From an uncultured Dehalococcoidia bacterium (GTDB lineage Bacteria; Chloroflexota; Dehalococcoidia; Lucifugimonadales; JAAXIE01), in NCBI GenBank assembly GCA_951813255.1, contig OX638353.1, forward strand, positions 3,210,782 to 3,274,781: 64,000 bases of DNA, read 5' to 3'. The notes under the pieces were generated by a model. The model saw only the letters and a program-made list of their open reading frames with translations, did not search any database and was not told the origin of the DNA. The position numbers were made by a program, and so were the translations under genes. Positions 1 through 64,000 of the stretch are shown here, in pieces. Positions within the stretch are counted from its first letter, which is position 1, and each line of letters opens with the position of its first letter.

Positions 1-124
1 CCTGGTCTTCATGCGTGCGCTCCAAAGAGTCCCAACTGCTGGTCCAAGCCCGGAATATGGAGAGAGGTATGACGATGGGAAGAAAGACCAGTCGCAGGTA
101 GAAGAAGATACTCTCGCGGTGCAT
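1..124 (-). CDS. Partial small membrane protein (C-terminus beyond window)
   Basis: An open frame starts with ATG at 124 on the minus strand and runs 41 codons to the window edge. It has a hydrophobic stretch at residues 6-24 (IFFYLRLVFLPIVIPLSIF), which looks like a membrane helix, followed by a polar segment (AWTSSWDSLERTHED). It lies 24 bp downstream of gltD on the same strand, so it may end the glt transcript. The ribosome site is weak (ACAGGG). I do not recognise the family. The call rests on hydrophobicity and on the frame staying open to the edge. Confidence 0.45.
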   Translation of the reverse strand, partial: MHRESIFFYLRLVFLPIVIPLSIFRAWTSSWDSLERTHEDQ

Positions 125-148
125 AGACCCTGTCTCACAAGCCCCGGT

Positions 149-1612
149 CTACCGCCGGTCGTACTTGGTGGCCACCCAAGGAAGGCCAGTGGACCCCATA
201 AGGTACTTGTCGATCCCATGCGCTGCGGCCCGTCCTTCGGCGATGGCCCACACTACCAGTGACTGGCCCCGGGCCATGTCGCCAGCAGCAAAGATGCCCG
301 GCACGCTCGTGGCCTTGTCCCTGTTTACCGAGATATTCCCCCGATCGTCCAACTCCACTCCCAGATCGGTTAACATGCCCTCGTGTTCCGGGTGGAGGAA
401 GCCCAAGGCCAGTAGCACTAGCTCCGTATCAATCGTAAAGTCCGAGCCCTCTATCTCACGCATAGTCGGGCGCCCGTTCTCCCCACGCACCCACTCCACA
501 TACACAGCGTGCAACTGCGACACCTGGCCGTTGTCGCCACTGAAGGACTTGGTAGCCACGCAGTAGTCCGTAAGCCCGCCTTCCTCATGAGCTGCCGAGG
601 GACGCAGGATGATGGGCCACTCAGGCCATGGATTCCCGGCGTAACGAGTCTGGGGAGGCTCCGAAAGAATCTCCAGTTGGTGCACCACCTCAGCGCCCTG
701 CCGGTGGGCGGTGCCCAAGCAGTCAGCCCCGGTGTCGCCACCCCCAAGAATCACCACGCGACGCCCCTCAGCGCTAATCCGTCGCACCCCATCTAGGGCC
801 TGTCCCATATCCAACCGGTTCTGCTGCGGCAGGTACTCCATCGCGAAATGGATTCCATCCAGGTCCCGCCCCGGCACATCCAGGTCCCGGGCCTGCGTTG
901 ACCCCCCCGACAGCAGGATCGCGTCATAGCCAGTTTTGAGCTCTGAGACAGGGTAGTTCACCCCGACATGCGCCCCGGTGCGGAACTCCACGCCTTCAGC
1001 TTCCATCAGATCCAGCCGGCGTTGCACGATCTCCTTCTCCAGCTTGAACCCAGGTATACCCAGAGTGAGCAGACCGCCAATGTACTCGTCCCGCTCCAGC
1101 ACGGTGACCGAGTGACCCGCACTGTTAAGCTGCGCCGCTGCCGCCAATCCTGCCGGCCCTGAGCCGACAACCGCCACCTTCTTTCCGGTACGTGTCTGAG
1201 GCGGGCGGGGCTGCATCCAGCCTTGTTCAAAAGCTCGGTCGGCTATGGCCCGCTCGATGTGCTCGATAGCCACAGCGTCTTGGTTGATTGCCAGCGTGCA
1301 GGAAGCCTCGCACGGCGCAGGGCAGATGCGACCGGTGAATTCCGGGAAATTGTTGGTGGTGGAAAGTGCCGCCATGGCGCTTTCCCATTGGCCCCGGTAC
1401 ACCAAGTCATTCCAGTCGGGGATCAGGTTGCCCAGAGGACAGCCACTATGACAGAAGGGAACCCCACAGTTCATGCAGCGGGCCCCTTGATTCCGGGCTT
1501 GCTCCTCAGTCCAGTGCTCGTAGAATTCGCGGAAGTGCTGGACTCGCTCCGGCACCGGTCGCCTAGAGGGCAGTTGACGGCCGAACTCCTTGAATCCTGT
1601 GACCTTACCCAT
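149..1612 (-). CDS. gltD: Glutamate synthase (NADPH) small subunit
   Basis: This is the small (beta) subunit of glutamate synthase. It takes electrons from NADPH through FAD and Fe-S clusters to the large subunit, which makes two glutamates from glutamine and 2-oxoglutarate. The N-terminal cysteine cluster is visible at C46, C49, C54 and C58, with a second (CPAPCEASC) near residue 100. The FAD Rossmann motif ([12 protein letters not shown]) and a second nucleotide-binding motif ([12 protein letters not shown]) follow. The length of 487 aa is normal. The ATG overlaps the end of gltB by 8 bp (ATGGGTAA), so the two are translationally coupled. Confidence 0.96.
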
Positions 1613-4600
1613 CGGCTACCAACTCTTCCACAGCTTGTTGTCGCCTCTCTTCCAGCACCCGGCGATAATCTATCGGAAAGACCTTAAGGAACTTGGGCAG
1701 GCTGTCCCTCCAATGGGAGAGCACGCGTTCCGCAGGCCCGCTTCCCGTGTAGCGCAGGTGGTCTTCAATCAGCCCGCGCAGCAGGTCCTCGTCCTCTGCG
1801 TCGACCACTGGTTCCAGCGTCACCATGTCGGTGTTGCACCGCTCCCGGAAATCGCCATCCTCATCCAGCACGTAGGCATATCCGCCACTCATCCCGGCAG
1901 CGAAGTTCCTGCCAGTCGGGCCCAGCACCACCACAACCCCACCGGTCATGTACTCACAGCCATGGTCTCCCACGCCTTCAACGACGGCATGAGCCCCGCT
2001 GTTGCGCACCGCGAAACGCTCGCCAGCTATACCACGGATGAACGCCTTGCCTCCCGTGGCGCCATACAGCACCACGTTGCCCACTATGATGTTGTTTTCA
2101 GGTTTGAACTGCGCCGACTTGGACGGGAACGCGACCACACGGCCACCGGAAATCCCCTTGGCGAAATAGTCGTTGGAATCACCCTCCAAAGTCAGCGAGA
2201 TGCCTGGAGCGAGAAATGCGCCAAAACTCTGCCCAGCCGACCCCGTGAAATAGCAGCGTATCGTGTCCTCCGGCAGGCCCTCTTCGCCATACTTCTTGGC
2301 CACCATGCCACTCAGCGTCGTCGCCACCGTGCGGTTGTAGTTATGAATGGGCAGCGCAATCTCCACAGGCATACGCTGCTCCAAGGCAGGCCGTGCTGCC
2401 TCTATCAACACCGTCTGGTCCAGCGAGCGCTCCAGTCCGTGGTCCTGCTCTTCACGGCAATAGGTCGCTACTTCCGGCGGCACATCGGGTTTGTACAGCA
2501 GTGGCGACAGATCAAGGCCCTGCGCCTTCCAATGCTCAATCGCCCGCCGGGGCTCCAGCAAGTCCACACGTCCCACCATTTCATTGATGGTGTGGAAGCC
2601 CAGCTTGGCCATGATTTCGCGCACCTGCTCCGCCACCATGAAGAAGTAGTTGATGACGTGCTCCGGCTGCCCCGCGAACTTCTTGCGCAGTTCCGGATCT
2701 TGGGTTGCGATTCCCACCGAGCAGGCGTTCAGGTGGCACTTGCGCAGCATGATGCAACCCATAACGATCAGGGGCGCCGTGGCCATGCCGAACTCTTCCG
2801 CACCCAGTAGGCAGGCAATGGCTACGTCGCGGCCTGTCTTCACCTGGCCATCTGTCTGCACCACGATGCGGCCCCGCAGGTCGTTCTCCACCAGCACCTG
2901 CTGGGTCTCCGCCAACCCCAACTCCCACGGCAGTCCTGCATACTTGATAGAAGACTCCGGCGAAGCCCCGGTGCCGCCGCTGTCCCCACTGATCAGCACC
3001 ACATCCCCGTGTCCCTTGGACACACCTGCGGCAATTGTGCCCACACCCACCTCCGCTACCAGCTTCACATGGATGCGGGAATCGGGGTTGGCATTTTTCA
3101 GGTCATGAATCAGTTGCGCCAAGTCCTCGATCGAATAGATGTCGTGGTGAGGCGGTGGCGATATCAGTTCTACGCCGGGAGTGGTGTGCCGCACCCAGCC
3201 GATATACTCGTCCACCTTGCGTCCCGGCAGTTGTCCACCCTCGCCGGGCTTCGAGCCTTGGGCCATCTTGATCTGCAGGTCGGTGCTGTTCACCAGATAG
3301 TTGGTGGTCACTCCAAAGCGTCCGGAAGCCACCTGCTTGATGCGACTGCTGCGGTCGTCGCCGTTCGCGTCCAGGGTATAGCGGTGGTAGTCCTCGCCGC
3401 CCTCGCCCGTGTTGCTGCGGGCATCAATGCGGTTCATTGCGATGGCCAAGGTCTCATGGGCCTCGCGGCTTATGGAGCCTAGGGACACGGCTCCGGTGGC
3501 GAACCGCTTCACGATTTCCGCCGCCGGCTCGACTTCGTCTAGCGGCAGCGGTTCGTCGACGAAACGGAAATCCAGCAGCCCCCGCAGGGTGCAAAGAAGC
3601 TCGCTCTGTTCATCGATGAGGTCGGTGAACTGCTGGAAGGTCTGGTAGTCCTCCGTCTTGGTGGCCTTCTGCAGTGCGGCGATGGACTGGGGGTTGTACA
3701 TGTGGTACTCCCCGTTCACCCGCCACTGGTAGTAGCCACCGGGATCGAGCGTACCGTTGAGTCCGCGACGCACAGGCTCGTAGCCATCTTGGTGGCGCTT
3801 CACCGCCTCGGCTTCTATGATTTCCAGCCCCACGCCCTCAATCCGGGAAGGAGTCCACGTGAAGTACTGGTCTATCAGCTCTTGGTTCAGGCCCACAGCC
3901 TCGAAAATCTGGGCCCCGCGGTAGCTCTGGACTGCAGAGATGCCCATCTTGGACATAACCTTGAGCAAACCCTTGTCCATGGCCTTGATGAAGTTCTCTT
4001 CGGCGTACTTGGCTGACACCGGGCTCGACAACGTCCCCTGCTGCACCATGTCGGCGATGGTCTCGAAAGCTAGGTAGGGGTTGATGGCCGCTGCCCCATA
4101 ACCTACCAGCAAACAGAAGTGGCTCACCTCGCGAGGCTCGCCCGACTCCACCACCAGACCCACGCGGGCCCGCGAGCCCTCACGGGTCAGGTGGTGATGC
4201 ACCGTCGAAGTCGCCAGCAGGCTGGGAATCGGCGCGTGGTCGGCATCAACGCCGCGATCCGACAGGATCAATATCTGGTGGCCCTCGTCGATAGCCGCGC
4301 TGGCCTCAGCGCATAGGCGCTCCAAGGCGCTCCCCATGGCCCCCTCACCCCCGCCGGGGTGGAACAGGGTGCTCAGGGTCGTTGCCCGGATGCCGTTGCG
4401 GTCGATGTTCCGTATCTGCTCCAGTTCATAGTTGCTGAGCAGAGGCCGCATCAGCTTGAGCTGCCGGCAATGCTCCGGGGTCTCGTCGAACAGGTTCTGC
4501 TCCGAGCCGACGTACCCCTCCAACGAGGTCACCAACTCCTCGCGTATGGCATCGAGGGGAGGGTTGGTAACCTGTGCAAACAACTGCTTGAAGTAGTTGA

Positions 4601-6224
4601 ACACCAGTGGGCTGCGATCGGAAAGCACGCCCAACGGAGTATCGTTGCCCATCGAGCCGATGGCTTCTGCTCCGCCCGAGGCCATGGGCTCCATGATCAT
4701 CTGTAGCTCTTCCTGGGTGTATCCGAACGCCCGCTGTCGGGTGTGCAGCGTGTCGAAGTCCGGCTCCTGAACGCTGGAGGGCGGGGGCAGGTCGTCCAGC
4801 GTCACCCGGTTGTCGGCAAGCCACTCGCCGAAGGGGTGACGCGACGCCAACTCCGACTTGATCTCCTCGTCGGACACGATGCGCCCTTGCGATGGGTCCA
4901 CCAGGAACATTCGACCCGGCTGCAGGCGGGCGCGGAACAGCACGTCTTCCGGAGGCACCGGAAGGACTCCGGTCTCCGATGCCATGACCAGGAGATCGTC
5001 TTTGGTCACCAGATACCGGAAGGGACGCAAACCGTTGCGGTCCAGAATAGCCCCGACACGCGTCCCGTCGGTAAAGGCGATGAGGGCAGGGCCGTCCCAT
5101 GGCTCCATCAAGCAGGCATAGTATTCATAGAAGTCCCGCTTCTCTTGCGGCATGTCCACCATCGAAGCGCAGGCTTCTGGAATGAGCATCAGCATCGCGT
5201 GGGGCAGTGAGCGCCCCGTGTGCAGCAGTAGCTCAAGGGCGTTGTCGATGCAGGCAGTATCGCTCTGCCCCGGCTGGATGATGGGGAACAGCTTTTGGAG
5301 GTCGTCGCCGAAAGTCTCCGATGCCAACATCCCCTCGCGCGCCGCCATCCAGTTGATGTTGCCCCGCAGGGTATTGATTTCACCGTTATGCTGCAGGAAC
5401 CGGTAGGGATGGGCCAGACGCCACGAGCCCAGAGTGTTCGTACTGAAGCGGGAATGGACCATGGCGAAAGACGACACCATCGTCTCATCAGCCAGTTCCA
5501 GATAGAAGCCACGTATCTGGTGGGCCATCAGCAGGCCCTTGTATACGATTCGGTTGGCCGAAAGCGAAGGCAAATAGAAAGACGGGGGGTCGCCGATATC
5601 CGAAGCTGCTACCTCGTTCTCCACCCGGCGCCGGATGACGTACAGCTTGCGCTCGAAAGAGGCCTCGTCAGCAACGGACTCGCCCTTCCCGATCATGGCC
5701 TGCCGTATCACTGGCATCAGGCGGCGCGAGCCGACTCCGATGGCATCGGGGTTTACCGGAACGTCCCGCCAGCCTAGGAATTTCTGCCCTTCTTCAGCCG
5801 TTATCCGTTCAAGAACTTGCTCGCAATAAAGCCCCTCCTGGGGGTCTTGCGGTAGGAACACCATGCCCACGGCCCACTCGCCCGGCTCCCCTAGCTGGAT
5901 CCCCAGCTTGGCTGCCTCAGCTCGGAAGAACGCATGTGGCATCTGCACCAGCAGCCCTGCGCCGTCGCCCGTCTCTGGGTCGCTTCCACAGGCGCCACGG
6001 TGCCCCAGATTTATGAGGACCTGGATGCCCTGCTCAATGATCTCGTGCGACTTACGCCCTTTTACATTGGCGACGACGCCCACGCCGCAGGCATCGTGCT
6101 CGAAAGAAGGGTCGTACAAGCCCTTCTTGGATACGTCAATCGCCACGCTTTCGCCCGGGGCCACATTTTGACCAGAGGCCGAGGCAACATTTTGACCAGA
6201 GGATGGATATGGGTAAAAAGGCAC
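1605..6224 (-). CDS. gltB: Glutamate synthase large subunit
   Basis: Large subunit of glutamate synthase: N-terminal class II glutamine amidotransferase, central domain, FMN/3Fe-4S synthase domain and C-terminal GXGXG beta-helix. The nucleophile is in the motif HDACGVG (C46 with the start chosen here), and the GXGXG region is clear ([21 protein letters not shown]). The frame is open to 6293. I chose GTG at 6224 because AGGAG lies 7 nt upstream and a TATAAT box lies inside the longer frame. The residues before the nucleophile would be a propeptide; they contain an 8-residue duplication (SGQNVA twice). About 1539 aa, usual for the family. Operon with gltD. Confidence 0.95.
6164..6203. repeat. 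24-bp direct duplication in the gltB propeptide
   Basis: The 15-mer CATTTTGACCAGAGG occurs twice, 24 bp apart, within the 5' end of gltB. It encodes SGQNVA twice with an 8-residue period. It lies in the presumed propeptide just before the conserved amidotransferase start, where length change should be tolerated. Confidence 0.75.
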
Positions 6225-6257
6225 CTGGATACTCCTGGAGCCGAAATCCAAATCGGT

Positions 6258-6286
6258 ATTATAAGAGGCCCAAAGCCATATGTGTA
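6258..6286 (-). promoter_or_regulatory. Predicted sigma70-type promoter of gltBD
   Basis: On the minus strand a perfect TATAAT (6263-6258) is preceded, after a 17-nt spacer, by TACACA (6286-6281; 4 of 6 to TTGACA). Transcription would start near 6251, giving a leader of about 25 nt to the AGGAG-preceded GTG at 6224. This also argues against starting gltB at 6293. Confidence 0.5.
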
Positions 6287-6474
6287 GTCCCAACGGCCTC
6301 CAAATGAATATTTCGGTCTAGCTCTGCCCTCGCTTCACGATGCCCTGCATCCATATCAGTAGCGCGGCAGCCTGTTGGTGTACGTTTTTCGAAGATTACG
6401 CAGTCGAATTTCGGATAGTGCCCGGTTTTCGGTGCTTGGCTATCGGTGCTTGACCGTTTCCCGCGGCAAAGACG

Positions 6475-6501
6475 AGAGGCCCCCGGGAAGAGGGGGCCTC
6501 T
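6475..6501 (-). terminator. Hairpin after the DsrE-family operon
   Basis: A perfect 10-bp GC-rich stem (AGAGGCCCCC / GGGGGCCTCT) with a 7-nt loop lies 54 bp past the last dsr-like stop codon and before the gltB promoter. On the minus strand it is followed by a weak T run (CGTCTTTGCC). It probably ends the 7.7-6.55 kb transcript and insulates gltB. Confidence 0.6.
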
Positions 6502-6555
6502 GGAAGTCCTTGGCGTTATGCCCCGCTGTGCCCAGCCCGGGCATGAAAAAAAGGG

Positions 6556-6939
6556 CTACCAGTGCCAGACCGAGTCGTGAGAGTCGTACAGGGCTGCCAC
6601 TTCACCACGGCCGATGATTTGCAGCCCTTCCGCCAACTCCTCTCGTCGTATGCCTCGGTCTTCCAAGTCTTCCCGTACGGCATAGGTGGGTACACCCGCG
6701 CCGATCAGGTTCAGGATGTCTGTGTCCAATGTGGGGGCCACTTCCATCTCCACATCACCGAAGCGCAGTCCCGTCGCGTCCTGCCCCATAACACCATAAT
6801 TGACCGCATTGCCCCGGAGGAGCACCGAAAGATCGGCCCCCGCGTTCTTGATCATGTGACTCACCCAGAGGATGGTGTCGTCCTGCTCCTCAATGGTCCC
6901 GTGATAGGCTCTCTCGACTATGGAAAGTATGCTTGCCAC
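6556..6939 (-). CDS. DsrE/DsrH-like sulfur-relay family protein
   Basis: Small protein (127 aa) of the DsrE/TusBCD fold, the family that passes persulfide sulfur between carriers. It is third in a run of three related minus-strand genes with 9-29 bp gaps. The end (SVWHW) is Trp-rich, as in DsrH/TusB proteins. No cysteine is present, so it cannot itself carry persulfide and would be a structural subunit. The GTG start at 6939 has AGGAGG a few bases upstream. The family call comes from fold-like sequence features and context; the exact paralogue name is not certain. Confidence 0.7.
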   Translation of the reverse strand: MASILSIVERAYHGTIEEQDDTILWVSHMIKNAGADLSVLLRGNAVNYGVMGQDATGLRFGDVEMEVAPTLDTDILNLIGAGVPTYAVREDLEDRGIRREELAEGLQIIGRGEVAALYDSHDSVWHW

Positions 6940-6948
6940 CCCAACCTC

Positions 6949-7338
6949 CTATTTCGTGCCCATGATGAGGGTATTGGTGCTCTCGTTAGACCACTTCAGC
7001 AGGTCGGGCGGTCCGCCTCGTCGCGCCCCCTCAATCCAGTTGCCGGACCCACGCTCGTCGACGCATAGACCGCAGTTAATCCAGTCGACTTTGCCCGTGC
7101 CCAGCAGACCTGCCACCCAGGACGACGTGGTGGGGTGGTGCTGTTCCTCGACGGATGTGCCCTTGACTGGGTTGGGATGGGCCTTCTGATCAGCCATGGT
7201 AAGGGCTACCGCTCCTTCGTACGCGAATACATTTACGTTATGGCCCTTTCGTACCGCGGCGTCCGCGATACGTAGTGCCGTGGTAGTGGTTCCCGACTCG
7301 TAGGGTGAGTCCATCAAAGCTATCGTCAAAGTTGCCAT
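6949..7338 (-). CDS. DsrE-family sulfur-relay protein with CxxC
   Basis: DsrE-fold protein of 129 aa with the conserved cysteine motif NCGLCVDERG near residues 88-97, where DsrE-type persulfide carriers place their active cysteine. The N-terminus (TLTIALMDSPYESGTTTTAL) fits the first beta-strand and helix of the fold. An AAGGAAG ribosome site precedes the ATG. It is the middle gene of three, and the set may form a DsrEFH/TusBCD-like hetero-oligomer. No other dsr or sox gene is in view, so the sulfur donor and acceptor are unknown. Confidence 0.75.
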   Translation of the reverse strand: MATLTIALMDSPYESGTTTTALRIADAAVRKGHNVNVFAYEGAVALTMADQKAHPNPVKGTSVEEQHHPTTSSWVAGLLGTGKVDWINCGLCVDERGSGNWIEGARRGGPPDLLKWSNESTNTLIMGTK

Positions 7339-7367
7339 TTAGAGCTTCCTTAATTCTGAGATGGGGG

Positions 7368-7703
7368 CTAGTGCCAGACAATCTTGTTTCCTTCCTGCAC
7401 CAGCAGGTCGACCAAATTGTCCACGTTGGAGACGTTCACTCCCTCCACCAGTCCGTTGGCGGAGATGCCCCGCTCTCTAAGGGAGAAATCGTCTGCTTCA
7501 ACTCGTACCGAGGGAGCGTTGGTCCGCAGGTCAGCCAACGGATTGTTGGCTATCCCGCGCCGCGTACAGAAGACCCCGTTCTGAATGAGGTACAGAGTTA
7601 CGTCGTTGCCCCGGGCCGCGAGGTCATTCGCAGTGGTGTACATGTAGTTGGCGTCGGCGTACTCAAAGGGGTCGCGGGACTCTATCAGAACGTACTGGGT
7701 CAA
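7368..7703 (-). CDS. DsrE-family protein, first gene of the triad, TTG start
   Basis: DsrE-like protein of 111 aa beginning TQYVLIESRDPFEYAD, with a candidate active cysteine in NGVFCTRRG. A longer frame to 7841 exists, but TTG at 7703 is directly preceded by AAGGAGCGAGAA and the family similarity begins here. It leads the three-gene unit 7703-6556. The alternative is a single-function DsrE protein unrelated to sulfur oxidation; such triads also serve tRNA thiolation (TusBCD). Confidence 0.75.
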   Translation of the reverse strand: MTQYVLIESRDPFEYADANYMYTTANDLAARGNDVTLYLIQNGVFCTRRGIANNPLADLRTNAPSVRVEADDFSLRERGISANGLVEGVNVSNVDNLVDLLVQEGNKIVWH

Positions 7704-7991
7704 TTCTCGCTCCTTCCGTAGTAAACTGGGCAGATCGGCTCGAGGCTTCACTAGGTGCCCCAAGCAAGGGTGACAACACTCAAAGTTACGCCCAGCCCTG
7801 TCGGAAGTCAATACAGCCTCCTGTACCCGTACTCCAATCACCTGCGCCCATCCTCATTTCATCGCCATACATGCCCCCCTCTTTATACCGGCTATACCGG
7901 CGCCCTTCCCCGCCCTTCCTGCCAAGCTAGGAGCCTACCTTCACCACCCACAAGCCCCAAGGAACCAACCCCGCCTGTGACACAAATCCCC

Positions 7992-8020
7992 TTGACAAGC
8001 GCACACATTCGTTCTATATT
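7992..8020 (+). promoter_or_regulatory. Near-consensus promoter with no ORF behind it
   Basis: A perfect -35 (TTGACA, 7992-7997), a 17-nt spacer and TATATT (8015-8020, 5 of 6) point rightward. Transcription would begin near 8027. No coding frame follows until ftsH at 9176; instead a strongly folded segment begins about 20 nt on. Confidence 0.55.
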
Positions 8021-8026
8021 TAGCTC

Positions 8027-8240
8027 ACGCGTCGACGCCAAGCCCCCCGAAGGGCATTCCACACCGAAAGGAAAACAGAGCAAGGCAACCACTGGCCCGC
8101 ATTCCCGCTCCCACAGAAGCGGGAACCCCGGTCCCGGAGCTTATTCAAAGCTGTGACGGGACTACTGACCGGGCCAGCCCAAAATCCCGCCCCGGCGACG
8201 CCTGAAGTCCTGCCTGCGCCGGCTAAGCGAGCGGGAATCC
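8027..8240 (+). ncRNA. Candidate structured RNA (unrecognised)
   Basis: Behind the 7992-8020 promoter the sequence can fold into a three-way junction. A closing stem pairs 8092-8099 (CTGGCCCG) with 8170-8177. It encloses hairpin 8102-8109/8118-8125 (TTCCCGCT/AGCGGGAA) and hairpin 8131-8136/8157-8162 (GTCCCG/CGGGAC) with an inner AGCTT/AAGCT. A further hairpin pairs 8185-8190 with 8231-8236, with an inner CCGGCG/CGCCGG stem. I do not recognise RNase P, tmRNA, SRP or a known riboswitch. The arms resemble the GCGGGAAT palindromes common in bacterial intergenic repeats, so it may only be decayed repeats. Confidence 0.35.
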
Positions 8241-8700
8241 TATAGGAGAACGTAAGTCCTTGACAGCGCCCTTAACAGCGCCCTTAACAGCAACAATGGG
8301 GGCACGGAAAGGTCTCATGAGGCCACCACCTAGCGGCCAACGGCAAGCTGCCCCGATGCGGCCCTTGCCGCCCGCGTCGCCACGGTTCACAGCCGTACCT
8401 CGGGTTTCAGCCGAGGTCGTAGCCGTATGTCCGCTACAGTCACCCCTTCCCCTCCCTTCGTACTGCCGATGTCGATGGACACCGCCCCGGCCTTCCCCCA
8501 TATGCGCCTTTTCGCCCAAGCCCCTGTTCCTGAAAACGCGCCCGAGAACGCAGAAGAAGAATGTTCATAATGTTGATGCGTATGCACGCCCATGATGCTC
8601 ACAATGCAGTCAATGCAGCCAATTTTATTTTCCCCTTCCTCCTCTTGGCTTCCTCAAAGCTGGCTCCTATCTGGCCAGCTACCAATCCTGTGCCACGGGA
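8241..8700. other. Gene-free stretch with short degenerate repeats
   Basis: No supported gene lies here. It holds a 12-nt tandem (AGCGCCCTTAAC twice near 8266-8293), a region rich in GCGGCC/GCCGC words and degenerate CGTAGCCGTA words around 8335-8480, and an AATGCAGTC/AATGCAGCC doublet near 8602-8622. These look like decayed relatives of the tag arrays to the right. The frames on both strands are compositional. Confidence 0.5.
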
Positions 8701-8835
8701 ATGCACCGGGATTGCCACGGGATTGCACCGAGAGTTGCACGGGATTGCCACGGATATGCACCGAGAGTTGCACGGGATTGCCACGGGTATGCACCGAGAG
8801 TTGCACGGTATGTCTACCGGATTGCCACGGAATGC
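8701..8835. repeat. 33-nt tandem repeat, three copies plus partials
   Basis: The unit begins (A/T)TGCACCGAGAGTTGCAC and continues GGGATTGCCACGG. Copies start at 8723, 8756 and 8789, exactly 33 bp apart, with partial copies on both sides. Internally the unit alternates TTGCACGG and TTGCCACGG, so it is itself a decayed doublet. It is readable as an 11-residue peptide repeat (MHRELHGIATG), but no ribosome site or stable reading frame supports translation. Confidence 0.85.
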
Positions 8836-8859
8836 TGCAAAAGCTGCAACAACGCTCCG

Positions 8860-9016
8860 TCCTCAGATACAAACGTGAGACCATGGTCTCATGCCCCAGC
8901 TACAAACGTGAGACCACGGTCTCGCCAATGGTCCCATGCTCCAGCTACGAAAGTGAGACCACAGTCTCGCCAATGGCCGCACGTCCCAGATACAAACGTG
9001 AGACCACGGTCTCGCG
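8860..9016. repeat. Repeat array A: CAG(A/C)TAC scaffold with GAGACC/GGTCTC palindrome tag
   Basis: Four copies of CAG(A/C)TACAAACGTGAG begin at 8864, 8897, 8942 and 8987 (spacing 33, 45, 45). Each is followed by a 14-bp near-palindrome of the form GAGACCACGGTCTC. On the minus strand the scaffold reads GTA(G/T)CTG, the core shared with arrays at 18.1, 27.4 and 62.9 kb. The array lies between the divergent dsr-like operon and ftsH. Confidence 0.85.
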
Positions 9017-9175
9017 GAACGCTCCGGTATGGCGGGGGGAGTGGCGGCCCAGTGTTGGGTATGGTAGAGTTAGCCCTTGCCAAGGGCTGGCTGCTCGCGC
9101 GGCCTGATTTGCTTTTTCCGTGGACGCATCATACTATGGCTTTGAGACCTGCTGGGAAGGTGTCTGAGAAGTAAC

Positions 9176-11134
9176 ATGGGAAGCGGAAGGTGGATGAGGA
9201 GCGGCTTTATCTACCTGCTGGTGATCATCGCGGTGATCGCCATCTTCTACATTCTCATTCCCCGGGGAGTGGGAGGGGAGCCGAAGCCTCTCAGCACCGT
9301 CATCGCTGACGCGGCCGCTGTGCCCCCTCGGATTAGTGAGATCGAGGTCTCTGCAGAAAAGCTGACCGTCACCACCGCCGGTGGAGAGAAGTATACGAGC
9401 CGCATTGGCGGAAACGCCGATCTTGAAGAACTCCTCCAAGGCGAGGGTATCTCTCTCAAAGACACTCCCATACAGATTACCCACAAGGGTTCTGGAGGCT
9501 TTGGCGGCTTCTTCCGTATCCTGGTTAGCTTCCTTCCCCTCATATTCTTTGGTGCTCTGATCCTCTTCATGATGCGTCAAGCCCAAGGCAGCAACAACCA
9601 GACCATGAGCTTCGGCCGCAGCCGGGCCCGCCTCTTCGTGGTCAACAAGCCGAACGTCACTTTCAGCGATGTTGCTGGAGTGGAAGAAGCTAAATACGAA
9701 CTCGAAGAGATAGTCGAATTCCTCAAGTACCCTGAAAGATTTCTCGCCCTCGGAGCCCGGATACCCACCGGTGTCCTGTTGGTAGGCCCCCCCGGTACAG
9801 GCAAGACGCTGCTGGCTAGGGCGGTGGCGGGAGAAGCAGGCGTACCGTTCTTCTCCATCAGTGGCAGTGAGTTCGTAGAGATGTTCGTCGGTGTTGGCGC
9901 CGCTCGTGTTCGCGACCTGTTCGACCAAGCGAAGCGTAACTCTCCCTGCATCGTGTTCGTGGACGAAATCGACGCCGTGGGACGCCATCGTGGTGCGGGC
10001 CTCGGAGGTGGGCACGATGAAAGGGAGCAGACCCTGAACCAGATTCTGGTGGAGATGGACGGCTTCGACACCGGCGTGAATATCATCGTTGTCGCAGCTA
10101 CCAACCGCCCCGATATCCTTGATCCTGCCCTCCTGCGCCCCGGGCGATTCGATCGTCGAGTGGTCCTGGACCTCCCCGATATGTCTGGGCGCAAGGCCAT
10201 CTTGGATGTACATGTGAAGGGCAAACCCCTCGCCCCGGATGTGGATGCTGAGGTGGTGGCCAAGCAGACCCCGGGCTTCAGTGGAGCCGATTTGTCCAAC
10301 TTGGTGAACGAGGCCGCCCTGCTGGCGGCTCGCGCCAACAAGAAAGCCATCAACCTGAATGAATTTCAAGAAGCGGTGGACCGGGTCATGGCTGGCCCTG
10401 AGCGCAGAAGTCGCCTCATCAGTGCCCGTCAGAAAGAGGTCACTGCCTACCACGAGGCGGGACATGCGTTGGTGGGCTGGAGCCTGCCCCATGCCGATAA
10501 GGTCCACAAAATCTCCATCATCAGCCGTGGCACCATGGGTGGGTACACCCGTTTCCTGCCCGCTGAGGACCGCGTCCTGTGGACCCGTGCGCAGTTCAAG
10601 GACATGATGACTACTGCCATGGGTGGGCGCGTTGCCGAGCTTGTGACCTTCGGTGAGATAGAAATCACCACCGGTGCCAGCAACGATCTCGAAACGGCCA
10701 CTAGGCTGGCCAAGGATATGGTGACCCGATATGGGATGAGCGAGAAGCTGGGCCCCCGCACCTTTGGCCGTCGTGAAGAAATGGTCTTCTTGGGCCGGGA
10801 GATATCGGAACAGCGGGACTACAGCGACAAGGTGGCCGAGGAGATCGACCAGGAAGTGCACACCTTGGTGCAGACTTCGTACGATCAAGCCAAGGATATT
10901 CTGACTGACAAGAAAGACAGCTTGGAGCGCATCGCCAAGTACCTGATCCAGTACGAGACAGTAGAGGGTGAGCAGTTGGACCGGTTGTTCGAGGGTCCGT
11001 TGCCTCCGTCGGAAGAGATGCCCGCTAGGCCCTCCGCTCCCACGCCTCCTCCATATTCAGGGCCCGCGGTGGCCCACCCCGCTCCTGCCATGCCGTCCCA
11101 GCATAACCCCAACGCCACAGCAGGGGACGCCTAG
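9176..11134 (+). CDS. ftsH: ATP-dependent zinc metalloprotease FtsH
   Basis: Membrane-anchored AAA+ protease that degrades misfolded membrane and regulatory proteins. Two transmembrane helices lie near residues 9-25 and 108-127 with an extracytoplasmic domain between. The AAA module has Walker A GPPGTGKT (204-211), Walker [10 protein letters not shown] and an SRH with arginines in RPGRFDRRV. The zinc motif HEAGH is at 426-430. The C-terminus is Pro-rich. The length of 652 aa is typical. The ribosome site is poor, and repeat array A lies just upstream. It is followed by a clear terminator hairpin, so it is probably monocistronic. Confidence 0.97.
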
Positions 11135-11170
11135 ACGACACCGCAGCCACGTGGTAAACCAGCACCAAAG

Positions 11171-11201
11171 CTCCTGCCAAATCCTGGCGGGAGTTCCTTC
11201 G
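11171..11201 (+). terminator. ftsH terminator
   Basis: A 9-bp stem (CTCCTGCCA / TGGCGGGAG, one G-T pair) with a 5-nt loop lies 37 bp after the ftsH stop and is followed by the T-rich TTCCTTCGTT. Confidence 0.65.
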
Positions 11202-11274
11202 TTAAACCGCCGATGAGGCATCCTGTTTCGTTACCCTCTTTGGTCTTGGATGCCTGGTGAAGCCTACGCGAGCG

Positions 11275-11766
11275 TTAGACTCGGCCGAAGTCTTTGGGTA
11301 CGAGGCGAACGGCTCGCAGCACTACATCGAAGTTGTCAGCTAGAAACACCCCTACGACAGAACCCTCAATGGTCTCGTCTGGTGCCAGGATGGAGAACTC
11401 CTGGACGTTGGCCAAGGCTGCGGAGCAGGCCATCATCACCAGCAGGGTGCCGAGGAGCAACCCACCCATGGGATTGATCCATCCCAGCTTGATTGCTCCC
11501 AGTGCCTTGGCCACCGCCGAGCTGGCGATCAAACCCAAGAGTACTATTACTACCAGCACCAGAATGAACCCACCGACTTCCTGTGTCTTCTCGTCGTCGG
11601 TGAGGAGTTCGAATATGGGTGTCAGCGCGTTCCCGATGCGGCTGGCCAGCGCTATACCTATGACGACTGCCACAAAGGAGGCAGCCGCCTGTATCAAGCC
11701 AAAGCGGTAACCGAATATCGCCCCGACGGCGATGAGAATCAGCAGTACTACGTCAAGCCAATTCAT
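11275..11766 (-). CDS. CvpA family inner-membrane protein
   Basis: Protein of 163 aa beginning NWLDVVLLILIAVGAIFGYRFG, the hallmark start of CvpA/colicin V production family proteins. Four hydrophobic segments are visible (about 3-20, 25-42, 64-85 and 99-119). The role of CvpA is poorly defined; it is linked to envelope homeostasis. It is convergent with ftsH and divergent from the deacetylase gene at 11956. It reads as a single-gene unit. Confidence 0.85.
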   Translation of the reverse strand: MNWLDVVLLILIAVGAIFGYRFGLIQAAASFVAVVIGIALASRIGNALTPIFELLTDDEKTQEVGGFILVLVVIVLLGLIASSAVAKALGAIKLGWINPMGGLLLGTLLVMMACSAALANVQEFSILAPDETIEGSVVGVFLADNFDVVLRAVRLVPKDFGRV

Positions 11767-11955
11767 AGGTGATGCCTATCTGAGTATACCCGTGCTAATG
11801 CACATAACCAAGTTCTATTGCTCGACCAGTTTGGATATGTTTTGCATGCCGTATTACTAAGAATGGGCTGCCAATCGCCAGTGGCGTGGGCAACAGTACC
11901 CGCGCTAATATGTCGTGACGCGTATCTCGACAAAAACCCCTAGGAGGACCCGATA

Positions 11956-12834
11956 ATGCCGAATCCAAGGGCTGAGTACTCCCCCATTCACCATCGCCCA
12001 ACTCTGAAGTTGCCAGACAATGCTCGTCTGGCCGTCTGGCCTGTGGTGAATGTGGAGGAATGGGACATCAACTCTCCCATGGCCCGCACCGTCCTTCCAT
12101 CTCCCCAAGGCGTGCCTACATTGCCAGACATTCCCAACTACAGCTGGTTCGACTACGGTCTACGCGTAGGATTCTGGCGCATGAAGAGTGTTCTAGACCG
12201 ACACGGGATACGCGCTACCCTGAGCGTGAACGCCGCCGTTTGCGGTCATTACCCGCAAGTTATCAGTGAGACGGTGGCCAGTGGATGGGAGATGCTGGGG
12301 CATGGATTCATCCAGCGGGTTATGAACCTGGAAGAAGACGAAAGAGATGTGATCCGCCGCAGCATGGAGACTATTGAAGCAGCCGCAGGGAAGAAGCCAC
12401 GGGGCTGGATGGGCCCCGGCTTGGGCGAAACCTTTGAGACCCCGGACCTGCTGGCGGAAGAGGGAATCGAGTACGTCTGCGACTGGGTGAACGACGACCA
12501 GCCCTACTATATGAAGGTGCGTAGAGGCACCCTGGTATCCATCCCATACACCGTGGAGCTGAACGACATTCCCATTCACATTGTGCAGCACCACCGTTCT
12601 CGAGAGCTGATGGACAGGGCTATCGATGCCTTCGATACCCTCTACCGAGAGGGAGCGGAGAGCGCCCGAGTGATGTGCGTTTCAACCCACCCCTATATCA
12701 CCGGGGCAGCCCACCGCATTCGGTACTACGACGAGCTGTGGCGGTACATCAAGGGCCATCCAGGAGTCTGGTTCTGCACAGGCAGCGAGATACTCGACTG
12801 GTATGTCGCGCAGGCCGGCAGACCGGTGAGCTAA
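11956..12834 (+). CDS. Polysaccharide deacetylase family protein (PuuE-like)
   Basis: Protein of 292 aa of the carbohydrate esterase 4/NodB-like fold. The N-terminal region (LAVWPVVNVEEWDIN) and the segment WEMLGHGFIQRVMNLEEDE match the PuuE/allantoinase-like subgroup that hydrolyses C-N bonds of small amides rather than cell-wall glycans. No signal peptide is seen, which favours a cytoplasmic role. TAGGAGGACCCGATA gives a good ribosome site before the ATG. The next gene, a CoA-transferase, lies 146 bp on and could share a catabolic role. Confidence 0.8.
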   Translation: MPNPRAEYSPIHHRPTLKLPDNARLAVWPVVNVEEWDINSPMARTVLPSPQGVPTLPDIPNYSWFDYGLRVGFWRMKSVLDRHGIRATLSVNAAVCGHYPQVISETVASGWEMLGHGFIQRVMNLEEDERDVIRRSMETIEAAAGKKPRGWMGPGLGETFETPDLLAEEGIEYVCDWVNDDQPYYMKVRRGTLVSIPYTVELNDIPIHIVQHHRSRELMDRAIDAFDTLYREGAESARVMCVSTHPYITGAAHRIRYYDELWRYIKGHPGVWFCTGSEILDWYVAQAGRPVS

Positions 12835-12980
12835 CCTGACGTTACGGTTGTGCTATCCTACCCCGGCACGCACGAGCCGACCCTCGACCAGCAGTATGAG
12901 AGGGTTAAGTAAGGTAGAAGGTGCGATAGGGGCAGCGGTCACCGCAGCAAGAAACAGGCGCATTGAGGGAGTACACGACT

Positions 12981-14204
12981 ATGTCCGGAGCGAATGGTAT
13001 GTTGGCCTTGGAAGGCATGCGGGTGCTGGACTGCACCCAGATAATGGCGGGCCCATTCTGTACATTGCTGCTGGCTGACATGGGCGCCGACGTAATCAAG
13101 ATTGAGCGCCCCGAGGGCGGGGATGACATTCGCCACACCGGCCCTTTCATCGATGACTGGTCTGCTCCCTTCCTTGGCGTCAACCGCAACAAGCGCAGCG
13201 TGGCCCTTGACCTGCGTTCCGACGCCGGGCGAGGGATTTTTAAGAAGCTGGTGTCCAGCTCCGATGTGATGGTGCAGAACTTCCGTCCCGGCACTCTGCA
13301 GCGTATGGGGCTATCCTACAGCGATCTCCAGCCCATTCGTCCTGAACTCATTTATTGCTCCATCTCCGGCTTTGGCAACACCGGTCCCTACAGCCACCGT
13401 GGAGGCTTCGACTTGGTGGCCCAAGGTATGAGCGGGCTCATGAGCTTCACCGGCATGCCCGATAGCCCGCCGGTGAAGGTGGGAGTACCCATCACCGACC
13501 TCAACGCCGGCATGTATTCCGCCTATGGCATCCTTACCGCCTATATCCATAGGCTGAAGACGGGCAAGGGACAGGAAGTAGATGCGTCCCTTATTGAGTC
13601 GGGCATTGCCTATACCTTCTGGGAATCGGCCTCTTATTTCAATACTGGTCAAGTGCCGGAGCCCCTGGGATCGGCCCACCGCCTGTCCGCGCCCTACCAA
13701 GCACTCCGTACTGAGGACGGGCATATGAACTTGGGCGCAGCCAACCAGCGTACTTGGGAGGCCTTCTGCCGTGCCGTAGGTCTGGAGGACCTGTTGAACG
13801 ACGAGCGGTTCGCCACCAACATCGACAGGAAGGCACGGGATAAGGAGTTGGCGGATCTCCTGGAAGAGACTCTGAGCACCCAGCCGACGTCGTATTGGGT
13901 GGACTTGTTGGAAGGGGCGGGAGTGCCTGCCGGGCCCATCTACAACTTAGACCAGGTGTACAACGATCCCCATGTGCAGGCCCGGAATATGGTGGTGGAA
14001 CTGGAAGACCCGCGTCTCGGGGTCATCAAGCATATCGGCGTGCCGGTGAAACTCTCAGGCACCCCCGGCAGTATCAGACACCGTGCCCCCGACTTGGGAG
14101 AACATAGCCGCGAGGTGCTGTTAGAGGCCGGTTACACCCCTGCAGAGGTGGAGAACTTCGTAGAGCACGGGACGATCCGCGTACCCGCCGCGCAGCCGAT
14201 TTAG
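12981..14204 (+). CDS. Family III CoA-transferase (CaiB/BaiF)
   Basis: Class III acyl-CoA transferase that moves CoA between carboxylic acids; the family includes formyl-CoA, carnitine and succinyl-CoA:substrate transferases. Family features are LEGMRVLDCTQIMAGPFCTLLLADMGADVIKIE at the N-terminus, NRNKRSVALDL, and GGFDLVAQGMSG, which should contain the catalytic Asp. The frame extends to a TTG at 12963, but ATG 12981 has GAGGGAG about 9 nt upstream, giving 407 aa. The substrate cannot be told from sequence. This family is strongly expanded in SAR202-type genomes (general knowledge). Confidence 0.9.
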   Translation: MSGANGMLALEGMRVLDCTQIMAGPFCTLLLADMGADVIKIERPEGGDDIRHTGPFIDDWSAPFLGVNRNKRSVALDLRSDAGRGIFKKLVSSSDVMVQNFRPGTLQRMGLSYSDLQPIRPELIYCSISGFGNTGPYSHRGGFDLVAQGMSGLMSFTGMPDSPPVKVGVPITDLNAGMYSAYGILTAYIHRLKTGKGQEVDASLIESGIAYTFWESASYFNTGQVPEPLGSAHRLSAPYQALRTEDGHMNLGAANQRTWEAFCRAVGLEDLLNDERFATNIDRKARDKELADLLEETLSTQPTSYWVDLLEGAGVPAGPIYNLDQVYNDPHVQARNMVVELEDPRLGVIKHIGVPVKLSGTPGSIRHRAPDLGEHSREVLLEAGYTPAEVENFVEHGTIRVPAAQPI

Positions 14205-14327
14205 AGGAATGAGCTTGCCCCTCCTCTTGGGGTGGACCGATCGTCATTCCAAATGAGGGCTGAACCAGTCTTATCGGTTTCCGCCGCTGTGATGGGATCA
14301 ATGCCGAACGGTCAGGATGTGCACCCC

Positions 14328-15254
14328 CTATGCTGTGGCGGTACGACCTCGACTCGGCACTCCTCGGGATTCCGACTCTCGCTTCGGCACTCTCTCAGGT
14401 TTGCGAGTCCGTCCCCACCAGAACACGAGTCCGTTGTATATCAGCAGTGACAGCAGCGCGACCAATGCACCGCCTATGGCATCCACGATGTAGTGGTTGC
14501 CGGTCAGGGTTATGGCAAAGAAGGTCAGCGCAGGGTAGGAAATTCCACAGACTTTGAGCAACAGGGTTGCCCCTAGCGGTCCTCGAGTGTTCCAGAATAG
14601 GATGCCGAACAGGACCGTCCATCCGAAGTGCAGGCTGGGCATCGCGGCGTAGGCGTTGTAGAAGAAGGCCATCTCCCGGCCGCCGTAGATGGCAGGTCCG
14701 TATTCCGCTATAGCGTCGATGAGGCCAAACTCAGGACCCAACATGCGTGGCGGAGTCAACGGGAAGAAGATGAACACCAGCAGAGCTACCACAAAGCTGG
14801 TGAGTATCACGTTGCGGTAGAAAACGTAGCGAGGACGGTCCCGCAGGTAGAAGATGACTGCAGTCGCTGCGATGACTGGGAAGAAAGTCAGTATGTATGC
14901 CCAGTTCAGGGTAACCACCAGCCATTCGGCATGCTCGATTGCCCAACCCTGCCAAACGGGCTCCCAGAAGAAATGGAGCTTTTGTTCCAGTTCCACTGTT
15001 TTGTGGGCGTTGTCGGTGGCTACCGATACCACATCACCGAGGATCACCTTGCGGGCGAACATGTAAACCAGATAGGTGGTCGTGGCGATTATCAGCTCGC
15101 GGATGTTCCACAGAAAGCGGGCTGGCGTTGATTGGCCTAGCCTGTTGAAGGCCGGTTGTTGCGGGAACTGCGCGAGTGAGATGTGGGAACGCATTCCCCA
15201 AGCCCTTATGACCCCGAACTTTGACGATGCCTTCGCACCGTTCTGAGTAATCAT
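14328..15254 (-). CDS. PAP2-type membrane phosphatase / Aur1-like
   Basis: Integral membrane protein of the PAP2/inositolphosphoryl-transferase (Aur1-like) superfamily. The catalytic signatures are AAMPSLHFGW (C2, PSxH) and GNHYIVDAIGG (C3, HxxxD). Five to six hydrophobic helices are visible. It would act on lipid phosphates or transfer phospho-head groups at the membrane. The frame is open to 15365, but that start sits inside the terminator at 15359-15397, so I place the start at ATG 15254 (308 aa). The C-terminus is basic (RTRKPERVPKRESESR). Confidence 0.8.
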   Translation of the reverse strand: MITQNGAKASSKFGVIRAWGMRSHISLAQFPQQPAFNRLGQSTPARFLWNIRELIIATTTYLVYMFARKVILGDVVSVATDNAHKTVELEQKLHFFWEPVWQGWAIEHAEWLVVTLNWAYILTFFPVIAATAVIFYLRDRPRYVFYRNVILTSFVVALLVFIFFPLTPPRMLGPEFGLIDAIAEYGPAIYGGREMAFFYNAYAAMPSLHFGWTVLFGILFWNTRGPLGATLLLKVCGISYPALTFFAITLTGNHYIVDAIGGALVALLSLLIYNGLVFWWGRTRKPERVPKRESESRGVPSRGRTATA

Positions 15255-15344
15255 GAGCGTATTCCCTGGGGCTATAGAGATTGTTCGAATAGTGCGCGGT
15301 TGTTCGTTGGGTTGGGCGTAAATTTTAATGTAAAGATCAGCAGA

Positions 15345-15397
15345 AAGAAAGCAATTCACTCCCACTCTCCGGATCGAGTTGCGCCGGAGAGTGGGAG
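15345..15397 (-). terminator. Rho-independent terminator of the CoxL-like gene
   Basis: A perfect 14-bp stem (15359-15372 CTCCCACTCTCCGG with 15384-15397) and an 11-nt loop lie 15 bp beyond the stop at 15412. In the minus-strand direction the stem is followed by GAATTGCTTTCTTTC. It separates the molybdoenzyme from the PAP2 gene. Confidence 0.85.
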
Positions 15398-15411
15398 CTC
15401 GTTCCGTTGTA

Positions 15412-17754
15412 CTAGCCTTGGGCTTCTTCGATGGCGCGCCGTACCCGGTCGGGGGTGAGAGGCATTTCGATGTGCATCACTCCCAAAGGAGCAAGGGCGT
15501 CTACCGTGGCGTTGACCAATGCTGGAGGCATGCCCACTGTAGGACCCTCGCCCATGCCCTTCACACCCAAAGGGTTGAGGTGGGTGGGTGTGACGACGGT
15601 CTCAGTGACGAAGGAGGGCACCATCTCCGCGGTCGGCAGTCCGTAGTCCAGAAGTGAGCCGGTGGCGAGCTGGCCCGAGTCGTCGTAGACTATTTGCTCG
15701 CACATGGCTTGGCCCAAACCCTGTACTGCTCCTCCGTGTATCTGGGCTTCGACAATCTGGGGGTTTACCACCACACCTTGGTCGTCGATGCAGAACAGGT
15801 CCCGTATGTCCACGTCGCCCGTGTCCACGTCGACCTCTACCACTGCCACATAGGTGCCGGAACTGAAGGTGACGCCTGTGGGCTGGAAGAAGGAGCTTTC
15901 GTCCAAGCCGTACTCTACGTCCGCCGGCCTAGCGCCGATCCGGTGGGCTGCACCGATGATCTCTGCCATGGTCACACGGGAGTCGGGCCGTCCCTGTACC
16001 GAGCAGGCTCCGCCTTCGTAGACCACCTGCTCCACGGCCACTCCCAGCCTGAAGGCTGCCACGCGTATCATCTTGGAGCGTATTTTGTGAGCGGCATTGT
16101 GTATGGCGGGGCCTCCCACGGCCATGCTGCGACTGGCAAAAGTGCCGATGCCGTGGGCCACCAAGCTGGTGTCGCCAGCGACTACCCTAATGCTTTCCAC
16201 GGGTATCTCCAGCACCTCGGCAGCCACTTGGGCTAGGGTGGTTTCCAAGCCTTGGCCGTGGGGCGAGGCGCCTGTGAATATCGTGACATTTCCACCGCGA
16301 TCAATGAGTACGCGGCCCCACTCCCAAGCGCTGCTGTTTGGGTCGGTGGCCCCAGGGCCGATGCCTCCTGACTTGAGCCAGGAACTGATGCCCACTCCCA
16401 AGTAGCGGCCCTCCTGGCGCAGGCGTGCCTGTTCATCGCGCAGGCTGGAGTATCCCGACACCTGCAGTGCCTTCTCCAAAGCCGCGCCGTAGTCGCCGCT
16501 GTCGTAGATATCGCCCGAAGGCGTTTTGTAGGGGAAGGATTCAGGAGGGATGAAGTTGCGCCGCCGTAGCTCCGCCGGGTCCATGTCCAACTCACGGGCT
16601 AGGATGTCCATAGCCCTCTCGATGAGGTGAATGCCCTCGGTGCGACCGGCCCCACGATAGGGGGCTTCAGGGGTGCGGTGGGTGTACACGGCGTGTACTT
16701 CCAAGTCTACTTCCGGTATCGCGTAAGCCCCGACGCAGGACATAACCGAGCCCATCGAGAGGCTAGTTTCGGGGCCCTTAGGGTAGGCACCGAGGTCTGC
16801 ATAATGGCGTACCCGCATACCGGTGACCTTTCCCTCGCGGGTCGACGCCAGCTCTACGTGCGAGACCTTACCCCGCGCGTGGGACATGCCTAGGAACTCC
16901 TCGGTGCGGGTTGACACCCACTTCACCGGTGCATCTATCTCCATGGATGCGGCTGCCAGCAGTACGTATTCCGGGTCACCGTGGGCCTTGGGTCCGAATC
17001 CGCCACCCACGTGGGGCGCCACCACGCGTACTTGGTCCTCATGAAGGCGGAGAACCGTGCTGGTCTGTTCCTTCAGGTCATGGGGCGTCTGGGTACTGGC
17101 GTGGATGGTGAGGGTGTTGGTGCGGTGGTCCCATTGCGCGATTCCAGCCCTCGGCTCCATGGGAGTGCCGTGTATGCGCTGGTTCACGACTCGTCGCCGG
17201 ATGATGACCTCGGCCTCCTCAAAGGCTTGGTTGACGTTGGCGGTAGCGGTGCTCCATGCTAGGGCCTCGTTGGCAAAGCCATCGTGCACGGCAGGGGCAT
17301 CGGGCCGCATGGCATCCTCAGGCTCGCCCACGGAGGGGAGTATCTCGTACTCCACGCGCACCAATTCTTCGGCATCCCTCGACTCCAAGCGCTCCCGGGC
17401 CACTACCATGGCCACAATTTCGCCCATATAGCGCACCTTGTCCACGGCCATCATGTAGTAAGGCGGGCGGTTAGAGGCATAGGGCGCCAGCACATGTATA
17501 CCGGGTATGGCGACCAAGGGGTATGTGTTGTAACGGGGATACACATCGCGCCCGGTCAGAACGACCGTCACGTTGGGGTGGGCCGATGCGGCTGATGTGT
17601 CGATGCTGCGTATCCGGGCGTGGGCGTGGGGGCTACGTATGAAGTGGGCCCACTGTGTGCCTGCGATCTGGATATCGTCAGAATAAGCCCCTTGACCCAA
17701 GAGATGAGGGCGATCTTCCATTCGCTTGACACTCTGACCAATCACTAGGGCCAT
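15412..17754 (-). CDS. Xanthine dehydrogenase family molybdopterin-binding subunit (CoxL-like)
   Basis: Catalytic large subunit (780 aa) of the xanthine oxidase/CO-dehydrogenase family, hydroxylating or oxidising a substrate at a Mo-cytosine dinucleotide centre. Recognisable blocks are IGQSVKRMEDRPHLLGQGAYSDDI at the N-terminus, GGGFGPK, and the active-site loop PYRGAGR. True CO dehydrogenase has AYRCSFR here, so this is a form II-like or other hydroxylase. No FAD (CoxM) or 2Fe-2S (CoxS) subunit gene is adjacent. AGGAGGTGAGCC precedes the ATG. The substrate is unknown. Confidence 0.9.
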   Translation of the reverse strand: MALVIGQSVKRMEDRPHLLGQGAYSDDIQIAGTQWAHFIRSPHAHARIRSIDTSAASAHPNVTVVLTGRDVYPRYNTYPLVAIPGIHVLAPYASNRPPYYMMAVDKVRYMGEIVAMVVARERLESRDAEELVRVEYEILPSVGEPEDAMRPDAPAVHDGFANEALAWSTATANVNQAFEEAEVIIRRRVVNQRIHGTPMEPRAGIAQWDHRTNTLTIHASTQTPHDLKEQTSTVLRLHEDQVRVVAPHVGGGFGPKAHGDPEYVLLAAASMEIDAPVKWVSTRTEEFLGMSHARGKVSHVELASTREGKVTGMRVRHYADLGAYPKGPETSLSMGSVMSCVGAYAIPEVDLEVHAVYTHRTPEAPYRGAGRTEGIHLIERAMDILARELDMDPAELRRRNFIPPESFPYKTPSGDIYDSGDYGAALEKALQVSGYSSLRDEQARLRQEGRYLGVGISSWLKSGGIGPGATDPNSSAWEWGRVLIDRGGNVTIFTGASPHGQGLETTLAQVAAEVLEIPVESIRVVAGDTSLVAHGIGTFASRSMAVGGPAIHNAAHKIRSKMIRVAAFRLGVAVEQVVYEGGACSVQGRPDSRVTMAEIIGAAHRIGARPADVEYGLDESSFFQPTGVTFSSGTYVAVVEVDVDTGDVDIRDLFCIDDQGVVVNPQIVEAQIHGGAVQGLGQAMCEQIVYDDSGQLATGSLLDYGLPTAEMVPSFVTETVVTPTHLNPLGVKGMGEGPTVGMPPALVNATVDALAPLGVMHIEMPLTPDRVRRAIEEAQG

Positions 17755-18059
17755 GGCTCACCTCCTACCTTGGGGGCCTCGGGCTTTGGGGACCTGGGGT
17801 ATGGCCTCGCTGAAACGTGGCCCGATGCTAAACCAAGGCTGCGTTGGACGCAAGCTGCCCCCGACCCCGATACGGTGCGGGCCACAGCGACTTTCGAGAA
17901 ACCCAAGCGGTTGGCGGCGGGGATTGAACATAGGCTGATCAAGGGGCTGATCGATAGGCAGGTAGTGGTCCACGACGGTGGGCAAACTGCGGAGCATCGG
18001 GAGAGGGCGCTGCAGCGGGTGAAGGGGGTAGTGCAGGGTGCAACAGGGTACTGCAAGAG
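17755..18059. other. Intergenic, no supported gene
   Basis: The gap begins with the ribosome site of the CoxL-like gene. Open frames on both strands have no family similarity and look compositional. Degenerate GTAGTGCAGGGTGCAAC and GGGTACTGCAAG words near 18030-18060 lead into array B. Confidence 0.5.
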
Positions 18060-18185
18060 GTGGTGTTTTTGTATCTGCACTGGCAGACTGTTCGTAGCTG
18101 CGGCGAAGATGTTTGTAGCTATTTTCACTGCCAGTACTGCCACAGCCGTAGCTGATTTGTAGCTGGAACGAGACTGCCACAGCTT
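18060..18185. repeat. Repeat array B: GTA(G/T)CTG scaffold with ACTGCCA tag
   Basis: Cores occur at 18071 (GTATCTG), 18094, 18115 (GTAGCTA), 18148 and 18159 (GTAGCTG). The locus tag is ACTG(C/G)CA: a doublet CACTGCCAGTACTGCCACAG at 18126-18145 precedes the paired cores, a third copy follows at 18173-18181, and an inverted copy (TGGCAG) is at 18081. The layout of doublet, paired cores, then tag resembles arrays C and D. It lies between divergent genes. Confidence 0.75.
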
Positions 18186-18863
18186 GTGCCGGTTCTGCGG
18201 CGCAGGGTTCTCGATCGGGTTGATTGATGGCGGCCGGAGTGGTGAGCTGAACCTCTCAAGGGCCATTAGCATTTTGGTTATTTTTGCCATTTGGGTTGCT
18301 GCTGCTCCAACGAAATGCGAGTTGACGCGTGCGTCCCAGCACGGGGTATGGCACCCTTAACGGTACATTAGTTCTGTGGAATCGGCAAGGGGGCGGTGTC
18401 ATGGATGGAGGGAGTGTGGCAGGCTCATAACAGGCAGCACCATGACGAAGAAGCATTGCGCCGTAGTGTTAGAATCTGGGCAATAACGCAACTGGAGTGA
18501 AGCCGATGCTGGAGGCCGTGATGCCTGAGGCCGTTCTGAGGCGTTTCGGTACCTTCGACGCATATTCGAAGGAATGCGCTTCGCTTTCCGAGTGATTAGA
18601 ACATTGTCGATATGTCTTGGATTTGGAGTGGTGTCGGGGGGTTAGCGGCCAGTAGAGGACGGTCAGGTGGTGGGTGTGGATGCGCTGCTTGCCTTTGAAT
18701 TCCAGAGTGGGCACGGCTTAGCTCTCGCAGGGCAATCGGTCGTGAAGTACGACTATCACAGTGGGCCAAACATCGGCTACGGAGATGGTGTTGGTGGGGT
18801 GGATCATTAAGGCTTATGACGGTGTTACACTGCCAATGAAGGGAATGCAGTGACAGGGAGGGA
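18186..18863. other. Intergenic, no supported gene
   Basis: A 680-bp gap before the SDR gene. Only short frames are present, such as a 30-codon frame from 18506. A TACACT element near 18824 could be a -10 for the SDR gene but lacks a good -35. Nothing here is recognisable as RNA or a mobile element. Confidence 0.5.
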
Positions 18864-19619
18864 ATGGTGAGACTGGAAGGGAAGGTGGCCCTGATTAGTG
18901 GTGGCGCCCGTGGGATGGGAGCCGCTGAGGCACGGCTGTTCGCTCAAGAGGGGGCCAAGGTTGTCATCGGCGATGTGCGGGAGGATGAGGGCAGGCAGGT
19001 GGAGGCCCAGATAAACGAAGCTGGGGGAGAGGCCCTGTTCCTCAAGCTTGATGTCACCAGCGAAGCGGACTGGGAGAGCGTCGTGGCCTCCACGGTCAGC
19101 AGGTTCGGCAAGCTGGATGTGCTGGTGAACAATGCTGGCATCGGAGGCGGGGGCCGGCTGGAACACACCGCGCTGGAAGACTGGGACCGGATGATGGACA
19201 TCAATGCCAAGGGAGTCTTCCTTGGCACCAAGACCGCCATTCCTGCGATGCGCGAGGCTGGCGGGGGCTCCATCGTCAACATCTCGTCCATCTGGGGCAT
19301 GGTCGGGGCCGAGATGAGCAGCCCCATGTACCAAGCCTCCAAGGGCGCGGTCCGCCTGCTGACCAAGACCACTGCACTACAGCATGCCGACGACGGCATA
19401 CGCTGCAACTCGGTACATCCCGGCCCCATCGCCACGCCTCTCACCGAGGCCAGTCGCAACGACCCGGAGCGCAACCGTGTGATGCTGGAGCGCACTCCCA
19501 TGGGACGCTACGCGGAGCCGATAGAGGTGGCGTACGGCGTTCTCTACCTAGCCTCCGACGAGGCTTCCTATGTCACTGGCAGCGAGCTGGCCATCGACGG
19601 CGGTTGGACAGCGCAGTAG
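18864..19619 (+). CDS. SDR family NAD(P)-dependent oxidoreductase
   Basis: Classical short-chain dehydrogenase of 251 aa. It shows the cofactor loop GGARGMG near residues 12-18, a D in GDVRED that suggests NAD preference, NNAGIGGGG, and a catalytic S (ISSIWG) with YQASK. The C-terminus (YVTGSELAIDGGWTAQ) is typical. GGGAGGGA directly precedes the ATG. It is close to 3-alpha/20-beta-hydroxysteroid and cyclohexanol dehydrogenase-type SDRs. It is convergent with the LigB gene, with a shared terminator between, so it is not in the same operon. Confidence 0.9.
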   Translation: MVRLEGKVALISGGARGMGAAEARLFAQEGAKVVIGDVREDEGRQVEAQINEAGGEALFLKLDVTSEADWESVVASTVSRFGKLDVLVNNAGIGGGGRLEHTALEDWDRMMDINAKGVFLGTKTAIPAMREAGGGSIVNISSIWGMVGAEMSSPMYQASKGAVRLLTKTTALQHADDGIRCNSVHPGPIATPLTEASRNDPERNRVMLERTPMGRYAEPIEVAYGVLYLASDEASYVTGSELAIDGGWTAQ

Positions 19620-19642
19620 TCCTGAATCAATAGGGTCTAAAG

Positions 19643-19669
19643 GAAGGGGCGCTACAAGAGCACCCCTTC
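19643..19669. terminator. Bidirectional hairpin between convergent SDR and LigB genes
   Basis: GAAGGGG (19643-19649) pairs with CCCCTTC (19663-19669), and an inner GCT/AGC extends the stem past one mismatch. It sits in the 78-bp convergent gap. There is no long T run. Confidence 0.5.
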
Positions 19670-19697
19670 TCATGCATGCTGCGAAAAGTCGACTTGG

Positions 19698-20693
19698 TCA
19701 GTCCCACTTGGCGTAAGCCATGGCGCAACCGGTGCCTGCTGGCGAGCGGTAGCAGGGGACGTAATCGAATATCTCCATCTCCATATGCTCGCAGGCGGAG
19801 GTGGTGAGAATCCAATTGCGTATTTCGGAATTGCCGGAGTCCATGCGCTCGCGGGGCAAGCGCGAGAGCTTGACGATGCTCTTCTCCTTCATGCCGTCCA
19901 TGGCCATGTAGTCCAGTTCCTCGTCCACGACAAAGTGGCTCAAGCCGCCGGAGGCCAGGATACCCACGCGGGCATTAGTGGGCCAGGCTTCGATTGCCCC
20001 GCGGATGGCGCGACCCATGTCGAAGCAGCGCTTGGGGGTGGGCTGGTTGGGCGGATAGTAGGTATTTACCATGATGGGCACTGTGGGTATCAGCCCCTCG
20101 GTCATGATGCGGTGGTAGACGAACCCGAAGGCGTGGCCGATACCGCCCTGCGACCGACCACCACGGTCGGGGTCAAGGAACCTCGAGCAGGCTACGTCAT
20201 ACTCGGACTCCACCAGGTACTCGATGACGTGCCGGCCCAAGGCCGAGTGGGTGGGTACCACCTGGTCTTCCTCGCGGTACCCCACCAATGGGCGATCGCC
20301 CACGCCGGTGGATATGCCACGACCCTTCGCAATTACGTCGTCGCCCCAGTAGACGGAGACGCCCGGCATGTTGTCGTCCTGAAGATACTCTTGCTGGTCG
20401 TCACCCACCATCACCAGGACATCGAGCTTGGCCCCGTACAGGGCTTCCACGACCTTGGCGACTCCCTTCTGGTTCTGATCGAAGCGCTGCTGGAACTTCT
20501 CGGGCGTTATCTCCTTGGCGATGCGTGCTACGTCGGCACGGTTGAGAAGGTCCTCGTAGTTTGAGACTACGCCGTCAGTACCGATGAGAGCAGGGTTCCT
20601 CTTGTCGTGCTCGCCCCGTGCTGGCCACGCTTCTGGGACCATACTAACCTGCGGGCTGTGGGAAACTCCTAGACCCAGTACCAGTTCTGCCAT
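19698..20693 (-). CDS. LigB-type class III extradiol ring-cleavage dioxygenase
   Basis: Protein of 331 aa of the LigB/protocatechuate 4,5-dioxygenase catalytic-subunit superfamily, non-heme Fe(II) enzymes that open catecholic rings next to the diol. Metal-ligand regions are visible as GLGVSHSPQVSM at the N-terminus and ASGGLSHFVVDEELD near residue 260. AAGGAGAATATC gives a good ribosome site. It lies 94 bp downstream of a VOC-family gene on the same strand. The substrate is unknown; a separate LigA-type subunit is not seen. Confidence 0.88.
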   Translation of the reverse strand: MAELVLGLGVSHSPQVSMVPEAWPARGEHDKRNPALIGTDGVVSNYEDLLNRADVARIAKEITPEKFQQRFDQNQKGVAKVVEALYGAKLDVLVMVGDDQQEYLQDDNMPGVSVYWGDDVIAKGRGISTGVGDRPLVGYREEDQVVPTHSALGRHVIEYLVESEYDVACSRFLDPDRGGRSQGGIGHAFGFVYHRIMTEGLIPTVPIMVNTYYPPNQPTPKRCFDMGRAIRGAIEAWPTNARVGILASGGLSHFVVDEELDYMAMDGMKEKSIVKLSRLPRERMDSGNSEIRNWILTTSACEHMEMEIFDYVPCYRSPAGTGCAMAYAKWD

Positions 20694-20787
20694 GATATTC
20701 TCCTTTATGGCTTGGGAACCTGTTTGTTGAGGTTGGGTTACGATTCTCCCTCCCCCTCAAGGGGGTAAGGGCCGGTTCGGGTGATAT

Positions 20788-21186
20788 CTAATACCAGTGG
20801 CGCAGCTCAATGCGGTTCCCGTGGGGGTCAGTGATCTCCGCCCGAGCGTACCAACCTTCCTGGATGCGAGGGCCCCATGTGGGCTCGACCCCATGCCCCT
20901 TGAGGTAGGACAGCGTCTCGTCCATGTTTTCGACTTCCAGGGCCATCATGCGTATGCCAAGATTCTCACCTTCGGGCCGGTCGCCTGGCCTAGCCCCGTC
21001 GTAGGAAATCAGCTCTACGCACTGGTCGCCGACTTCCAGCATCACAATATCCATGGGTACGCCCAGTATCGACTGCTCCACCCGCTGGGTCACCTTTTCC
21101 TTCAAGCCAAGCACGTTGGAATAGAAGTTGAGGCTGGCCTCCATGTCATCGGTGATGATCTCCACATGGTCTATCTTCTTGAACAT
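20788..21186 (-). CDS. VOC family protein (glyoxalase/epimerase/dioxygenase fold)
   Basis: Vicinal-oxygen-chelate protein of 132 aa with two beta-alpha-beta-beta-beta modules: KKIDHVEIITDDMEASLNFY at the start and GNRIELRHWY at the end. The ligands would be H8, a Glu in the middle (E54/E58 region) and E near 128. It resembles methylmalonyl-CoA epimerase and lactoylglutathione-lyase-like proteins. It leads a two-gene unit with LigB. Whether it isomerises a CoA ester or cleaves or rearranges an aromatic intermediate cannot be told. Confidence 0.85.
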   Translation of the reverse strand: MFKKIDHVEIITDDMEASLNFYSNVLGLKEKVTQRVEQSILGVPMDIVMLEVGDQCVELISYDGARPGDRPEGENLGIRMMALEVENMDETLSYLKGHGVEPTWGPRIQEGWYARAEITDPHGNRIELRHWY

Positions 21187-21442
21187 CCTTCACCTCTCAT
21201 TGGCTCGGAAGCATCGTACTCGTAGAAACATGCCGATTATGTGGCTGAGTGGGCAATGTTGGGGTGACGGGATGCTAGCATGGCGTATCTGACGGGTCAA
21301 CACGGTGAACACATGACGTTCGGTGATGGCTACTGGAGCGACGCGGTAGTTCCGGTCACGAGGAGGGCGTCCTAGCAAGGGCGAGGAGCAGGGCTGGGGC
21401 ATGGTGTACTATGGAATGACGCGAACCTGCAGGAGGTAGTTG

Positions 21443-22423
21443 ATGCCTGCGCTCCCACTCAAATTCGGCTGCGGACCGTATGACCGGACTGAGGCCTTGC
21501 GGAATGGGATCATCCAGCCGGAAGGCATCGACCTTACCTATGTGGCAGTCGAGCCGCCGCCCATTCTTATCGACCGTATGGTCAAAGACAGGGAATTTGA
21601 CGCCTCCGAGATGTTCCTCGCCCTCTATATGAGCCTACGCGCACGGGGCGAGTTCCCCTTTGTGGCCATCCCTGCCTTTCCGTCCCGGGTTTTTCGCCAT
21701 GCCTTTATGTTTGTGAACACCAACTCGGGTATACGCGCCCCGCAGGATTTGGCAGGCAAGCGGGTTGGGGTACCTGAATTCCGACAGACAGCTTCAGTGT
21801 GGATCAAGGGCATCCTGCAACATGAATACGATGTGGACCTCCATTCCATCCACTGGTTCGAGGGGGGCGATAACCGGCCTAGGGCTCGCGACCTGCTGGA
21901 TGTGCAGCCAGACGCCGACCCAGATATCGACCTGCAATTTATCGGCGAGGACAAGACCCTCAGCGCCATGCTGGCCGATGGCGAGATCGATGCGCTGCTT
22001 GGGGCGCGCCGTCCCAACACCTTTGGTGTGAGTCCTCATGTGCAACGCCTCTTTCCCAACTACCGGCAGGTGGAGCAGAACTACTACCGCAAGACGGGGT
22101 TGTTCCCCATCATGCACACGGTGGTGCTCAAAGAAGAATTGCACCGGGAGCACCCTTGGGTTGCCCGCAGCCTCTTCCAAGCCATGGAGGAGTCGAAGGA
22201 CTGGGTGATGACCCGGATGCTCAACACAGGCACCCTGCGCTTCATGCTGCCTTGGATGTTTGAGGACCTGGAGGAGATGGACCGGGTGTTTGAGGGAGAC
22301 CCGTGGGTCTACGGTTTGGAGCCCAACCGGCACATTCTCAATACCCTGATGGGCTACTTGGTGGAGCAGGGCCTGATGGAGCGTGCCGTCCCGCTGGAAG
22401 AACTGTTTGCGCCCGTGGAATAG
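21443..22423 (+). CDS. 4,5-dihydroxyphthalate decarboxylase-like / NMT1-THI5-like protein (copy 1)
   Basis: Protein of 326 aa resembling Pht5 (4,5-dihydroxyphthalate decarboxylase) and periplasmic-binding-fold NMT1 proteins. Family blocks are CGPYDRTEALRNGIIQPEGI, REFDASEMFLALYM, FVAIPAFPSRVFRHAFMFVN and LAGKRVGVPE. There is no signal peptide, which fits a cytoplasmic decarboxylase-type member better than a transport receptor. AGGAGG 6 nt before ATG 21443 sets the start. It is paired with a paralogue 88 bp downstream. The substrate is unknown. Confidence 0.82.
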   Translation: MPALPLKFGCGPYDRTEALRNGIIQPEGIDLTYVAVEPPPILIDRMVKDREFDASEMFLALYMSLRARGEFPFVAIPAFPSRVFRHAFMFVNTNSGIRAPQDLAGKRVGVPEFRQTASVWIKGILQHEYDVDLHSIHWFEGGDNRPRARDLLDVQPDADPDIDLQFIGEDKTLSAMLADGEIDALLGARRPNTFGVSPHVQRLFPNYRQVEQNYYRKTGLFPIMHTVVLKEELHREHPWVARSLFQAMEESKDWVMTRMLNTGTLRFMLPWMFEDLEEMDRVFEGDPWVYGLEPNRHILNTLMGYLVEQGLMERAVPLEELFAPVE

Positions 22424-22511
22424 GGGCGGCTCCAGTTGACCGACTGGAGTCCAGCTTCCTACAATCCGGCTACTCGCCCAAATGGATTCGTTGGAGGGAG
22501 GACCTGTCGCT

Positions 22512-23498
22512 GTGAAGTTGAACCTGAGCCTAGCCTGCGGTGAGTACGACCGCACAATGGCCCTGCAGAATGGGAGCATCAAACCTGATGGCATAGATAT
22601 CAACTATGTGCCCATGTTGCCGAGCGAGCTCTTCCGGAGGCAAGCACGGCACGCTGAATTCGACATCGCCGAGTTCTCCCTTTCCACCCTGTGCCATCTG
22701 AGTGATGGGGGGGACCGCCGGCTGGTGGCCATCCCCGTGTTCCCATCACGCAAGTTCCGCCATTCGGAGATATGGGTTAATGCTCGGGCTGGGATAAATG
22801 GCCCCGCCGACCTGCGAGGGAAGCGCATAGGAGCTATGGAGTACCAGCAGACGGCCGCGGTCTGGCAGCGGGCTATGCTGCAGCATGACTATGGAATTGC
22901 TCCCAGCGAGGTGGAGTGGTGTTTCGGGGCTTGGGAAGTGCCGGGAACCTACTCCGAGCGTGTGCCTCTGGAGTTGCCGAGTGAGATTCGCACTGAGGTC
23001 ATCCCCAACGACAAGTGTCTGAACCAGATGCTGGTGGATGGTGAGATCGACGCCCTGATGGGGGCCGACCCTCCCGCGTGTGTCAGGGAGAACTCGCCTA
23101 ACGTGAAGCTTCTCTTCCCCAACTACTATGAGTTGGAGGTGGAGTACTTCCGGCGCACCCAGATGTTCCCGATCATGCATACCGTGGTCATCAAGCGAGA
23201 GCTCTACGAGGAGCACCCCTGGGTGGCGGCTAATGTCTACAAGGCATTCGTCGAGTCCAAGGCCCAAGCCGCGGAGAAGCTGCCCCGGGCAGGCGCCCTC
23301 TACTGCATGCTGCCGTGGCTGGTGAAGCATATCGAAGACGACCTCGCCATACTGGGCCCGGATCCTTTCCCCTACGGTTTGGAGGCGAACCGGCACACCC
23401 TGGAGACCTTCCTGGGGTATGTGCATGAGCAGGGCATCGTCAAGAAGCCGATGGCGCTAGACTCGCTCTTCGCCTCCGAGACCCATGCCGGGGTATAA
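22512..23498 (+). CDS. 4,5-dihydroxyphthalate decarboxylase-like protein (copy 2)
   Basis: Paralogue of the preceding gene with the same blocks: LACGEYDRTMALQNGSIKPD, AEFDIAEFSLSTLC, LVAIPVFPSRKFRHSEIWVN and LRGKRIGAMEYQQTAAVWQR. The open frame starts at ATG 22482, but GTG 22512 has GAGGGAGGA about 9 nt upstream and gives 328 aa, matching copy 1. The two copies are clearly diverged, so they probably act on different substrates or as a heteromer. A hairpin at 23524-23554 closes the unit. Confidence 0.82.
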   Translation: MKLNLSLACGEYDRTMALQNGSIKPDGIDINYVPMLPSELFRRQARHAEFDIAEFSLSTLCHLSDGGDRRLVAIPVFPSRKFRHSEIWVNARAGINGPADLRGKRIGAMEYQQTAAVWQRAMLQHDYGIAPSEVEWCFGAWEVPGTYSERVPLELPSEIRTEVIPNDKCLNQMLVDGEIDALMGADPPACVRENSPNVKLLFPNYYELEVEYFRRTQMFPIMHTVVIKRELYEEHPWVAANVYKAFVESKAQAAEKLPRAGALYCMLPWLVKHIEDDLAILGPDPFPYGLEANRHTLETFLGYVHEQGIVKKPMALDSLFASETHAGV

Positions 23499-23523
23499 AG
23501 GTCTGTTCTAGGCTGCCGCGTCG

Positions 23524-23554
23524 AGCGGGAGGGCTTGTGGGAGAGCCTCCCGCT
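23524..23554 (+). terminator. Hairpin after the decarboxylase-like pair
   Basis: AGCGGGAGG (23524-23532) pairs with CCTCCCGCT (23546-23554); GCT/AGC extends it past a bulge. There is no T run, so termination is not assured. Confidence 0.4.
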
Positions 23555-23694
23555 GGACGCCGGTGTGCCCGAAGTGTACGCAGCACCAGACATTGACGTT
23601 TTGCGTAAGACGGGGCGACGGTGTAGGATATGCTGGCTTTCGATACGGCTGCAAAGCCCCGCACAACACGCAATACCAACGGAGCCGATCCTAA

Positions 23695-25968
23695 TTGACC
23701 AGTATGAATGATGCATTGTCATCCCAAGTTGCCTCACCGCTGACTGGGCCGCCTATCAACCCTGACTTCGAAAAGGTGTTGAATGAGCTGGTCGCCCTTG
23801 CCAGACAAGGCCACTCGCCGAGCAGCGCCTACTTCAACCCATCTGACCAGTGGCTTGTTGACCGGATGCGGGTCTTCCAAGATATGCCAGAGTCGGAGCA
23901 GAAGCGCATCCTTGAAGAAGCCGAGGCGATAGAGCAGGAAGCCGTTGAGTTGAATGCCGTCGGCCGGGCTGCGACCAAGGCTTGGCCGGACGCGGTGGTG
24001 CGGCTGGATACTGGCGGTTTCGGCTTCTTCAGTCAACTGGGGGTGGTGCGACGCCCTGACCTAACCAAGTATTTCGTCGACGGCTATGAGCGCAACCGCG
24101 ATGACGTGGCCTTCAGCGAGGAAAACCAGTCCCTCTTTGCCGAAGTGTTGCACTATGCCGTTGATTACATGCGAGCGAAGCTGGCTGCTGGGGACACCAT
24201 CATCCAGAGCGACCGGCAGATCGGCGATGCTCCCGGCCGGTCCTACCATGCCCGGCAAATGCTCTTTGGCGAGCGGTACATGCAGATTCCCTTCTGCTGG
24301 CGCCAGCTGACTTTCGACTTGCCGGCTGACCAGATGACCTCCGACCCGGACATTCTCGAAGTCACCATTCCCTGCTGGCTTGATGACTTGGGTTTGCCGG
24401 AAGACCTGAAGGCCCGCATCGTTGAGAAGGGCATACACCAACTGGTGTTCAAGGCTCCCACCAAAGGGCTGTCCCTGCACTTCGGGTTCGACTACATCGG
24501 TGAGCATAAGATGGGCCCGCTGTCCATCGCCATGTTCCAGGTCAAACAGCGCAACGGAATCGCGGTGCAGGCTGCCCTGAGTGTCGCTAGAGCCAAGACC
24601 CTCGGTGGACGCATGACCAATACCGCCCTTGTTACCATCGGCCCCTCTCTCCACGGTAAGAGCACCCTCACTATCATGATCGACCTCAAGGAAAGCGAGC
24701 TTGCCCGGCTGCTCTCTCTGCCAGACGACCCCGGTGAGGGCGTGTACCCCATGAACGACGACATAGTGCTGTTGCAGCCTCTGGATGAAGAGACGCAAGA
24801 GGGTGAGGGCCTGATTCGCCTGACGCACGGCATCGATGGCACCGAGAACTGTCTGTATGCCATGCCCTTTGGCCTCACACGCGAGGACGACCCCATCACA
24901 TATGACGTGGTGCGGGGCACCAGCGATGCGCCCAACCCCCAAGAGACCTTGGAGAACGTGCCCATTGATGTGGCTAAAGGGGTGCCCAACTATCTAGCCA
25001 ATCCCGTGCGCAACATGAGGCTCATCCTCTCCCGTTCCCGCCTGTTGGAGCGGAAGAACGCGAAACATGTGCTGGAAGCGATAACGTCCGGGCGCACCAA
25101 CGATTCGGTACATGTGCCCATGGAAGAGACGGACCAAGTCTTCTGGCAGGCGGTGATGAGGCAGAATACCGTGGTGCCGCCGCTGCTCAGGCTGAGTCTG
25201 GAGCAATACATCCGGGTGCTGATGTATGGCGAGGCAGTGCAGATGGGGGCTGCCACGGGGGCCATTGGCAGGCCCTATGTAGAGTACTTCTCCGACCCCT
25301 TCATCATCGGACTGGAGGACGAGAATGCCAGCCTGATGTACCACATCCTGCAACGGATGGGCCGGGGTGGAATGTCCCAGTCCTACTTTGTGTTCAATAC
25401 GGGCGGTGTCGGGGCCGATACGAACGACGAGGCTGCCGGGGCCACCTACCGGAAGGTACCGCGGGAATTGACCCTCATGCTCCAGGAGGCTTTGCTGCGC
25501 GATGCCGTAAAGTTTGAGTTCGATCCCAGCTTGGGCTCCGAGCTTGCAGTGGCTATTGTCGACGCCTCAGGACGTGAAGTAATGGACCTGCGCAGCGACT
25601 GGCTACCCCGTGAGATATACGGTCGGGAGGAATACACCAAGCGGGTGCTTCAACTGAAGCAGCGTCGCTACTATGGGCGTGATGCGGAGGACAAGGCTGG
25701 CATTCTGCGCTACACCAAGACGACTGATGCAATGTTCGATCTTGATGATATTCCTGCCCCCACCGACGAGCGCGAGTTGGCTTGGCTCCTCTCCTTCTAC
25801 TGGAACGTCCCTATGCCCGCCAACACCCTAGCCGATCTAGTAGCCACATCCCACCAAGGCCTGCGCCCCGCTTCGCATCTTCTGCGGGAGCTGCGCCGGA
25901 AGTGCGCGGGGCAGATTGGGCGCATGGGCGGGGCGTCGGGTCTGCTGGCTGAGTTGGGAGTAGGTTAG
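23695..25968 (+). CDS. PEPCK-like P-loop protein, unusually long
   Basis: Protein of 757 aa with features of the ATP-type phosphoenolpyruvate carboxykinase fold: a P-loop-like IGPSLHGKSTLT (about residues 321-332, compare GLSGTGKTTLS), MNDDIVLL at the metal-site position, and NTGGVGADTNDEAAGATYRKVPRELT near the C-terminus. It is over 200 residues longer than standard PEPCK and several catalytic motifs are altered, so the reaction is uncertain. The TTG at 23695 has GGAG 10 nt upstream; ATG 23704 is an alternative. It lies alone, convergent with the M20 gene. Another kinase-fold role is possible. Confidence 0.6.
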   Translation: MTSMNDALSSQVASPLTGPPINPDFEKVLNELVALARQGHSPSSAYFNPSDQWLVDRMRVFQDMPESEQKRILEEAEAIEQEAVELNAVGRAATKAWPDAVVRLDTGGFGFFSQLGVVRRPDLTKYFVDGYERNRDDVAFSEENQSLFAEVLHYAVDYMRAKLAAGDTIIQSDRQIGDAPGRSYHARQMLFGERYMQIPFCWRQLTFDLPADQMTSDPDILEVTIPCWLDDLGLPEDLKARIVEKGIHQLVFKAPTKGLSLHFGFDYIGEHKMGPLSIAMFQVKQRNGIAVQAALSVARAKTLGGRMTNTALVTIGPSLHGKSTLTIMIDLKESELARLLSLPDDPGEGVYPMNDDIVLLQPLDEETQEGEGLIRLTHGIDGTENCLYAMPFGLTREDDPITYDVVRGTSDAPNPQETLENVPIDVAKGVPNYLANPVRNMRLILSRSRLLERKNAKHVLEAITSGRTNDSVHVPMEETDQVFWQAVMRQNTVVPPLLRLSLEQYIRVLMYGEAVQMGAATGAIGRPYVEYFSDPFIIGLEDENASLMYHILQRMGRGGMSQSYFVFNTGGVGADTNDEAAGATYRKVPRELTLMLQEALLRDAVKFEFDPSLGSELAVAIVDASGREVMDLRSDWLPREIYGREEYTKRVLQLKQRRYYGRDAEDKAGILRYTKTTDAMFDLDDIPAPTDERELAWLLSFYWNVPMPANTLADLVATSHQGLRPASHLLRELRRKCAGQIGRMGGASGLLAELGVG

Positions 25969-25999
25969 ATACACGCCCTCCGAATCAGATCTTCTGCCC

Positions 26000-27211
26000 C
26001 TAGCCTCGGGCGGCGAACTCGTTGCGGGCTTGGGTTACCAGGTCGGGGTTGGTGAGGAGGTCGCAGGCGGTGAGGGCTAGGACTTTTGCGGTGGCGATGG
26101 CGTTTTCGTGGGCTAGGTCGGTGATGGATGCCTCGGTCATGCGGATGGAGTGGCCGGGGACGGGTTCCTCGCTGACGGCGAAGCGCAGGTAGTAAGAGGG
26201 CATTCTCTGGCTGACGTTGCCGAAGTCGGTGGAGGCTCCGCCGCCGCGGTTGGTGCGGGTCTCGTGGACTTCCAAGCCTGACTGGGGGCAGTTGTTGTAA
26301 GCGGTGCGGGCCAAGGCCTCGTTGGGTTTGACGTTTTCGTATAACGGGTAGACTTCCTCGATTTCCAGACTGGCACCTGTCAGCAGGGCTGCGCCCTCGG
26401 CTACGCGTTTAACTTTTTCCACCACCTCGAGGAGGTAGGCGCTGTCGCGGGAGCGGAGCATGAAGTTGGCGGCGGCGAAGTCTGGGACTACGTTGGGGGC
26501 CTTGCCACCGTCGGTGATGACGCCGTGGATGCGGACGTCTTCCTTGAGGTGCTGGCGGAGGGCGTCGATGCCGGTGAAGAGGTGGATGACGGAGTTGAGG
26601 GCGTTGATGCCCTCGTGGGGGACGGTGGCGGCGTGGGAGGCCTTGCCGTGGTAGGCGTAGCGGTAGCCGACCATGGCGAGGCTCCAGCTTTCGTCCATGG
26701 CGATGTTGGTGGGAATGACGGTGATGTTGGACGAGGGATGGGATGAGAGGGAGATGTCGACGTCGGAAAAGGCGCCACCCTCGATCATGCGGACCTTTCC
26801 GCCACCGCCCTCTTCGGCGGGGGTGCCGAGGATGACGAGCTTGCCGGGGAGGTCGCGGAGGGCGCTGACTGCGCCGAGCATGGCGCCGAGGTTGGAGATG
26901 GCGATGAGGTTGTGGCCGCAGCCGTGGCCGATGTCGGGGAGGGCATCGTACTCGGCGAGGAAAGCCACGGTGGGGCCGTCGCCATTGCCTTGGGCCTCGG
27001 CGCGGAAGGCGGTCTCGACGCCGCCGGTGCCACGCTCGACGGAGAAGCCGTGGCGTTCGAGGGCGGTGGCGAGGGCTGCGGAGGAGTAGGTTTCCTGGTA
27101 GTTGAGTTCGGGGTGGGCGTGGATGTCCTTGCTGACGGCGACGAGTTCATCGCGGGCCTCGTCGATGGCTGCCTTGATCAGGTCAGCGTAGGGTTGCTGG
27201 TTGGTGGTCAT
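26000..27211 (-). CDS. M20 family metallo-amidohydrolase
   Basis: Protein of 403 aa of the M20D amidase subfamily (AbgB, hippurate and indole-3-acetyl-amino-acid hydrolases). Metal-binding blocks are HPELNYQE, GHGCGHN and TPAEEGGGGK, with a dimerisation insert (YHGKASHAATVPHEGINAL). It probably releases an amino acid or acyl group from an amide. AGGAGGACACC precedes the ATG. The first two-thirds of the gene has extreme third-position GC. Array C begins 70 bp upstream of its start. Confidence 0.9.
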   Translation of the reverse strand: MTTNQQPYADLIKAAIDEARDELVAVSKDIHAHPELNYQETYSSAALATALERHGFSVERGTGGVETAFRAEAQGNGDGPTVAFLAEYDALPDIGHGCGHNLIAISNLGAMLGAVSALRDLPGKLVILGTPAEEGGGGKVRMIEGGAFSDVDISLSSHPSSNITVIPTNIAMDESWSLAMVGYRYAYHGKASHAATVPHEGINALNSVIHLFTGIDALRQHLKEDVRIHGVITDGGKAPNVVPDFAAANFMLRSRDSAYLLEVVEKVKRVAEGAALLTGASLEIEEVYPLYENVKPNEALARTAYNNCPQSGLEVHETRTNRGGGASTDFGNVSQRMPSYYLRFAVSEEPVPGHSIRMTEASITDLAHENAIATAKVLALTACDLLTNPDLVTQARNEFAARG

Positions 27212-27280
27212 GGTGTCCTCCTTGGGGTTGGTGGTTGCGATGTCACAATGTCAGAGCAGGTCGCGGTTTGGGGGGGGTGG

Positions 27281-27636
27281 CGGTCTCATTTGTCTCATGG
27301 TTGTATGTGAGCCAGCTACGAAAATCCGGTTTCATTCCGGGAGATTTCGTAGCTGCGAAAACAGGGGGTGAGAGGAGCGTTCGTAGCTGATGAGACAACA
27401 ATCGTAGCTGTAGCGAATTTTTCGTAGCTGAAAGTTGTCTCATTGTCTCATTGTTGTATCTGGGCCAGCTAGGAAAACGTTGTCTCACGCGGGGCAATTT
27501 CGTATCTGGAGAGCGGCGAGAAATGGTGACAAAAGGAGACAAGGCCGTAGCTGGGGACGGGATTTGTAGGGCTGAAATTTGTCTCATTTGTCTCATGGTT
27601 GTATCTGAGTCAGCTACGAAAGATTTGTCTCGTTCA
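27281..27636. repeat. Repeat array C: GTA(G/T)CTG scaffold with TTGTCTCAT tag
   Basis: Three units of about 150 bp. Each opens with a direct tag doublet ending at 27298, 27451 and 27596, followed by a partial dyad GTAT(C/G)TGxxxCAGCTAxGAAA at 27303, 27456 and 27601. Further GTA(G/T)CTG cores lie at 27359, 27383, 27403, 27423, 27502 and 27547. Inverted tags also occur, as in GTAGCTGATGAGACA at 27383-27397. The array fills the divergent gap between the M20 gene and the HEPN gene. Confidence 0.88.
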
Positions 27637-27946
27637 AGGGGTCTGGAAGGCGAGTTGGGGATGGGGTATGGGTCCCGCGCGCGCGGGCACGAGAGCGGGG
27701 TTGGCACGGGGATAGTTGGCCCCGGTTGGCTGGTTGCGGGTTGGGCTGGGTGTTGGGAGTGGTGCATGGGGTGATGATAGAACGCATGTGCGTTGGGTGT
27801 CAAGGGGGGAGGTGTCATGGGGGGAGTCTGCCATCCAGCTTCCAGATTTGAACACTGAACGGGAGAATCGATGTGATTGTCTTGTAATCTGTTCGGCGTC
27901 TACGGCACCGTGCTATAGTGACAGGTACAGGCGATAAGGACTACCC
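27637..27946. other. Intergenic, no supported gene
   Basis: G-rich sequence right of array C, including a GCGCGCGCG run near 27677. A TATAGT element at 27914-27919 may be the -10 of the HEPN gene, but no matching -35 is evident. The 191-codon minus-strand frame through here and array C looks compositional. Confidence 0.45.
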
Positions 27947-28318
27947 ATGACCACCTTGACACAAGACCACATTCAGATTTCAGAAGACTTCCTCAAACGG
28001 GCCCAAGCCTACTTCGCCCAAGGGGACTTGCACCAAGCATCTGAGAAGGGTTGGGGCGCAGCTGCGCACATGGCTAAGGCAGCGGCGGCGGCCCATGGCT
28101 GGACATATGAGACCCACGATGACTTCTTCCAGATAATCCGGCAGGCATCGAACAGGCTTGGTGACAGACGCCTTCACACATGGCGCAAGAGCGCCAATGA
28201 CCTCCACAGGAACTTCTACGTGCGAAAGATGTTCCTCGACTCCGAGACCATCGAAGACGACCTGAACGACGTCGTTATGCTTGCGGACGCGTTGAAGGGC
28301 CTCGCGACCGCAAGGTAG
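27947..28318 (+). CDS. PaREP1-like HEPN-domain protein
   Basis: All-helical protein of 123 aa. ISEDFLKRAQAYFAQGDLHQASEKGWGAAAHMAKAAAAAHGW and the C-terminal segment RKSANDLHRNFY fit the PaREP1/HEPN superfamily. HEPN proteins are often RNases with an R-x(4-6)-H motif; RKSANDLH could be that motif. AAGGACTACCC precedes the ATG. No nucleotidyltransferase (MNT) partner lies next to it. It opens the defence-like island. The alternative is a non-catalytic HEPN scaffold. Confidence 0.7.
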   Translation: MTTLTQDHIQISEDFLKRAQAYFAQGDLHQASEKGWGAAAHMAKAAAAAHGWTYETHDDFFQIIRQASNRLGDRRLHTWRKSANDLHRNFYVRKMFLDSETIEDDLNDVVMLADALKGLATAR

Positions 28319-28464
28319 CGGTTTGGGGGTTTGGGGGCGAAGTGGAGGTGGTTGGCTCGTGGTGTCCCGCTCTCGATTGAATGAGCGGGTAGCAGGCGTT
28401 GATGGGCACAGTGGTGCCAATCGCCAACTTGATTACCACATTTTGGGGGATGGGATGAGGTGCC

Positions 28465-29961
28465 ATGTCGCTTAACAGACCTGTGCTCCTGTCCAAGTCA
28501 CGGTTTTTAGCAGGCCTCCAATGCCTGAAGCGGCTTTATCTCGACTGCCATCATCGCGAGCTTGCGGACCCGGTGAGCGCCAGCCACCAAGCTATCTTTG
28601 ATACCGGACACACCGTCGGTGCGTTAGCTAGGGGCCGATTTCCCGGTGGAACTCTAGTCGATGAGCCGTACTTTGAACACGACCAGGCTGAGCGAAGGAC
28701 CCAAGTCCTGTTGCGTGATCAGTCGGTGCCGGCGTTGTACGAGCCTGCATTCTCCTTTGCCGACATTAGGACGAGAGTGGATGTGCTGCTACGCACATCC
28801 GGCAAGGCTTTCGACCTGATTGAAGTGAAGTCCACTGCAAGCGCCAAGGACGAACATATCCCGGACGTGGCCATCCAGATGCATGTGGTGGAGGGATGTG
28901 GGATTCCTGTCGCGCGGGCCTACCTGATGCACCTGAATACCGCATACGTATACACGGGTGGAGACCACGACCTAACGGAGCTATTCTCCCTGAGGGATGT
29001 GACCGACGAGGCTAGGGAGTACGCTGCTGAGGAGATGCCCGACGAATTATTCCAGATGTGGGAGGGGATGCGACAAGCCGATACGCTGGATATCGACACA
29101 GGCAGGCATTGCGTCCGGCCATACGTCTGCCCGTTCTTCGGACACTGTCACCGGAATGAGCTGGAGCATCCAATCGAGGAGTTACCGGGCCTGACGCCAC
29201 GGGCCGAAGAACGATTGCGGGCCTCGGGGATAGGGGTTGTGGCTGACATCCCTTCGGACTTCCCGGGTCTGTCGAGGCTGCAGAGCCGTGTGCGCGAAAG
29301 CGTGATTTCTCGACAGCCGTTCATCGGGGAAGGGCTACGGGAAAGGCTGAGGGAGATTGCGTTCCCTGCGAGTTTCCTAGACTTCGAGGCGTTGAACTCC
29401 GCTATCCCAACTTATGTCGGCACACGGCCATTCCAGACGGTCCCCTTTCAATGGTCGCTACATGTGCGAGAGGCGGACGGTGGTTTGAGGCACTGCACGT
29501 TTCTAGCGGAGGGCGTGGAGGACCCGCGAGAAGAACTGATAACAACCCTGCTCGAGGCAGTCCCATCCCAGGGCACGATAGTTGCTTACTCAAACTATGA
29601 GCGCAGCGTGCTGAAGAGTCTCGCCTTGGCTTTCCCGCAATGGGAGGAGCGCGTGTTGGATTTGTGCGATCGTGTTGTCGACCTGCACAAGTTAGTCAGG
29701 GAATGCTATTACCACCCGGAGATGCGAGGCAGTTTCTCCATCAAGGCGGTGCTTCCCGTCTTGGTACCTGACCTAGGCTATGGCGACCTTGATATCGGAG
29801 AGGGCAGGGCTGCGGCGGCAGCCTTTGCGCACAGTATCGCGGCGGGCACTGCTGAGGATGAGCGCGCAGCGATTCGAGAATCGTTGCTTGCTTACTGCAA
29901 GCGGGACACAGAAGCGATGGTTCGGGTGTATGAGGCTCTCAAAGAGGACGTCGGGGAGTAA
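28465..29961 (+). CDS. Cas4-like nuclease fused to DEDD exonuclease domain (DUF2779)
   Basis: Protein of 498 aa. The N-terminal half resembles a RecB/Cas4 PD-(D/E)XK nuclease: R-rich start, C20, DLIEVKSTAS as the E-x-K motif near residue 120, and C216, C222 and C228, which with C20 could hold an Fe-S cluster. The C-terminal half is DUF2779, an RNase H-like exonuclease domain with FLDFEALNSAIP (D306, E308), VAYSNYE and a late LLAYCKRDTEAM. It likely processes or degrades nucleic acid. It is flanked by HEPN and PD-(D/E)XK genes, and no cas genes are present. A GAGGTGCC ribosome site precedes the ATG. Confidence 0.8.
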   Translation: MSLNRPVLLSKSRFLAGLQCLKRLYLDCHHRELADPVSASHQAIFDTGHTVGALARGRFPGGTLVDEPYFEHDQAERRTQVLLRDQSVPALYEPAFSFADIRTRVDVLLRTSGKAFDLIEVKSTASAKDEHIPDVAIQMHVVEGCGIPVARAYLMHLNTAYVYTGGDHDLTELFSLRDVTDEAREYAAEEMPDELFQMWEGMRQADTLDIDTGRHCVRPYVCPFFGHCHRNELEHPIEELPGLTPRAEERLRASGIGVVADIPSDFPGLSRLQSRVRESVISRQPFIGEGLRERLREIAFPASFLDFEALNSAIPTYVGTRPFQTVPFQWSLHVREADGGLRHCTFLAEGVEDPREELITTLLEAVPSQGTIVAYSNYERSVLKSLALAFPQWEERVLDLCDRVVDLHKLVRECYYHPEMRGSFSIKAVLPVLVPDLGYGDLDIGEGRAAAAAFAHSIAAGTAEDERAAIRESLLAYCKRDTEAMVRVYEALKEDVGE

Positions 29962-30003
29962 CCATCTCATCTATTGACGACTAGGCTAGCTATAGGAGGT
30001 GAC

Positions 30004-30690
30004 ATGAGTATTTTGGGCATAACGAACAGAACCGAAAACTGGATAACCGCATCCTATTTCGCTCCGCTATCTCGGATGGGGATTCTTCGATTGGCTAAAC
30101 ACCTCGGAGAATCTTCACAAACAGTGCCTGGGGACGTTCACCTTGAGCTGTTTTGGAGAGGAGTGCGAGACTATCTAAGCCAAATACATCAGAGCGCCGG
30201 TAATCACTATGACGATTTTGCCTCCCGTTACAATCGGTTGTTCGGTCCCGAAGGTACAGAAGGTGACTTGCGAAGACAGGTTGAGAAATTCCGACATTCC
30301 GAGGGGCTAGCGTTCTCGGACCTTAGGCCCGACAACTATATGGCTGTGACAGAAGATCAGATTCGGCAGCTGGGTAGCAACGTGTTCAATACCGAAATCG
30401 ACGTAGTATTGGAATCCCCGGGATGTCTGTTTGTCGGAGAGGCCAAGCACGAAAGCAACCTAGGAAGTGATGGCAGTCTAGTCCTAGTTCACCAGCTGGT
30501 AAGACAGTACGTCGCCGCCAAGATTTTGCTGGATATCTTGGGCCAAACCAAACAAGTAGTGCCTTTCGTGGTCTGGAACAGAAATCCGAGCCAAAGGAGG
30601 CCAGTCCAAATTGAATTCATGATTGAGCAGGGCTGGCTCCAAGAAGACCACGTTCTTGAGTGGTGTGACATAGTGGCGTTGTGCTCGTGA
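30004..30690 (+). CDS. Hypothetical PD-(D/E)XK nuclease-like protein
   Basis: Protein of 228 aa with no family I can name. The segment TEIDVVLESPGCLFVGEAKHES has the spacing of a PD-(D/E)XK active site (D133, E146, K148). AGGAGG 4 nt before ATG 30004 decides the start over a longer frame from 29974. It lies 42 bp after the Cas4-like/DEDD gene, probably in the same transcript. Base composition is more AT-rich than the metabolic genes around the island, consistent with transfer. A restriction or anti-phage nuclease is the inferred role. Confidence 0.6.
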   Translation: MSILGITNRTENWITASYFAPLSRMGILRLAKHLGESSQTVPGDVHLELFWRGVRDYLSQIHQSAGNHYDDFASRYNRLFGPEGTEGDLRRQVEKFRHSEGLAFSDLRPDNYMAVTEDQIRQLGSNVFNTEIDVVLESPGCLFVGEAKHESNLGSDGSLVLVHQLVRQYVAAKILLDILGQTKQVVPFVVWNRNPSQRRPVQIEFMIEQGWLQEDHVLEWCDIVALCS

Positions 30691-30841
30691 TTCAGTTCGA
30701 TATGCCGCGCGCTTGCGATTAGGCAAATAGTCTTCGTGCCGCCCGGGTTTGAGACCTCTTGAATGTGGTCTTGGGTATCCTTCCAGGGGTAGATGGTGAC
30801 CTCGGAGGTGGGAGCACTAGCTTCAGCGGGCTTGGCACTGC

Positions 30842-31693
30842 CCTGTCCGTGTTCGGTACTGTGAGGGGTGTGCAAGTCATATCGTTCCTAGCTATCATCC
30901 TCTTTACTGCTATATGGAGGAGGGCGAGCGGGTGAGTGACATCACGGAAGCGGGGTTGCGGGAGTTCCGCGAGCACTATGGTGACGATGCTATAGGGGCG
31001 GAAGGCCTTTTCGCCTACACCTACGCGGTGCTGCACGACCCAGTCTTCCGTGCAAGGCACTCTGAGGACTTGGAGGGCGAGTTTCCGAGTCTGCCTTTTT
31101 ATGAGGATTTTTGGGACTGGGCTCGGTTGGGGCGGAAGTTGTTGGATTTGCATGTTGGGTTTGAGTCAGTGGAGCTTTATCCGCTTGAGCGCATGGATTC
31201 CCGCCTGCGCAGGAATGACGGTGGTAGGGGCGGGCATGACGGGGAGAGGGTTGTTCTGAGGGCGGACAAGGAGCAGGGTGCTATTACGCTGGATGACAAG
31301 ACGACGCTGACGGGGGTGCCGGCGGATGCTTGGCGGTATGTGCTGGGGAGCCGGTCGGCGATGGAGTGGGTGCTGGACCAGTACAAGGAGAAGAAGCCCA
31401 AGGACCCGACTATCGCTGAGAAGTTCAACACATACCGGTTTGCTGAATACAAGGAGCGGGTGATTGACCTGCTGCAGCGGGTGTGCACGGTGAGCGTGCG
31501 AACGATGGAGATCGTGGACAGCATGGCGCACTGGGAGGAAGGGATTGGGCTGGTGACGTTCAGGGAGCGGGAGAGGGAGACTCTTTCCCCTCCCCTGTGG
31601 TTCGACGGACCGGAAGACGAGGAGTGGCTGGAGGAATTACGTCAGATATGGTTGGAGACATCTTCTGGGTCAGGCTCCCCCGAACCGACCTGA
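30842..31693 (+). pseudogene. 3' remnant of a type ISP restriction-modification enzyme
   Basis: About 280 codons match the C-terminal specificity region of type ISP (LlaGI/LlaBIII-like) restriction-modification enzymes: ITEAGLREFREHYGDD, FAYTYAVLHDPVFRARHSEDL, LPFYEDFWDWARLGRKLLDLHVGFE and SAMEWVLDQYKEKK. Similarity continues upstream of the first ATG (30914) as HPLYCYMEEGERVSDIT, and the frame is closed by TGA at 30797. Full enzymes exceed 1000 residues with nuclease, helicase and methylase domains, none of which is here. An intergenic-type palindrome sits in frame at 31192-31245. Residual expression from ATG 30914 is possible. Confidence 0.75.
31192..31250. repeat. GGATTCCCGCC...GGAATGACG palindromic repeat inserted in a coding frame
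   Basis: The sequence around 31194-31221 (ATGGATTCCCGCCTGCGCAG and on) has the dyad ATTCC/GGAAT around CCTGCGCAGG and continues GAATGACGG. This is the common bacterial intergenic palindrome that translates as MDSRLRxND on one strand and IPACAGMT in another frame. It interrupts the ISP-type remnant without breaking its frame, with a degenerate second copy (GGGCATGACGG) at 31231. Confidence 0.75.
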
Positions 31694-31968
31694 GTCCAGA
31701 CGTTCCTCGCCCGGCGTTAGTGGTGGCTGATGTGGGGATGGGTGATTGGGTTATGTGCCGCATAACCAGCAGGAACTCCGGTCGCTCGGACAGGATTGCC
31801 ATAAACACGCCAGACTTGGGGACGGGACGGCTTCCCCGCAGCAGCTGGGTGAGGCCCGGCCGGTTGTTCACCTTGCACGAGTCAGTGTTCCAAGGCTTAC
31901 TGGGCAGGGCAGACCGCCAGAAGCTGGCGGAGGTTTTGGCGGCTATTCGGGGGTTGTTTCAGGGATAG
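31648..31968 (+). CDS. PemK/MazF-family toxin-like protein
   Basis: Protein of 106 aa beginning VGDIFWVRLPRTDLSPDVPRPALVV, the characteristic MazF/PemK start, followed by MCRITSRNSGRSDRIAI and a closing LFTLHESVFQGLLGRADRQKL. Family members cleave mRNA and arrest growth. The ATG lies within the last 46 bp of the ISP-type remnant in another frame. No MazE/PemI antitoxin is visible immediately upstream. It converges with the antitoxin gene at 31975-32265, with 6 bp between. It may be an orphan toxin retained after loss of its partner. Confidence 0.75.
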   Translation: MVGDIFWVRLPRTDLSPDVPRPALVVADVGMGDWVMCRITSRNSGRSDRIAINTPDLGTGRLPRSSWVRPGRLFTLHESVFQGLLGRADRQKLAEVLAAIRGLFQG

Positions 31969-31974
31969 CGGGGA

Positions 31975-32265
31975 CTAGGTGAGCTTGGTGGCTTGGAGGC
32001 GGAGTCCGAGGGCGTGGAGTACCTTGAGGACGGTGGCGAACTCGGGGTTGCCCTGGGAGGATAGCGACTTGTAGAGGCTCTCCCTGCCCAGACCCGTGTC
32101 CTGTGCTACTGCCGTCATCCGCTTGGCGCGGGCGATGTCTCCGAGGGTCGCCATGATCAGGGCTAGGTCGCCGTCTTCGAGGGCGGCGTTCAGGTATGCC
32201 GCCATGTCCTCATCGTTCTCAAGGTGTTCAGCGGGGTCCCACGGCCGAGTCTGCGTCTTTGCCAT
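31975..32265 (-). CDS. HigA-type addiction-module antitoxin
   Basis: Protein of 96 aa matching the 'addiction module antidote' family: PWDPAEHLENDEDMAAYLNAAL, then an XRE-like helix-turn-helix (IARAKRMTAVAQDTGLGRESLYKSLSSQGNPEFATVLKVL). It would neutralise the toxin encoded just upstream and bind the shared operator. TCTAGGAGGCAACT gives a strong ribosome site before ATG 32265, 9 bp after the toxin stop. The toxin-first order is typical of HigBA. Confidence 0.88.
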   Translation of the reverse strand: MAKTQTRPWDPAEHLENDEDMAAYLNAALEDGDLALIMATLGDIARAKRMTAVAQDTGLGRESLYKSLSSQGNPEFATVLKVLHALGLRLQATKLT

Positions 32266-32274
32266 AGTTGCCTC

Positions 32275-32565
32275 CTAGAGTCCTCTGGCGAGATCCAGTG
32301 CTCTTTGTATGTCCCGATCCTGGCTGTCTTTGTCGCCTCCAGCCAGAAGGACGACCAAGGCTTGACCTCTCTGTGCGTAATACACCCGGTAGCCGGGGCC
32401 GTAGTCGATGCGAACCTCGGATACTCCCTCTCCGACGGGCCTCACGTCGCCGAAGTTGCCCAAGGACATCCGTCGGATGCGGATGTCGATGCGCACCCGA
32501 GCCTGCCTGTCCCGAAGCCTCGTGAACCAACGAGCGTAAACCTCGGTCTGGCGTATCTCGACCAC
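32275..32565 (-). CDS. RelE/ParE-superfamily (HigB-like) toxin
   Basis: Protein of 96 aa beginning VEIRQTEVYARWFTRLRDRQARVRI and containing SLGNFGDVRPVGEGVSEVRIDYGPGYRVYY, the signature of the 'addiction module killer' RelE-like family, which inhibits translation by mRNA cleavage. The open frame reaches TTG 32601, but that codon lies in the -35 box. I start at GTG 32565, 6 nt past the -10, so the message is probably leaderless. It forms an operon with the antitoxin gene. Confidence 0.87.
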   Translation of the reverse strand: MVEIRQTEVYARWFTRLRDRQARVRIDIRIRRMSLGNFGDVRPVGEGVSEVRIDYGPGYRVYYAQRGQALVVLLAGGDKDSQDRDIQRALDLARGL

Positions 32566-32571
32566 TACTGT

Positions 32572-32601
32572 ATTGTAGTCCACAGGATACTTTTGTGGCA
32601 A
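32572..32601 (-). promoter_or_regulatory. Promoter and possible operator of the toxin-antitoxin pair
   Basis: On the minus strand TTGCCA (32601-32596), an 18-nt spacer and TACAAT (32577-32572) give a strong promoter. An inverted repeat CCACA...TGTGG fills the spacer and is a candidate binding site for the HTH antitoxin, allowing autoregulation. Confidence 0.6.
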
Positions 32602-32743
32602 GGCAAGAAACTTTTGGGCTGGAGGGGCGAGGGGCAGCTTACAAAGTGGGGATATGTCCGTGGTGATTCCAGGACCTTTTTCGGTAGAATGTCGAGTCTT
32701 GCAGCGGGTTCCGCGATGTAGTGATTAAAGTGAGGAGATGGTG

Positions 32744-33487
32744 ATGAGAATGGTGAAGGCTTACGGGTGTTCGGAGGGTGAGTGGGAGGCTCGGGTGGAG
32801 CTGGCTGCTGGGTACCGGCTTACGGACCATTTCGGGATGACTGCGCTGATTTATAACCACATCACTGCGCGGGTGCCGGGTACGGATGACCAGTTTCTTA
32901 TCAATGAGTTTGGGCTTGGCTATGAGGAGGTTTCCGCTTCGAACCTGGTGAAGATTGATATGGACGGGAATGTCCTGGAAGAGGTGGAGCGCCAGATCAA
33001 CTTCACGGGGTATGTCATTCATTCGGCGATCCATGGGGCTAGGCATGACGTGGCCTGCGTGATGCATACGCATACGCCCTATGGGATGGCGGTGTCGGCG
33101 CTGGAGGAGGGGCTGGCACCCCTGCAGCAGGAGGCGTACCAATTCCATGAGCGGGTCTCCTACCATGAGTTCGAGGGAGTTGCGCTGGACATGGACGAGC
33201 GGGAGCGGCTGGTGACGGACTTGGGCGGGACCAATGCGATGATCATGCGGAATCATGGGCTGCTGACGGTGGGGCGGTCGGTGGCGGAGGCGTGGGTGAG
33301 GATGTGGCAGCTAGAGCAGGCCTGCAAGGTGCAGGTGCTGGCGCAATCTACGGGGCAGCCGATACGCCAAGCGCCGATCGCTGCTATTGAGAAGGCAGCG
33401 GCCTTTTTTGACCGCGAGTCCGTGGCCTTGGAATGGGCTTGGCTCCTGCGGACACTTGACCGGAAGGACCCGTCGTACAAGGAGTAA
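32744..33487 (+). CDS. Class II aldolase/adducin family protein
   Basis: Zn-dependent class II aldolase-fold protein of 247 aa (fuculose-phosphate aldolase/RhaD/adducin head). Metal ligands are in HTHTPYG (VMHTHTPYGM) and RNHGLLTVG. It could cleave or decarboxylate a small hydroxy acid or sugar phosphate. The frame starts at 32738, but ATG 32744 has AGGAG 6 nt upstream while the first ATG abuts it. It converges with the Rieske oxygenase gene with a 6-bp gap and breaks up the toxin/nuclease cluster. Confidence 0.88.
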   Translation: MRMVKAYGCSEGEWEARVELAAGYRLTDHFGMTALIYNHITARVPGTDDQFLINEFGLGYEEVSASNLVKIDMDGNVLEEVERQINFTGYVIHSAIHGARHDVACVMHTHTPYGMAVSALEEGLAPLQQEAYQFHERVSYHEFEGVALDMDERERLVTDLGGTNAMIMRNHGLLTVGRSVAEAWVRMWQLEQACKVQVLAQSTGQPIRQAPIAAIEKAAAFFDRESVALEWAWLLRTLDRKDPSYKE

Positions 33488-33493
33488 CAGGGG

Positions 33494-34780
33494 CTAGCGG
33501 CGGGACTCGGTGGTCCAAGCGATATTGCTGGACTCCATGAGGCGGGCCCAGTGCTGGTAGAAGTCGCGGTTGCCGACCTCGCTGAAACGGTAGTCGCTGG
33601 CGTAGGTGAGGAGGGACTCGTCGTAGCCCTCGTGGCCCAAGCCTTGGGTGGTGTTGAGTGGCAGACGCCTTGAGGCGACGCCACGGGAGGTGCGGGTGCA
33701 CTCCTGCCAGTTGTCCATGTCGTCCTGCTCGAGGGTGCCGGAGGGGCTGAACCCGCGTATGACGCCTAGGCGTGTCTGTTCCTTGACCTCGTCGGGGGCG
33801 GCCTTGTCGACGAAGGCCCAAGCCCAGACTTCCATCTGCTCGGGGCCGCGGGGCATCCAGACGCGGAAGGTGCGGGATATGCTGCGGTTGATGGCGAAGT
33901 TGGGGAAGACGCGGGCGACGATGGGGTTGCACACTTGGAAGCGGGGGCCGAGGCGGCTATGGGTCTCGGCTTGGATGGAGCGCTCGTACTGCTCTAGTAT
34001 CGATACGGGGGGCTCTGTAGGGTCGTCGGGGGCAATCATGACGAGGCTGTGGCCGTTGCCGGGGGAGAGCATGCGTCCTCCGCTGGTGACGGGGCGGCCG
34101 GAGGAACTCTGGGCGAAGCCTGCGGTGAAGGCGGAGCGGTGGTTCCAGCCTAGGTGGTAGGCATCGCCTCCGAAGTTTTCGGCAGCCAGCTTCCAGTTGG
34201 CGGGGACGACCCACTTGTGCATGCCGCCGATGACCTCGCTCCCGCCTTCACGACGGTCGAAAAAGACGTCGATCATCCACTTCATGTCGCCTAGGCAGGC
34301 GTCGAGGGGCGGGGCGCTGGCGTCGAAGGTGGCGAAGACCAGCCCCTTGTAGGTGTCGAGTTGGGCGACGGGGACGAGTCCCCACTTGGATGTGTCGAGT
34401 TCGTCGTAGTAGGCCTCCTTGAGGCTGGGGACAGCGATGAGCTTGCCGTCGTTGCCGTAGGTCCAGCCGTGGTAGGCGCAGACGAAGGCGGAGGCGTTGC
34501 CGAAGTCGGCGCGGCATACTCGGTTGCCGCGGTGGCGGCAGACGTTGAGGAAGGCACCGACTTTGCCCTTGGAGTCGCGGGTGACGAGCACGGGGTCCTC
34601 GCCCATGTAGGTGGAGAAGAAGTCGCCGGGGTTGGGGATGGTGGACTCGTGGCAGAGGAAGAGCCAGCAGCGGGCGAAGATCTGCTCCAGTTCCTGCTGG
34701 TAGATGTCGGGATCGGAGAAGATCTGGCGGTTGACGAAGGAGCCGTCCTGCTGGACGAGGTCGCTGGTGAGGGTTGCCAT
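33494..34780 (-). CDS. Aromatic ring-hydroxylating oxygenase alpha subunit (Rieske)
   Basis: Terminal oxygenase of the Rieske non-heme iron family, 428 aa. The 2Fe-2S ligands are C81, H83, C101 and H104 (CRHRG...CAYHGW). The catalytic iron site is in the segment NFGGDAYHLGWNHRS. It would hydroxylate an aromatic or quaternary-amine substrate using electrons from a reductase not encoded nearby. The frame extends upstream, but ATG 34780 is preceded by GGAGGCCACCC. The beta subunit is absent, so a homotrimeric type is likely. Confidence 0.92.
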   Translation of the reverse strand: MATLTSDLVQQDGSFVNRQIFSDPDIYQQELEQIFARCWLFLCHESTIPNPGDFFSTYMGEDPVLVTRDSKGKVGAFLNVCRHRGNRVCRADFGNASAFVCAYHGWTYGNDGKLIAVPSLKEAYYDELDTSKWGLVPVAQLDTYKGLVFATFDASAPPLDACLGDMKWMIDVFFDRREGGSEVIGGMHKWVVPANWKLAAENFGGDAYHLGWNHRSAFTAGFAQSSSGRPVTSGGRMLSPGNGHSLVMIAPDDPTEPPVSILEQYERSIQAETHSRLGPRFQVCNPIVARVFPNFAINRSISRTFRVWMPRGPEQMEVWAWAFVDKAAPDEVKEQTRLGVIRGFSPSGTLEQDDMDNWQECTRTSRGVASRRLPLNTTQGLGHEGYDESLLTYASDYRFSEVGNRDFYQHWARLMESSNIAWTTESRR

Positions 34781-35083
34781 GGGTGGCCTCCCGGTAGTTG
34801 TCGTGGGTGGGTTAATGGGGGGTGTGTACCATTGGGGGAGTGGGGTTGTCAAACGGGAGGGAGGGTTTTGGGTACCTGTCCGCAGACAGGGCGTCGTGGC
34901 GAGATAATACCAGGGAGTACCTCCTCGAGGGGAGCAGGGTTAAGGCGCTTGGGGGACAGGAGACGAAAGAGAACATAGTATCGACAACAGGGAACATATG
35001 AGTGTAAACAACTTGACATACCCATGTAGCACAGCGAAAATCAATATAAATGATCTAATTGCCAAGACCCACGGATCTGAAGA
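34781..35083. other. Intergenic, shift to lower GC
   Basis: No gene is supported. The first 150 bp is G-rich like the Rieske gene; the sequence then turns AT-richer, marking the edge of the 35-36.3 kb accessory cassette. A promoter lies at 35013-35041. Confidence 0.5.
35013..35041 (+). promoter_or_regulatory. Predicted promoter of the 35.1 kb hypothetical gene
   Basis: A perfect TTGACA (35013-35018), a 17-nt spacer and GAAAAT (35036-35041, 4 of 6). The predicted start near 35048 lies 36-57 nt before the candidate start codons. Confidence 0.5.
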
Positions 35084-35584
35084 TTGGAGACAATCGAAAT
35101 CAAGATGGGCGTACATGACATCTCCCTGACATTGACGGTTCAAAACACTGGCGAGACCTTCGAAGTAGAAGGTGATGACCTGATAAGCTTGGAATCCCCT
35201 TTGTCACCTCCCTACCTGAATCGACTCCATCATCCTGGTCTCCGCGCTAGGAACTGGAGGCATGACTACACCAAATGGTATGACAACGAACATAGTTTTC
35301 TCAGCCAGTTGCATGAGACCTACCCAATGTGCGCGGATGCTGCTCGGGTGCTGTTATATGCTGTTTACGTAGTATGCTCAGACGGAAAGCTCTACAAGGG
35401 CTCTAATGACACCTTCAGGGAAGCCTACGAAAAATTCAGGAAGCTCCATGGGACATCCCCTCCCCTCCTTTTGAATATGCCGATTCGTGCTGCCTCCAGT
35501 CCTGAAGACTACTTGCAACACATATACCCACAGTCATATTTTCAATGGAAAACGCTGTTTCGCGCTTGGTGGTACAAAAACTAA
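35084..35584 (+). CDS. Hypothetical protein
   Basis: Protein of up to 166 aa that I do not recognise. It begins with a beta-rich segment (GVHDISLTLTVQNTGETFEVEGDDLI) and ends with an aromatic, helical segment (SYFQWKTLFRAWWYK). The start is unsure: TTG 35084 or ATG 35105, neither with a good ribosome site. Base composition is AT-richer than the core genes. It converges with the HEPN-like gene (4-bp overlap), so it belongs to the same accessory cassette. Confidence 0.55.
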   Translation: METIEIKMGVHDISLTLTVQNTGETFEVEGDDLISLESPLSPPYLNRLHHPGLRARNWRHDYTKWYDNEHSFLSQLHETYPMCADAARVLLYAVYVVCSDGKLYKGSNDTFREAYEKFRKLHGTSPPLLLNMPIRAASSPEDYLQHIYPQSYFQWKTLFRAWWYKN

Positions 35585-35991
35585 AAGTGCAGCGCCAGAG
35601 TCCCTTGCACATCCGACCGGGAGAAGGTCCGTCCGGGATTGTAGTCGGCATCGAGGCGTAGTCCCTGCATGGTCACGAGGGTATCCGCAAAGGTCAGAAT
35701 GGCGGAACTGAAGGCTGGGGCATTCTGTCTGGCAAAGACTCTGCCGCACTGCGCCTTTGCCGCTCCGTGATCCAGTGACCGGTAAGTCTGAACCCAGAGC
35801 TGGCCCTTACGAACTGTCGAAGAGCTGCCGACGAAGGCATCGGCCGCGGTGCTGGCTAGGGTGTCGAAAAGGGCGTAGTAGGCTGTGCTCAGAGCCTTTC
35901 GGAGGTCTTCTTGGTTAGGGCGACCTCTTCTTCCGCCAATCTGTCCATCAGCTAGGGCTTTGGCGATCCACAGGAGGCGTCTGGGGTTCAC
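35581..35991 (-). CDS. HEPN-like protein, translationally coupled
   Basis: Helical protein of 136 aa with KALSTAYYALFDTLA, matching the SRSAYYALFH-type helix of HEPN-like proteins, and LRLDADYNPGRTFSRSDV, the conserved ADYDP-type segment of the same group. The GTG start overlaps the TGA of the upstream gene as GTGA, a standard coupling arrangement, so I prefer it to the longer frame from 36021. With its partner it looks like a toxin-antitoxin or sensing pair. No canonical R-x4-6-H catalytic motif is certain. Confidence 0.65.
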   Translation of the reverse strand: MNPRRLLWIAKALADGQIGGRRGRPNQEDLRKALSTAYYALFDTLASTAADAFVGSSSTVRKGQLWVQTYRSLDHGAAKAQCGRVFARQNAPAFSSAILTFADTLVTMQGLRLDADYNPGRTFSRSDVQGTLALHF

Positions 35992-36305
35992 CTGGTTTTG
36001 TTGCGCGCTGCGCGAACCCACTCGGATTTTTGAACGAAGGACTGGATAGGATACCCGACGAATCCCATCTCCTTGGATTCAGGCCAGAGCTCGGGGGAAA
36101 TGCCTGGAACCTTCGAGATGTCCAGTTTCTTGAAATCACCATCGAATATGATGTAGGTGTGGATATAGTCTTCGTCGTCGAAGTTGACTGAGGGCTCCAA
36201 CACGATATCCATGGAGCGGAATGCGTCGGGAAACCGCTCTTCCAGTATTTGGGATACGAGTTGGCGGTATCTGTCTTCCTGAAAGTTGGTTTTGTTAAGC
36301 ACCAT
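35988..36305 (-). CDS. Hypothetical partner of the HEPN-like protein
   Basis: Protein of 105 aa of unknown family. It begins VLNKTNFQEDRYRQLVSQILEERFPDAF and has an acidic beta-rich middle (IVLEPSVNFDDEDYIHTYIIFDGDFKKLDIS). Its TGA overlaps the GTG of the HEPN-like gene, so the two are made together. Position first in a coupled pair with a HEPN-like protein suggests an antitoxin or effector-binding partner, but this is context only. It lacks the GSxxRG motif of MNT nucleotidyltransferases. Confidence 0.6.
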   Translation of the reverse strand: MVLNKTNFQEDRYRQLVSQILEERFPDAFRSMDIVLEPSVNFDDEDYIHTYIIFDGDFKKLDISKVPGISPELWPESKEMGFVGYPIQSFVQKSEWVRAARNKTR

Positions 36306-36426
36306 GTCTCGCCAGTCCAGTCGTGGTTTGCAAACCAGTGTACAACGATGTCAAATACTATGGCGATAGCTTCAGGGTCATAGGTTCGAGATTGAATCTT
36401 GACGGGCTGCGCGAGGGCTACCTAGG

Positions 36427-36735
36427 ATGACGCTGCCGCATGCACTTGGAGGCGAATTGACTCACGAACCTCATTGTCCAGAGTGTTCTGCTGTGCTGGA
36501 GATGCCTGCTGTGCGGGTGATGCCGGATGGGGTGGCGGAGTACCGGTGTGGGGAGTGCTCGTGGCAGATTCCGATGGTGGTTGCGACTCAGTTGGGGTCG
36601 CTGGGTTGCGATGGTTGCGGGACGGAGCCGACGGCGGTGGGGGTGTTGCGGGGGGTGGACTCGAGCGGACTGTTGAATCTGGTGAGTTGCGAGGGGTGCG
36701 GGCGAGTGTTGGGGCGGTACTGGGGGTTGTTGTAG
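36427..36735 (+). CDS. Small zinc-ribbon-like protein (four CxxC motifs)
   Basis: A frame of 102 aa with four evenly placed CxxC motifs (CPEC, CGEC, CDGC, CEGC), enough for two zinc ribbons. Such regular pairing is unlikely by chance and supports a real gene, though I know no family for it. CTAGG sits immediately before the ATG, so the ribosome site is poor. It precedes the MFS transporter gene by 116 bp on the same strand. Codon positions are strongly G-biased. Confidence 0.5.
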   Translation: MTLPHALGGELTHEPHCPECSAVLEMPAVRVMPDGVAEYRCGECSWQIPMVVATQLGSLGCDGCGTEPTAVGVLRGVDSSGLLNLVSCEGCGRVLGRYWGLL

Positions 36736-36851
36736 GCGAGGGCCGGGCTCCCTCGGACCCTGTTCGGGCGCGCCTTGTGGTCGGCGCAGGGTCGCGCCTA
36801 GAATGCACGGGCTTTTTGTACGCAACTTGTAGGGTGCCGGGAGTTCAATGA

Positions 36852-38150
36852 GTGACAAGTCCTAGGTTAAGTACGCCTCCTGGGGGGGCCATTGGGGAGC
36901 CGCCCAAGGGCTCGCTGCGTGATGACAGGCGCTTTCTGCTGGTGAACCTCTCTTTGGGCCACGCTATGGCTCACTGTTTTACCCAGAGCTTCACGGTGGT
37001 GCTGCCGTATATCCAGAACTACATGGGCTTTGGCGATGTGCAGTACGGGTTGCTGCTGGCGAGCAGGCAGCTATCTCAAGGGGCGATCAACATACCGCTG
37101 GGGTTCATGATTGATGCGCTGAGGCGGTATTGGGGGCTGATATTCACGGGGTGCATGGTGGGGATCGCGCTGGCCTTCACGCTGGCGGGGAGTTCGCCGA
37201 ACTACTGGGTGCTGGTGCTGGCTTCTGCCTTTGTTGCGTTCCCAGGGAGCGTGTGGCACCTGCCGGCGTTTGCCCTTCTCTCGCAGCGTTTCCCTGAGAA
37301 ACGGGGGTTCGCGCTTGCGACCCATAGTGCCGGAGGGAATGTCGGCGGGACGGTGGGACCCTTGGCGGCGGGGTTGCTGATATGGCTGCTGGTCTCTCAG
37401 GAAGGCGGGGGTGAGTGGAGGTGGGTCCTCTTCATCTTCATTGCGCCGGCGTTGCTGATGGTGCTGCCCATATTCTGGACGCTGCACAACGTGGGGTCAT
37501 CGGGTGGACCCACACAGAGGACGCCGATGCGCCAGCGCATCAGCGATGCTTCCCGGCTCATGCGGCGCCCAGTCATCATGGCGATTGTGGGGGTGCTGCT
37601 TCTGCGAGGGTTGGGGTTCAATGCCTTGAACAACTGGGCCCCGAAGTATTTGGAGGACGGGGCCAACCAGCCGGCTTTCTGGGTGGGCGTGGACATGGCC
37701 CTGTATATCGGGTTGGGGATCATCTTCGGACCGATACTGGGGTTGATATCGGACCGGGTGGGGCGCAAGCCGGTGATCATACCGGGGCTGCTGATTTCGG
37801 CAGGCTTGGCGGTGCTGGTGGTGATGGCGGGGGAGAACGCGCTGTATTTGGCGCTGCTGTTCGCTGCCATGGGGCCGTTCTCGCATACGCTGAGCCAGTT
37901 GTTGCAGGCCAGTGTGCTGGATATCACGGGCAGGGGCACCGAGGCGACGGCCATGGGGCTGGTGACGGGGATACAGGGTCTGGTGCTGGCGGGGTCGCCG
38001 CTGGGAGTGGGCCTCATGATCGACCACCTAGGCATACAGACGCTGTTCTACTACTCAGCCATCATCTTTGCCGTGGCTACGGTTGTGCTTATTGTGGTGC
38101 CCATCAGCCGACCGGCAGAGCTTGGGCCAACTGAGGGGGCCAGACAATGA
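36852..38150 (+). CDS. MFS transporter
   Basis: Major facilitator superfamily permease of 432 aa with about 12 hydrophobic helices. The loop motif GLISDRVGRKPVIIPG (second-half A-like motif) and the substrate-facing helix FTQSFTVVLPYIQ are visible. It resembles uncharacterised drug/metabolite-type MFS proteins; the substrate is unknown. GTG 36852 has GGGAG 8 nt upstream; the nearby ATG 36848 runs into a stop. Its 3' end overlaps the convergent solute-binding gene by 47 bp. Confidence 0.9.
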   Translation: MTSPRLSTPPGGAIGEPPKGSLRDDRRFLLVNLSLGHAMAHCFTQSFTVVLPYIQNYMGFGDVQYGLLLASRQLSQGAINIPLGFMIDALRRYWGLIFTGCMVGIALAFTLAGSSPNYWVLVLASAFVAFPGSVWHLPAFALLSQRFPEKRGFALATHSAGGNVGGTVGPLAAGLLIWLLVSQEGGGEWRWVLFIFIAPALLMVLPIFWTLHNVGSSGGPTQRTPMRQRISDASRLMRRPVIMAIVGVLLLRGLGFNALNNWAPKYLEDGANQPAFWVGVDMALYIGLGIIFGPILGLISDRVGRKPVIIPGLLISAGLAVLVVMAGENALYLALLFAAMGPFSHTLSQLLQASVLDITGRGTEATAMGLVTGIQGLVLAGSPLGVGLMIDHLGIQTLFYYSAIIFAVATVVLIVVPISRPAELGPTEGARQ

Positions 38151-39225
38151 CCTTGCGTCCCCTCTGCCACTGAACCAGCAGGACTTGGTGGCCCACCTGA
38201 CGCCCGGTGGCGTCGAGCTTGAACCGGCCGTAGAAGGTGGTGAAGTCGAGGGCTGAGGCGGCTTGGCGGAGGGCTGCTTGGTCGAGGGAGCCTGCTTCTT
38301 CGATGCAGCGTTGAGCCACCAAACCGCCTGCATAGCCTTGGGCCATGGGGTAATCGGGCTGGCCAAATCGTTGCGTGATATCCCGCATGTTCGGGCCGTA
38401 GTCGATATTCAGCTTTGCCGAGGCCTCCCACTGGCTGGGCCCTACGAATCCTTCGGAGCGGGGCCCAAGGGCTTCGCGGAACTGTTCTATTGCTGTTGCT
38501 GGCAGTGCGACCATGGCCTCGATATAGAAGGGCAGTTGTTGGGCCAGCAGCAGGTCGTCGGCGATACGCCCCACTCCCACGAGCAGGTCGGGTTCGGAGG
38601 CTTCTACGCGTTGGAGCAACTCCGAGAAGTCGGTGGCCGGGGAGTCGAAGGTCTCTTCGAAGACGACTTCGATTCCCAATTCTGACGCTTTCTCTGCTGC
38701 GCCCATGGCCACGGAACGGGAGAAAGAGCCGGTGGAGGAGTGGACTATGGCGAGATGCATGGCGGCTGGGTTGGTCTGAAGGACCAGTTCGGGGATACCT
38801 GCGAGGTAATCGCTGGCGGGGCTGAGGATGTTGACGGTCCAGCGGAAACCCTGCTGGTGGATGTTGTCGGCGGAGCCTCCGTGGTTCCAGAGGACTACGC
38901 CGAGTTCCTCGGCGGCTTGGGCGGCGGCCATGGTGAGGCTGCTGGAGTAGGGGCCGAGGAGGAGGTGGACTTCGTCTTCAAGCACGAGATGGCGGACGAG
39001 GTCGCGGACTTCGGCTGCCCTGCTGTGGTCGTCGTAGTGGATGAGGGTGAGGGGAAGGGAGGCGTTCAGGTCGCGGACGTGCACGCCTCCCTGGAGGTTG
39101 GTGTCCTCGACCCACGCGGTGGCGCCTTGGAGGGCTTGGGTGCCCTGGGGGTGGAACTGGCCGGAGAGGGAGGCGGGGATGCCTACGCGGATTGTCCGGG
39201 GGAAGTCAGTGATAGGGGAACTCAT
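38104..39225 (-). CDS. Type 1 periplasmic-binding-fold protein (LivJ-like), no signal peptide
   Basis: Protein of 373 aa of the branched-chain amino-acid/amide receptor family (peripla_BP_6): RTIRVGIPASLSGQFHPQGTQALQGA at the start, LLLGPYSSSLTMAAAQAAEE, VLWNHGGSADNI, and QGYAGGLVAQRCIEEAG near the end. The N-terminus (SSPITDFPRT) has neither signal peptide nor lipobox, so it may be a cytoplasmic sensor like AmiC rather than a transport receptor. No permease or ATPase genes are adjacent. The ATG lacks a ribosome site. Confidence 0.85.
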   Translation of the reverse strand: MSSPITDFPRTIRVGIPASLSGQFHPQGTQALQGATAWVEDTNLQGGVHVRDLNASLPLTLIHYDDHSRAAEVRDLVRHLVLEDEVHLLLGPYSSSLTMAAAQAAEELGVVLWNHGGSADNIHQQGFRWTVNILSPASDYLAGIPELVLQTNPAAMHLAIVHSSTGSFSRSVAMGAAEKASELGIEVVFEETFDSPATDFSELLQRVEASEPDLLVGVGRIADDLLLAQQLPFYIEAMVALPATAIEQFREALGPRSEGFVGPSQWEASAKLNIDYGPNMRDITQRFGQPDYPMAQGYAGGLVAQRCIEEAGSLDQAALRQAASALDFTTFYGRFKLDATGRQVGHQVLLVQWQRGRKVIVWPPQLAQALPVG

Positions 39226-39261
39226 ATCGTCAGTTATCTGCGCTGCACGGCCTATCTTGTG

Positions 39262-39459
39262 TCACCCGAGCGTTCGTTGAAAAATGAATGCAACGGCTGA
39301 TGCGACGGCAGCGGAGCCCGCCATTAGGGCAAACATCCACTTGATGAGCCTGGATTTTGAAGCGGATATCTTGACCTCCAGCTTGGCAAGGTCGTCTTTT
39401 GTCACGTGTTGGCGTAACTCGTCGCGGAGGCCGGTACGCGTCAGGTATCCCTCGGTCAT
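39262..39459 (-). CDS. Small coiled-coil/membrane-anchor protein
   Basis: Protein of 65 aa. Residues 1-40 are polar and heptad-like (LRDELRQHVTKDDLAKLEVKI), followed by one transmembrane helix (WMFALMAGSAAVASAVAFIF). AAAGGAGTTCG before ATG 39459 is a good ribosome site and sets the start. This layout is common in small DUF1640-like membrane proteins of unknown role. It lies 36 bp upstream of the binding-protein gene and could share its transcript. Confidence 0.7.
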   Translation of the reverse strand: MTEGYLTRTGLRDELRQHVTKDDLAKLEVKISASKSRLIKWMFALMAGSAAVASAVAFIFQRTLG

Positions 39460-39531
39460 CGAACTCCTTTTCGCGCCTCGGCATACGCCGCTAACAACTC
39501 TAGCCAACGCCAGTCAATGATGCGGATGCGC

Positions 39532-40728
39532 CTAGCTGCTGCGGGGGCGGAAGAGGCCGAAGGAGCTGGTGTAGCCGTGGAGGAATGTGGTGCCTCCCAC
39601 CTGGCCGATTTCGCCGTTGCAGAAGAAGCCTCCGAGGGGTATGGGGGCTAGGACTTCTTGGAAGAGGTTGGTGTCGTGGTCGGGCTGGCCGTAGAGGTGC
39701 TCGCCACGGCCCAAACAGGAGAACATGAGGGCGCCTTGGGGCAGGGCACCGGTGTGCTCCGAGGTATAGCGTCCGAGCACGGCCGCCAAGTCTTCGCGTG
39801 AGGTGAGGGCGTCGCGGAGGTGGAACTGAACGACCTGGCCTTCGCGCAGCATCTCGCCGATGGCAAGGGAGCCCGTCTTGGAGTCGGTGCCGATGAGGTT
39901 GCGTATGAGGAAGTCGCCCTGCTGAGGGTTGTCTTCGAACTCGTCCATGACCACGCCGAGGAAGAGGGAGTAGCGCATCAGGCCTTGGTCGCGCTCGTCG
40001 AGGCTTTGATAGAGGCGTTGCAGGACCTCCATGGGGGGATCGCCGTCCAATCCTGTGAGGATGTTATTGCGGCAGCCGGTGATGTTCATGGGGCTGCCGA
40101 TGGGACGGCATCCTTGGGCGACCACGGTCTCCACGGTGATATCGCCTTGGAAGGCCAAGCCGATGGCGCCGGAGAAGTAGACTTGATTGGCGAGGTAGAG
40201 GGCGTTGCTGCCTTGGCCGCCACTGGCGAGGCCGCCAACCTTGACGCTGACGGGATAGGCGTAGTCCATGCCTAGGATGAAGTTGGACGCAGGGAAGGTG
40301 TAGGGGTCGGCTATGAGGAGGAAGGGAGGGGCCTCGCCAGCCCCTTCTGCGCCGGGCTCAAGGCCGACCAGCTTGCTCCAGGCATCGGGCCCGGCATCCA
40401 AGCTGGGGAGTTCATCGCCCTCGATGTGAAAGCCGTTCACTGTGACGCCGGGCAGGTGGGCCACAGTGAGGGAGAAGCCAGCCCGGTTCTCTATCTCTTT
40501 GCCTCCACCGACGACTCCACCTCCGGAGCAGCCGAAGAGGCGCACCTCGCCCATGTTCTTCCTAATCAGTTCGGGGAGGAATTCGTAGTCGGCTGAATGC
40601 TGGCTGGACACGAAGGCGACGGCTAGGTCGGGGCTGGCCCCTTCCAAGGCACGCAGGGCGTGATCGCAGCACTCGCGGACTGCTTCTTCCAGACTTGGGT
40701 TTTCGGATACACGGGAGGCCCAGCGCAT
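39532..40728 (-). CDS. FIST-domain sensory protein
   Basis: Protein of 398 aa with FIST_N (LAVAFVSSQHSADYEFLPELIRK...LFGCSGGGVVGGGKEIE) and FIST_C (MRYSLFLGVVMDEF...LGGFFCNGEIGQVGGTTFLHGYTSSFGLF). FIST domains are small-ligand sensors, usually tied to signal transduction. Here no kinase, GGDEF or chemotaxis domain is fused, so it acts alone or through a partner elsewhere. GAGGTTCGTC precedes the ATG. It lies 57 bp downstream of the TatD gene on the same strand. Confidence 0.88.
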   Translation of the reverse strand: MRWASRVSENPSLEEAVRECCDHALRALEGASPDLAVAFVSSQHSADYEFLPELIRKNMGEVRLFGCSGGGVVGGGKEIENRAGFSLTVAHLPGVTVNGFHIEGDELPSLDAGPDAWSKLVGLEPGAEGAGEAPPFLLIADPYTFPASNFILGMDYAYPVSVKVGGLASGGQGSNALYLANQVYFSGAIGLAFQGDITVETVVAQGCRPIGSPMNITGCRNNILTGLDGDPPMEVLQRLYQSLDERDQGLMRYSLFLGVVMDEFEDNPQQGDFLIRNLIGTDSKTGSLAIGEMLREGQVVQFHLRDALTSREDLAAVLGRYTSEHTGALPQGALMFSCLGRGEHLYGQPDHDTNLFQEVLAPIPLGGFFCNGEIGQVGGTTFLHGYTSSFGLFRPRSS

Positions 40729-40785
40729 GACGAACCTCGAAGGTACAGGATGGGAACAGTTGAGGTGGAGTATACCTGAAGCGGC

Positions 40786-41568
40786 CTAGGCCGTGCCGGT
40801 TGCCGGTCGCCCCAGCAAATTCATCAGGTTGGATGTGGTGATCTGGGCGACTTCTTCCAGTTCCATGCCTCTCAGCTCGGCGAGGAGGGTTGCGACTTCT
40901 CGGACGTGGCGGGGTTCGGTCCAACTGTGGCGGTGCTTCTTGAAGGGTTGGGGGTAGGCGTCGGTTTCGAGGACTATCTGCTCCATGGGGAGGGTCTTGG
41001 CGAGTTCCTGAAGTTCAGGCAGGCGGGTGAGGGGGCGGGCCAAGGAGATGTAAACGCCAAGGTCGAGCACCTCGCGGGCGGTGGCCTCGTCGGCTTGGAA
41101 GTAGTGCATGACTGCGCCCATGTCGCCGACATGCTCTTCGCGGAGGACCTGCAGGACTTCGGGGTGGGACTCGCGGGAGTGGAAAATGACGGGCAGCTTG
41201 AGTTCGCGTGCCAGACGAATCTGCTCGCGGAAGACCTGATACTGAGTGGGGACGTCGGGGGATTCGGGGAGGAAGTCGAGGCCGATTTCGCTGATGCAGA
41301 CGACCTTGTCGCTACTGAGGGCCAGGGACTTGAGGGCGTCGTAGGTGGCCTCGTCGACGGGGGCTTGGACGTTCATGGGATGGATGCCGACGCCGGCATA
41401 GAGGGACTGGTTCTCTTCGGCCATGGCGATGCAGGCACGAGTGGAGGCGACGCTGGTGCCGGCGCAGAGGATGAAGTCCACTTGGGCTTCCCCAGCCCGT
41501 CCGAGTATCTGAGGGAGTTCGTCCGGGGGGTACTGGTCGAGGTGGGTGTGTGAATCACATAAAAACAC
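40786..41568 (-). CDS. TatD family metal-dependent hydrolase
   Basis: TatD-like nuclease of 260 aa. Metal-site motifs are CDSHTHLD at the N-terminus, CISEIGLDF (the Glu), VIFHSRESHPEVLQVL and VLETDAYPQPF. TatD enzymes have 3'-exonuclease or AP-endonuclease activity. GTG at 41568 starts the protein at the conserved block. It is divergent from the lipoprotein gene at 41648, so the intervening 79 bp must hold both promoters. Confidence 0.9.
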   Translation of the reverse strand: MFLCDSHTHLDQYPPDELPQILGRAGEAQVDFILCAGTSVASTRACIAMAEENQSLYAGVGIHPMNVQAPVDEATYDALKSLALSSDKVVCISEIGLDFLPESPDVPTQYQVFREQIRLARELKLPVIFHSRESHPEVLQVLREEHVGDMGAVMHYFQADEATAREVLDLGVYISLARPLTRLPELQELAKTLPMEQIVLETDAYPQPFKKHRHSWTEPRHVREVATLLAELRGMELEEVAQITTSNLMNLLGRPATGTA

Positions 41569-41581
41569 TGGCCCGCCATCC

Positions 41582-41612
41582 TTGAAAAGGTTTAGGCCAT
41601 TTACTCTATACT
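41582..41612 (+). promoter_or_regulatory. Possible promoter of the solute-binding lipoprotein gene
   Basis: TTGAAA (41582-41587, 5 of 6) and TATACT (41607-41612, 5 of 6) face right with a 19-nt spacer, which is longer than ideal. The predicted start lies about 28 nt before ATG 41648. Confidence 0.35.
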
Positions 41613-41647
41613 AGAGATTAACTTTGGGACAAGTTCAGGAGCGGAGG

Positions 41648-43441
41648 ATGGGATTAATCCGGCGGGCGGCCCTGCTCACATTACCAATTCTTCTTCTAAT
41701 GATAATAGCCTGTGGCGGCGATGAACCCTCTTCGACCCCCACACCAACACCCGAACCAACGGAGACGCCTGCGCCCACCTCGACACCTACGCCAACACCA
41801 ACACCAGCGCCCACGATTGCTCCGACGCCCGTAGCGGTGCCCACACCCACGCCTTGGCCTGTGAACAGCCCCATATACCCTGTGCCTGAGGGCGTGCAGG
41901 GCGGCGTGCTGGAGACTATCTCGCCAGCAAAGTTCACGCACCGGGATGTTCACCAGACCCTGCAGGATGCCTTGGCAACGTTGGGGCCGGGGCTTGTGTA
42001 CAGCAGGATGCTGCGGGTCCGCACGGCTGCCGATGTGGTGCAGCCGTCGCTGGAGCTGGAATGCGACCTGTGTGAGACTTGGGAGTTCGTTCCACCCAGT
42101 TCCTTCAGGTTCACGCTGCGGCCGGGAATCAAGTGGCATGGCGACCCGCCGGTGCGTGGGCGAGAGCTAACAGCCAACGACGTAGCGTGCAGCTACGAGC
42201 GTATGAGTAAGCGCAAGCTGACTCCCCCCACCTTTTCCTGCGGTTTCAGCATCCCTTCGCCTGACGAGGCCCCCAACGCGCCGTTGCTGTCCAATGTGCG
42301 GGTCATTGAGGTCGAAGACCCGCTGACGTTGCGAATCGACCTGTACCAAGAATTCCCGGATGCCGACTTCCTGCTGTCGCTGGCGGACGGTCACGCGAAA
42401 ATCGTGGCGGTTGAGGCGGTCAATGTGAGTGGGGACCTGAAGGCTGGCCCTGAAATCGGTACCGGCCCATGGGTGTCCGCTGGCATTGATATCAACCTAA
42501 GGTCCAACCTCGTACGCAATTCGGACTACTTCGAGGCGGGACTGCCGTTCCTTGATGAGCTGGTTACGACGGTCATCTCCGACCCGCAAACAGCCATGGC
42601 ATCCTTCCTAGTGGGCCAAGCCCAAGTGCTCAGGATTAGCCCCGACGAGTGGAACGAGATACTGGCTGAGGGACGCAGGCCTGAGACGGTGGTCGTGCCT
42701 CATGTGGGTACGGGCTTGGTGCTGTCTATGAACAGCAGCCAGCCTCCCTTCGACAACCAGTTGGTACGGCGCGCCCTGCTCCAAGCGTTGGATCCTTGGG
42801 ACTGGGTGGAGAGCGTGTGGTCGGGGAACGGGGCAGTGACGGTGGGGGTACCCACGTCACGGGCTGACTGGCAGCTCAGCCGCCGTGACATGCGCGAGAC
42901 GTATTTCGCGGACCCGGCTGAAGCCCGCCAAGCCCTTGCGTCGCAAGGCTCAGTGGAGTTCGACCTGCTGGTGGGGGACTGGGGCGACCTGTACCGTTCT
43001 CAAGGGAGGCGCTTGGAGCAGGACCTGGTAGCGGCTGGCTTCAGCCCGCAGTTGCAATTCCTCACCCCTCCCCAGTATGCCACCAGGGTGTTTGCCGACA
43101 AGCAGTATCAAGCGGCTCTGGGAGTGCTGCCGCCGACCACCAACACCAACAGCTTCCTTCTGTCGGTGCTGCATAGCGAAGGCCAGTGGAACCTGGCGGC
43201 GCACGGCGACACCGCCTTGGACGAGATGATCCAGAAGCAGGCTGTGCAACTGGACCCAGATATGCGAGGGGAGTTGTTGCGGAGTATCCAGGAGCATGTG
43301 CTGGAGCAGGCTTACCTGTTCAGCCCGGTGACTGGCGCCAGCCGCTGGGTGATGGACCCGGCAGTGCGGGGCTTCTTCCCCACCACGGGGGCGTCGGAGT
43401 ACTTCTTCTGGGCCAAGACTTGGTTGCAGCCCGGCGGATAG
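41648..43441 (+). CDS. ABC-type solute-binding lipoprotein, family 5
   Basis: Protein of 597 aa of the SBP_bac_5 (oligopeptide/nickel-type) family. A basic N-region and hydrophobic stretch end in the lipobox MIIAC, followed by a long Thr/Pro tether (about residues 25-70), a common lipoprotein design in Chloroflexota. The mature domain has [34 protein letters not shown], typical of the family. GGAGCGGAGG precedes ATG 41648. No permease genes are adjacent, so it may serve a transporter encoded elsewhere. A hairpin overlaps its stop codon. Confidence 0.9.
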
Positions 43442-43452
43442 GGGCTGCAACC
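43422..43452 (+). terminator. Stop-codon hairpin of the solute-binding gene
   Basis: A perfect 11-bp stem (GGTTGCAGCCC, 43422-43432, with 43442-43452) encloses a 9-nt loop that contains the TAG stop codon. There is no T run, so it may protect the 3' end rather than terminate. Confidence 0.45.
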
Positions 43453-43501
43453 GCGGACTCCTCTGAGCAGTGTGGGATAGTACCAGACGAGGGGCTCCCG
43501 G

Positions 43502-43702
43502 CTAACAGGGGTTTCTAGGCTGGCGCACCACCTGACGCACACGGCGTTCCAAATGGGACCGGGGTACCATCACGGTACGCCCGCACTTGGTGCAGCGCAT
43601 CCCGATGTCGGCTCCCAAGCGTTCCACCGACCAGCGGTCGTTGCCGCAGGGGTGGGTGCGCTTGAGGAGGAGCTCATCTCCCAGATGCAGTTCTAGGACC
43701 AT
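43502..43702 (-). CDS. DUF951 zinc-ribbon-like protein
   Basis: Protein of 66 aa of the DUF951 family: LHLGDELLLKRTHPCGNDRWSVERLGADIGMRCTKCGRTVMVPR. Cysteines at C19 and in CTKC suggest a metal site. The family is often found near ychF or ribosome-related genes in Firmicutes; its role is unknown. It overlaps the pyrF stop by 10 bp, so it is translated from the pyrF message. Confidence 0.88.
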   Translation of the reverse strand: MVLELHLGDELLLKRTHPCGNDRWSVERLGADIGMRCTKCGRTVMVPRSHLERRVRQVVRQPRNPC

Positions 43703-44556
43703 CCCTTGCCCGCTTGTTCCAGGATGCTATTGATGGCGTCCCGCAGCTCCACGGCGACGCGTCTCGCTGCTTGGGCGAAGTCCTCGCCCTCGCTTGGGCG
43801 GGCGTAAATCACGCCACGCGATGAGTTGATGATGGCGCCGCGACCACGCTGGTCCACACCCCCGCGCACGGCACTCTCCAAGTCGCCGCCCTGCGCGCCA
43901 ACGCCTGGTATGAGAATGGGCATGGCGGGGTGCAGGCTGCGTATCTCCTCCAGCTCCTGCGGCTGGGTGGCCCCCACGACAAGCCCGATGTTGCGGTGGC
44001 GATCCCAAGCGGACGCTTTCTCCGCTACCACTTGGTAGAGGGGCTTGGGGTCGGTTCCGTGCTTACCCGACCCGTTTTGCACGGGGAGGCCTTGGAAGTC
44101 CGCCGAACCTGGATTGGAGGTCCGGCAGAGGAGGAATGCGCCCTTCTGGGGACGCTCGATGAACGGCTCCACGGAATCGGCGCCCAAATATGGGCTGGCG
44201 GTGATGGCGTCGAAACCCCAGAAGTCGAACATGGCGGTGGCATGGGCTTGGGCGGTGGAGCCTATGTCGCCACGCTTGGCGTCGCCCAGCAGGACCGCTT
44301 GGGGAGCCACTTGGCGGATGTGGTCCAATGTCGCTTCCAACCCGCGCAGTCCATCCATTCCCATGGCCTCATAGAAGGCGAGGTTCGGCTTGTAGGCGCA
44401 GACCAGGTCGGCAGTGGCGTCCACGATGGCGCAACTGAACGCAGTCACATCGGCCGTTGGCATCAGGCTTGGGTCGGGGTCGAGGCCTACGCAGACGAGG
44501 CTGCGGGAGTGGGCCCACGCGTTGTCGAGCTTGTCGGCGAATGTGGGTGTGGTCAT
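43693..44556 (-). CDS. pyrF: Orotidine 5'-phosphate decarboxylase
   Basis: Final step of UMP synthesis: decarboxylation of OMP. This is the longer subfamily 2 type (287 aa). Key residues lie in SLVCVGLDPDP and the catalytic block VLLGDAKRGDIGSTAQAHA (D-x-K-x-x-D). The phosphate-binding end is seen as LIPGVGAQGGD and INSSRGVIYA. The frame runs upstream to 44775, but ATG 44556 begins the conserved region and lies about 9 nt past a TATAAT box, so the message is nearly leaderless. It is divergent from the F420 operon. Confidence 0.93.
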   Translation of the reverse strand: MTTPTFADKLDNAWAHSRSLVCVGLDPDPSLMPTADVTAFSCAIVDATADLVCAYKPNLAFYEAMGMDGLRGLEATLDHIRQVAPQAVLLGDAKRGDIGSTAQAHATAMFDFWGFDAITASPYLGADSVEPFIERPQKGAFLLCRTSNPGSADFQGLPVQNGSGKHGTDPKPLYQVVAEKASAWDRHRNIGLVVGATQPQELEEIRSLHPAMPILIPGVGAQGGDLESAVRGGVDQRGRGAIINSSRGVIYARPSEGEDFAQAARRVAVELRDAINSILEQAGKGWS

Positions 44557-44565
44557 GGTCGCTGC

Positions 44566-44571
44566 ATTATA
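44566..44571 (-). promoter_or_regulatory. -10 box of pyrF, leaderless start
   Basis: Minus-strand TATAAT (44571-44566) ends 9 nt before the pyrF ATG, which has no Shine-Dalgarno sequence. Transcription would start at or just before the ATG. No convincing -35 is present. Confidence 0.45.
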
Positions 44572-44589
44572 CGCGTGACACTCGCGTTG

Positions 44590-44618
44590 TTGCCTGTGAT
44601 GCCCGCACCCACTAGAAT
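44590..44618 (+). promoter_or_regulatory. Predicted promoter of the F420 operon
   Basis: TTGCCT (44590-44595, 4 of 6), a 17-nt spacer and TAGAAT (44613-44618, 5 of 6) face cofG. It is back to back with the pyrF promoter in the same short divergent region. Confidence 0.45.
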
Positions 44619-44773
44619 AAGCAGGTTGCTGGCCCGACGTGGCTGGCAATGCTGCTTTTGTGAACATTTCCGTTTCGAGGCACGAGCTTTTGGCTTTGAC
44701 GACAACCATGTGCGCCTCTGTCTGGACTGAGCGTCTCGGGGGGGCGGAGCGTCTGAGGGCGGTTGGAGACCCC

Positions 44774-45982
44774 ATGGAAGGTCTTCAGGAGCGCCTGAAG
44801 GGCGTCGTATGGGACTTGGCGCATGGGACAGGCGTGACAGGAGAGCGGTCCCGCGCGTTGGCCGATGCCACGGCGGACGACCTGCCAGGCCTGTGCCAAG
44901 TGGCCTCAGACATGAGGGACAGAGGCAGGGGTCGCACGGTCACCTTCTCTCCAAAGGTCTTCATTCCGCTGACGCGCATGTGTCGTGACTTCTGTGGCTA
45001 CTGCACCTTCCGCCAGAGCCCTGACGAGGCTGACCGGCTGTACATGACACCCGACGAGGTGCTGGCGGTTGCCCGCGCGGGGCAGAGACTGGGCTGCACG
45101 GAAGCCCTCTTCACCTTGGGGGAGCGCCCGGAGCAGCGGTATCCGGAGGCCAAGGCGTGGCTGGGGCAGCATGGGTTCGGCTCCACCCTGGAGTACCTGG
45201 CGCACTGCTGCCAACTGGTGCTGGAAGAGACGACGCTGCTACCCCACCCGAATCCGGGGACGATGAGCCGTCATGAGATGGCCCGTCTCAAGGATGTCAG
45301 TGCCTCCATGGGCATTATGCTGGAGAGCACAAGCGAGAGCCTGTGCGCTCCCGGTGGCGCCCATGAGTTTGCGCCGAGCAAACGGCCACGGGCGCGGTTG
45401 AAGACGCTGGAGACGGCGGGTGAGTTGGGCGTGCCCTTCACCACCGGCGTTCTGGTGGGCATAGGCGACCGCCGTGAGGAACGCATCGATGCGCTGCTGG
45501 CCATTGCTGACTTGCACCAAAGGTACGGGCACATACAGGAAGTCATCATCCAGAATTTCCGCGCCAAGCCGGATACGGCCATGGCGGAGCACGAGGACGC
45601 CGAGACTGAGGAGATGCTGTGGAGCGTGGCTATGGCCCGGTTGATCCTGGGGCCGGACGTGAACCTGCAGGTCCCTCCCAACCTGAGCCAGCGCGACTAT
45701 CCGATCTATCTACAGGCAGGCATCAACGACTGGGGCGGGGTGTCGCCTCTCACCATTGATTACGTGAACCCCGAGGCCCCGTGGCCTCAGATAGGCGACC
45801 TGCAAAGGCGCACCGAGGAGATGGGCTTCGTCCTGAAGCCACGTTTCCCCATCTACCCAGAGTTTTTCCTGGACAAATCCGACGCAGTGTCCTCCCCCGT
45901 GGCGCAGAGGTTGCGCGGTCTGGCCGATGAGGACGGCTACGTTAAGGGGGGTACGCAACGCTATGCAAGCGCCCATGAATAA
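44774..45982 (+). CDS. cofG: 7,8-didemethyl-8-hydroxy-5-deazariboflavin synthase subunit 1
   Basis: Radical SAM enzyme that, with CofH, builds the Fo chromophore of coenzyme F420. The cluster motif CRDFCGYC lies at C70, C74 and C77, followed by FRQSPDEADRLYMTPDEVL. The frame is open to GTG 44639, but the family begins well inside it; ATG 44774 has GGAG 5 nt upstream and gives 402 aa. It is the first gene of a tightly packed F420 operon; cofH starts before it ends. No other radical SAM role fits this neighbourhood. Confidence 0.94.
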   Translation: MEGLQERLKGVVWDLAHGTGVTGERSRALADATADDLPGLCQVASDMRDRGRGRTVTFSPKVFIPLTRMCRDFCGYCTFRQSPDEADRLYMTPDEVLAVARAGQRLGCTEALFTLGERPEQRYPEAKAWLGQHGFGSTLEYLAHCCQLVLEETTLLPHPNPGTMSRHEMARLKDVSASMGIMLESTSESLCAPGGAHEFAPSKRPRARLKTLETAGELGVPFTTGVLVGIGDRREERIDALLAIADLHQRYGHIQEVIIQNFRAKPDTAMAEHEDAETEEMLWSVAMARLILGPDVNLQVPPNLSQRDYPIYLQAGINDWGGVSPLTIDYVNPEAPWPQIGDLQRRTEEMGFVLKPRFPIYPEFFLDKSDAVSSPVAQRLRGLADEDGYVKGGTQRYASAHE

Positions 45983-47339
45983 CCATCGCAACGGACAGTC
46001 TGCGGCTGGCTCTCTGGAGCAACTGGTGTCGTCCCTGCAGCCCAATATCGCTGGGATCCTTGACCGCGCCCTGCTGGGACAGGACATAACTGCCGAGGAG
46101 GCAGAGGCGCTTTTCGGAGTCTCCGGCTTGGAACTCAGTGCCTTGGTTATGGTGGCCGACGAACTGAGGCATCGCACGGTTGGGGATGTGGTCACCTACG
46201 TGGTGAACCGGAACATCAACTTCACCAACGTCTGCATAAAGCGCTGCGGTTTCTGTGCATTCAGCCGTGATCACCGTGAGGAAGAGGGCTACTTCATCCC
46301 CACGGGTGAGATTGTGCGTCGCGCCCGTGAAGCATGGGACCTGGGGGCCACCGAGGTCTGCATACAGGCGGGACTGCCTCCGCAGATGGAGGGCAACCTG
46401 TACGTCAAGCTGTGCGAGGCGGTGAAGTCCGAGTTGCCCGACATCCATGTGCACGGGTTCTCCCCCGAGGAAGTCCTGTACGGCTCGGTGCGCTCACGCA
46501 GCACGATACGAGAGTACCTGCAGGCTTTGCAGCAGGCGGGGGTGGGTAGCCTCCCCGGCACCTCTGCGGAGATTCTGGACCAAGAGATGCGGGACCGCAT
46601 CTCTCCGGGACGCATCTCGGTAGACCAGTGGACTGAGGTGATCACCACGGCCCACGATCTGGGCATACCGACCACCTCCACCATCATGTACGGTCATGCT
46701 GAGACCGACGGCCACAAGGCGAGACATATCGCCTTGATACGGGACATACAGAAGGCCACGGGTGGATTTACCGAGTTCGTTCCCTTGGGATTCATACACA
46801 CCGAGGCCCCGATGTATGGCCACAAGCTGGTGGATGGGGTGCGCGAAGGCCCCACAGGCACTGAGACGGTGAAGGTGCATGCCATTTCCCGCCTCATGCT
46901 GAACAACTGGATTCCCAACCTGCAGGTGTCCTGGGTGAAGGAAGGGCTGAAGTTCGGGCAGTACATGCTGGCTACCGGTGTGAACGACATGGGGGGCACT
47001 CTTATCAATGAGAGTATCTCCACGGCTGCAGGGGCCCAGCACGGCCAGCTAGTGCGTCCCCGCGAGCTTCATCACGCCATTCGAGACGCTGGCCGGATTC
47101 CGGCGGAGCGACATACGACCTATGACCGGATGCATGTTTTCGAGGGTGAAGAGGACCCGCAGCACCCGCTGGACTCGCTGGAAGGCAACCTGGAAGAGAT
47201 ATTCGGCTCCTACCAGCGCATGGTGAAAATGGAGGGCTTCCGCTTCCAGCACCCGCGGAGCGCGGCTTCTGCAGGCTCCGAATTGGCAGGCTCGAATGAG
47301 GCAAGCCCCAGCCCCTCAAGCCCCACTTCCTCGGGTTAA
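45963..47339 (+). CDS. cofH: 5-amino-6-(D-ribitylamino)uracil-L-tyrosine 4-hydroxyphenyl transferase
   Basis: Radical SAM partner of CofG: it joins tyrosine-derived 4-hydroxybenzyl to the ribityl-aminouracil. The cluster motif CIKRCGFC is at C91, C95 and C98, and the N-terminal helical region and C-terminal GGTLINESIS block are typical. About 458 aa. ATG 45963 overlaps cofG by 20 bp; ATG 45975 (8-bp overlap) is an alternative. The last 30 residues are Ser/Pro-rich and poorly conserved. It is separate from cofG rather than fused as in actinobacterial FbiC. Confidence 0.94.
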   Translation: MQAPMNNHRNGQSAAGSLEQLVSSLQPNIAGILDRALLGQDITAEEAEALFGVSGLELSALVMVADELRHRTVGDVVTYVVNRNINFTNVCIKRCGFCAFSRDHREEEGYFIPTGEIVRRAREAWDLGATEVCIQAGLPPQMEGNLYVKLCEAVKSELPDIHVHGFSPEEVLYGSVRSRSTIREYLQALQQAGVGSLPGTSAEILDQEMRDRISPGRISVDQWTEVITTAHDLGIPTTSTIMYGHAETDGHKARHIALIRDIQKATGGFTEFVPLGFIHTEAPMYGHKLVDGVREGPTGTETVKVHAISRLMLNNWIPNLQVSWVKEGLKFGQYMLATGVNDMGGTLINESISTAAGAQHGQLVRPRELHHAIRDAGRIPAERHTTYDRMHVFEGEEDPQHPLDSLEGNLEEIFGSYQRMVKMEGFRFQHPRSAASAGSELAGSNEASPSPSSPTSSG

Positions 47340-47354
47340 ACCGCAGGCGCGTAC

Positions 47355-48299
47355 ATGAAGAGCCGGCCAGTCCTTGCCCTAGCCGGAGGCGTAGGCGGCG
47401 CCAAGCTGGCCTTGGGACTCTCCCGCATCCTGTCGCCGCAGCAACTCACGATTGTGGTCAACACGGGCGACGACGAGACATTCCACGGATTGCACGTCTC
47501 TCCCGACTTGGACACGGTGATGTACACCCTGTCCGGGCTGGCCAACCCGGAGACCGGCTGGGGTCTGGCAGGCGATGCCTTTGCCGCCAACTCCATGCTG
47601 AAACGCTACGGCGTTCCTGCTTGGTTCAATCTGGGAGACAAGGACATCGGCACCCACCTGAGACGCACAGAACTGCTGAATGCAGGCTGGACCCTGTCCC
47701 AAGTCACCGCGGAGCTATGCTTCCGCCTCGGTGTGAGGCACCCGGTGGTCCCCATGTCCGACGGTCGGGTGGCCACCATGGTGAACACCGACCAGGGCAG
47801 TCTGCCCTTCCAGGACTACTTCGTTCGGCTGCGGTGTGAACCTGTGGCCCACGATATCGAGTTCCGGGGTACGCCGCCGCCGTCCCCAGCCTTTGTAGAA
47901 GCGTTGGAGGGGGCTGGGGCCATCATTTACTGCCCCTCGAACCCCTTCCTGAGCATTGCTCCCATCTTGAGTTTGCCCGGTGTGCGGGAACGCATTGCGT
48001 CCTTCCGGGGCCCACGCATTGCCGTCAGCCCCATTGTGGGAGGGCAAGCCCTGCGCGGGCCTGCGGCGAAGCTGATGGGAGAGTTGGGGTTCGATGTGTC
48101 CTGTGCCGGAGTGGCATCGTGGTATCGCGGGATTTGCGATACGCTGGTGATGGACCGGGCTGACGAAGGTAAGAAGGATGCTGTGGCAGCCTTTGGGCTG
48201 AGGCCTGAGGTCGCTGGCACGGTGATGGTTACGGACGACGACAAGACCGCGCTGGCGCGTTGCGTGCTGGAGCTCGCCGATGAGGGTGCAGGCACTTGA
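47355..48299 (+). CDS. cofD: 2-phospho-L-lactate (PEP) transferase CofD
   Basis: Transfers the phospholactyl or phosphoenolpyruvyl moiety from its GDP-activated form to Fo, giving F420-0 or dehydro-F420-0. Family blocks: ALAGGVGGAKLALGL, VNTGDDETFHGLHVSPDLDTVMYTL, WFNLGDKDIGTHLRR and SPIVGGQALRGPAAKLM. Length 314 aa, normal. It lies 15 bp after cofH and overlaps cofC by 20 bp. The Shine-Dalgarno is weak, so coupling to cofH translation is likely. Confidence 0.95.
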   Translation: MKSRPVLALAGGVGGAKLALGLSRILSPQQLTIVVNTGDDETFHGLHVSPDLDTVMYTLSGLANPETGWGLAGDAFAANSMLKRYGVPAWFNLGDKDIGTHLRRTELLNAGWTLSQVTAELCFRLGVRHPVVPMSDGRVATMVNTDQGSLPFQDYFVRLRCEPVAHDIEFRGTPPPSPAFVEALEGAGAIIYCPSNPFLSIAPILSLPGVRERIASFRGPRIAVSPIVGGQALRGPAAKLMGELGFDVSCAGVASWYRGICDTLVMDRADEGKKDAVAAFGLRPEVAGTVMVTDDDKTALARCVLELADEGAGT

Positions 48300-48951
48300 G
48301 GATGAGGCCCCAGCCGTGACGACCGCCCCGGTAGCGGCCATTATCCCGATGAAGCCTCTGGAAGCGGCCAAGTCCCGCTTGGCCCCAAAACTCTCCCAAG
48401 GACAGAGGCAGGCGCTGGCGCTGAACGTGATGGAGCATGTGGTCCGCAACGCCTTGAGAGCATCCCTTGGAGCCGTGTGGGTAGTTGGTGGCGGGCCGGT
48501 GGTGCGCTCTCTTGTCCAGCAGCATGGAGCGCAGTGGCACGAGGACGAGACCTCGGACCTCAATTCCTGCTTGGCTGTGTCCTTTGAGATGGCCTCCCAG
48601 CAGGGCTTGGCGCCGCTGTACCTGCCGGGGGACCTGGCGCTTGTGGACTGGCCGGAGATACAGTCGTTGACCCGTTCGCTGCGTCCCGGCACTGGGTTGG
48701 TGATATCCGCCGACGAGAGGAATGAGGGCACCAACGCCCTGCATATTCCGCCTGGCTCTCCCTTTCGACCCCTGCTGGGACCGGGCAGCTTCCGCAGGCA
48801 CGTGGACTCGGCTGCAGCGTTGGGCTTGGAGACTGCCATCTACAATAGCCCGGGACTGGCCTTCGACCTTGATACGCCTGCAGACTTGGAGGAGCTGGAG
48901 AAGCGCTCCCCTGGCGCCTTGGAAACTCTGGTGCAAGAGAGGGTGACATGA
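48280..48951 (+). CDS. cofC: 2-phospho-L-lactate guanylyltransferase CofC
   Basis: Makes the GDP-activated donor used by CofD. Nucleotidyltransferase (GT-A-like) fold: AAIIPMKPLEAAKSRLAPKLSQGQR, LYLPGDLALVDW and NSPGLAFDLDTPADLEEL are the family blocks. Length 223 aa. It overlaps cofD at its start and the oxidoreductase gene at its end (ATGA). Whether it prefers phospholactate, PEP or 3-phosphoglycerate cannot be told from sequence. Confidence 0.93.
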   Translation: MRVQALEDEAPAVTTAPVAAIIPMKPLEAAKSRLAPKLSQGQRQALALNVMEHVVRNALRASLGAVWVVGGGPVVRSLVQQHGAQWHEDETSDLNSCLAVSFEMASQQGLAPLYLPGDLALVDWPEIQSLTRSLRPGTGLVISADERNEGTNALHIPPGSPFRPLLGPGSFRRHVDSAAALGLETAIYNSPGLAFDLDTPADLEELEKRSPGALETLVQERVT

Positions 48952-49910
48952 GCGACAACAAGCTGAAGCTCGGTGTGCTGCTGCCCACCCGTGGCCTGCT
49001 GATGACGGGCGACCGGCCCCAGAATGCCGACTCCATCATTGCTCTGGCGGAGAGGGTGGAGGAGGCGGGACTGGACTCGGTGTGGATGGGCGACAGCCTG
49101 ACGGCGAAACCCCGTCTTGAACCCATCACGGCGTTGACTGCGGTGGCCGCCCGTACGAAACGGGTGCGGCTGGGCACTGCGGTGTTGCTGGCGGCCCTGC
49201 GTCATCCTGTGCTTCTCTCGCATGCCGTGGGCACCCTGGACCTGGTTGCTGGCGGACGCACTGTGCTGGCCATTGGGGTAGGAGGCGCGTTCAATCCCGA
49301 GCAGCGGGCGGAGTGGGCAGCGGCTGGCGTTCCAACTGCAGGCAGGGCCAGCAGGCTGGAGGAGTTGGTGCGCATCACCAAGGGCCTCACTGCCGGGGAA
49401 GAGGTGAATCACGACGGGCGTCACTTCCAACTGGAGTCGGTACGCATGGAGCCCAGTGCCAATCAAGCCGGAGGCGTGCCCATGCTTCTTGGTTGTCACT
49501 GGCGGGCAGGACGCGAGAGGCAGTTCCAACGGGCTGCTGAGATGGCCGACGGGTTCATCTCCATCTCCGATACGCCGGAGGAGTTCGCTCTGGTCGCCGA
49601 CAAGGTGCGCCACTATGCAGGGGAGTATGGACGGGACTTCGATAGCATGGAGTCTGCTTTCTACATGACCGTGAACATGAGGCGGGACCGGGAAGAGGCT
49701 GCCGACGAGGCCAACCGCTACCTGCTGGAATACTATGGGGCCAACATATGGGGCGACCGCTGGGGCCCTTGGGGACCGCCGGAGTTGACGGCGCAGCGTA
49801 TGCGGGAGTACGCAGCGGCTGGGGCTGGCACCATAATCGTCCGATTCGCCTCTTATGATCAGGAGAGTCACCTGGACACCTTCCTCAATGAAGTAGTCCC
49901 TGCGCTATGA
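48948..49910 (+). CDS. F420-type LLM-class oxidoreductase
   Basis: Luciferase-like TIM-barrel oxidoreductase of 320 aa. LKLGVLLPTRG, AERVEEAGLDSVWMGDSL, RVRLGTAVLLAALRHPVLLSHAVGTLDLVAGGR and a Gly-rich IGVGG loop are typical of F420-dependent rather than FMN-dependent members. It is coupled to cofC by an ATGA overlap, so this enzyme is made together with its own cofactor pathway. The substrate is unknown; the family reduces or oxidises many organic compounds. Confidence 0.9.
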   Translation: MSDNKLKLGVLLPTRGLLMTGDRPQNADSIIALAERVEEAGLDSVWMGDSLTAKPRLEPITALTAVAARTKRVRLGTAVLLAALRHPVLLSHAVGTLDLVAGGRTVLAIGVGGAFNPEQRAEWAAAGVPTAGRASRLEELVRITKGLTAGEEVNHDGRHFQLESVRMEPSANQAGGVPMLLGCHWRAGRERQFQRAAEMADGFISISDTPEEFALVADKVRHYAGEYGRDFDSMESAFYMTVNMRRDREEAADEANRYLLEYYGANIWGDRWGPWGPPELTAQRMREYAAAGAGTIIVRFASYDQESHLDTFLNEVVPAL

Positions 49911-49968
49911 GGGGCTGCGCTGGTTGAAGGTGTGGTCGCAGCAAATGGTGCAAGGATATGATCCGAAG

Positions 49969-50442
49969 ATGAACGGGCGACCGACGGAAGAAGATAGGGG
50001 TCGCCCCACCCTTACGATGACCATGGGCCTTCCGGCCTCCGGCAAGACGACGTGGGCCCGCCGTGTGGTTGCTGAGTCGAGGGGGCGGTGCAAGCGTGTG
50101 TGCAAGGACGACCTGCGGGACATGCTGGACGCAGGGGTGTGGAGTGGGGAGAACGAGGAGTACATACTCACCGTGCGCGACAGCTTGGTGCGCTCGTTCC
50201 TAGCGGATGGGCTGGACGTCATAGTGGACGACACCAACCTGCATCCCAAGCACGAACGCCGGCTGCGGCAAATAGCCAAGGCGCAGAGTGCCTCCTTCCG
50301 GGTGATGGACTTCAGACACGTACCGGTGGAGGAGTGCATCCGGCGGGACTCGCAACGCGACCGCACAGTGGGCCCCGAGGTGATACGCAGTATGCGCGAC
50401 CGGTTCCTGGTTGGTGCCGGCAGGGGGGTATCTCCCCGCTAG
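49969..50442 (+). CDS. P-loop kinase, polynucleotide-kinase-like
   Basis: Small P-loop protein (157 aa from this start). Walker A is GLPASGKTT, followed by CKDDLRDMLDAG and VDDTNLHPKHERRL, the pattern of T4 polynucleotide kinase/zeta-toxin-like AAA_33 kinases that phosphorylate RNA/DNA ends or small alcohols. The frame is open from TTG 49924; ATG 49945 and 49969 are the alternatives. It follows the F420 operon on the same strand. A 7-bp hairpin lies just past its stop. Confidence 0.78.
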   Translation: MNGRPTEEDRGRPTLTMTMGLPASGKTTWARRVVAESRGRCKRVCKDDLRDMLDAGVWSGENEEYILTVRDSLVRSFLADGLDVIVDDTNLHPKHERRLRQIAKAQSASFRVMDFRHVPVEECIRRDSQRDRTVGPEVIRSMRDRFLVGAGRGVSPR

Positions 50443-50445
50443 CTG

Positions 50446-50470
50446 TCCCGCCGCCATTGGGAAGGCGGGA
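50446..50470 (+). terminator. Weak hairpin after the kinase gene
   Basis: TCCCGCC (50446-50452) pairs with GGCGGGA (50464-50470) across an 11-nt loop. There is no T run. It may close the F420 operon before fabI. Confidence 0.35.
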
Positions 50471-50558
50471 ATAATCGCGGTGGTATACTGGCGCGGGGCC
50501 CAGGTCAGCACCTTTTTCGTGGCACGCGTACAGGGCTCAATATGATGGAGACGTCTGC

Positions 50559-51332
50559 ATGTACCCACTAGACCTGTCGGGAAAGAACGCGGTGGTGTTC
50601 GGCGTGGCAAACCAGCGCAGCATCGCTTGGTCCATCGCCAGCACGCTGGCGCAGGCGGGCGCGCGCCTTGCCCTCACCTACCAAGGGGAGCGTCTCAAGG
50701 ACAGCGTCTCCAAGCTGGCAGACCAGCTCTCGGATAGTGTGGTGTTGCCCTGCGATGTGTCCGACGACCAGGAGATACAAAGTGTCTTCGAGGCGTTGGG
50801 CCAGTCGATGGGCCAAGTGGATGTGGTGGTGCACAGCGTGGCCTTTGCCAGCCGGGAAGAGTTGCAAGGAGACTTCTCCATGACCTCCCGTGATGGCTTC
50901 CGCACCGCCTTGGATATCAGCGCATACTCCCTCATACCCATCGCAAGGTATGCACTGCCCTTGATGACCCAAGGCGGGGCCATTCTCACCATGACGTTCC
51001 ACGCTTCAGAGAAGGTGTACCCCGGCTATAACGTGATGGGCACGGCCAAGGCCGCGTTGGAGAACGAAGTGAAGCAGCTTGCGGCTGAGTTGGGCCAGCA
51101 CAACGTGCGCGTCAACGCTCTCTCAGCGGGGCCCCTTGATACGCTGGCGGCTAGGGGCATTGGCGGGTTCCTCGATATGAAACGTGTGCACGCCGAGCGA
51201 TCACCCCTCAGGCGCAACATTACCCATGATGAAGTGGCGCAGGCCGCCCTTTTCCTCTGCAGTGACCTCTCCAGCGGTGTCACCGGCTCGGTGCTGCCGG
51301 TGGATGCGGGCTACCATATTATGGGCGTGTAG
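50559..51332 (+). CDS. fabI: Enoyl-[acyl-carrier-protein] reductase
   Basis: NADH-dependent last step of each fatty acid elongation cycle. SDR-like fold with the divergent FabI cofactor motif VFGVANQRSIAWSIA, HSVAFA, and the catalytic pair Y157 and K164 (YNVMGTAK). Ends VTGSVLPVDAGYHIMG, as usual. Length 257 aa. GGAG 8 nt before the ATG. It is monocistronic between the kinase gene and the terminator of the downstream convergent operon. Confidence 0.95.
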   Translation: MYPLDLSGKNAVVFGVANQRSIAWSIASTLAQAGARLALTYQGERLKDSVSKLADQLSDSVVLPCDVSDDQEIQSVFEALGQSMGQVDVVVHSVAFASREELQGDFSMTSRDGFRTALDISAYSLIPIARYALPLMTQGGAILTMTFHASEKVYPGYNVMGTAKAALENEVKQLAAELGQHNVRVNALSAGPLDTLAARGIGGFLDMKRVHAERSPLRRNITHDEVAQAALFLCSDLSSGVTGSVLPVDAGYHIMGV

Positions 51333-51560
51333 GCCACCCTCCGGTGCCTACCGTCCCTCTCTGGGCGGACGTCCCAGTTCTTACACCCAGCGGTGATGGA
51401 GACTCGTCGCACGTATTCACAAGTGAGTCTGTTTGCCATGGGCGAACCGTGACCAAGGCGTGATCCGGAGACCGCGGTCGCCAGTTCGGAATACAGTGTG
51501 GCTGCACGAAGGGCGGTGGGATGCTCTGCCGACATACAGGCAGAACTGGTGACCTCAGAA

Positions 51561-51610
51561 AAGAAAATGCCCTCCATCGTCGCCGCTAATGCGCCGGATG
51601 ATGGAGGGCA
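51561..51610 (-). terminator. Rho-independent terminator of the envelope operon
   Basis: A perfect 11-bp stem (TGCCCTCCATC, 51568-51578, with 51600-51610) is followed in the minus-strand direction by TTTTCTT. It lies 19 bp after the stop at 51629. Confidence 0.85.
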
Positions 51611-51628
51611 CTCTCTTTCAGGGTACTG

Positions 51629-53884
51629 TTAGCGGGAGTTGGCCATCAGCTCCACTACCACGTTATCGTCGTAGCGGTAGATCAGGTTGTCCACCCGGTC
51701 ACCTACCTGCAAGCTGTGGAAGCTGGCGGTGCTGTCGCCGCCCACGGCGACTATCCTAGGCTTGTTGGGCACCAGGAGCGTCAGATTGTCGCCGCCTCCG
51801 TCGGGCGCGAGGGTGATGATGAAGTCATCGAAATCAAGGTCCGCAATCGTCCCTGCTACCCGGTGTGCCTTGGCAGGTTGGATGGCTACCCGCCATGCGT
51901 CGGACGTGAGGGGGTTGTAGAAGGAGCCGAACTCCAGTCGCTCTCCAGGTTGGAGCGATTCCAGGATATCGGCCGAGCCGTCGCGCATCAATGCGGAATC
52001 CCCCACCTGTATGGTGACGATCTGGCCGTTCTCGGGGAGTACCGTCACCCGCCCCGCGTTGGCGTCCACGCCCAGTACCGGCCCTTGGATGCTGGCGATG
52101 GGACTGATGAGGTCCAACTGACGCACCGCTAGGAACGTCACGTCGGAGGCGAGGTAGCGGGAAGTGGGCCTAACGACGTCGCCTATGTTGATGTCGCTGG
52201 GATTGATGGGCAGGCTGTCCCGTGTGAGTTGGCTGTTGGCTACCCAGGTAAGGGTCAGCACTGTATCGCCTGGCACGGCTATATCGATCTCGCGAGACTC
52301 CTTGAGATCGAGGTCGCGTATGACACCCGAGATGGGGGTCTCACCCGACATCGGGAGGTCCCGCTGGATGTACAGCAACTCGAAGGAGTAGGTGTCATAC
52401 CGGACGGCTACTCTTGAATTGTAGAAAGACCCCAGCCCCTGGTAGTAGCCCGCTCCCGGCTGCACAGTCAGTGGCACCCTGCTGCCGTCATCAAGCCTCA
52501 GCGTGATGTATTGTGGGCTGGCGGTTTGGCGCAGTTCCACTACAGTTCCCTTGGCCTCTCCCTCGTTGGCTGTTACTGCCAATTGCGTGAGGATGTGGGA
52601 CGGAAGGCCGGTGTCGCGTACGAGTTCGACGCGATGGGTCCGCAGGGAGCTGGGGTTCGGGTCGTAGGTCACCTTCACCCTGCGCCCGAACAACTCCTGG
52701 TTCAGGTTGATGTCCATATCGCCGTCCCGGATCACTGTTTCGGGTGCGATCCGGAGATCGATGACATTGCCCCCATTATCGGTGATTCCGAGGAATCCCC
52801 CTGGCGCATCAACCAAGTCAACGACGCCAGTCACTGTTACCACCGGTCCATACAGGTCGAAGGTTCGGAGAATCGTCTGCAGGTCTCCTATGGCAGCCTG
52901 CACATTCTGGCGTACGAAAGGAGCGCGCTCCACTGCCTGTTCCAAGGCTGCGTTGACCCGACCCACGGCATCCGCCAAGCGCAGCCTGAGGTTGGTGATG
53001 TTCTGGGCATCGCCAACCTGCTCCGCCAAGGTCAGGGTTTCGACCAGCCTCTGCATGGAGTCGCGCACCCGGTCGATGTCCACGGCCATGTAGGTACCCA
53101 GCTTCGGGTCGTGTCGTGCGGCGACCGTAACGGCCTCCCCTGGGCTGATTCCCGATGCCCCGCCTAGGGTGAGGCCTAGGGTGATCCGGTTGCCGTCGGC
53201 GTCGAGCACAGTGAGTTCCGCTGGCGATAGTTGCACCACCACGCCCGTTATGTGGAAGTGGAACACGGCCGCAGCGGGCTTGGCCATGATGTGCTGGGCT
53301 TGGAGCCAATTGTTGACCACAACCTGAGGTCGGATGCTGTCGAGAATAATCTGGGTGATGCCTGGGACTCGGAGCAGTTCGTCGACGGCTTCGAAGTAGC
53401 CGTTAGCGGAGCGGAAGTTCGTGATAGCTTGCGAGCGGGCAGGCCCGAGCTGGGGCAACCCCTGCAACTCGGCGTCGGTGGCAGTATTCACGTTAGTGAC
53501 GCCTGTCCGCTGCAGAGCGATTACAGCGACGGTGCTTCCAACCTGCAGGTTTTCCGCGAGGCTTCGCTCCCGTCCCGGGATTTGCACGATAGTCAGCTCG
53601 TCCCTGACCTCCAGCTGCAGTTGTCCCCCGTCTTGGTCCTGCACCGTAATGACCGTAAGGCCGTCCCCATAGGCCTCCAGGTCATAGATGGTGCCCAAGA
53701 TGGCACGTTGGTTTATCTGTTGTGCACTGAGTGGGGATGCGACACTGGTGAGGGTGAGCATGGCCATCATTGCCAGAAGCAACAACCCGATTAATATCGG
53801 GCCACCCACTAATGGGCGACTCAATATCCCGGCTGCCGGAGCGGTCCGGCCGGACTTGGGCTGGACGTGGGTCGTGTGCTTCAT
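51629..53884 (-). CDS. Secreted/membrane protein with ComEA-like helix-hairpin-helix and repeated beta domains
   Basis: Protein of 751 aa. A signal anchor at about 31-55 (ILIGLLLLAMMAMLTLTSVASPLSAQ) directs it outside. Residues about 130-190 form a ComEA-type helix-hairpin-helix (NVNTATDAELQGLPQLGPARSQAITNF). The rest is a series of small beta domains, each around a 'dG..itv...dG..itl/vtv' core resembling DUF5666/OB-like repeats. Extracellular DNA or polymer binding is possible. Its ATG overlaps the stop of the upstream lipoprotein gene (ATGA). A strong terminator follows. Confidence 0.75.
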   Translation of the reverse strand: MKHTTHVQPKSGRTAPAAGILSRPLVGGPILIGLLLLAMMAMLTLTSVASPLSAQQINQRAILGTIYDLEAYGDGLTVITVQDQDGGQLQLEVRDELTIVQIPGRERSLAENLQVGSTVAVIALQRTGVTNVNTATDAELQGLPQLGPARSQAITNFRSANGYFEAVDELLRVPGITQIILDSIRPQVVVNNWLQAQHIMAKPAAAVFHFHITGVVVQLSPAELTVLDADGNRITLGLTLGGASGISPGEAVTVAARHDPKLGTYMAVDIDRVRDSMQRLVETLTLAEQVGDAQNITNLRLRLADAVGRVNAALEQAVERAPFVRQNVQAAIGDLQTILRTFDLYGPVVTVTGVVDLVDAPGGFLGITDNGGNVIDLRIAPETVIRDGDMDINLNQELFGRRVKVTYDPNPSSLRTHRVELVRDTGLPSHILTQLAVTANEGEAKGTVVELRQTASPQYITLRLDDGSRVPLTVQPGAGYYQGLGSFYNSRVAVRYDTYSFELLYIQRDLPMSGETPISGVIRDLDLKESREIDIAVPGDTVLTLTWVANSQLTRDSLPINPSDINIGDVVRPTSRYLASDVTFLAVRQLDLISPIASIQGPVLGVDANAGRVTVLPENGQIVTIQVGDSALMRDGSADILESLQPGERLEFGSFYNPLTSDAWRVAIQPAKAHRVAGTIADLDFDDFIITLAPDGGGDNLTLLVPNKPRIVAVGGDSTASFHSLQVGDRVDNLIYRYDDNVVVELMANSR

Positions 53885-54438
53885 GGCGCGTATACCACCA
53901 GGAAAATGGCTTCCCTTTGGTCTCCGGACAGGTCGCTCGCGATGACTTCCACCAGATTCGGCCCTTCAACGAGATTCACGTCAATGGTGAAGGTACCTTC
54001 CTGGCCACGGCTGGCCATCCGTCCGTTCACGCTGACGGATGCTCCGGGCGATGCCCTGCCTGACACCTGCAGCAGGTTGCCGGTCACCACGCTGTCGCCC
54101 AAAGGCGACTGTACTTCCAGGAGCAGTTCCTCCGGCTGCCTCTCCATTGCCGGTGGCGTGGGTAGAGGCGGGGGCGCCACGGTCGGTCGACTTATGGTGG
54201 GCGTCGGTACGGGGGCGGGAGGAGGTGTGGCAGGTCTTGAAGTAGGAGGAGGCGTGGGAGGTCTTGGAGTAGGGGGCGCCGTGGTAGCTGTGGCCTCGGC
54301 ATCCGGAGTTTCCGTCGGGGTAGGAGACACCTCTCCATCGCCGCAAGCCGCGGCCGTAGCCAGTATCGCTACCATTGCCAACATACCCAGGAATCGCCAA
54401 CTGGGAAAACGGTTGCATCTAGTACGGAGGCCCTTCAA
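53881..54438 (-). CDS. Lipoprotein with Pro/Thr tether and Ig-like/glucodextranase-like domain
   Basis: Protein of 185 aa. Signal peptide with basic N-region and lipobox ATAAAC, then a Thr/Pro tether (about residues 38-95), then one beta-sandwich domain (LLEVQSPLGDSVVTGNLLQVSGRASPGASVSVNG...LVEGPNLVEVIASD), typical of bacterial Ig-like/glucodextranase C repeats. The start is TTG 54438, with no Shine-Dalgarno. The stop overlaps the ATG of the HhH protein gene, so the two are coupled and may work together at the cell surface. Confidence 0.75.
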   Translation of the reverse strand: MKGLRTRCNRFPSWRFLGMLAMVAILATAAACGDGEVSPTPTETPDAEATATTAPPTPRPPTPPPTSRPATPPPAPVPTPTISRPTVAPPPLPTPPAMERQPEELLLEVQSPLGDSVVTGNLLQVSGRASPGASVSVNGRMASRGQEGTFTIDVNLVEGPNLVEVIASDLSGDQREAIFLVVYAP

Positions 54439-54678
54439 CGCACCAACACCCCTAACCGCTGGTTATCAGGATTCTGTTGGGAGACATAATCAACAGTGCC
54501 TTAACCGTATAACGCGAGCCCTTGGGATTTCAACGCAATTGAAGACGCAGATTCCCGAAAAATCGGCTAGATCGTGTGCTAAAATTCCTGAGCAAATCAC
54601 CCCTCTGCCAAACTCAGCGAAATTCACCAGGTTTGCCATGACCTCTCTTACCCATGGCCTCACTAGGCGGACACAACA

Positions 54679-55326
54679 ATGCATGTAACCATTCGACCCT
54701 TAGCCACTGAAGATATTGACCAGGTACGGGATATCGAGATAGAGGCCTTTACCGCTTCGTGGCCTGCGACTGCTTTCAAGAGGGAGATCGACAACCCTAG
54801 AACGACGTATCTGGTGGCCTATGAGCCTTCCGAAACCGAGCCAGCCGAGGTCGCCGCTGAACCGGCAGCGGAAAGCGATGACCGCTCGGGGCTGGTGGAC
54901 AACCTGAAACGCTTCCTGACACGCTCGCCCCGCACGGCACGGTCCGGGGAGGAAGTCGTAGGGTTCGTCGGAATGTGGTTCATGGGTCCAGAAGCCCATA
55001 TCACCGCCATCGCAGTGCGGGAAGTCCGCCGAGGAGAGGGGATAGGCGAGCTCCTCATCGTAGGCTCCATACGGGAAGCGATGAGGCGTGGCTCTCAAGT
55101 GGTTACCCTGGAGGCCCGGGTATCCAATTACGTTGCTCAGTCGTTGTACGAGAAGTACGGGTTTACCAATGTGGGCATACGCAAGCATTACTACACCGAC
55201 AATCGCGAAGACGCCGTGATTATGACCACCGAGAGGGTGGATACTCCCGACTACCAGGAGAAATTCACGCAACTGCAGCAGGGCTACACCGAGCGCAAGG
55301 GCGAGATACATATCACCCTAGCCTGA
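54679..55326 (+). CDS. rimI: Ribosomal-protein-alanine N-acetyltransferase (RimI-like)
   Basis: GNAT-fold acetyltransferase of 215 aa, beginning TIRPLATEDIDQVRDIEIEAFTASWPATAFKREIDNP, the RimI-type start. The acetyl-CoA loop is VREVRRGEGIGELL and the C-terminal block EARVSNYVAQSLYEKYGFTNVGIRKHYY is typical. About 40 residues (SETEPAEVAAEPAAESDDRS and on) are inserted between the first strands compared with the usual 150-aa protein. It would acetylate ribosomal protein S18 or related N-termini. It is followed at 115 bp by coaE. Confidence 0.87.
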   Translation: MHVTIRPLATEDIDQVRDIEIEAFTASWPATAFKREIDNPRTTYLVAYEPSETEPAEVAAEPAAESDDRSGLVDNLKRFLTRSPRTARSGEEVVGFVGMWFMGPEAHITAIAVREVRRGEGIGELLIVGSIREAMRRGSQVVTLEARVSNYVAQSLYEKYGFTNVGIRKHYYTDNREDAVIMTTERVDTPDYQEKFTQLQQGYTERKGEIHITLA

Positions 55327-55440
55327 AATCCGGCTGGATGCGCAGAAGAGTCGGCCTATGCCTGGGCCCTAGTCGCGCTTGTTGACCGTCAAAAGGGGGG
55401 TTGCTAGAATGTCACGGTTTTGCTGGCAAGAGGGTGCCTT

Positions 55441-56046
55441 TTGCTTGTCGTAGGACTTACAGGAGGCATCGGCACTGGGAAGAGCGAAGTAACCCGCGCT
55501 CTAGCCAGTTTGGGAGCCAGCGTCATAGATGCTGACCGGGTGGGCCATGAGGCCTACCGACCCCACCAGGGTATCTGGCAGGAGGTGGTACAGGCTTTCG
55601 GGGAGGAAATCCTGCAACCCGATGGCGAGGTAGACCGCAAGGCCTTGGGCGCCATCGTATTCAGCCAGCCCGATGCCCGTGCAAAGCTCAATGGAATAAT
55701 GCATCCTTGGATGGCCAAGGAGATAGAGCGACAGATCGGCCAGATGCGGAAGGATGGGGTGGAGGTCGTCGTTTTGGAGGCGGCCCTCCTCATCGAAGCT
55801 GGCTGGCAGAAGTTGGTCGATGAACTTTGGGTCACCACAGCAGAAGAGGACTTGGCTGTGCGACGCGTAAGCCGTCGCTCCGGCCTGACTGAAGAGCAGG
55901 TACGCGGACGCATGGCTACTCAGATGCAGGTGGCGGAAAAAATTGAGCAGGCCGATGTGGTCATCGACAACTCAGGCAGCCTGGACGAGTTGCATCGGCG
56001 AGTGAGCCAAGAATGGAACGGGCGGGTTAAAGGAAGGATCGCGTAA
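55441..56046 (+). CDS. coaE: Dephospho-CoA kinase
   Basis: Last step of CoA synthesis: phosphorylation of the 3'-hydroxyl of dephospho-CoA. P-loop GGIGTGKS at G8-S15, [10 protein letters not shown] (catalytic Asp), and the lid [21 protein letters not shown] 55441 has AGAGGG about 7 nt upstream and places the P-loop at the usual position; 201 aa. A longer frame to 55420 exists. It ends 2 bp before the MoxR gene, so co-transcription is likely. Confidence 0.92.
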
Positions 56047-56048
56047 CT

Positions 56049-56933
56049 ATGACTACAGGCGCAGCGCCACAGCGCGAGTACACCATCGAGGAATTTGTAC
56101 TGCACACTGAGCCCTACTATCTCCCCTTGGGAGATGAGGTAGAGCTCTTTGAGGCTGCTTACCAGCAACACCTTCCGGTGCTGCTGAAAGGGCCCACGGG
56201 CTGTGGCAAGACCCGCTTCATTGAGCACATGGCATGGCGCTTGGGCCGACCCCTGACCGTTGTCAAGAGTTCCGACGCTGGGGCTTCCGACGGCACCTCG
56301 ATGCCGTTGGTCACCATTGCCTGCCACGAAGACCTGACGGCCAGCGACTTGGTGGGACGTTACCTGCTGGAACCTGAAGGCACCCGCTGGATGGATGGAC
56401 CACTCACCCGGGCGGTGAAGGCCGGGGCCATCTGCTATCTCGACGAGGTCGTGGAGGCACGTAAGGACACCACGGTGCTGATTCACCCCCTGACCGACCA
56501 CCGTCGCATTTTGCCGGTGGATAAACTGGGGCAAGTGCTCGTGGCCCATGACCAGTTCCTGCTTGTGATTTCCTACAACCCAGGCTACCAGAGCGCGGTG
56601 AAGGACCTGAAGCACAGCACACGCCAGCGCTTTGTGGCGTTGGAGTTCACCTATCCCGGTTTAGAGGCAGAAGCCGCGATCGTGGAGAGGGAGAGCGGCT
56701 GCGATTCTGAGACCGCCATGGCCCTCGCCCGCTTGGGAGAGAAGATACGCCACCTGCGTGACCATGGCCTCCAGGAGGGCGTCAGCACCCGTCTGCTCAT
56801 CTACGCTGGCAAGATGATTGCCCAAGGCATACCGGCCCGTCGCGCATGCGAGGTGGCGGTGGTCTGGGCCCTGACCGACGACCAGGAAGTGCAGCGCAGC
56901 ACACAAGAAGTGGTCTTCTCAATCTTCGAGTAG
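56049..56933 (+). CDS. MoxR/CbbQ-type AAA+ ATPase
   Basis: Protein of 294 aa. Walker A GPTGCGKT at 48-55, Walker [12 protein letters not shown], sensor segment ISYNPGYQ, and the C-terminal lid typical of CbbQ/NirQ/NorQ. These ATPases work with VWA proteins to insert metals into, or remodel, target enzymes. The VWA partner is two genes downstream, with a Nudix gene between. The target is unknown; no Rubisco, nitric-oxide reductase or CO dehydrogenase gene adjoins the module. Confidence 0.92.
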
Positions 56934-56940
56934 GCACCGC

Positions 56941-57558
56941 ATGGGCGATGTTGCCCCTCATGTAAAATTTCAGGGAACGGTGCGCCGGGCGTTGGCCCAG
57001 CGCACCGCAGTTGCTAATGAAGACTCCTCCCTCGCACCGGCAGCAGTGCTGCTCCTCTTCTACATGAAGGACGGTCAGCACTGCATCCTTCTTAACAAGA
57101 GGTCCGAAACGGTCGAGCATCACAAGGGCGAAATATCCTTTCCCGGAGGGTCGAAGGACCCCGAGGACAAGGACTTCCTTGCCACCGCCCTGCGGGAGGC
57201 GGAGGAAGAGATGGGCATACGGCCCCAGGATGTGACGGTCCTGGGCCAGTTGGACGATGTCACCACTCGCTCTCAATACGACGTTAAAGTCTTCGTGGGC
57301 ACCATCCCCTACCCCTACTCCTTCCGGCCCAGTGCCGAAGAGATAGCGGAGGTGTTGGAGGTCCCCTTCGACTTTCTAGCCAGCCCCCGGAACCTGCGCC
57401 ACGAAATGCGCTGGTCTATGTCCCCGGAACAGGGCGGTCAGCCGGTACCGGGATATTGCTATGTATACGGTGAGCACCTGATATGGGGCGCCACTGCGAA
57501 AATCATCCACCAGTTTGTGGAGTTGGTGGATGACGCCCGTGACGAGGACCGCAGCTAG
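56941..57558 (+). CDS. Nudix hydrolase, CoA pyrophosphatase type
   Basis: Protein of 205 aa. The CoA-specific motif LLNKRSETVEHHKGEISFPGG and the Nudix box (GGSKDPEDKD...LREAEEEMG) mark the NudL/NUDT7-8 group, which hydrolyses CoA or oxidised CoA. The first Glu of the strict Nudix box is not conserved, as is common in this group. It sits 7 bp after the MoxR gene and 24 bp before the VWA gene, an odd position inside an AAA/VWA module. With coaE it gives the cluster both a CoA-making and a CoA-breaking step. Confidence 0.85.
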   Translation: MGDVAPHVKFQGTVRRALAQRTAVANEDSSLAPAAVLLLFYMKDGQHCILLNKRSETVEHHKGEISFPGGSKDPEDKDFLATALREAEEEMGIRPQDVTVLGQLDDVTTRSQYDVKVFVGTIPYPYSFRPSAEEIAEVLEVPFDFLASPRNLRHEMRWSMSPEQGGQPVPGYCYVYGEHLIWGATAKIIHQFVELVDDARDEDRS

Positions 57559-57582
57559 CCCGCAGCTAGGAGGAAAGGCATA

Positions 57583-60500
57583 GTGAGCACTACTCCATTC
57601 GAGGATATAGAAGCCGATCTCCGCAAGCTGCCTCCTGCGGTGCTGACCACCCTGCGAGAATCCGCCACCCAGATGGAGCCTGTCTTCAATGAGGACGAGC
57701 GTACGCTCTGGGCGCGCGAGGGACTCTCCATCGCCAACCAGACTGTACGGTCTTGGGAAGCCTCGGTGGAGTACTTCCGTGTAGGTCCGGAGGTGGCCCG
57801 CGCTCTGCCTTTCGCTTCCTTTATGCAATGGGCCCGCAGCGGGACTTATTTGGCCCAGGAGTCTCCCACTCTGGCTGCCGCCTACTTTCGGGCCAGCCCA
57901 GGCGTGGTCACCAGCCTGCGTCCCCAGTACATACCCCGTTGGGCTGGCTTGGGCCGCAGCCTTTACAAGGGCACGTGGAAGTCCAGCACCTTGGCCTCTC
58001 GCTTCTTCGAGGTCAGCCCCGAGTTGGTGCAGACTCTACCCTTCTGGGATGTGGAGGTCTTCGCATCCCTCATTGAGGCCCTGTCCCACAAGTCCTATGA
58101 CGTAGCAAGTGAGTGCCTGAATCTGGGCAAGGGCGTCCTCTCCCGCATGGGCCGGGAGCGGGAAGCGTTCCTCTCGATGATGCGGGCCTTGGCCGATGGC
58201 GGTTGGCGCGAGGTGAAAGGCTGTCTTGAGGTCGCCCCTCGTGCCCTGCCTGCTGTGGAAGATACCCAGCGTGGACGCTTCCTCCGTTTGGGCGAGCGTT
58301 TGGCCCGTGGCGGCCTGCGAGATACTCCCGCCTTTCTTATGGAGGGTTCCCAAGCCTTGCGCAAGGTTGAAGTTGCGTCCCAGCGCTATATCCTCGATCT
58401 CTCCGAGGCGCTGCTGAGCGTCTCTCCTGAGGCGGTGCCAGCCTTCCTGCGCAGCCTCGACCCGGTGCTGAACCGCATCACCCTGAACCAACTGGACGTC
58501 TGGTTCCAGCGGGGTGCCCGCATCCTGCGAGAGAACCCCGAAGGAGGTCTCGCCTACTTCCGGGTCGAGTCGAATACCTCGGAGCAGGTGCTGGAGACCC
58601 TATCCTCAAGCTTGGAACTGGACCGGGTGCGTGGGGTCATGCGCCTCTATTGTCGCGCCCTTACCGGCGAACCTGTGGAGATACTCAACACCAAGGAGTT
58701 GGTGCGCAAGGGCATCGGCTGGGTGTCTGAATCGCAAGCCTCCACCGAGGGGACCAAGGTGTACCTGCCTGAACTGGTGGACCAGTACTCCGACAAACGG
58801 GAGAATTTCGACTGGTACAAGGTAGTTTCCACGCACCAAGTGGCCCACTTGGAGTTCAACAGCTTTGGATTCATCTTCGAGAGGCCGGCCATCCTCTTCC
58901 CCGACCAGCGACTGCGCCGTGCTGAGCAGCGTCAGGACCAGATTAGCCAAGCGATGGAGGAGGCCGAACAGCTGCACGGCGACGAAAACGGCGACCGCGC
59001 CTCGGCAGAGCGGGGTTGGCTGACCGACATGGGTCGCTTCTTCTCCCTGTTCGACGAGAGACGCTTGGCTCTGGACCTCTTCACCATCCTGGAAGATGGA
59101 CGTCTGGACCACAGGGTCAAGACCGATTATCCAGGCATCGCCAGGGCCTACCGCCGCGTACAGCACGAGTCCCTGCCGGGCAGACCTCCCATGGAGGAGA
59201 TGCCCATGCGCGAGGCGATGGTGGAACTGCTGGTCCGCCTCAGCTTGGAACAGCGCAAAGACTTGCGTCTACCCAAAGACCACGTGGCTGCTGCCCGGAT
59301 GCTGGCCCGTATTCTCAAGCGCCTGCAGAATACCGCGGCCACGGTGGAAGACACCTCGGAGGCCACCCTTCGCGCCTACGAAATCATCATCCGTGTTCCC
59401 AATCAGGAGCAGGACCCCAACGACACCGAGTCCCAGGACATGGATGAAGAAGGCGACTTCAGCGATGACGAGCTTCAGCAGCTGCTACAGCAGATGGGCG
59501 AGCCCGGCGGTGAAGGCGAAGAAGGTGCCGAGGAGGGTGGCGAACAGGACTACCAGTCGCCTCAGGAAGTGGAATTCCGCGGCGACTTCAAGCCCGAGTT
59601 GGTCCAGATGCTGAACGAGCTTCGCGCCTCCCGCAATGCCCAGGATGAGTCAAGCGGCCAACCCATCTCCAAGGAGATGCTGGAGGAGTTGCTCCGCCAG
59701 AGCGCCGAGATGGAGATGGACGCGGAGTCGGGCCAGATTCAGCAGTCCATGGGCATGTTCGCCCAGAACATGATGAAAGAGGCTGGCGTCCCGCCTCCCT
59801 CCAATCAGCCGGGCCAAGGCTACGGCCCCATCATGCATGAAGATGAGCAGGGCGGTTCGCTGGAAGCCCGCGAACCCCGCACCTACACCTACGACGAGTG
59901 GGACTTCCGGGCAGGCGACTACAAGCCCAAGTGGTGCATCGTACGAGAGAAGAGCCTTGAGTCCGGCGAGATGCAGTTCTTCAACGACGCTTCCTCCAAC
60001 TACTCCACGTTGGGTGCGGAGATACGGAGGCAGTTCGAGCTGGTGATACCCGAGAGCTTCCGCAAGGTGAAGCGGGTCATCGACGGCGAAGACCTGGACC
60101 TGGATGCCGCCATTGAGGCCAGCGTCGAATGGCGCTCAGGCCTGACACCCAACGACAAGGTCTGGTGGCGCCGGAGCAAGATGCAGCGCGACGTGGCCGT
60201 GGTCTTCCTGGTCGATATGAGCGCCTCCACTGCAGAGGCCATTGAAGAAGGACGCCAAGCTGTGGACGACCAGTCGGCCCCCGACGACCCGGTGGAGTAT
60301 ATGATGTGGCTCCGCACCCGGCGTGAGGGTTTGGTGCGGCGTCACCACAAGCGCATCATCGACCTCGAAAAAGAGAGCATGGTGCTGCTCATCAACGCGC
60401 TGGAGAACATCGGTGACATCTACGGAATCTATGGCTTCTCCGGCTATGGCCGGGAGAACGTCGAGTTCTACGTAATCAAGGGAATCGACGAGACCTTCGG

Positions 60501-60876
60501 CGACCATACCAAGCGCCATGTGGACAAGATCACGCCGATGCACGCCACTCGCATGGGGCCAGCCATACGCCACGCCACCCACATCCTCGACAGCAAGGAT
60601 GCCAAGACCAAGGTGCTCTTCCTCCTGAGCGACGGTCGCCCCCAGGACCGGGGCTACAGCCGTGAGGGTGTGGAGAAGGAGTACGCTGTCCACGACACCC
60701 ATATGGCCTTGGTGGAGGCGAGACGCAAGGCCATCATTCCCTTCTGCCTCACGGTGGACAAAGCTGGCCACGACTACCTCAAGACCATGTGCGGCGACAT
60801 GAACTACGAGGTGTTGGACAACATCTGGAACCTACCGTCCCGGCTGCCGCAGTTGTACAGGCGTCTTACGTTGTAG
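57583..60876 (+). CDS. Large VWA-domain protein (NorD/CbbO-like)
   Basis: Protein of 1097 aa. The first about 400 residues are helical repeats rich in aromatic/Leu patterns (YFRVGPEVAR, YFRASPGVV, FFEVSPELV), an armadillo/HEAT-like solenoid. A middle part has long acidic segments (EEGDFSDDELQQLL, EGEEGAEEGGEQ). The C-terminal von Willebrand A domain has a MIDAS DMSAS (D878, S880, S882). NorD/CbbO partners of MoxR ATPases have this layout. GTG start with AGGAGGAA 8 nt upstream. A 12-bp hairpin follows the stop. Confidence 0.88.
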   Translation: MSTTPFEDIEADLRKLPPAVLTTLRESATQMEPVFNEDERTLWAREGLSIANQTVRSWEASVEYFRVGPEVARALPFASFMQWARSGTYLAQESPTLAAAYFRASPGVVTSLRPQYIPRWAGLGRSLYKGTWKSSTLASRFFEVSPELVQTLPFWDVEVFASLIEALSHKSYDVASECLNLGKGVLSRMGREREAFLSMMRALADGGWREVKGCLEVAPRALPAVEDTQRGRFLRLGERLARGGLRDTPAFLMEGSQALRKVEVASQRYILDLSEALLSVSPEAVPAFLRSLDPVLNRITLNQLDVWFQRGARILRENPEGGLAYFRVESNTSEQVLETLSSSLELDRVRGVMRLYCRALTGEPVEILNTKELVRKGIGWVSESQASTEGTKVYLPELVDQYSDKRENFDWYKVVSTHQVAHLEFNSFGFIFERPAILFPDQRLRRAEQRQDQISQAMEEAEQLHGDENGDRASAERGWLTDMGRFFSLFDERRLALDLFTILEDGRLDHRVKTDYPGIARAYRRVQHESLPGRPPMEEMPMREAMVELLVRLSLEQRKDLRLPKDHVAAARMLARILKRLQNTAATVEDTSEATLRAYEIIIRVPNQEQDPNDTESQDMDEEGDFSDDELQQLLQQMGEPGGEGEEGAEEGGEQDYQSPQEVEFRGDFKPELVQMLNELRASRNAQDESSGQPISKEMLEELLRQSAEMEMDAESGQIQQSMGMFAQNMMKEAGVPPPSNQPGQGYGPIMHEDEQGGSLEAREPRTYTYDEWDFRAGDYKPKWCIVREKSLESGEMQFFNDASSNYSTLGAEIRRQFELVIPESFRKVKRVIDGEDLDLDAAIEASVEWRSGLTPNDKVWWRRSKMQRDVAVVFLVDMSASTAEAIEEGRQAVDDQSAPDDPVEYMMWLRTRREGLVRRHHKRIIDLEKESMVLLINALENIGDIYGIYGFSGYGRENVEFYVIKGIDETFGDHTKRHVDKITPMHATRMGPAIRHATHILDSKDAKTKVLFLLSDGRPQDRGYSREGVEKEYAVHDTHMALVEARRKAIIPFCLTVDKAGHDYLKTMCGDMNYEVLDNIWNLPSRLPQLYRRLTL

Positions 60877-60887
60877 GAAAACTCTCT

Positions 60888-60931
60888 GGAGCCTCACAGG
60901 GAAGCCTTGTCCAGGTCCGCTGTGAGGCTCC
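60888..60931 (+). terminator. Hairpin after the VWA gene
   Basis: A perfect 12-bp stem (GGAGCCTCACAG, 60888-60899, with 60920-60931) and a 20-nt loop lie 11 bp beyond the stop. There is no T run. Confidence 0.5.
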
Positions 60932-60953
60932 GGAGCCATCGGGGCGGACAGTT

Positions 60954-61103
60954 TTGGAAGTCGTGTTAGCGACTACCGCGTTACGTCGCAACTACGAGGA
61001 GTCGGCGAGGGCCATTCGGCAATGGGGGCCGGAGGTTGGTCGCAGATATATTGCCCGCGTCAACCAGTTGTACGCGGCTAGGACTTCCAAGCAACCACTA
61101 TGA
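60954..61103 (+). pseudogene. Truncated HigB-like toxin
   Basis: A 49-codon frame matching only the N-terminal half of HigB/RelE-type 'plasmid maintenance killer' toxins: EVVLATTALRRNYEESARAIRQWGPEVGRRYIARVNQLYAA. A full toxin has about 95 residues, with the catalytic strands in the missing half. The frame ends in TGA overlapping the antitoxin ATG (ATGA), so the deletion kept the coupling. It is almost certainly inactive as a nuclease. The start is TTG 60954 or GTG 60963. Confidence 0.7.
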
Positions 61104-61381
61104 CGACTAGCAGGACACGTTCTTCATCAGACCTGCCTATCTCGCCAGGGGAGATATTGGGCGAGGAATTGAAGGCCCGTGACATGAGTCCCGAGGAACT
61201 GGCAATCGCTCTTGCCCTTCCTTTGGCTACCGTTAATGAGATCCTCCAGGCAGAGAAGCCCATCACGCCAGAGATCGCGAACAGTCTTGAGTCCGCCCTT
61301 GGTATTGGCTCCGATTTCTGGACTAACCTGGAAACTGACTATCGAGCAACTTTGGACCGTATCAGCGGGAACGGCAGTTGA
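61100..61381 (+). CDS. HigA-type XRE antitoxin
   Basis: Protein of 93 aa with the family signature ISPGEILGEELKARDMSPEELAIALALPLATVNEILQAEKPITPEIANSLESALGIGSDFWTNLE, an XRE helix-turn-helix antitoxin that binds its own promoter. Its toxin partner is truncated (60954-61103), leaving an orphan antitoxin that may persist as a regulator or as protection against related toxins. It is convergent with cinA, 42 bp away. Confidence 0.88.
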   Translation: MTTSRTRSSSDLPISPGEILGEELKARDMSPEELAIALALPLATVNEILQAEKPITPEIANSLESALGIGSDFWTNLETDYRATLDRISGNGS

Positions 61382-61423
61382 GGAAGGCCTAACCTCGACT
61401 TTCGGATCGCCCACCCTGCTTGG

Positions 61424-62677
61424 TCAATCATCCCTCCCCGCATTCATTGCCCCGCCCTTCAATACCCGCGCCAGCTCGATGAGCGCGGCTGCCGCAGCCC
61501 GGCGCTTGATGGTGACACGCCTTGGCGGCAGACGGTGCTGTTGCACCTGCACCTGATTCCCGTCGTCGAGAGCAACGAATACCAAGCCCACGGGGTGCCC
61601 CTCGATCTCCGTCGGGCCGGCTACGCCCGTGATGCCGAGTCCGTAGTCGGTGCCCAGAGTCATGCGCACGGTTTGCGCCATGGCGCGGGCCGTCTCCTCG
61701 CTGACCTCGCCGTGGTGTTCGATGATGGAGGCGTCTACTCCAGCGGCCACCTTGGCCTCCTTGGAGTAGGGCGTGACGCTGCCCTTGAAGTAGGCTGACG
61801 CGCCGGGCACATCGGTGATGGAACTGGCCAGCTGACCTCCGGTGCAGGTCTCCATCACGGCTAGGGTCTTCTGTTGGGCTGCCAGCAGACTGCCCACCAC
61901 CTGCTCCGGCGTCTCGTCGTCGAAGCCCCATACATGGGGGCGCATCGCCTCCACTACTCCGGTTTCCACGGGACGCACCATGGCCCATGCATTCTCAGGG
62001 TCGGTGGCCTTGGCGATGATGCGCAGGTGGATGCCGTCGGGCTTGGCGTAGATGCCAAGGTAGGGGTTCTCCCTGCCGAGCCAAGGCGATATCAACTCGT
62101 CCACCAACGCCTCCGACAGGCCGTTGGTCTTGATGTTGCGGGTGACGATCACCTGCCCCCGGTCGCGCTTCAGCAGACGGGGGGCCACCTCATCCTGCCA
62201 CATGCCCTGCATCTCCACGGGAGGCCCAGGCATGGCTACGATGATCCTGCCCTTGGTTTCCACCCACCAGCCGGGCGCGGTGCCCCGTGGGTTGGGTATG
62301 GCCTCAGCCGAGGGTATGAGTTGTGCCTGTTTGATGTTGCGCGGGGGCATGTCGGTGCCACGGCTGCGAAAGATGTCTTCCAAGCGCTGCACTAGGGCGG
62401 GGTCCACAACGGTCTCCTCGCCCAGTGCCCGGGCGATGCAGTCGCGGGTCAGGTCGTCTTGGGTGGGGCCCAACCCTCCCGTGGTGAAGATGACATCAGA
62501 CCGCTCCAAGCCCCTCACGAAAGCACCCGTAAGCTGTTCCGGGTCATCTCCCACCAGCGTTGCCCACTGCAGGTCGATGCCCAGTGGCGGTAGACGAGAG
62601 GCTAGGAATGGGGAATTGGTGTCGGCCAGTTCTCCCATCAGGAGTTCAGTGCCAATGGCCAGAAGCTCGGCTTTCAT
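61424..62677 (-). CDS. cinA: CinA family protein (nicotinamide-nucleotide amidase)
   Basis: Protein of 417 aa with the N-terminal molybdopterin-binding-like COG1058 domain (ELLAIGTELLMGELADTNS, FTTGGLGPTQDDLT) and C-terminal CinA amidase domain (LAVMETCTGGQLASSITDVPGAS, GITGVAGPTEIEGHPVGLVF). It recycles NMN to nicotinate mononucleotide and can hydrolyse ADP-ribose. GAAGGA lies 10 nt before the ATG. Array D starts about 25 bp upstream of its start codon, so any cinA promoter must lie in or beyond the repeats. Confidence 0.92.
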   Translation of the reverse strand: MKAELLAIGTELLMGELADTNSPFLASRLPPLGIDLQWATLVGDDPEQLTGAFVRGLERSDVIFTTGGLGPTQDDLTRDCIARALGEETVVDPALVQRLEDIFRSRGTDMPPRNIKQAQLIPSAEAIPNPRGTAPGWWVETKGRIIVAMPGPPVEMQGMWQDEVAPRLLKRDRGQVIVTRNIKTNGLSEALVDELISPWLGRENPYLGIYAKPDGIHLRIIAKATDPENAWAMVRPVETGVVEAMRPHVWGFDDETPEQVVGSLLAAQQKTLAVMETCTGGQLASSITDVPGASAYFKGSVTPYSKEAKVAAGVDASIIEHHGEVSEETARAMAQTVRMTLGTDYGLGITGVAGPTEIEGHPVGLVFVALDDGNQVQVQQHRLPPRRVTIKRRAAAAALIELARVLKGGAMNAGRDD

Positions 62678-62698
62678 GGGAGGAGGTCCTTCGCTGGG

Positions 62699-63100
62699 GG
62701 ATGGGGCCGCGTTGGCCGCATGGTCGTATCTGCATCAGATTGGCGGGTGTGGCCGCAATTCGGCATTTTCCGTAGCTGCGGGAGCGGGGCATGAGGGGGC
62801 ATTGGCGTAGCAGATGCGGCCAAATTCGTAGCTAAGAAGGACTTTTTCGTATCTGGGAGTGGCCGCATTGGCCGCATAATCGTATCTGAACCAGCTTGCG
62901 TGGGGTGGCCGCATGGGGGCATTTTTCGTATCTGCGGGGGTACTGGAAGAGGGCGCATTGGGGCAGCAGGCTGGGACAACGGCGTAGCTGGGATGACGTG
63001 GTTCCCGCTTGAAAGTGGCCGCATTGGCCGCATAATCGTATCTAAGGCAGCTTGCGGGGAGTGGCCGCATTTGAGCGCAGTATGTAGCTGTGGAGGGGCG
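62699..63100. repeat. Repeat array D: GTA(G/T)CTG scaffold with TGGCCGCAT tag, 156-bp period
   Basis: Three units whose tag doublets end at 62721, 62877 and 63033, exactly 156 bp apart. Each doublet is followed by CGTATCT(G/A) at 62725, 62881 and 63037 and a degenerate CAG(A/C)T arm. Extra cores are at 62771, 62828 (GTAGCTA), 62849, 62928, 62982 and 63092. An inverted tag follows GTAGCAGATG at 62807. Layout matches array C base for base in spacing, but the tag differs. Frames of both 168 and 111 codons run through on the minus strand because the period is a multiple of three. Confidence 0.9.
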
Positions 63101-63227
63101 TACAGGGGCGCATAGGCGCAGGCGGGTGCGCCCCTGCCGGAGGGGGTGATTTCTGTGATTTCCCTGCCGTTTCCTCTCATTTCCGTTCCTTGGCCGGTCT
63201 TTCTCTTAGTGGGGTGTTACGGGGTTC
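63101..63227. other. Intergenic, no supported gene
   Basis: GC-rich then mixed sequence between array D and the terminator at 63236. A pair of GGGGCGTACAGGGGCGCATAGG-like words at 63098-63120 looks like a decayed array edge. Nothing else is recognisable. Confidence 0.45.
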
Positions 63228-63272
63228 GAAAGTAAAGGCAGGGGGGACCCGTGAGGGATCAGTCCCCTGCCT
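63225..63272 (-). terminator. Rho-independent terminator of the DUF4340 gene
   Basis: AGGCAGGGG (63236-63244) pairs with CCCCTGCCT (63264-63272). In the minus-strand direction the stem is followed by TTACTTTCG. It lies about 80 bp past the stop at 63353. Confidence 0.65.
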
Positions 63273-63352
63273 GAGCTATGTCAAGCCTAGGAGGGTGAGG
63301 GACGGGTTGTCAATGCGGAAATGTCAGGGTAAGGGCTAGTGGCGGGGATGAG

Positions 63353-64000
63353 TTAGTTCGAGGGATTGTCTGGCGGGGCGTCGGTCACCGCGGGTTCCTC
63401 GGCTAGGGTTATGAGGGTTTGCACCCATTCGTCATTGACGGAGGACAGGGTTTCATCGCCCGTGGACCAAATGTAGGGCCTAGCGGGGTCTGACGTGGCG
63501 TCGTAGACGAAAAAGGCAAGCCGGGCGTCCTGTCTGTTTCGCACGTCGAGGCGGACTGACCACTTCAGAGAGTCGAGGTCAGGCAGGTCTTCGAAAGTCT
63601 CTGCCTCGGTCTGCAGGTCTGCGTCGCCCAAGCCGCTTGTCAACCCGCCCCAACGCTCGTTTACGAGAACACCGTCCTCTTCCAAGAGAATCCACTGCTC
63701 GGGCACCCCGGCTTCTGCTTCTCCCTCTTGCAGTCCGGTGAGCAGGTACACAGCCTCGGCCGAGGTGGAGGTCAAGTCGTCTCGTACTTGGACGCGGAAC
63801 TCCACAACCTCTTCGTCATCGAAAATGGTAATGAATGGAGGTTTGTACGGGGGCCTAGTGGCGAGGCTGACTACCACCTCGCCCCATATCTTGGGGAGAG
63901 TGTGCAGGCTGCCATCGTCCAGCCGGACGTATTGGTTGCTGCCATCGGGTGTGATGGCCCCCAGTTCGAACACCACCTGCTGCCCACTACGGTCGGTGAT
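63353..64000 (-). CDS. DUF4340-like protein, partial (N-terminus beyond window)
   Basis: The frame is open from the window edge (...ITDRSGQQVVFELGA) to the stop at 63353; 215 codons are visible. The segment VVFELGAITPDGSNQYVRLDDGSLHTLPKIWGEVVVSLATRPP resembles the repeated DUF4340 unit found in proteins next to gliding/ABC-2 type export genes. The C-terminus is acidic (LAEEPAVTDAPPDNPSN). The GTG inside the frame at 63976 is not the real start. A partner ABC-type permease would be expected beyond the right edge. Confidence 0.65.
   Translation of the reverse strand: MTDRSGQQVVFELGAITPDGSNQYVRLDDGSLHTLPKIWGEVVVSLATRPPYKPPFITIFDDEEVVEFRVQVRDDLTSTSAEAVYLLTGLQEGEAEAGVPEQWILLEEDGVLVNERWGGLTSGLGDADLQTEAETFEDLPDLDSLKWSVRLDVRNRQDARLAFFVYDATSDPARPYIWSTGDETLSSVNDEWVQTLITLAEEPAVTDAPPDNPSN

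Follow-up and report, generated by a model that had tools for sequence, protein, structure and literature searches.

Arrays C and D, two sets of short repeats in the 64,000-nucleotide stretch of an uncultured Dehalococcoidia genome analysed here (the window; contig OX638353.1, positions 3,210,782 to 3,274,781), are members of one dispersed family of ∼110–120 units with a common scaffold. On this scaffold about a dozen six-letter words are carried, direct and inverted, in a regular geometry that defines word classes, and the words of a unit change jointly. The elements are placed one way with respect to the genes that follow them, and they are present at six of the eight genes for small terminase subunits (TerS) in the genome.

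Arrays C and D and their common scaffold

Array C (27281–27650, minus strand, the strand of the gene it precedes) is, as judged from genome copies and alignment, a ∼370 bp copy of an element with the word GTCTCA, and contains three partial units; nine copies of its whole length, 80–100% identical, occur in the 3.40-Mb genome, together with further, more distant ones. Its tag, TTGTCTCAT, starts at 27290, 27435, 27443, 27579 and 27588 on the plus strand, and stands inverted (ATGAGACAA; 27390–27398, minus strand) immediately after CGTAGCTG (27382–27389). These six occurrences compare with 0.30 expected, and none of 100 shuffles attained six. The direct copies and fixed inverted copy reported in the preliminary description are therefore present far above chance; its three doublet places also exist, but the first doublet is imperfect, consisting of GGTCTCAT and then TTGTCTCAT. 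The best complete unit (27380–27457, plus strand in unit orientation; 69.7 bits, E = 2e-14 with the model R1 described below) comprises inverted word, core, T-run, core and doublet. The doublet itself, TTGTCTCAT/TTGTCTCAT with a period of 8, occupies 27435–27451 (plus strand), and an inverted core pair of the pattern GTAKCTGN3CAGCTA, TTGTATCTGGGCCAGCTAGGA, lies at 27454–27474 (plus strand). Just to the left of the array are the surviving left end (ATGTCACAATGTCAGAGC; 27240–27257, plus strand) of a GTGACA-word element that has been mostly deleted ahead of array C, and the start of an M20 peptidase gene (26000–27211, minus strand; Pfam PF01546, 2e-11). To its right are a PaREP1/HEPN-domain gene (27947–28315) and then a gene for a DUF2779 protein (28465–29961).

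Array D (62704–63075, minus strand; R1 unit at 62804–62883) is a GCCGCA-word element upstream of cinA (61424–62677, minus strand, downstream of the array in the sense direction; Pfam CinA, 3e-44). As had been proposed for it, it follows the same pattern with a tag of its own, TGGCCGCAT, present in seven direct copies and one inverted copy (8 seen, 1.1 expected), the inverted copy (62814–62822, minus strand) standing after GTAGCAG. On the far side of the array lies a leader hairpin, GGCAGGGG...GGGATCAGTCCCCTGCC (63235–63272, minus strand), with the same motif as is found before terS genes. The sense frames of arrays C and D (191 and 168 aa) matched no family, and the frame is broken wherever a class has a core spacing of 20 or 22 bp; the arrays are therefore probably not coding.

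The window holds further members. A unit with the word CTGCCA, which is also the word of the TerS gene at 2833253, lies at 18070–18149 (plus strand; R1 E = 3e-14), and a divergent array of GTCTC/GAGAC words and CAGCTAC cores at 8845–9015 (plus strand) lies upstream of ftsH (9176–11134, plus strand; Peptidase_M41, 5e-71), whose product has its nearest relatives in Chloroflexi, Dehalococcoidia and SAR202 MAGs (60–68% identity). Tandem TGCCACGGGAT/TGCACCGGGAT repeats at 8691–8835 adjoin this array, and G/C-rich repeats resembling them flank the elements at 1397116 and 1197219. Overall, CGTAKCTG occurs 22 times in the window as compared with 2.9 expected.

Flanking DNA of ∼100 places in the genome was gathered for comparison, and model R1 was built from 35 units. 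A search of the genome with R1 gave 123 matches, ∼113 of them with E < 1e-5. The pattern GTAKCTGN3CAGCTA occurs 33 times, against 0 in the reversed control, and TTCGTAKCTR 200 times, against 19 in the control. Written opposite to the gene that it precedes, a unit consists of an inverted word, ∼7 nt, GTAKCTR, 13–15 nt ending in a T-run, a second GTAKCTR, 4–6 nt, a word, 2–3 nt and the word again; the doublet is often followed by an inverted core pair, GTATCTGNNCCAGCTAG, plus one more word. The two cores are 20, 21 or 22 bp apart, a distance that is almost fixed inside each word class. In the 105 units that could be parsed the inverted tag keeps a constant offset from the core, so that its fixed place, seen originally in two arrays, holds genome-wide. 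The commonest words in these units are CTGCAA (23), GTGACA (15), GTCTCA (12), CTGCGA (9) and CTGCCA (8), followed by GTCGAA, GCCGCA and TCCGCA (5 each); GTGCCA, TTCCCA, TTCCGA, TTCTCA, GTAGAG and GTGAAG are among the rare ones. In the 35-unit alignment (A1) the word ends in A, in the same register, in 34 units.

The strict core pattern is absent from the GTDB r220 contigs and from 58 genomes of the same order, and R1 with stricter filters found no match in either 146 genomes of the order or 399 of the phylum, among which very near relatives may be missing. When 400 kb from three genomes of the order was scanned, without the core, for a doublet together with an inverted word, only a low background appeared. 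Seventeen aligned GTGACA-class elements have ∼240 bp in common; their left edge, at AATGTCACA, is sharp, and their flanks are unrelated. This alignment shows no clear target-site duplication of the kind that marks a transposable element or MITE, and its right-end boundaries are fuzzy. At 1538917 the segment that separates two direct words has been deleted. A GTGACA element stands directly before a GTCTCA element at 366494, 1254224 and 1538917, where it is partly deleted.

Inverted and direct words change together

According to the preliminary description the two forms of the tag should vary in concert, and they do so strongly. The inverted word equals a direct word exactly in 86 of 105 units, and in at least five of six letters in 101, while a match of five in six was obtained in only 163 of 4046 cross-word controls (4%); ∼20 of the parsed units lay outside the training set. 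Exact matches were seen in 19 of 21 units found later by the model, a set that is not fully independent because the model includes pairing. A match of at least 7 bp was present in 85% of units as compared with 3.3% when the word came from a different class; when each class was represented by a single unit, 9.4 of 10 matched their own partner and 0.28 of 10 a deranged one. In alignment A1, pairing with the inverted word was present in 93.8% of cells for tag 1 and 95.7% for tag 2. Covariation was 0.70 and 0.82, respectively (shuffles, 0.21 and 0.24), and slid registers gave pairing in only 24–53% of cells. Inside word classes the word is conserved and the spacers have diverged. Both tandem copies match the inverted word equally, and a partner word borrowed from a different element of the class is nearly as good as the unit's own (0.77 versus 0.85, at least 7 bp).

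The cause first suggested, pairing in RNA or in a cruciform, is not favoured. Of 15 non-Watson–Crick cells in the tag 1 stem, five were of the wobble type, which is the chance rate, and these were split 2:3 between the strands. The suggested folding of both strands as RNA gave z-scores of −4.0 and −4.1, and so no strand preference; such equality is what any inverted repeat gives. Judged as a structured RNA or riboswitch class, the elements have a covarying helix and show neither wobble excess nor strand bias. In hybrid units at 2602464, 3399536 and 1030302, the first two of which are a recent duplicate, the inverted word and the doublets belong to different classes, and local pairing is thereby broken. 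Because the mismatches show no G–U excess and no strand bias, one DNA word read in either orientation is a better explanation than RNA pairing, and we consider this conclusion well supported. The hybrids, the interchangeable partners and the strand symmetry are as expected if a protein reads a double-stranded word in either orientation. Cruciform-type events may nevertheless occur: some GTGACA copies have the loop between the inverted words in the opposite orientation (CAGATACGAAAA versus TTCGTATCTGGGG, for example at 366494 versus 492272), possibly by a cruciform or template-switch event.

Placement before host genes and at terminase loci

Among the loci whose DNA was retrieved, a simple codon-usage gene caller placed a gene start on the inverted-word side, with the gene reading away from the element and usually within ∼200 bp, at 69 of 81 elements. 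On the other side gene starts and ends were about even (30 to 37). Eighteen of 20 loci not used before agreed with this placement. Taken together, 87 of 101 loci have the element upstream of a start codon and facing the same way (p = 2e-14). More than 80 copies precede host genes, and these are mixed: the M20 peptidase, CinA and FtsH genes in the window and, elsewhere in the genome and mostly as read by eye, those for LeuRS, HisRS, GlyRS, UvrB, RuvB, RelA, SHMT and many oxidoreductases. One gene has been duplicated together with its upstream element (2602385 and 3399457; 98.5% protein identity). Beyond 22 of 108 units, among them units at host genes, there is a leader hairpin with the core GGGGACTGACCCC that also precedes terS genes; the reversed control gave 0.

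Two units abut small genes encoding a helix-turn-helix, and a profile of these genes identified eight strong TerS paralogs in the genome, which match PHROG 4044 (terminase small subunit; E down to 4e-23). Five of these genes contain an element within their 5′ coding region, and one has it just upstream of the start, so that six of the eight paralogs carry one and two do not. The five internal elements are in frame, and CAGCTACGA there reads Ser-Tyr-Asp/Glu. The core spacing is 21 bp in all six, and their words all differ (CTGCCA at 2833253, CTGCAA at 2670463, GTCTCA at 3127886, GTCGAA at 2548036, GTAGAG and GTGAAG/CTGAAG). A large terminase gene (TerL) follows four of the eight TerS genes (PHROG 2, E = 4e-31), and one TerS–TerL locus also has a portal gene (PHROG 2662, 1e-75). 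The TerS–TerL–portal run (2832076–2836578) is probably a prophage or gene-transfer-agent remnant, and the three other TerS–TerL pairs, as read by eye, are apparently followed by host-type genes. A small, zinc-ribbon-like frame with two CxxC motifs precedes TerS at loci L324–L326 and is fused to it at L330.

Similar recognition helices go with similar words: CTGCCA and CTGCAA with ERTIYNW, and GTCGAA and GTAGAG with HR[ST]TPY[VF]W. Over the six proteins the correlation of helix with word is weak (Mantel r = 0.53, p = 0.058), and no TerS gene lies beside the large word classes GTGACA, CTGCGA, GCCGCA and TCCGCA. Elsewhere in the order the TerS family gave only weak matches, in three other genomes.

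Viral relatives of these TerS proteins call for caution. In prophage-like viral contigs with a related TerS, tandem and inverted words lie upstream of terS; they differ between phages whose TerS is nearly identical, and the arrays directly follow VapE or D5 primase/helicase genes. The arrays stand 400–770 bp upstream of the terS match (L402, L404, L409–L412 and L417), with the words GTGGAG, TACACC, GTAATG, TGGGAC, ATGGACC and AAGACA, and are likely to be replication-origin iterons with swapped words. Since these words vary while TerS is almost constant, joint change of words does not prove that TerS is the reader, and such words, directly following a primase/helicase gene, can be read by another protein. 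Among 67 viral terS 5′ regions, word arrays were present in three, compared with two to nine in control regions, which is no excess, and the core was absent; four viral core matches were discarded as chance matches in coding DNA without arrays.

Candidate readers and relation to known systems

The pac site of SPP1 overlaps the promoters, ribosome binding site and 5′ coding region of terS (PMC6316719), and that of P22 is located in the TerS gene (PMC9611059). Elements likewise stand in or before terS at six of the TerS loci described here, and we read the elements as pac-like sites of a diversified TerS family that derive from the terS 5′ region and have been copied before more than 80 host genes, a proposal to which we give an even chance. 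Equally balanced is the case for the TerS paralogs as readers of the words, which is the best lead. Each word would be read in double-stranded DNA by the helix-turn-helix of the matching TerS, and the invariant core, the A/T-tract and the spacing of 21 bp (two turns) would be the common frame; direct and inverted tags would then change together because both must carry one reader's word. The chromosomal copies may have arrived with the terS promoter and leader, and may now be TerS-responsive promoter elements or marks for the packaging of genes. Against this proposal, there would be no need for a general packaging signal to adjoin start codons. It is conceivable, if rather doubtful, that the TerS set has been domesticated into a multi-word network, with packaging-type sites facing the same way before more than 100 genes, in which each TerS controls its genes or marks them for packaging and transfer by a phage or gene-transfer agent.

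The likeness to the pac and cosB sites of SPP1, P22 and lambda lies in the position in or just before terS and beside terL, the orientation, the helix-turn-helix of the small terminase and the short repeated binding words. The present elements, as putative binding sites, differ in standing before host gene starts and in having about a dozen words on one scaffold; a position in or before terS is found at six of eight TerS paralogs, but not at the >80 host-gene copies. Host chromosomes can hold pseudo-pac sites (PMC11226127); those of P22 are about ten chance matches, whereas here there are more than 100 chromosomal copies. Direct repeats of the heptamer TAACTGA precede start codons in Beggiatoaceae, cyanobacteria and Bacteroidetes (PMC4679880). 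They too are short and form more than 100 sets ahead of unrelated genes; however, they have a single heptamer, almost no inverted copies and no scaffold core, and they adjoin the ribosome binding site, whereas the elements here lie ∼100 bp upstream. REP/REPIN sequences with their RAYT resemble the elements in being short, dispersed and intergenic, with a GTAG motif and inverted parts, and were rejected because the genome contains no Y1 transposase (PF01797). Iteron-type origins of phages and satellites (P4, SaPI rep-ori) have tandem and inverted short words that differ between relatives; in contrast, the elements here number more than 100, in a fixed position before host genes, and no primase gene was found among the flanking genes read beside the chromosomal elements examined. 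Mobile promoters resemble them as near-identical upstream regions ahead of unrelated genes, but are not known to carry swappable words on a constant scaffold.

Three other explanations were weighed against the pac-like reading. The elements could be operators of an ordinary transcription-factor family, in which the core binds a shared partner and each word a paralogous regulator, the TerS loci being members of the regulon. The one-way placement upstream of start codons (87 of 101 loci, p = 2e-14), the conservation of words inside classes with diverged spacers and the joining of two words in hybrid doublets all fit such operators; set against these are the lack of a common theme among the downstream genes (tRNA synthetases, uvrB, ruvB, relA, ftsH, cinA and many catabolic enzymes), the fact that no regulator genes other than TerS were noticed beside elements, and the elements inside terS coding regions. 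On balance we think operators of this kind unlikely, though worth keeping in view. We see less reason to believe that the elements are dispersed promoter or leader repeats with no present reader, whose words are kept alike by recombination or template switching. Near-identical copies ahead of unrelated genes, the deletion between direct words at 1538917, the flipped loop between inverted words, the 98.5% identical duplicate at 2602385/3399457 and the leader hairpin common to elements would be accounted for; yet words and cores persist at fixed offsets while spacers diverge, even in elements with short similarity only, gene conversion normally does not stop at 6-bp islands, and the alignment has no clear target-site duplication.

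Most improbable of the three is the RNA leader hairpin of the preliminary description, in which inverted and direct words would pair in the 5′ untranslated region and tandem copies compete. It would explain the strong covariation and the position upstream of start codons, but not the chance level of wobble, the equal folding of both strands with no strand preference, the large variable loops or the hybrid units, and the window has no Rfam match.

Few known bacterial systems place a whole set of swappable recognition words, on one scaffold, before a hundred genes. Even without TerS, the elements are a clean case of distant short words changing jointly in one genome. DNA recognition by small terminases has been described as still unclear (PMC9611059), and if the link to TerS is true, this genome would hold a natural set of matched protein–word pairs for small terminases; phage packaging machinery in Chloroflexota would then have been linked with the control of host genes or with the directed transfer of genes.
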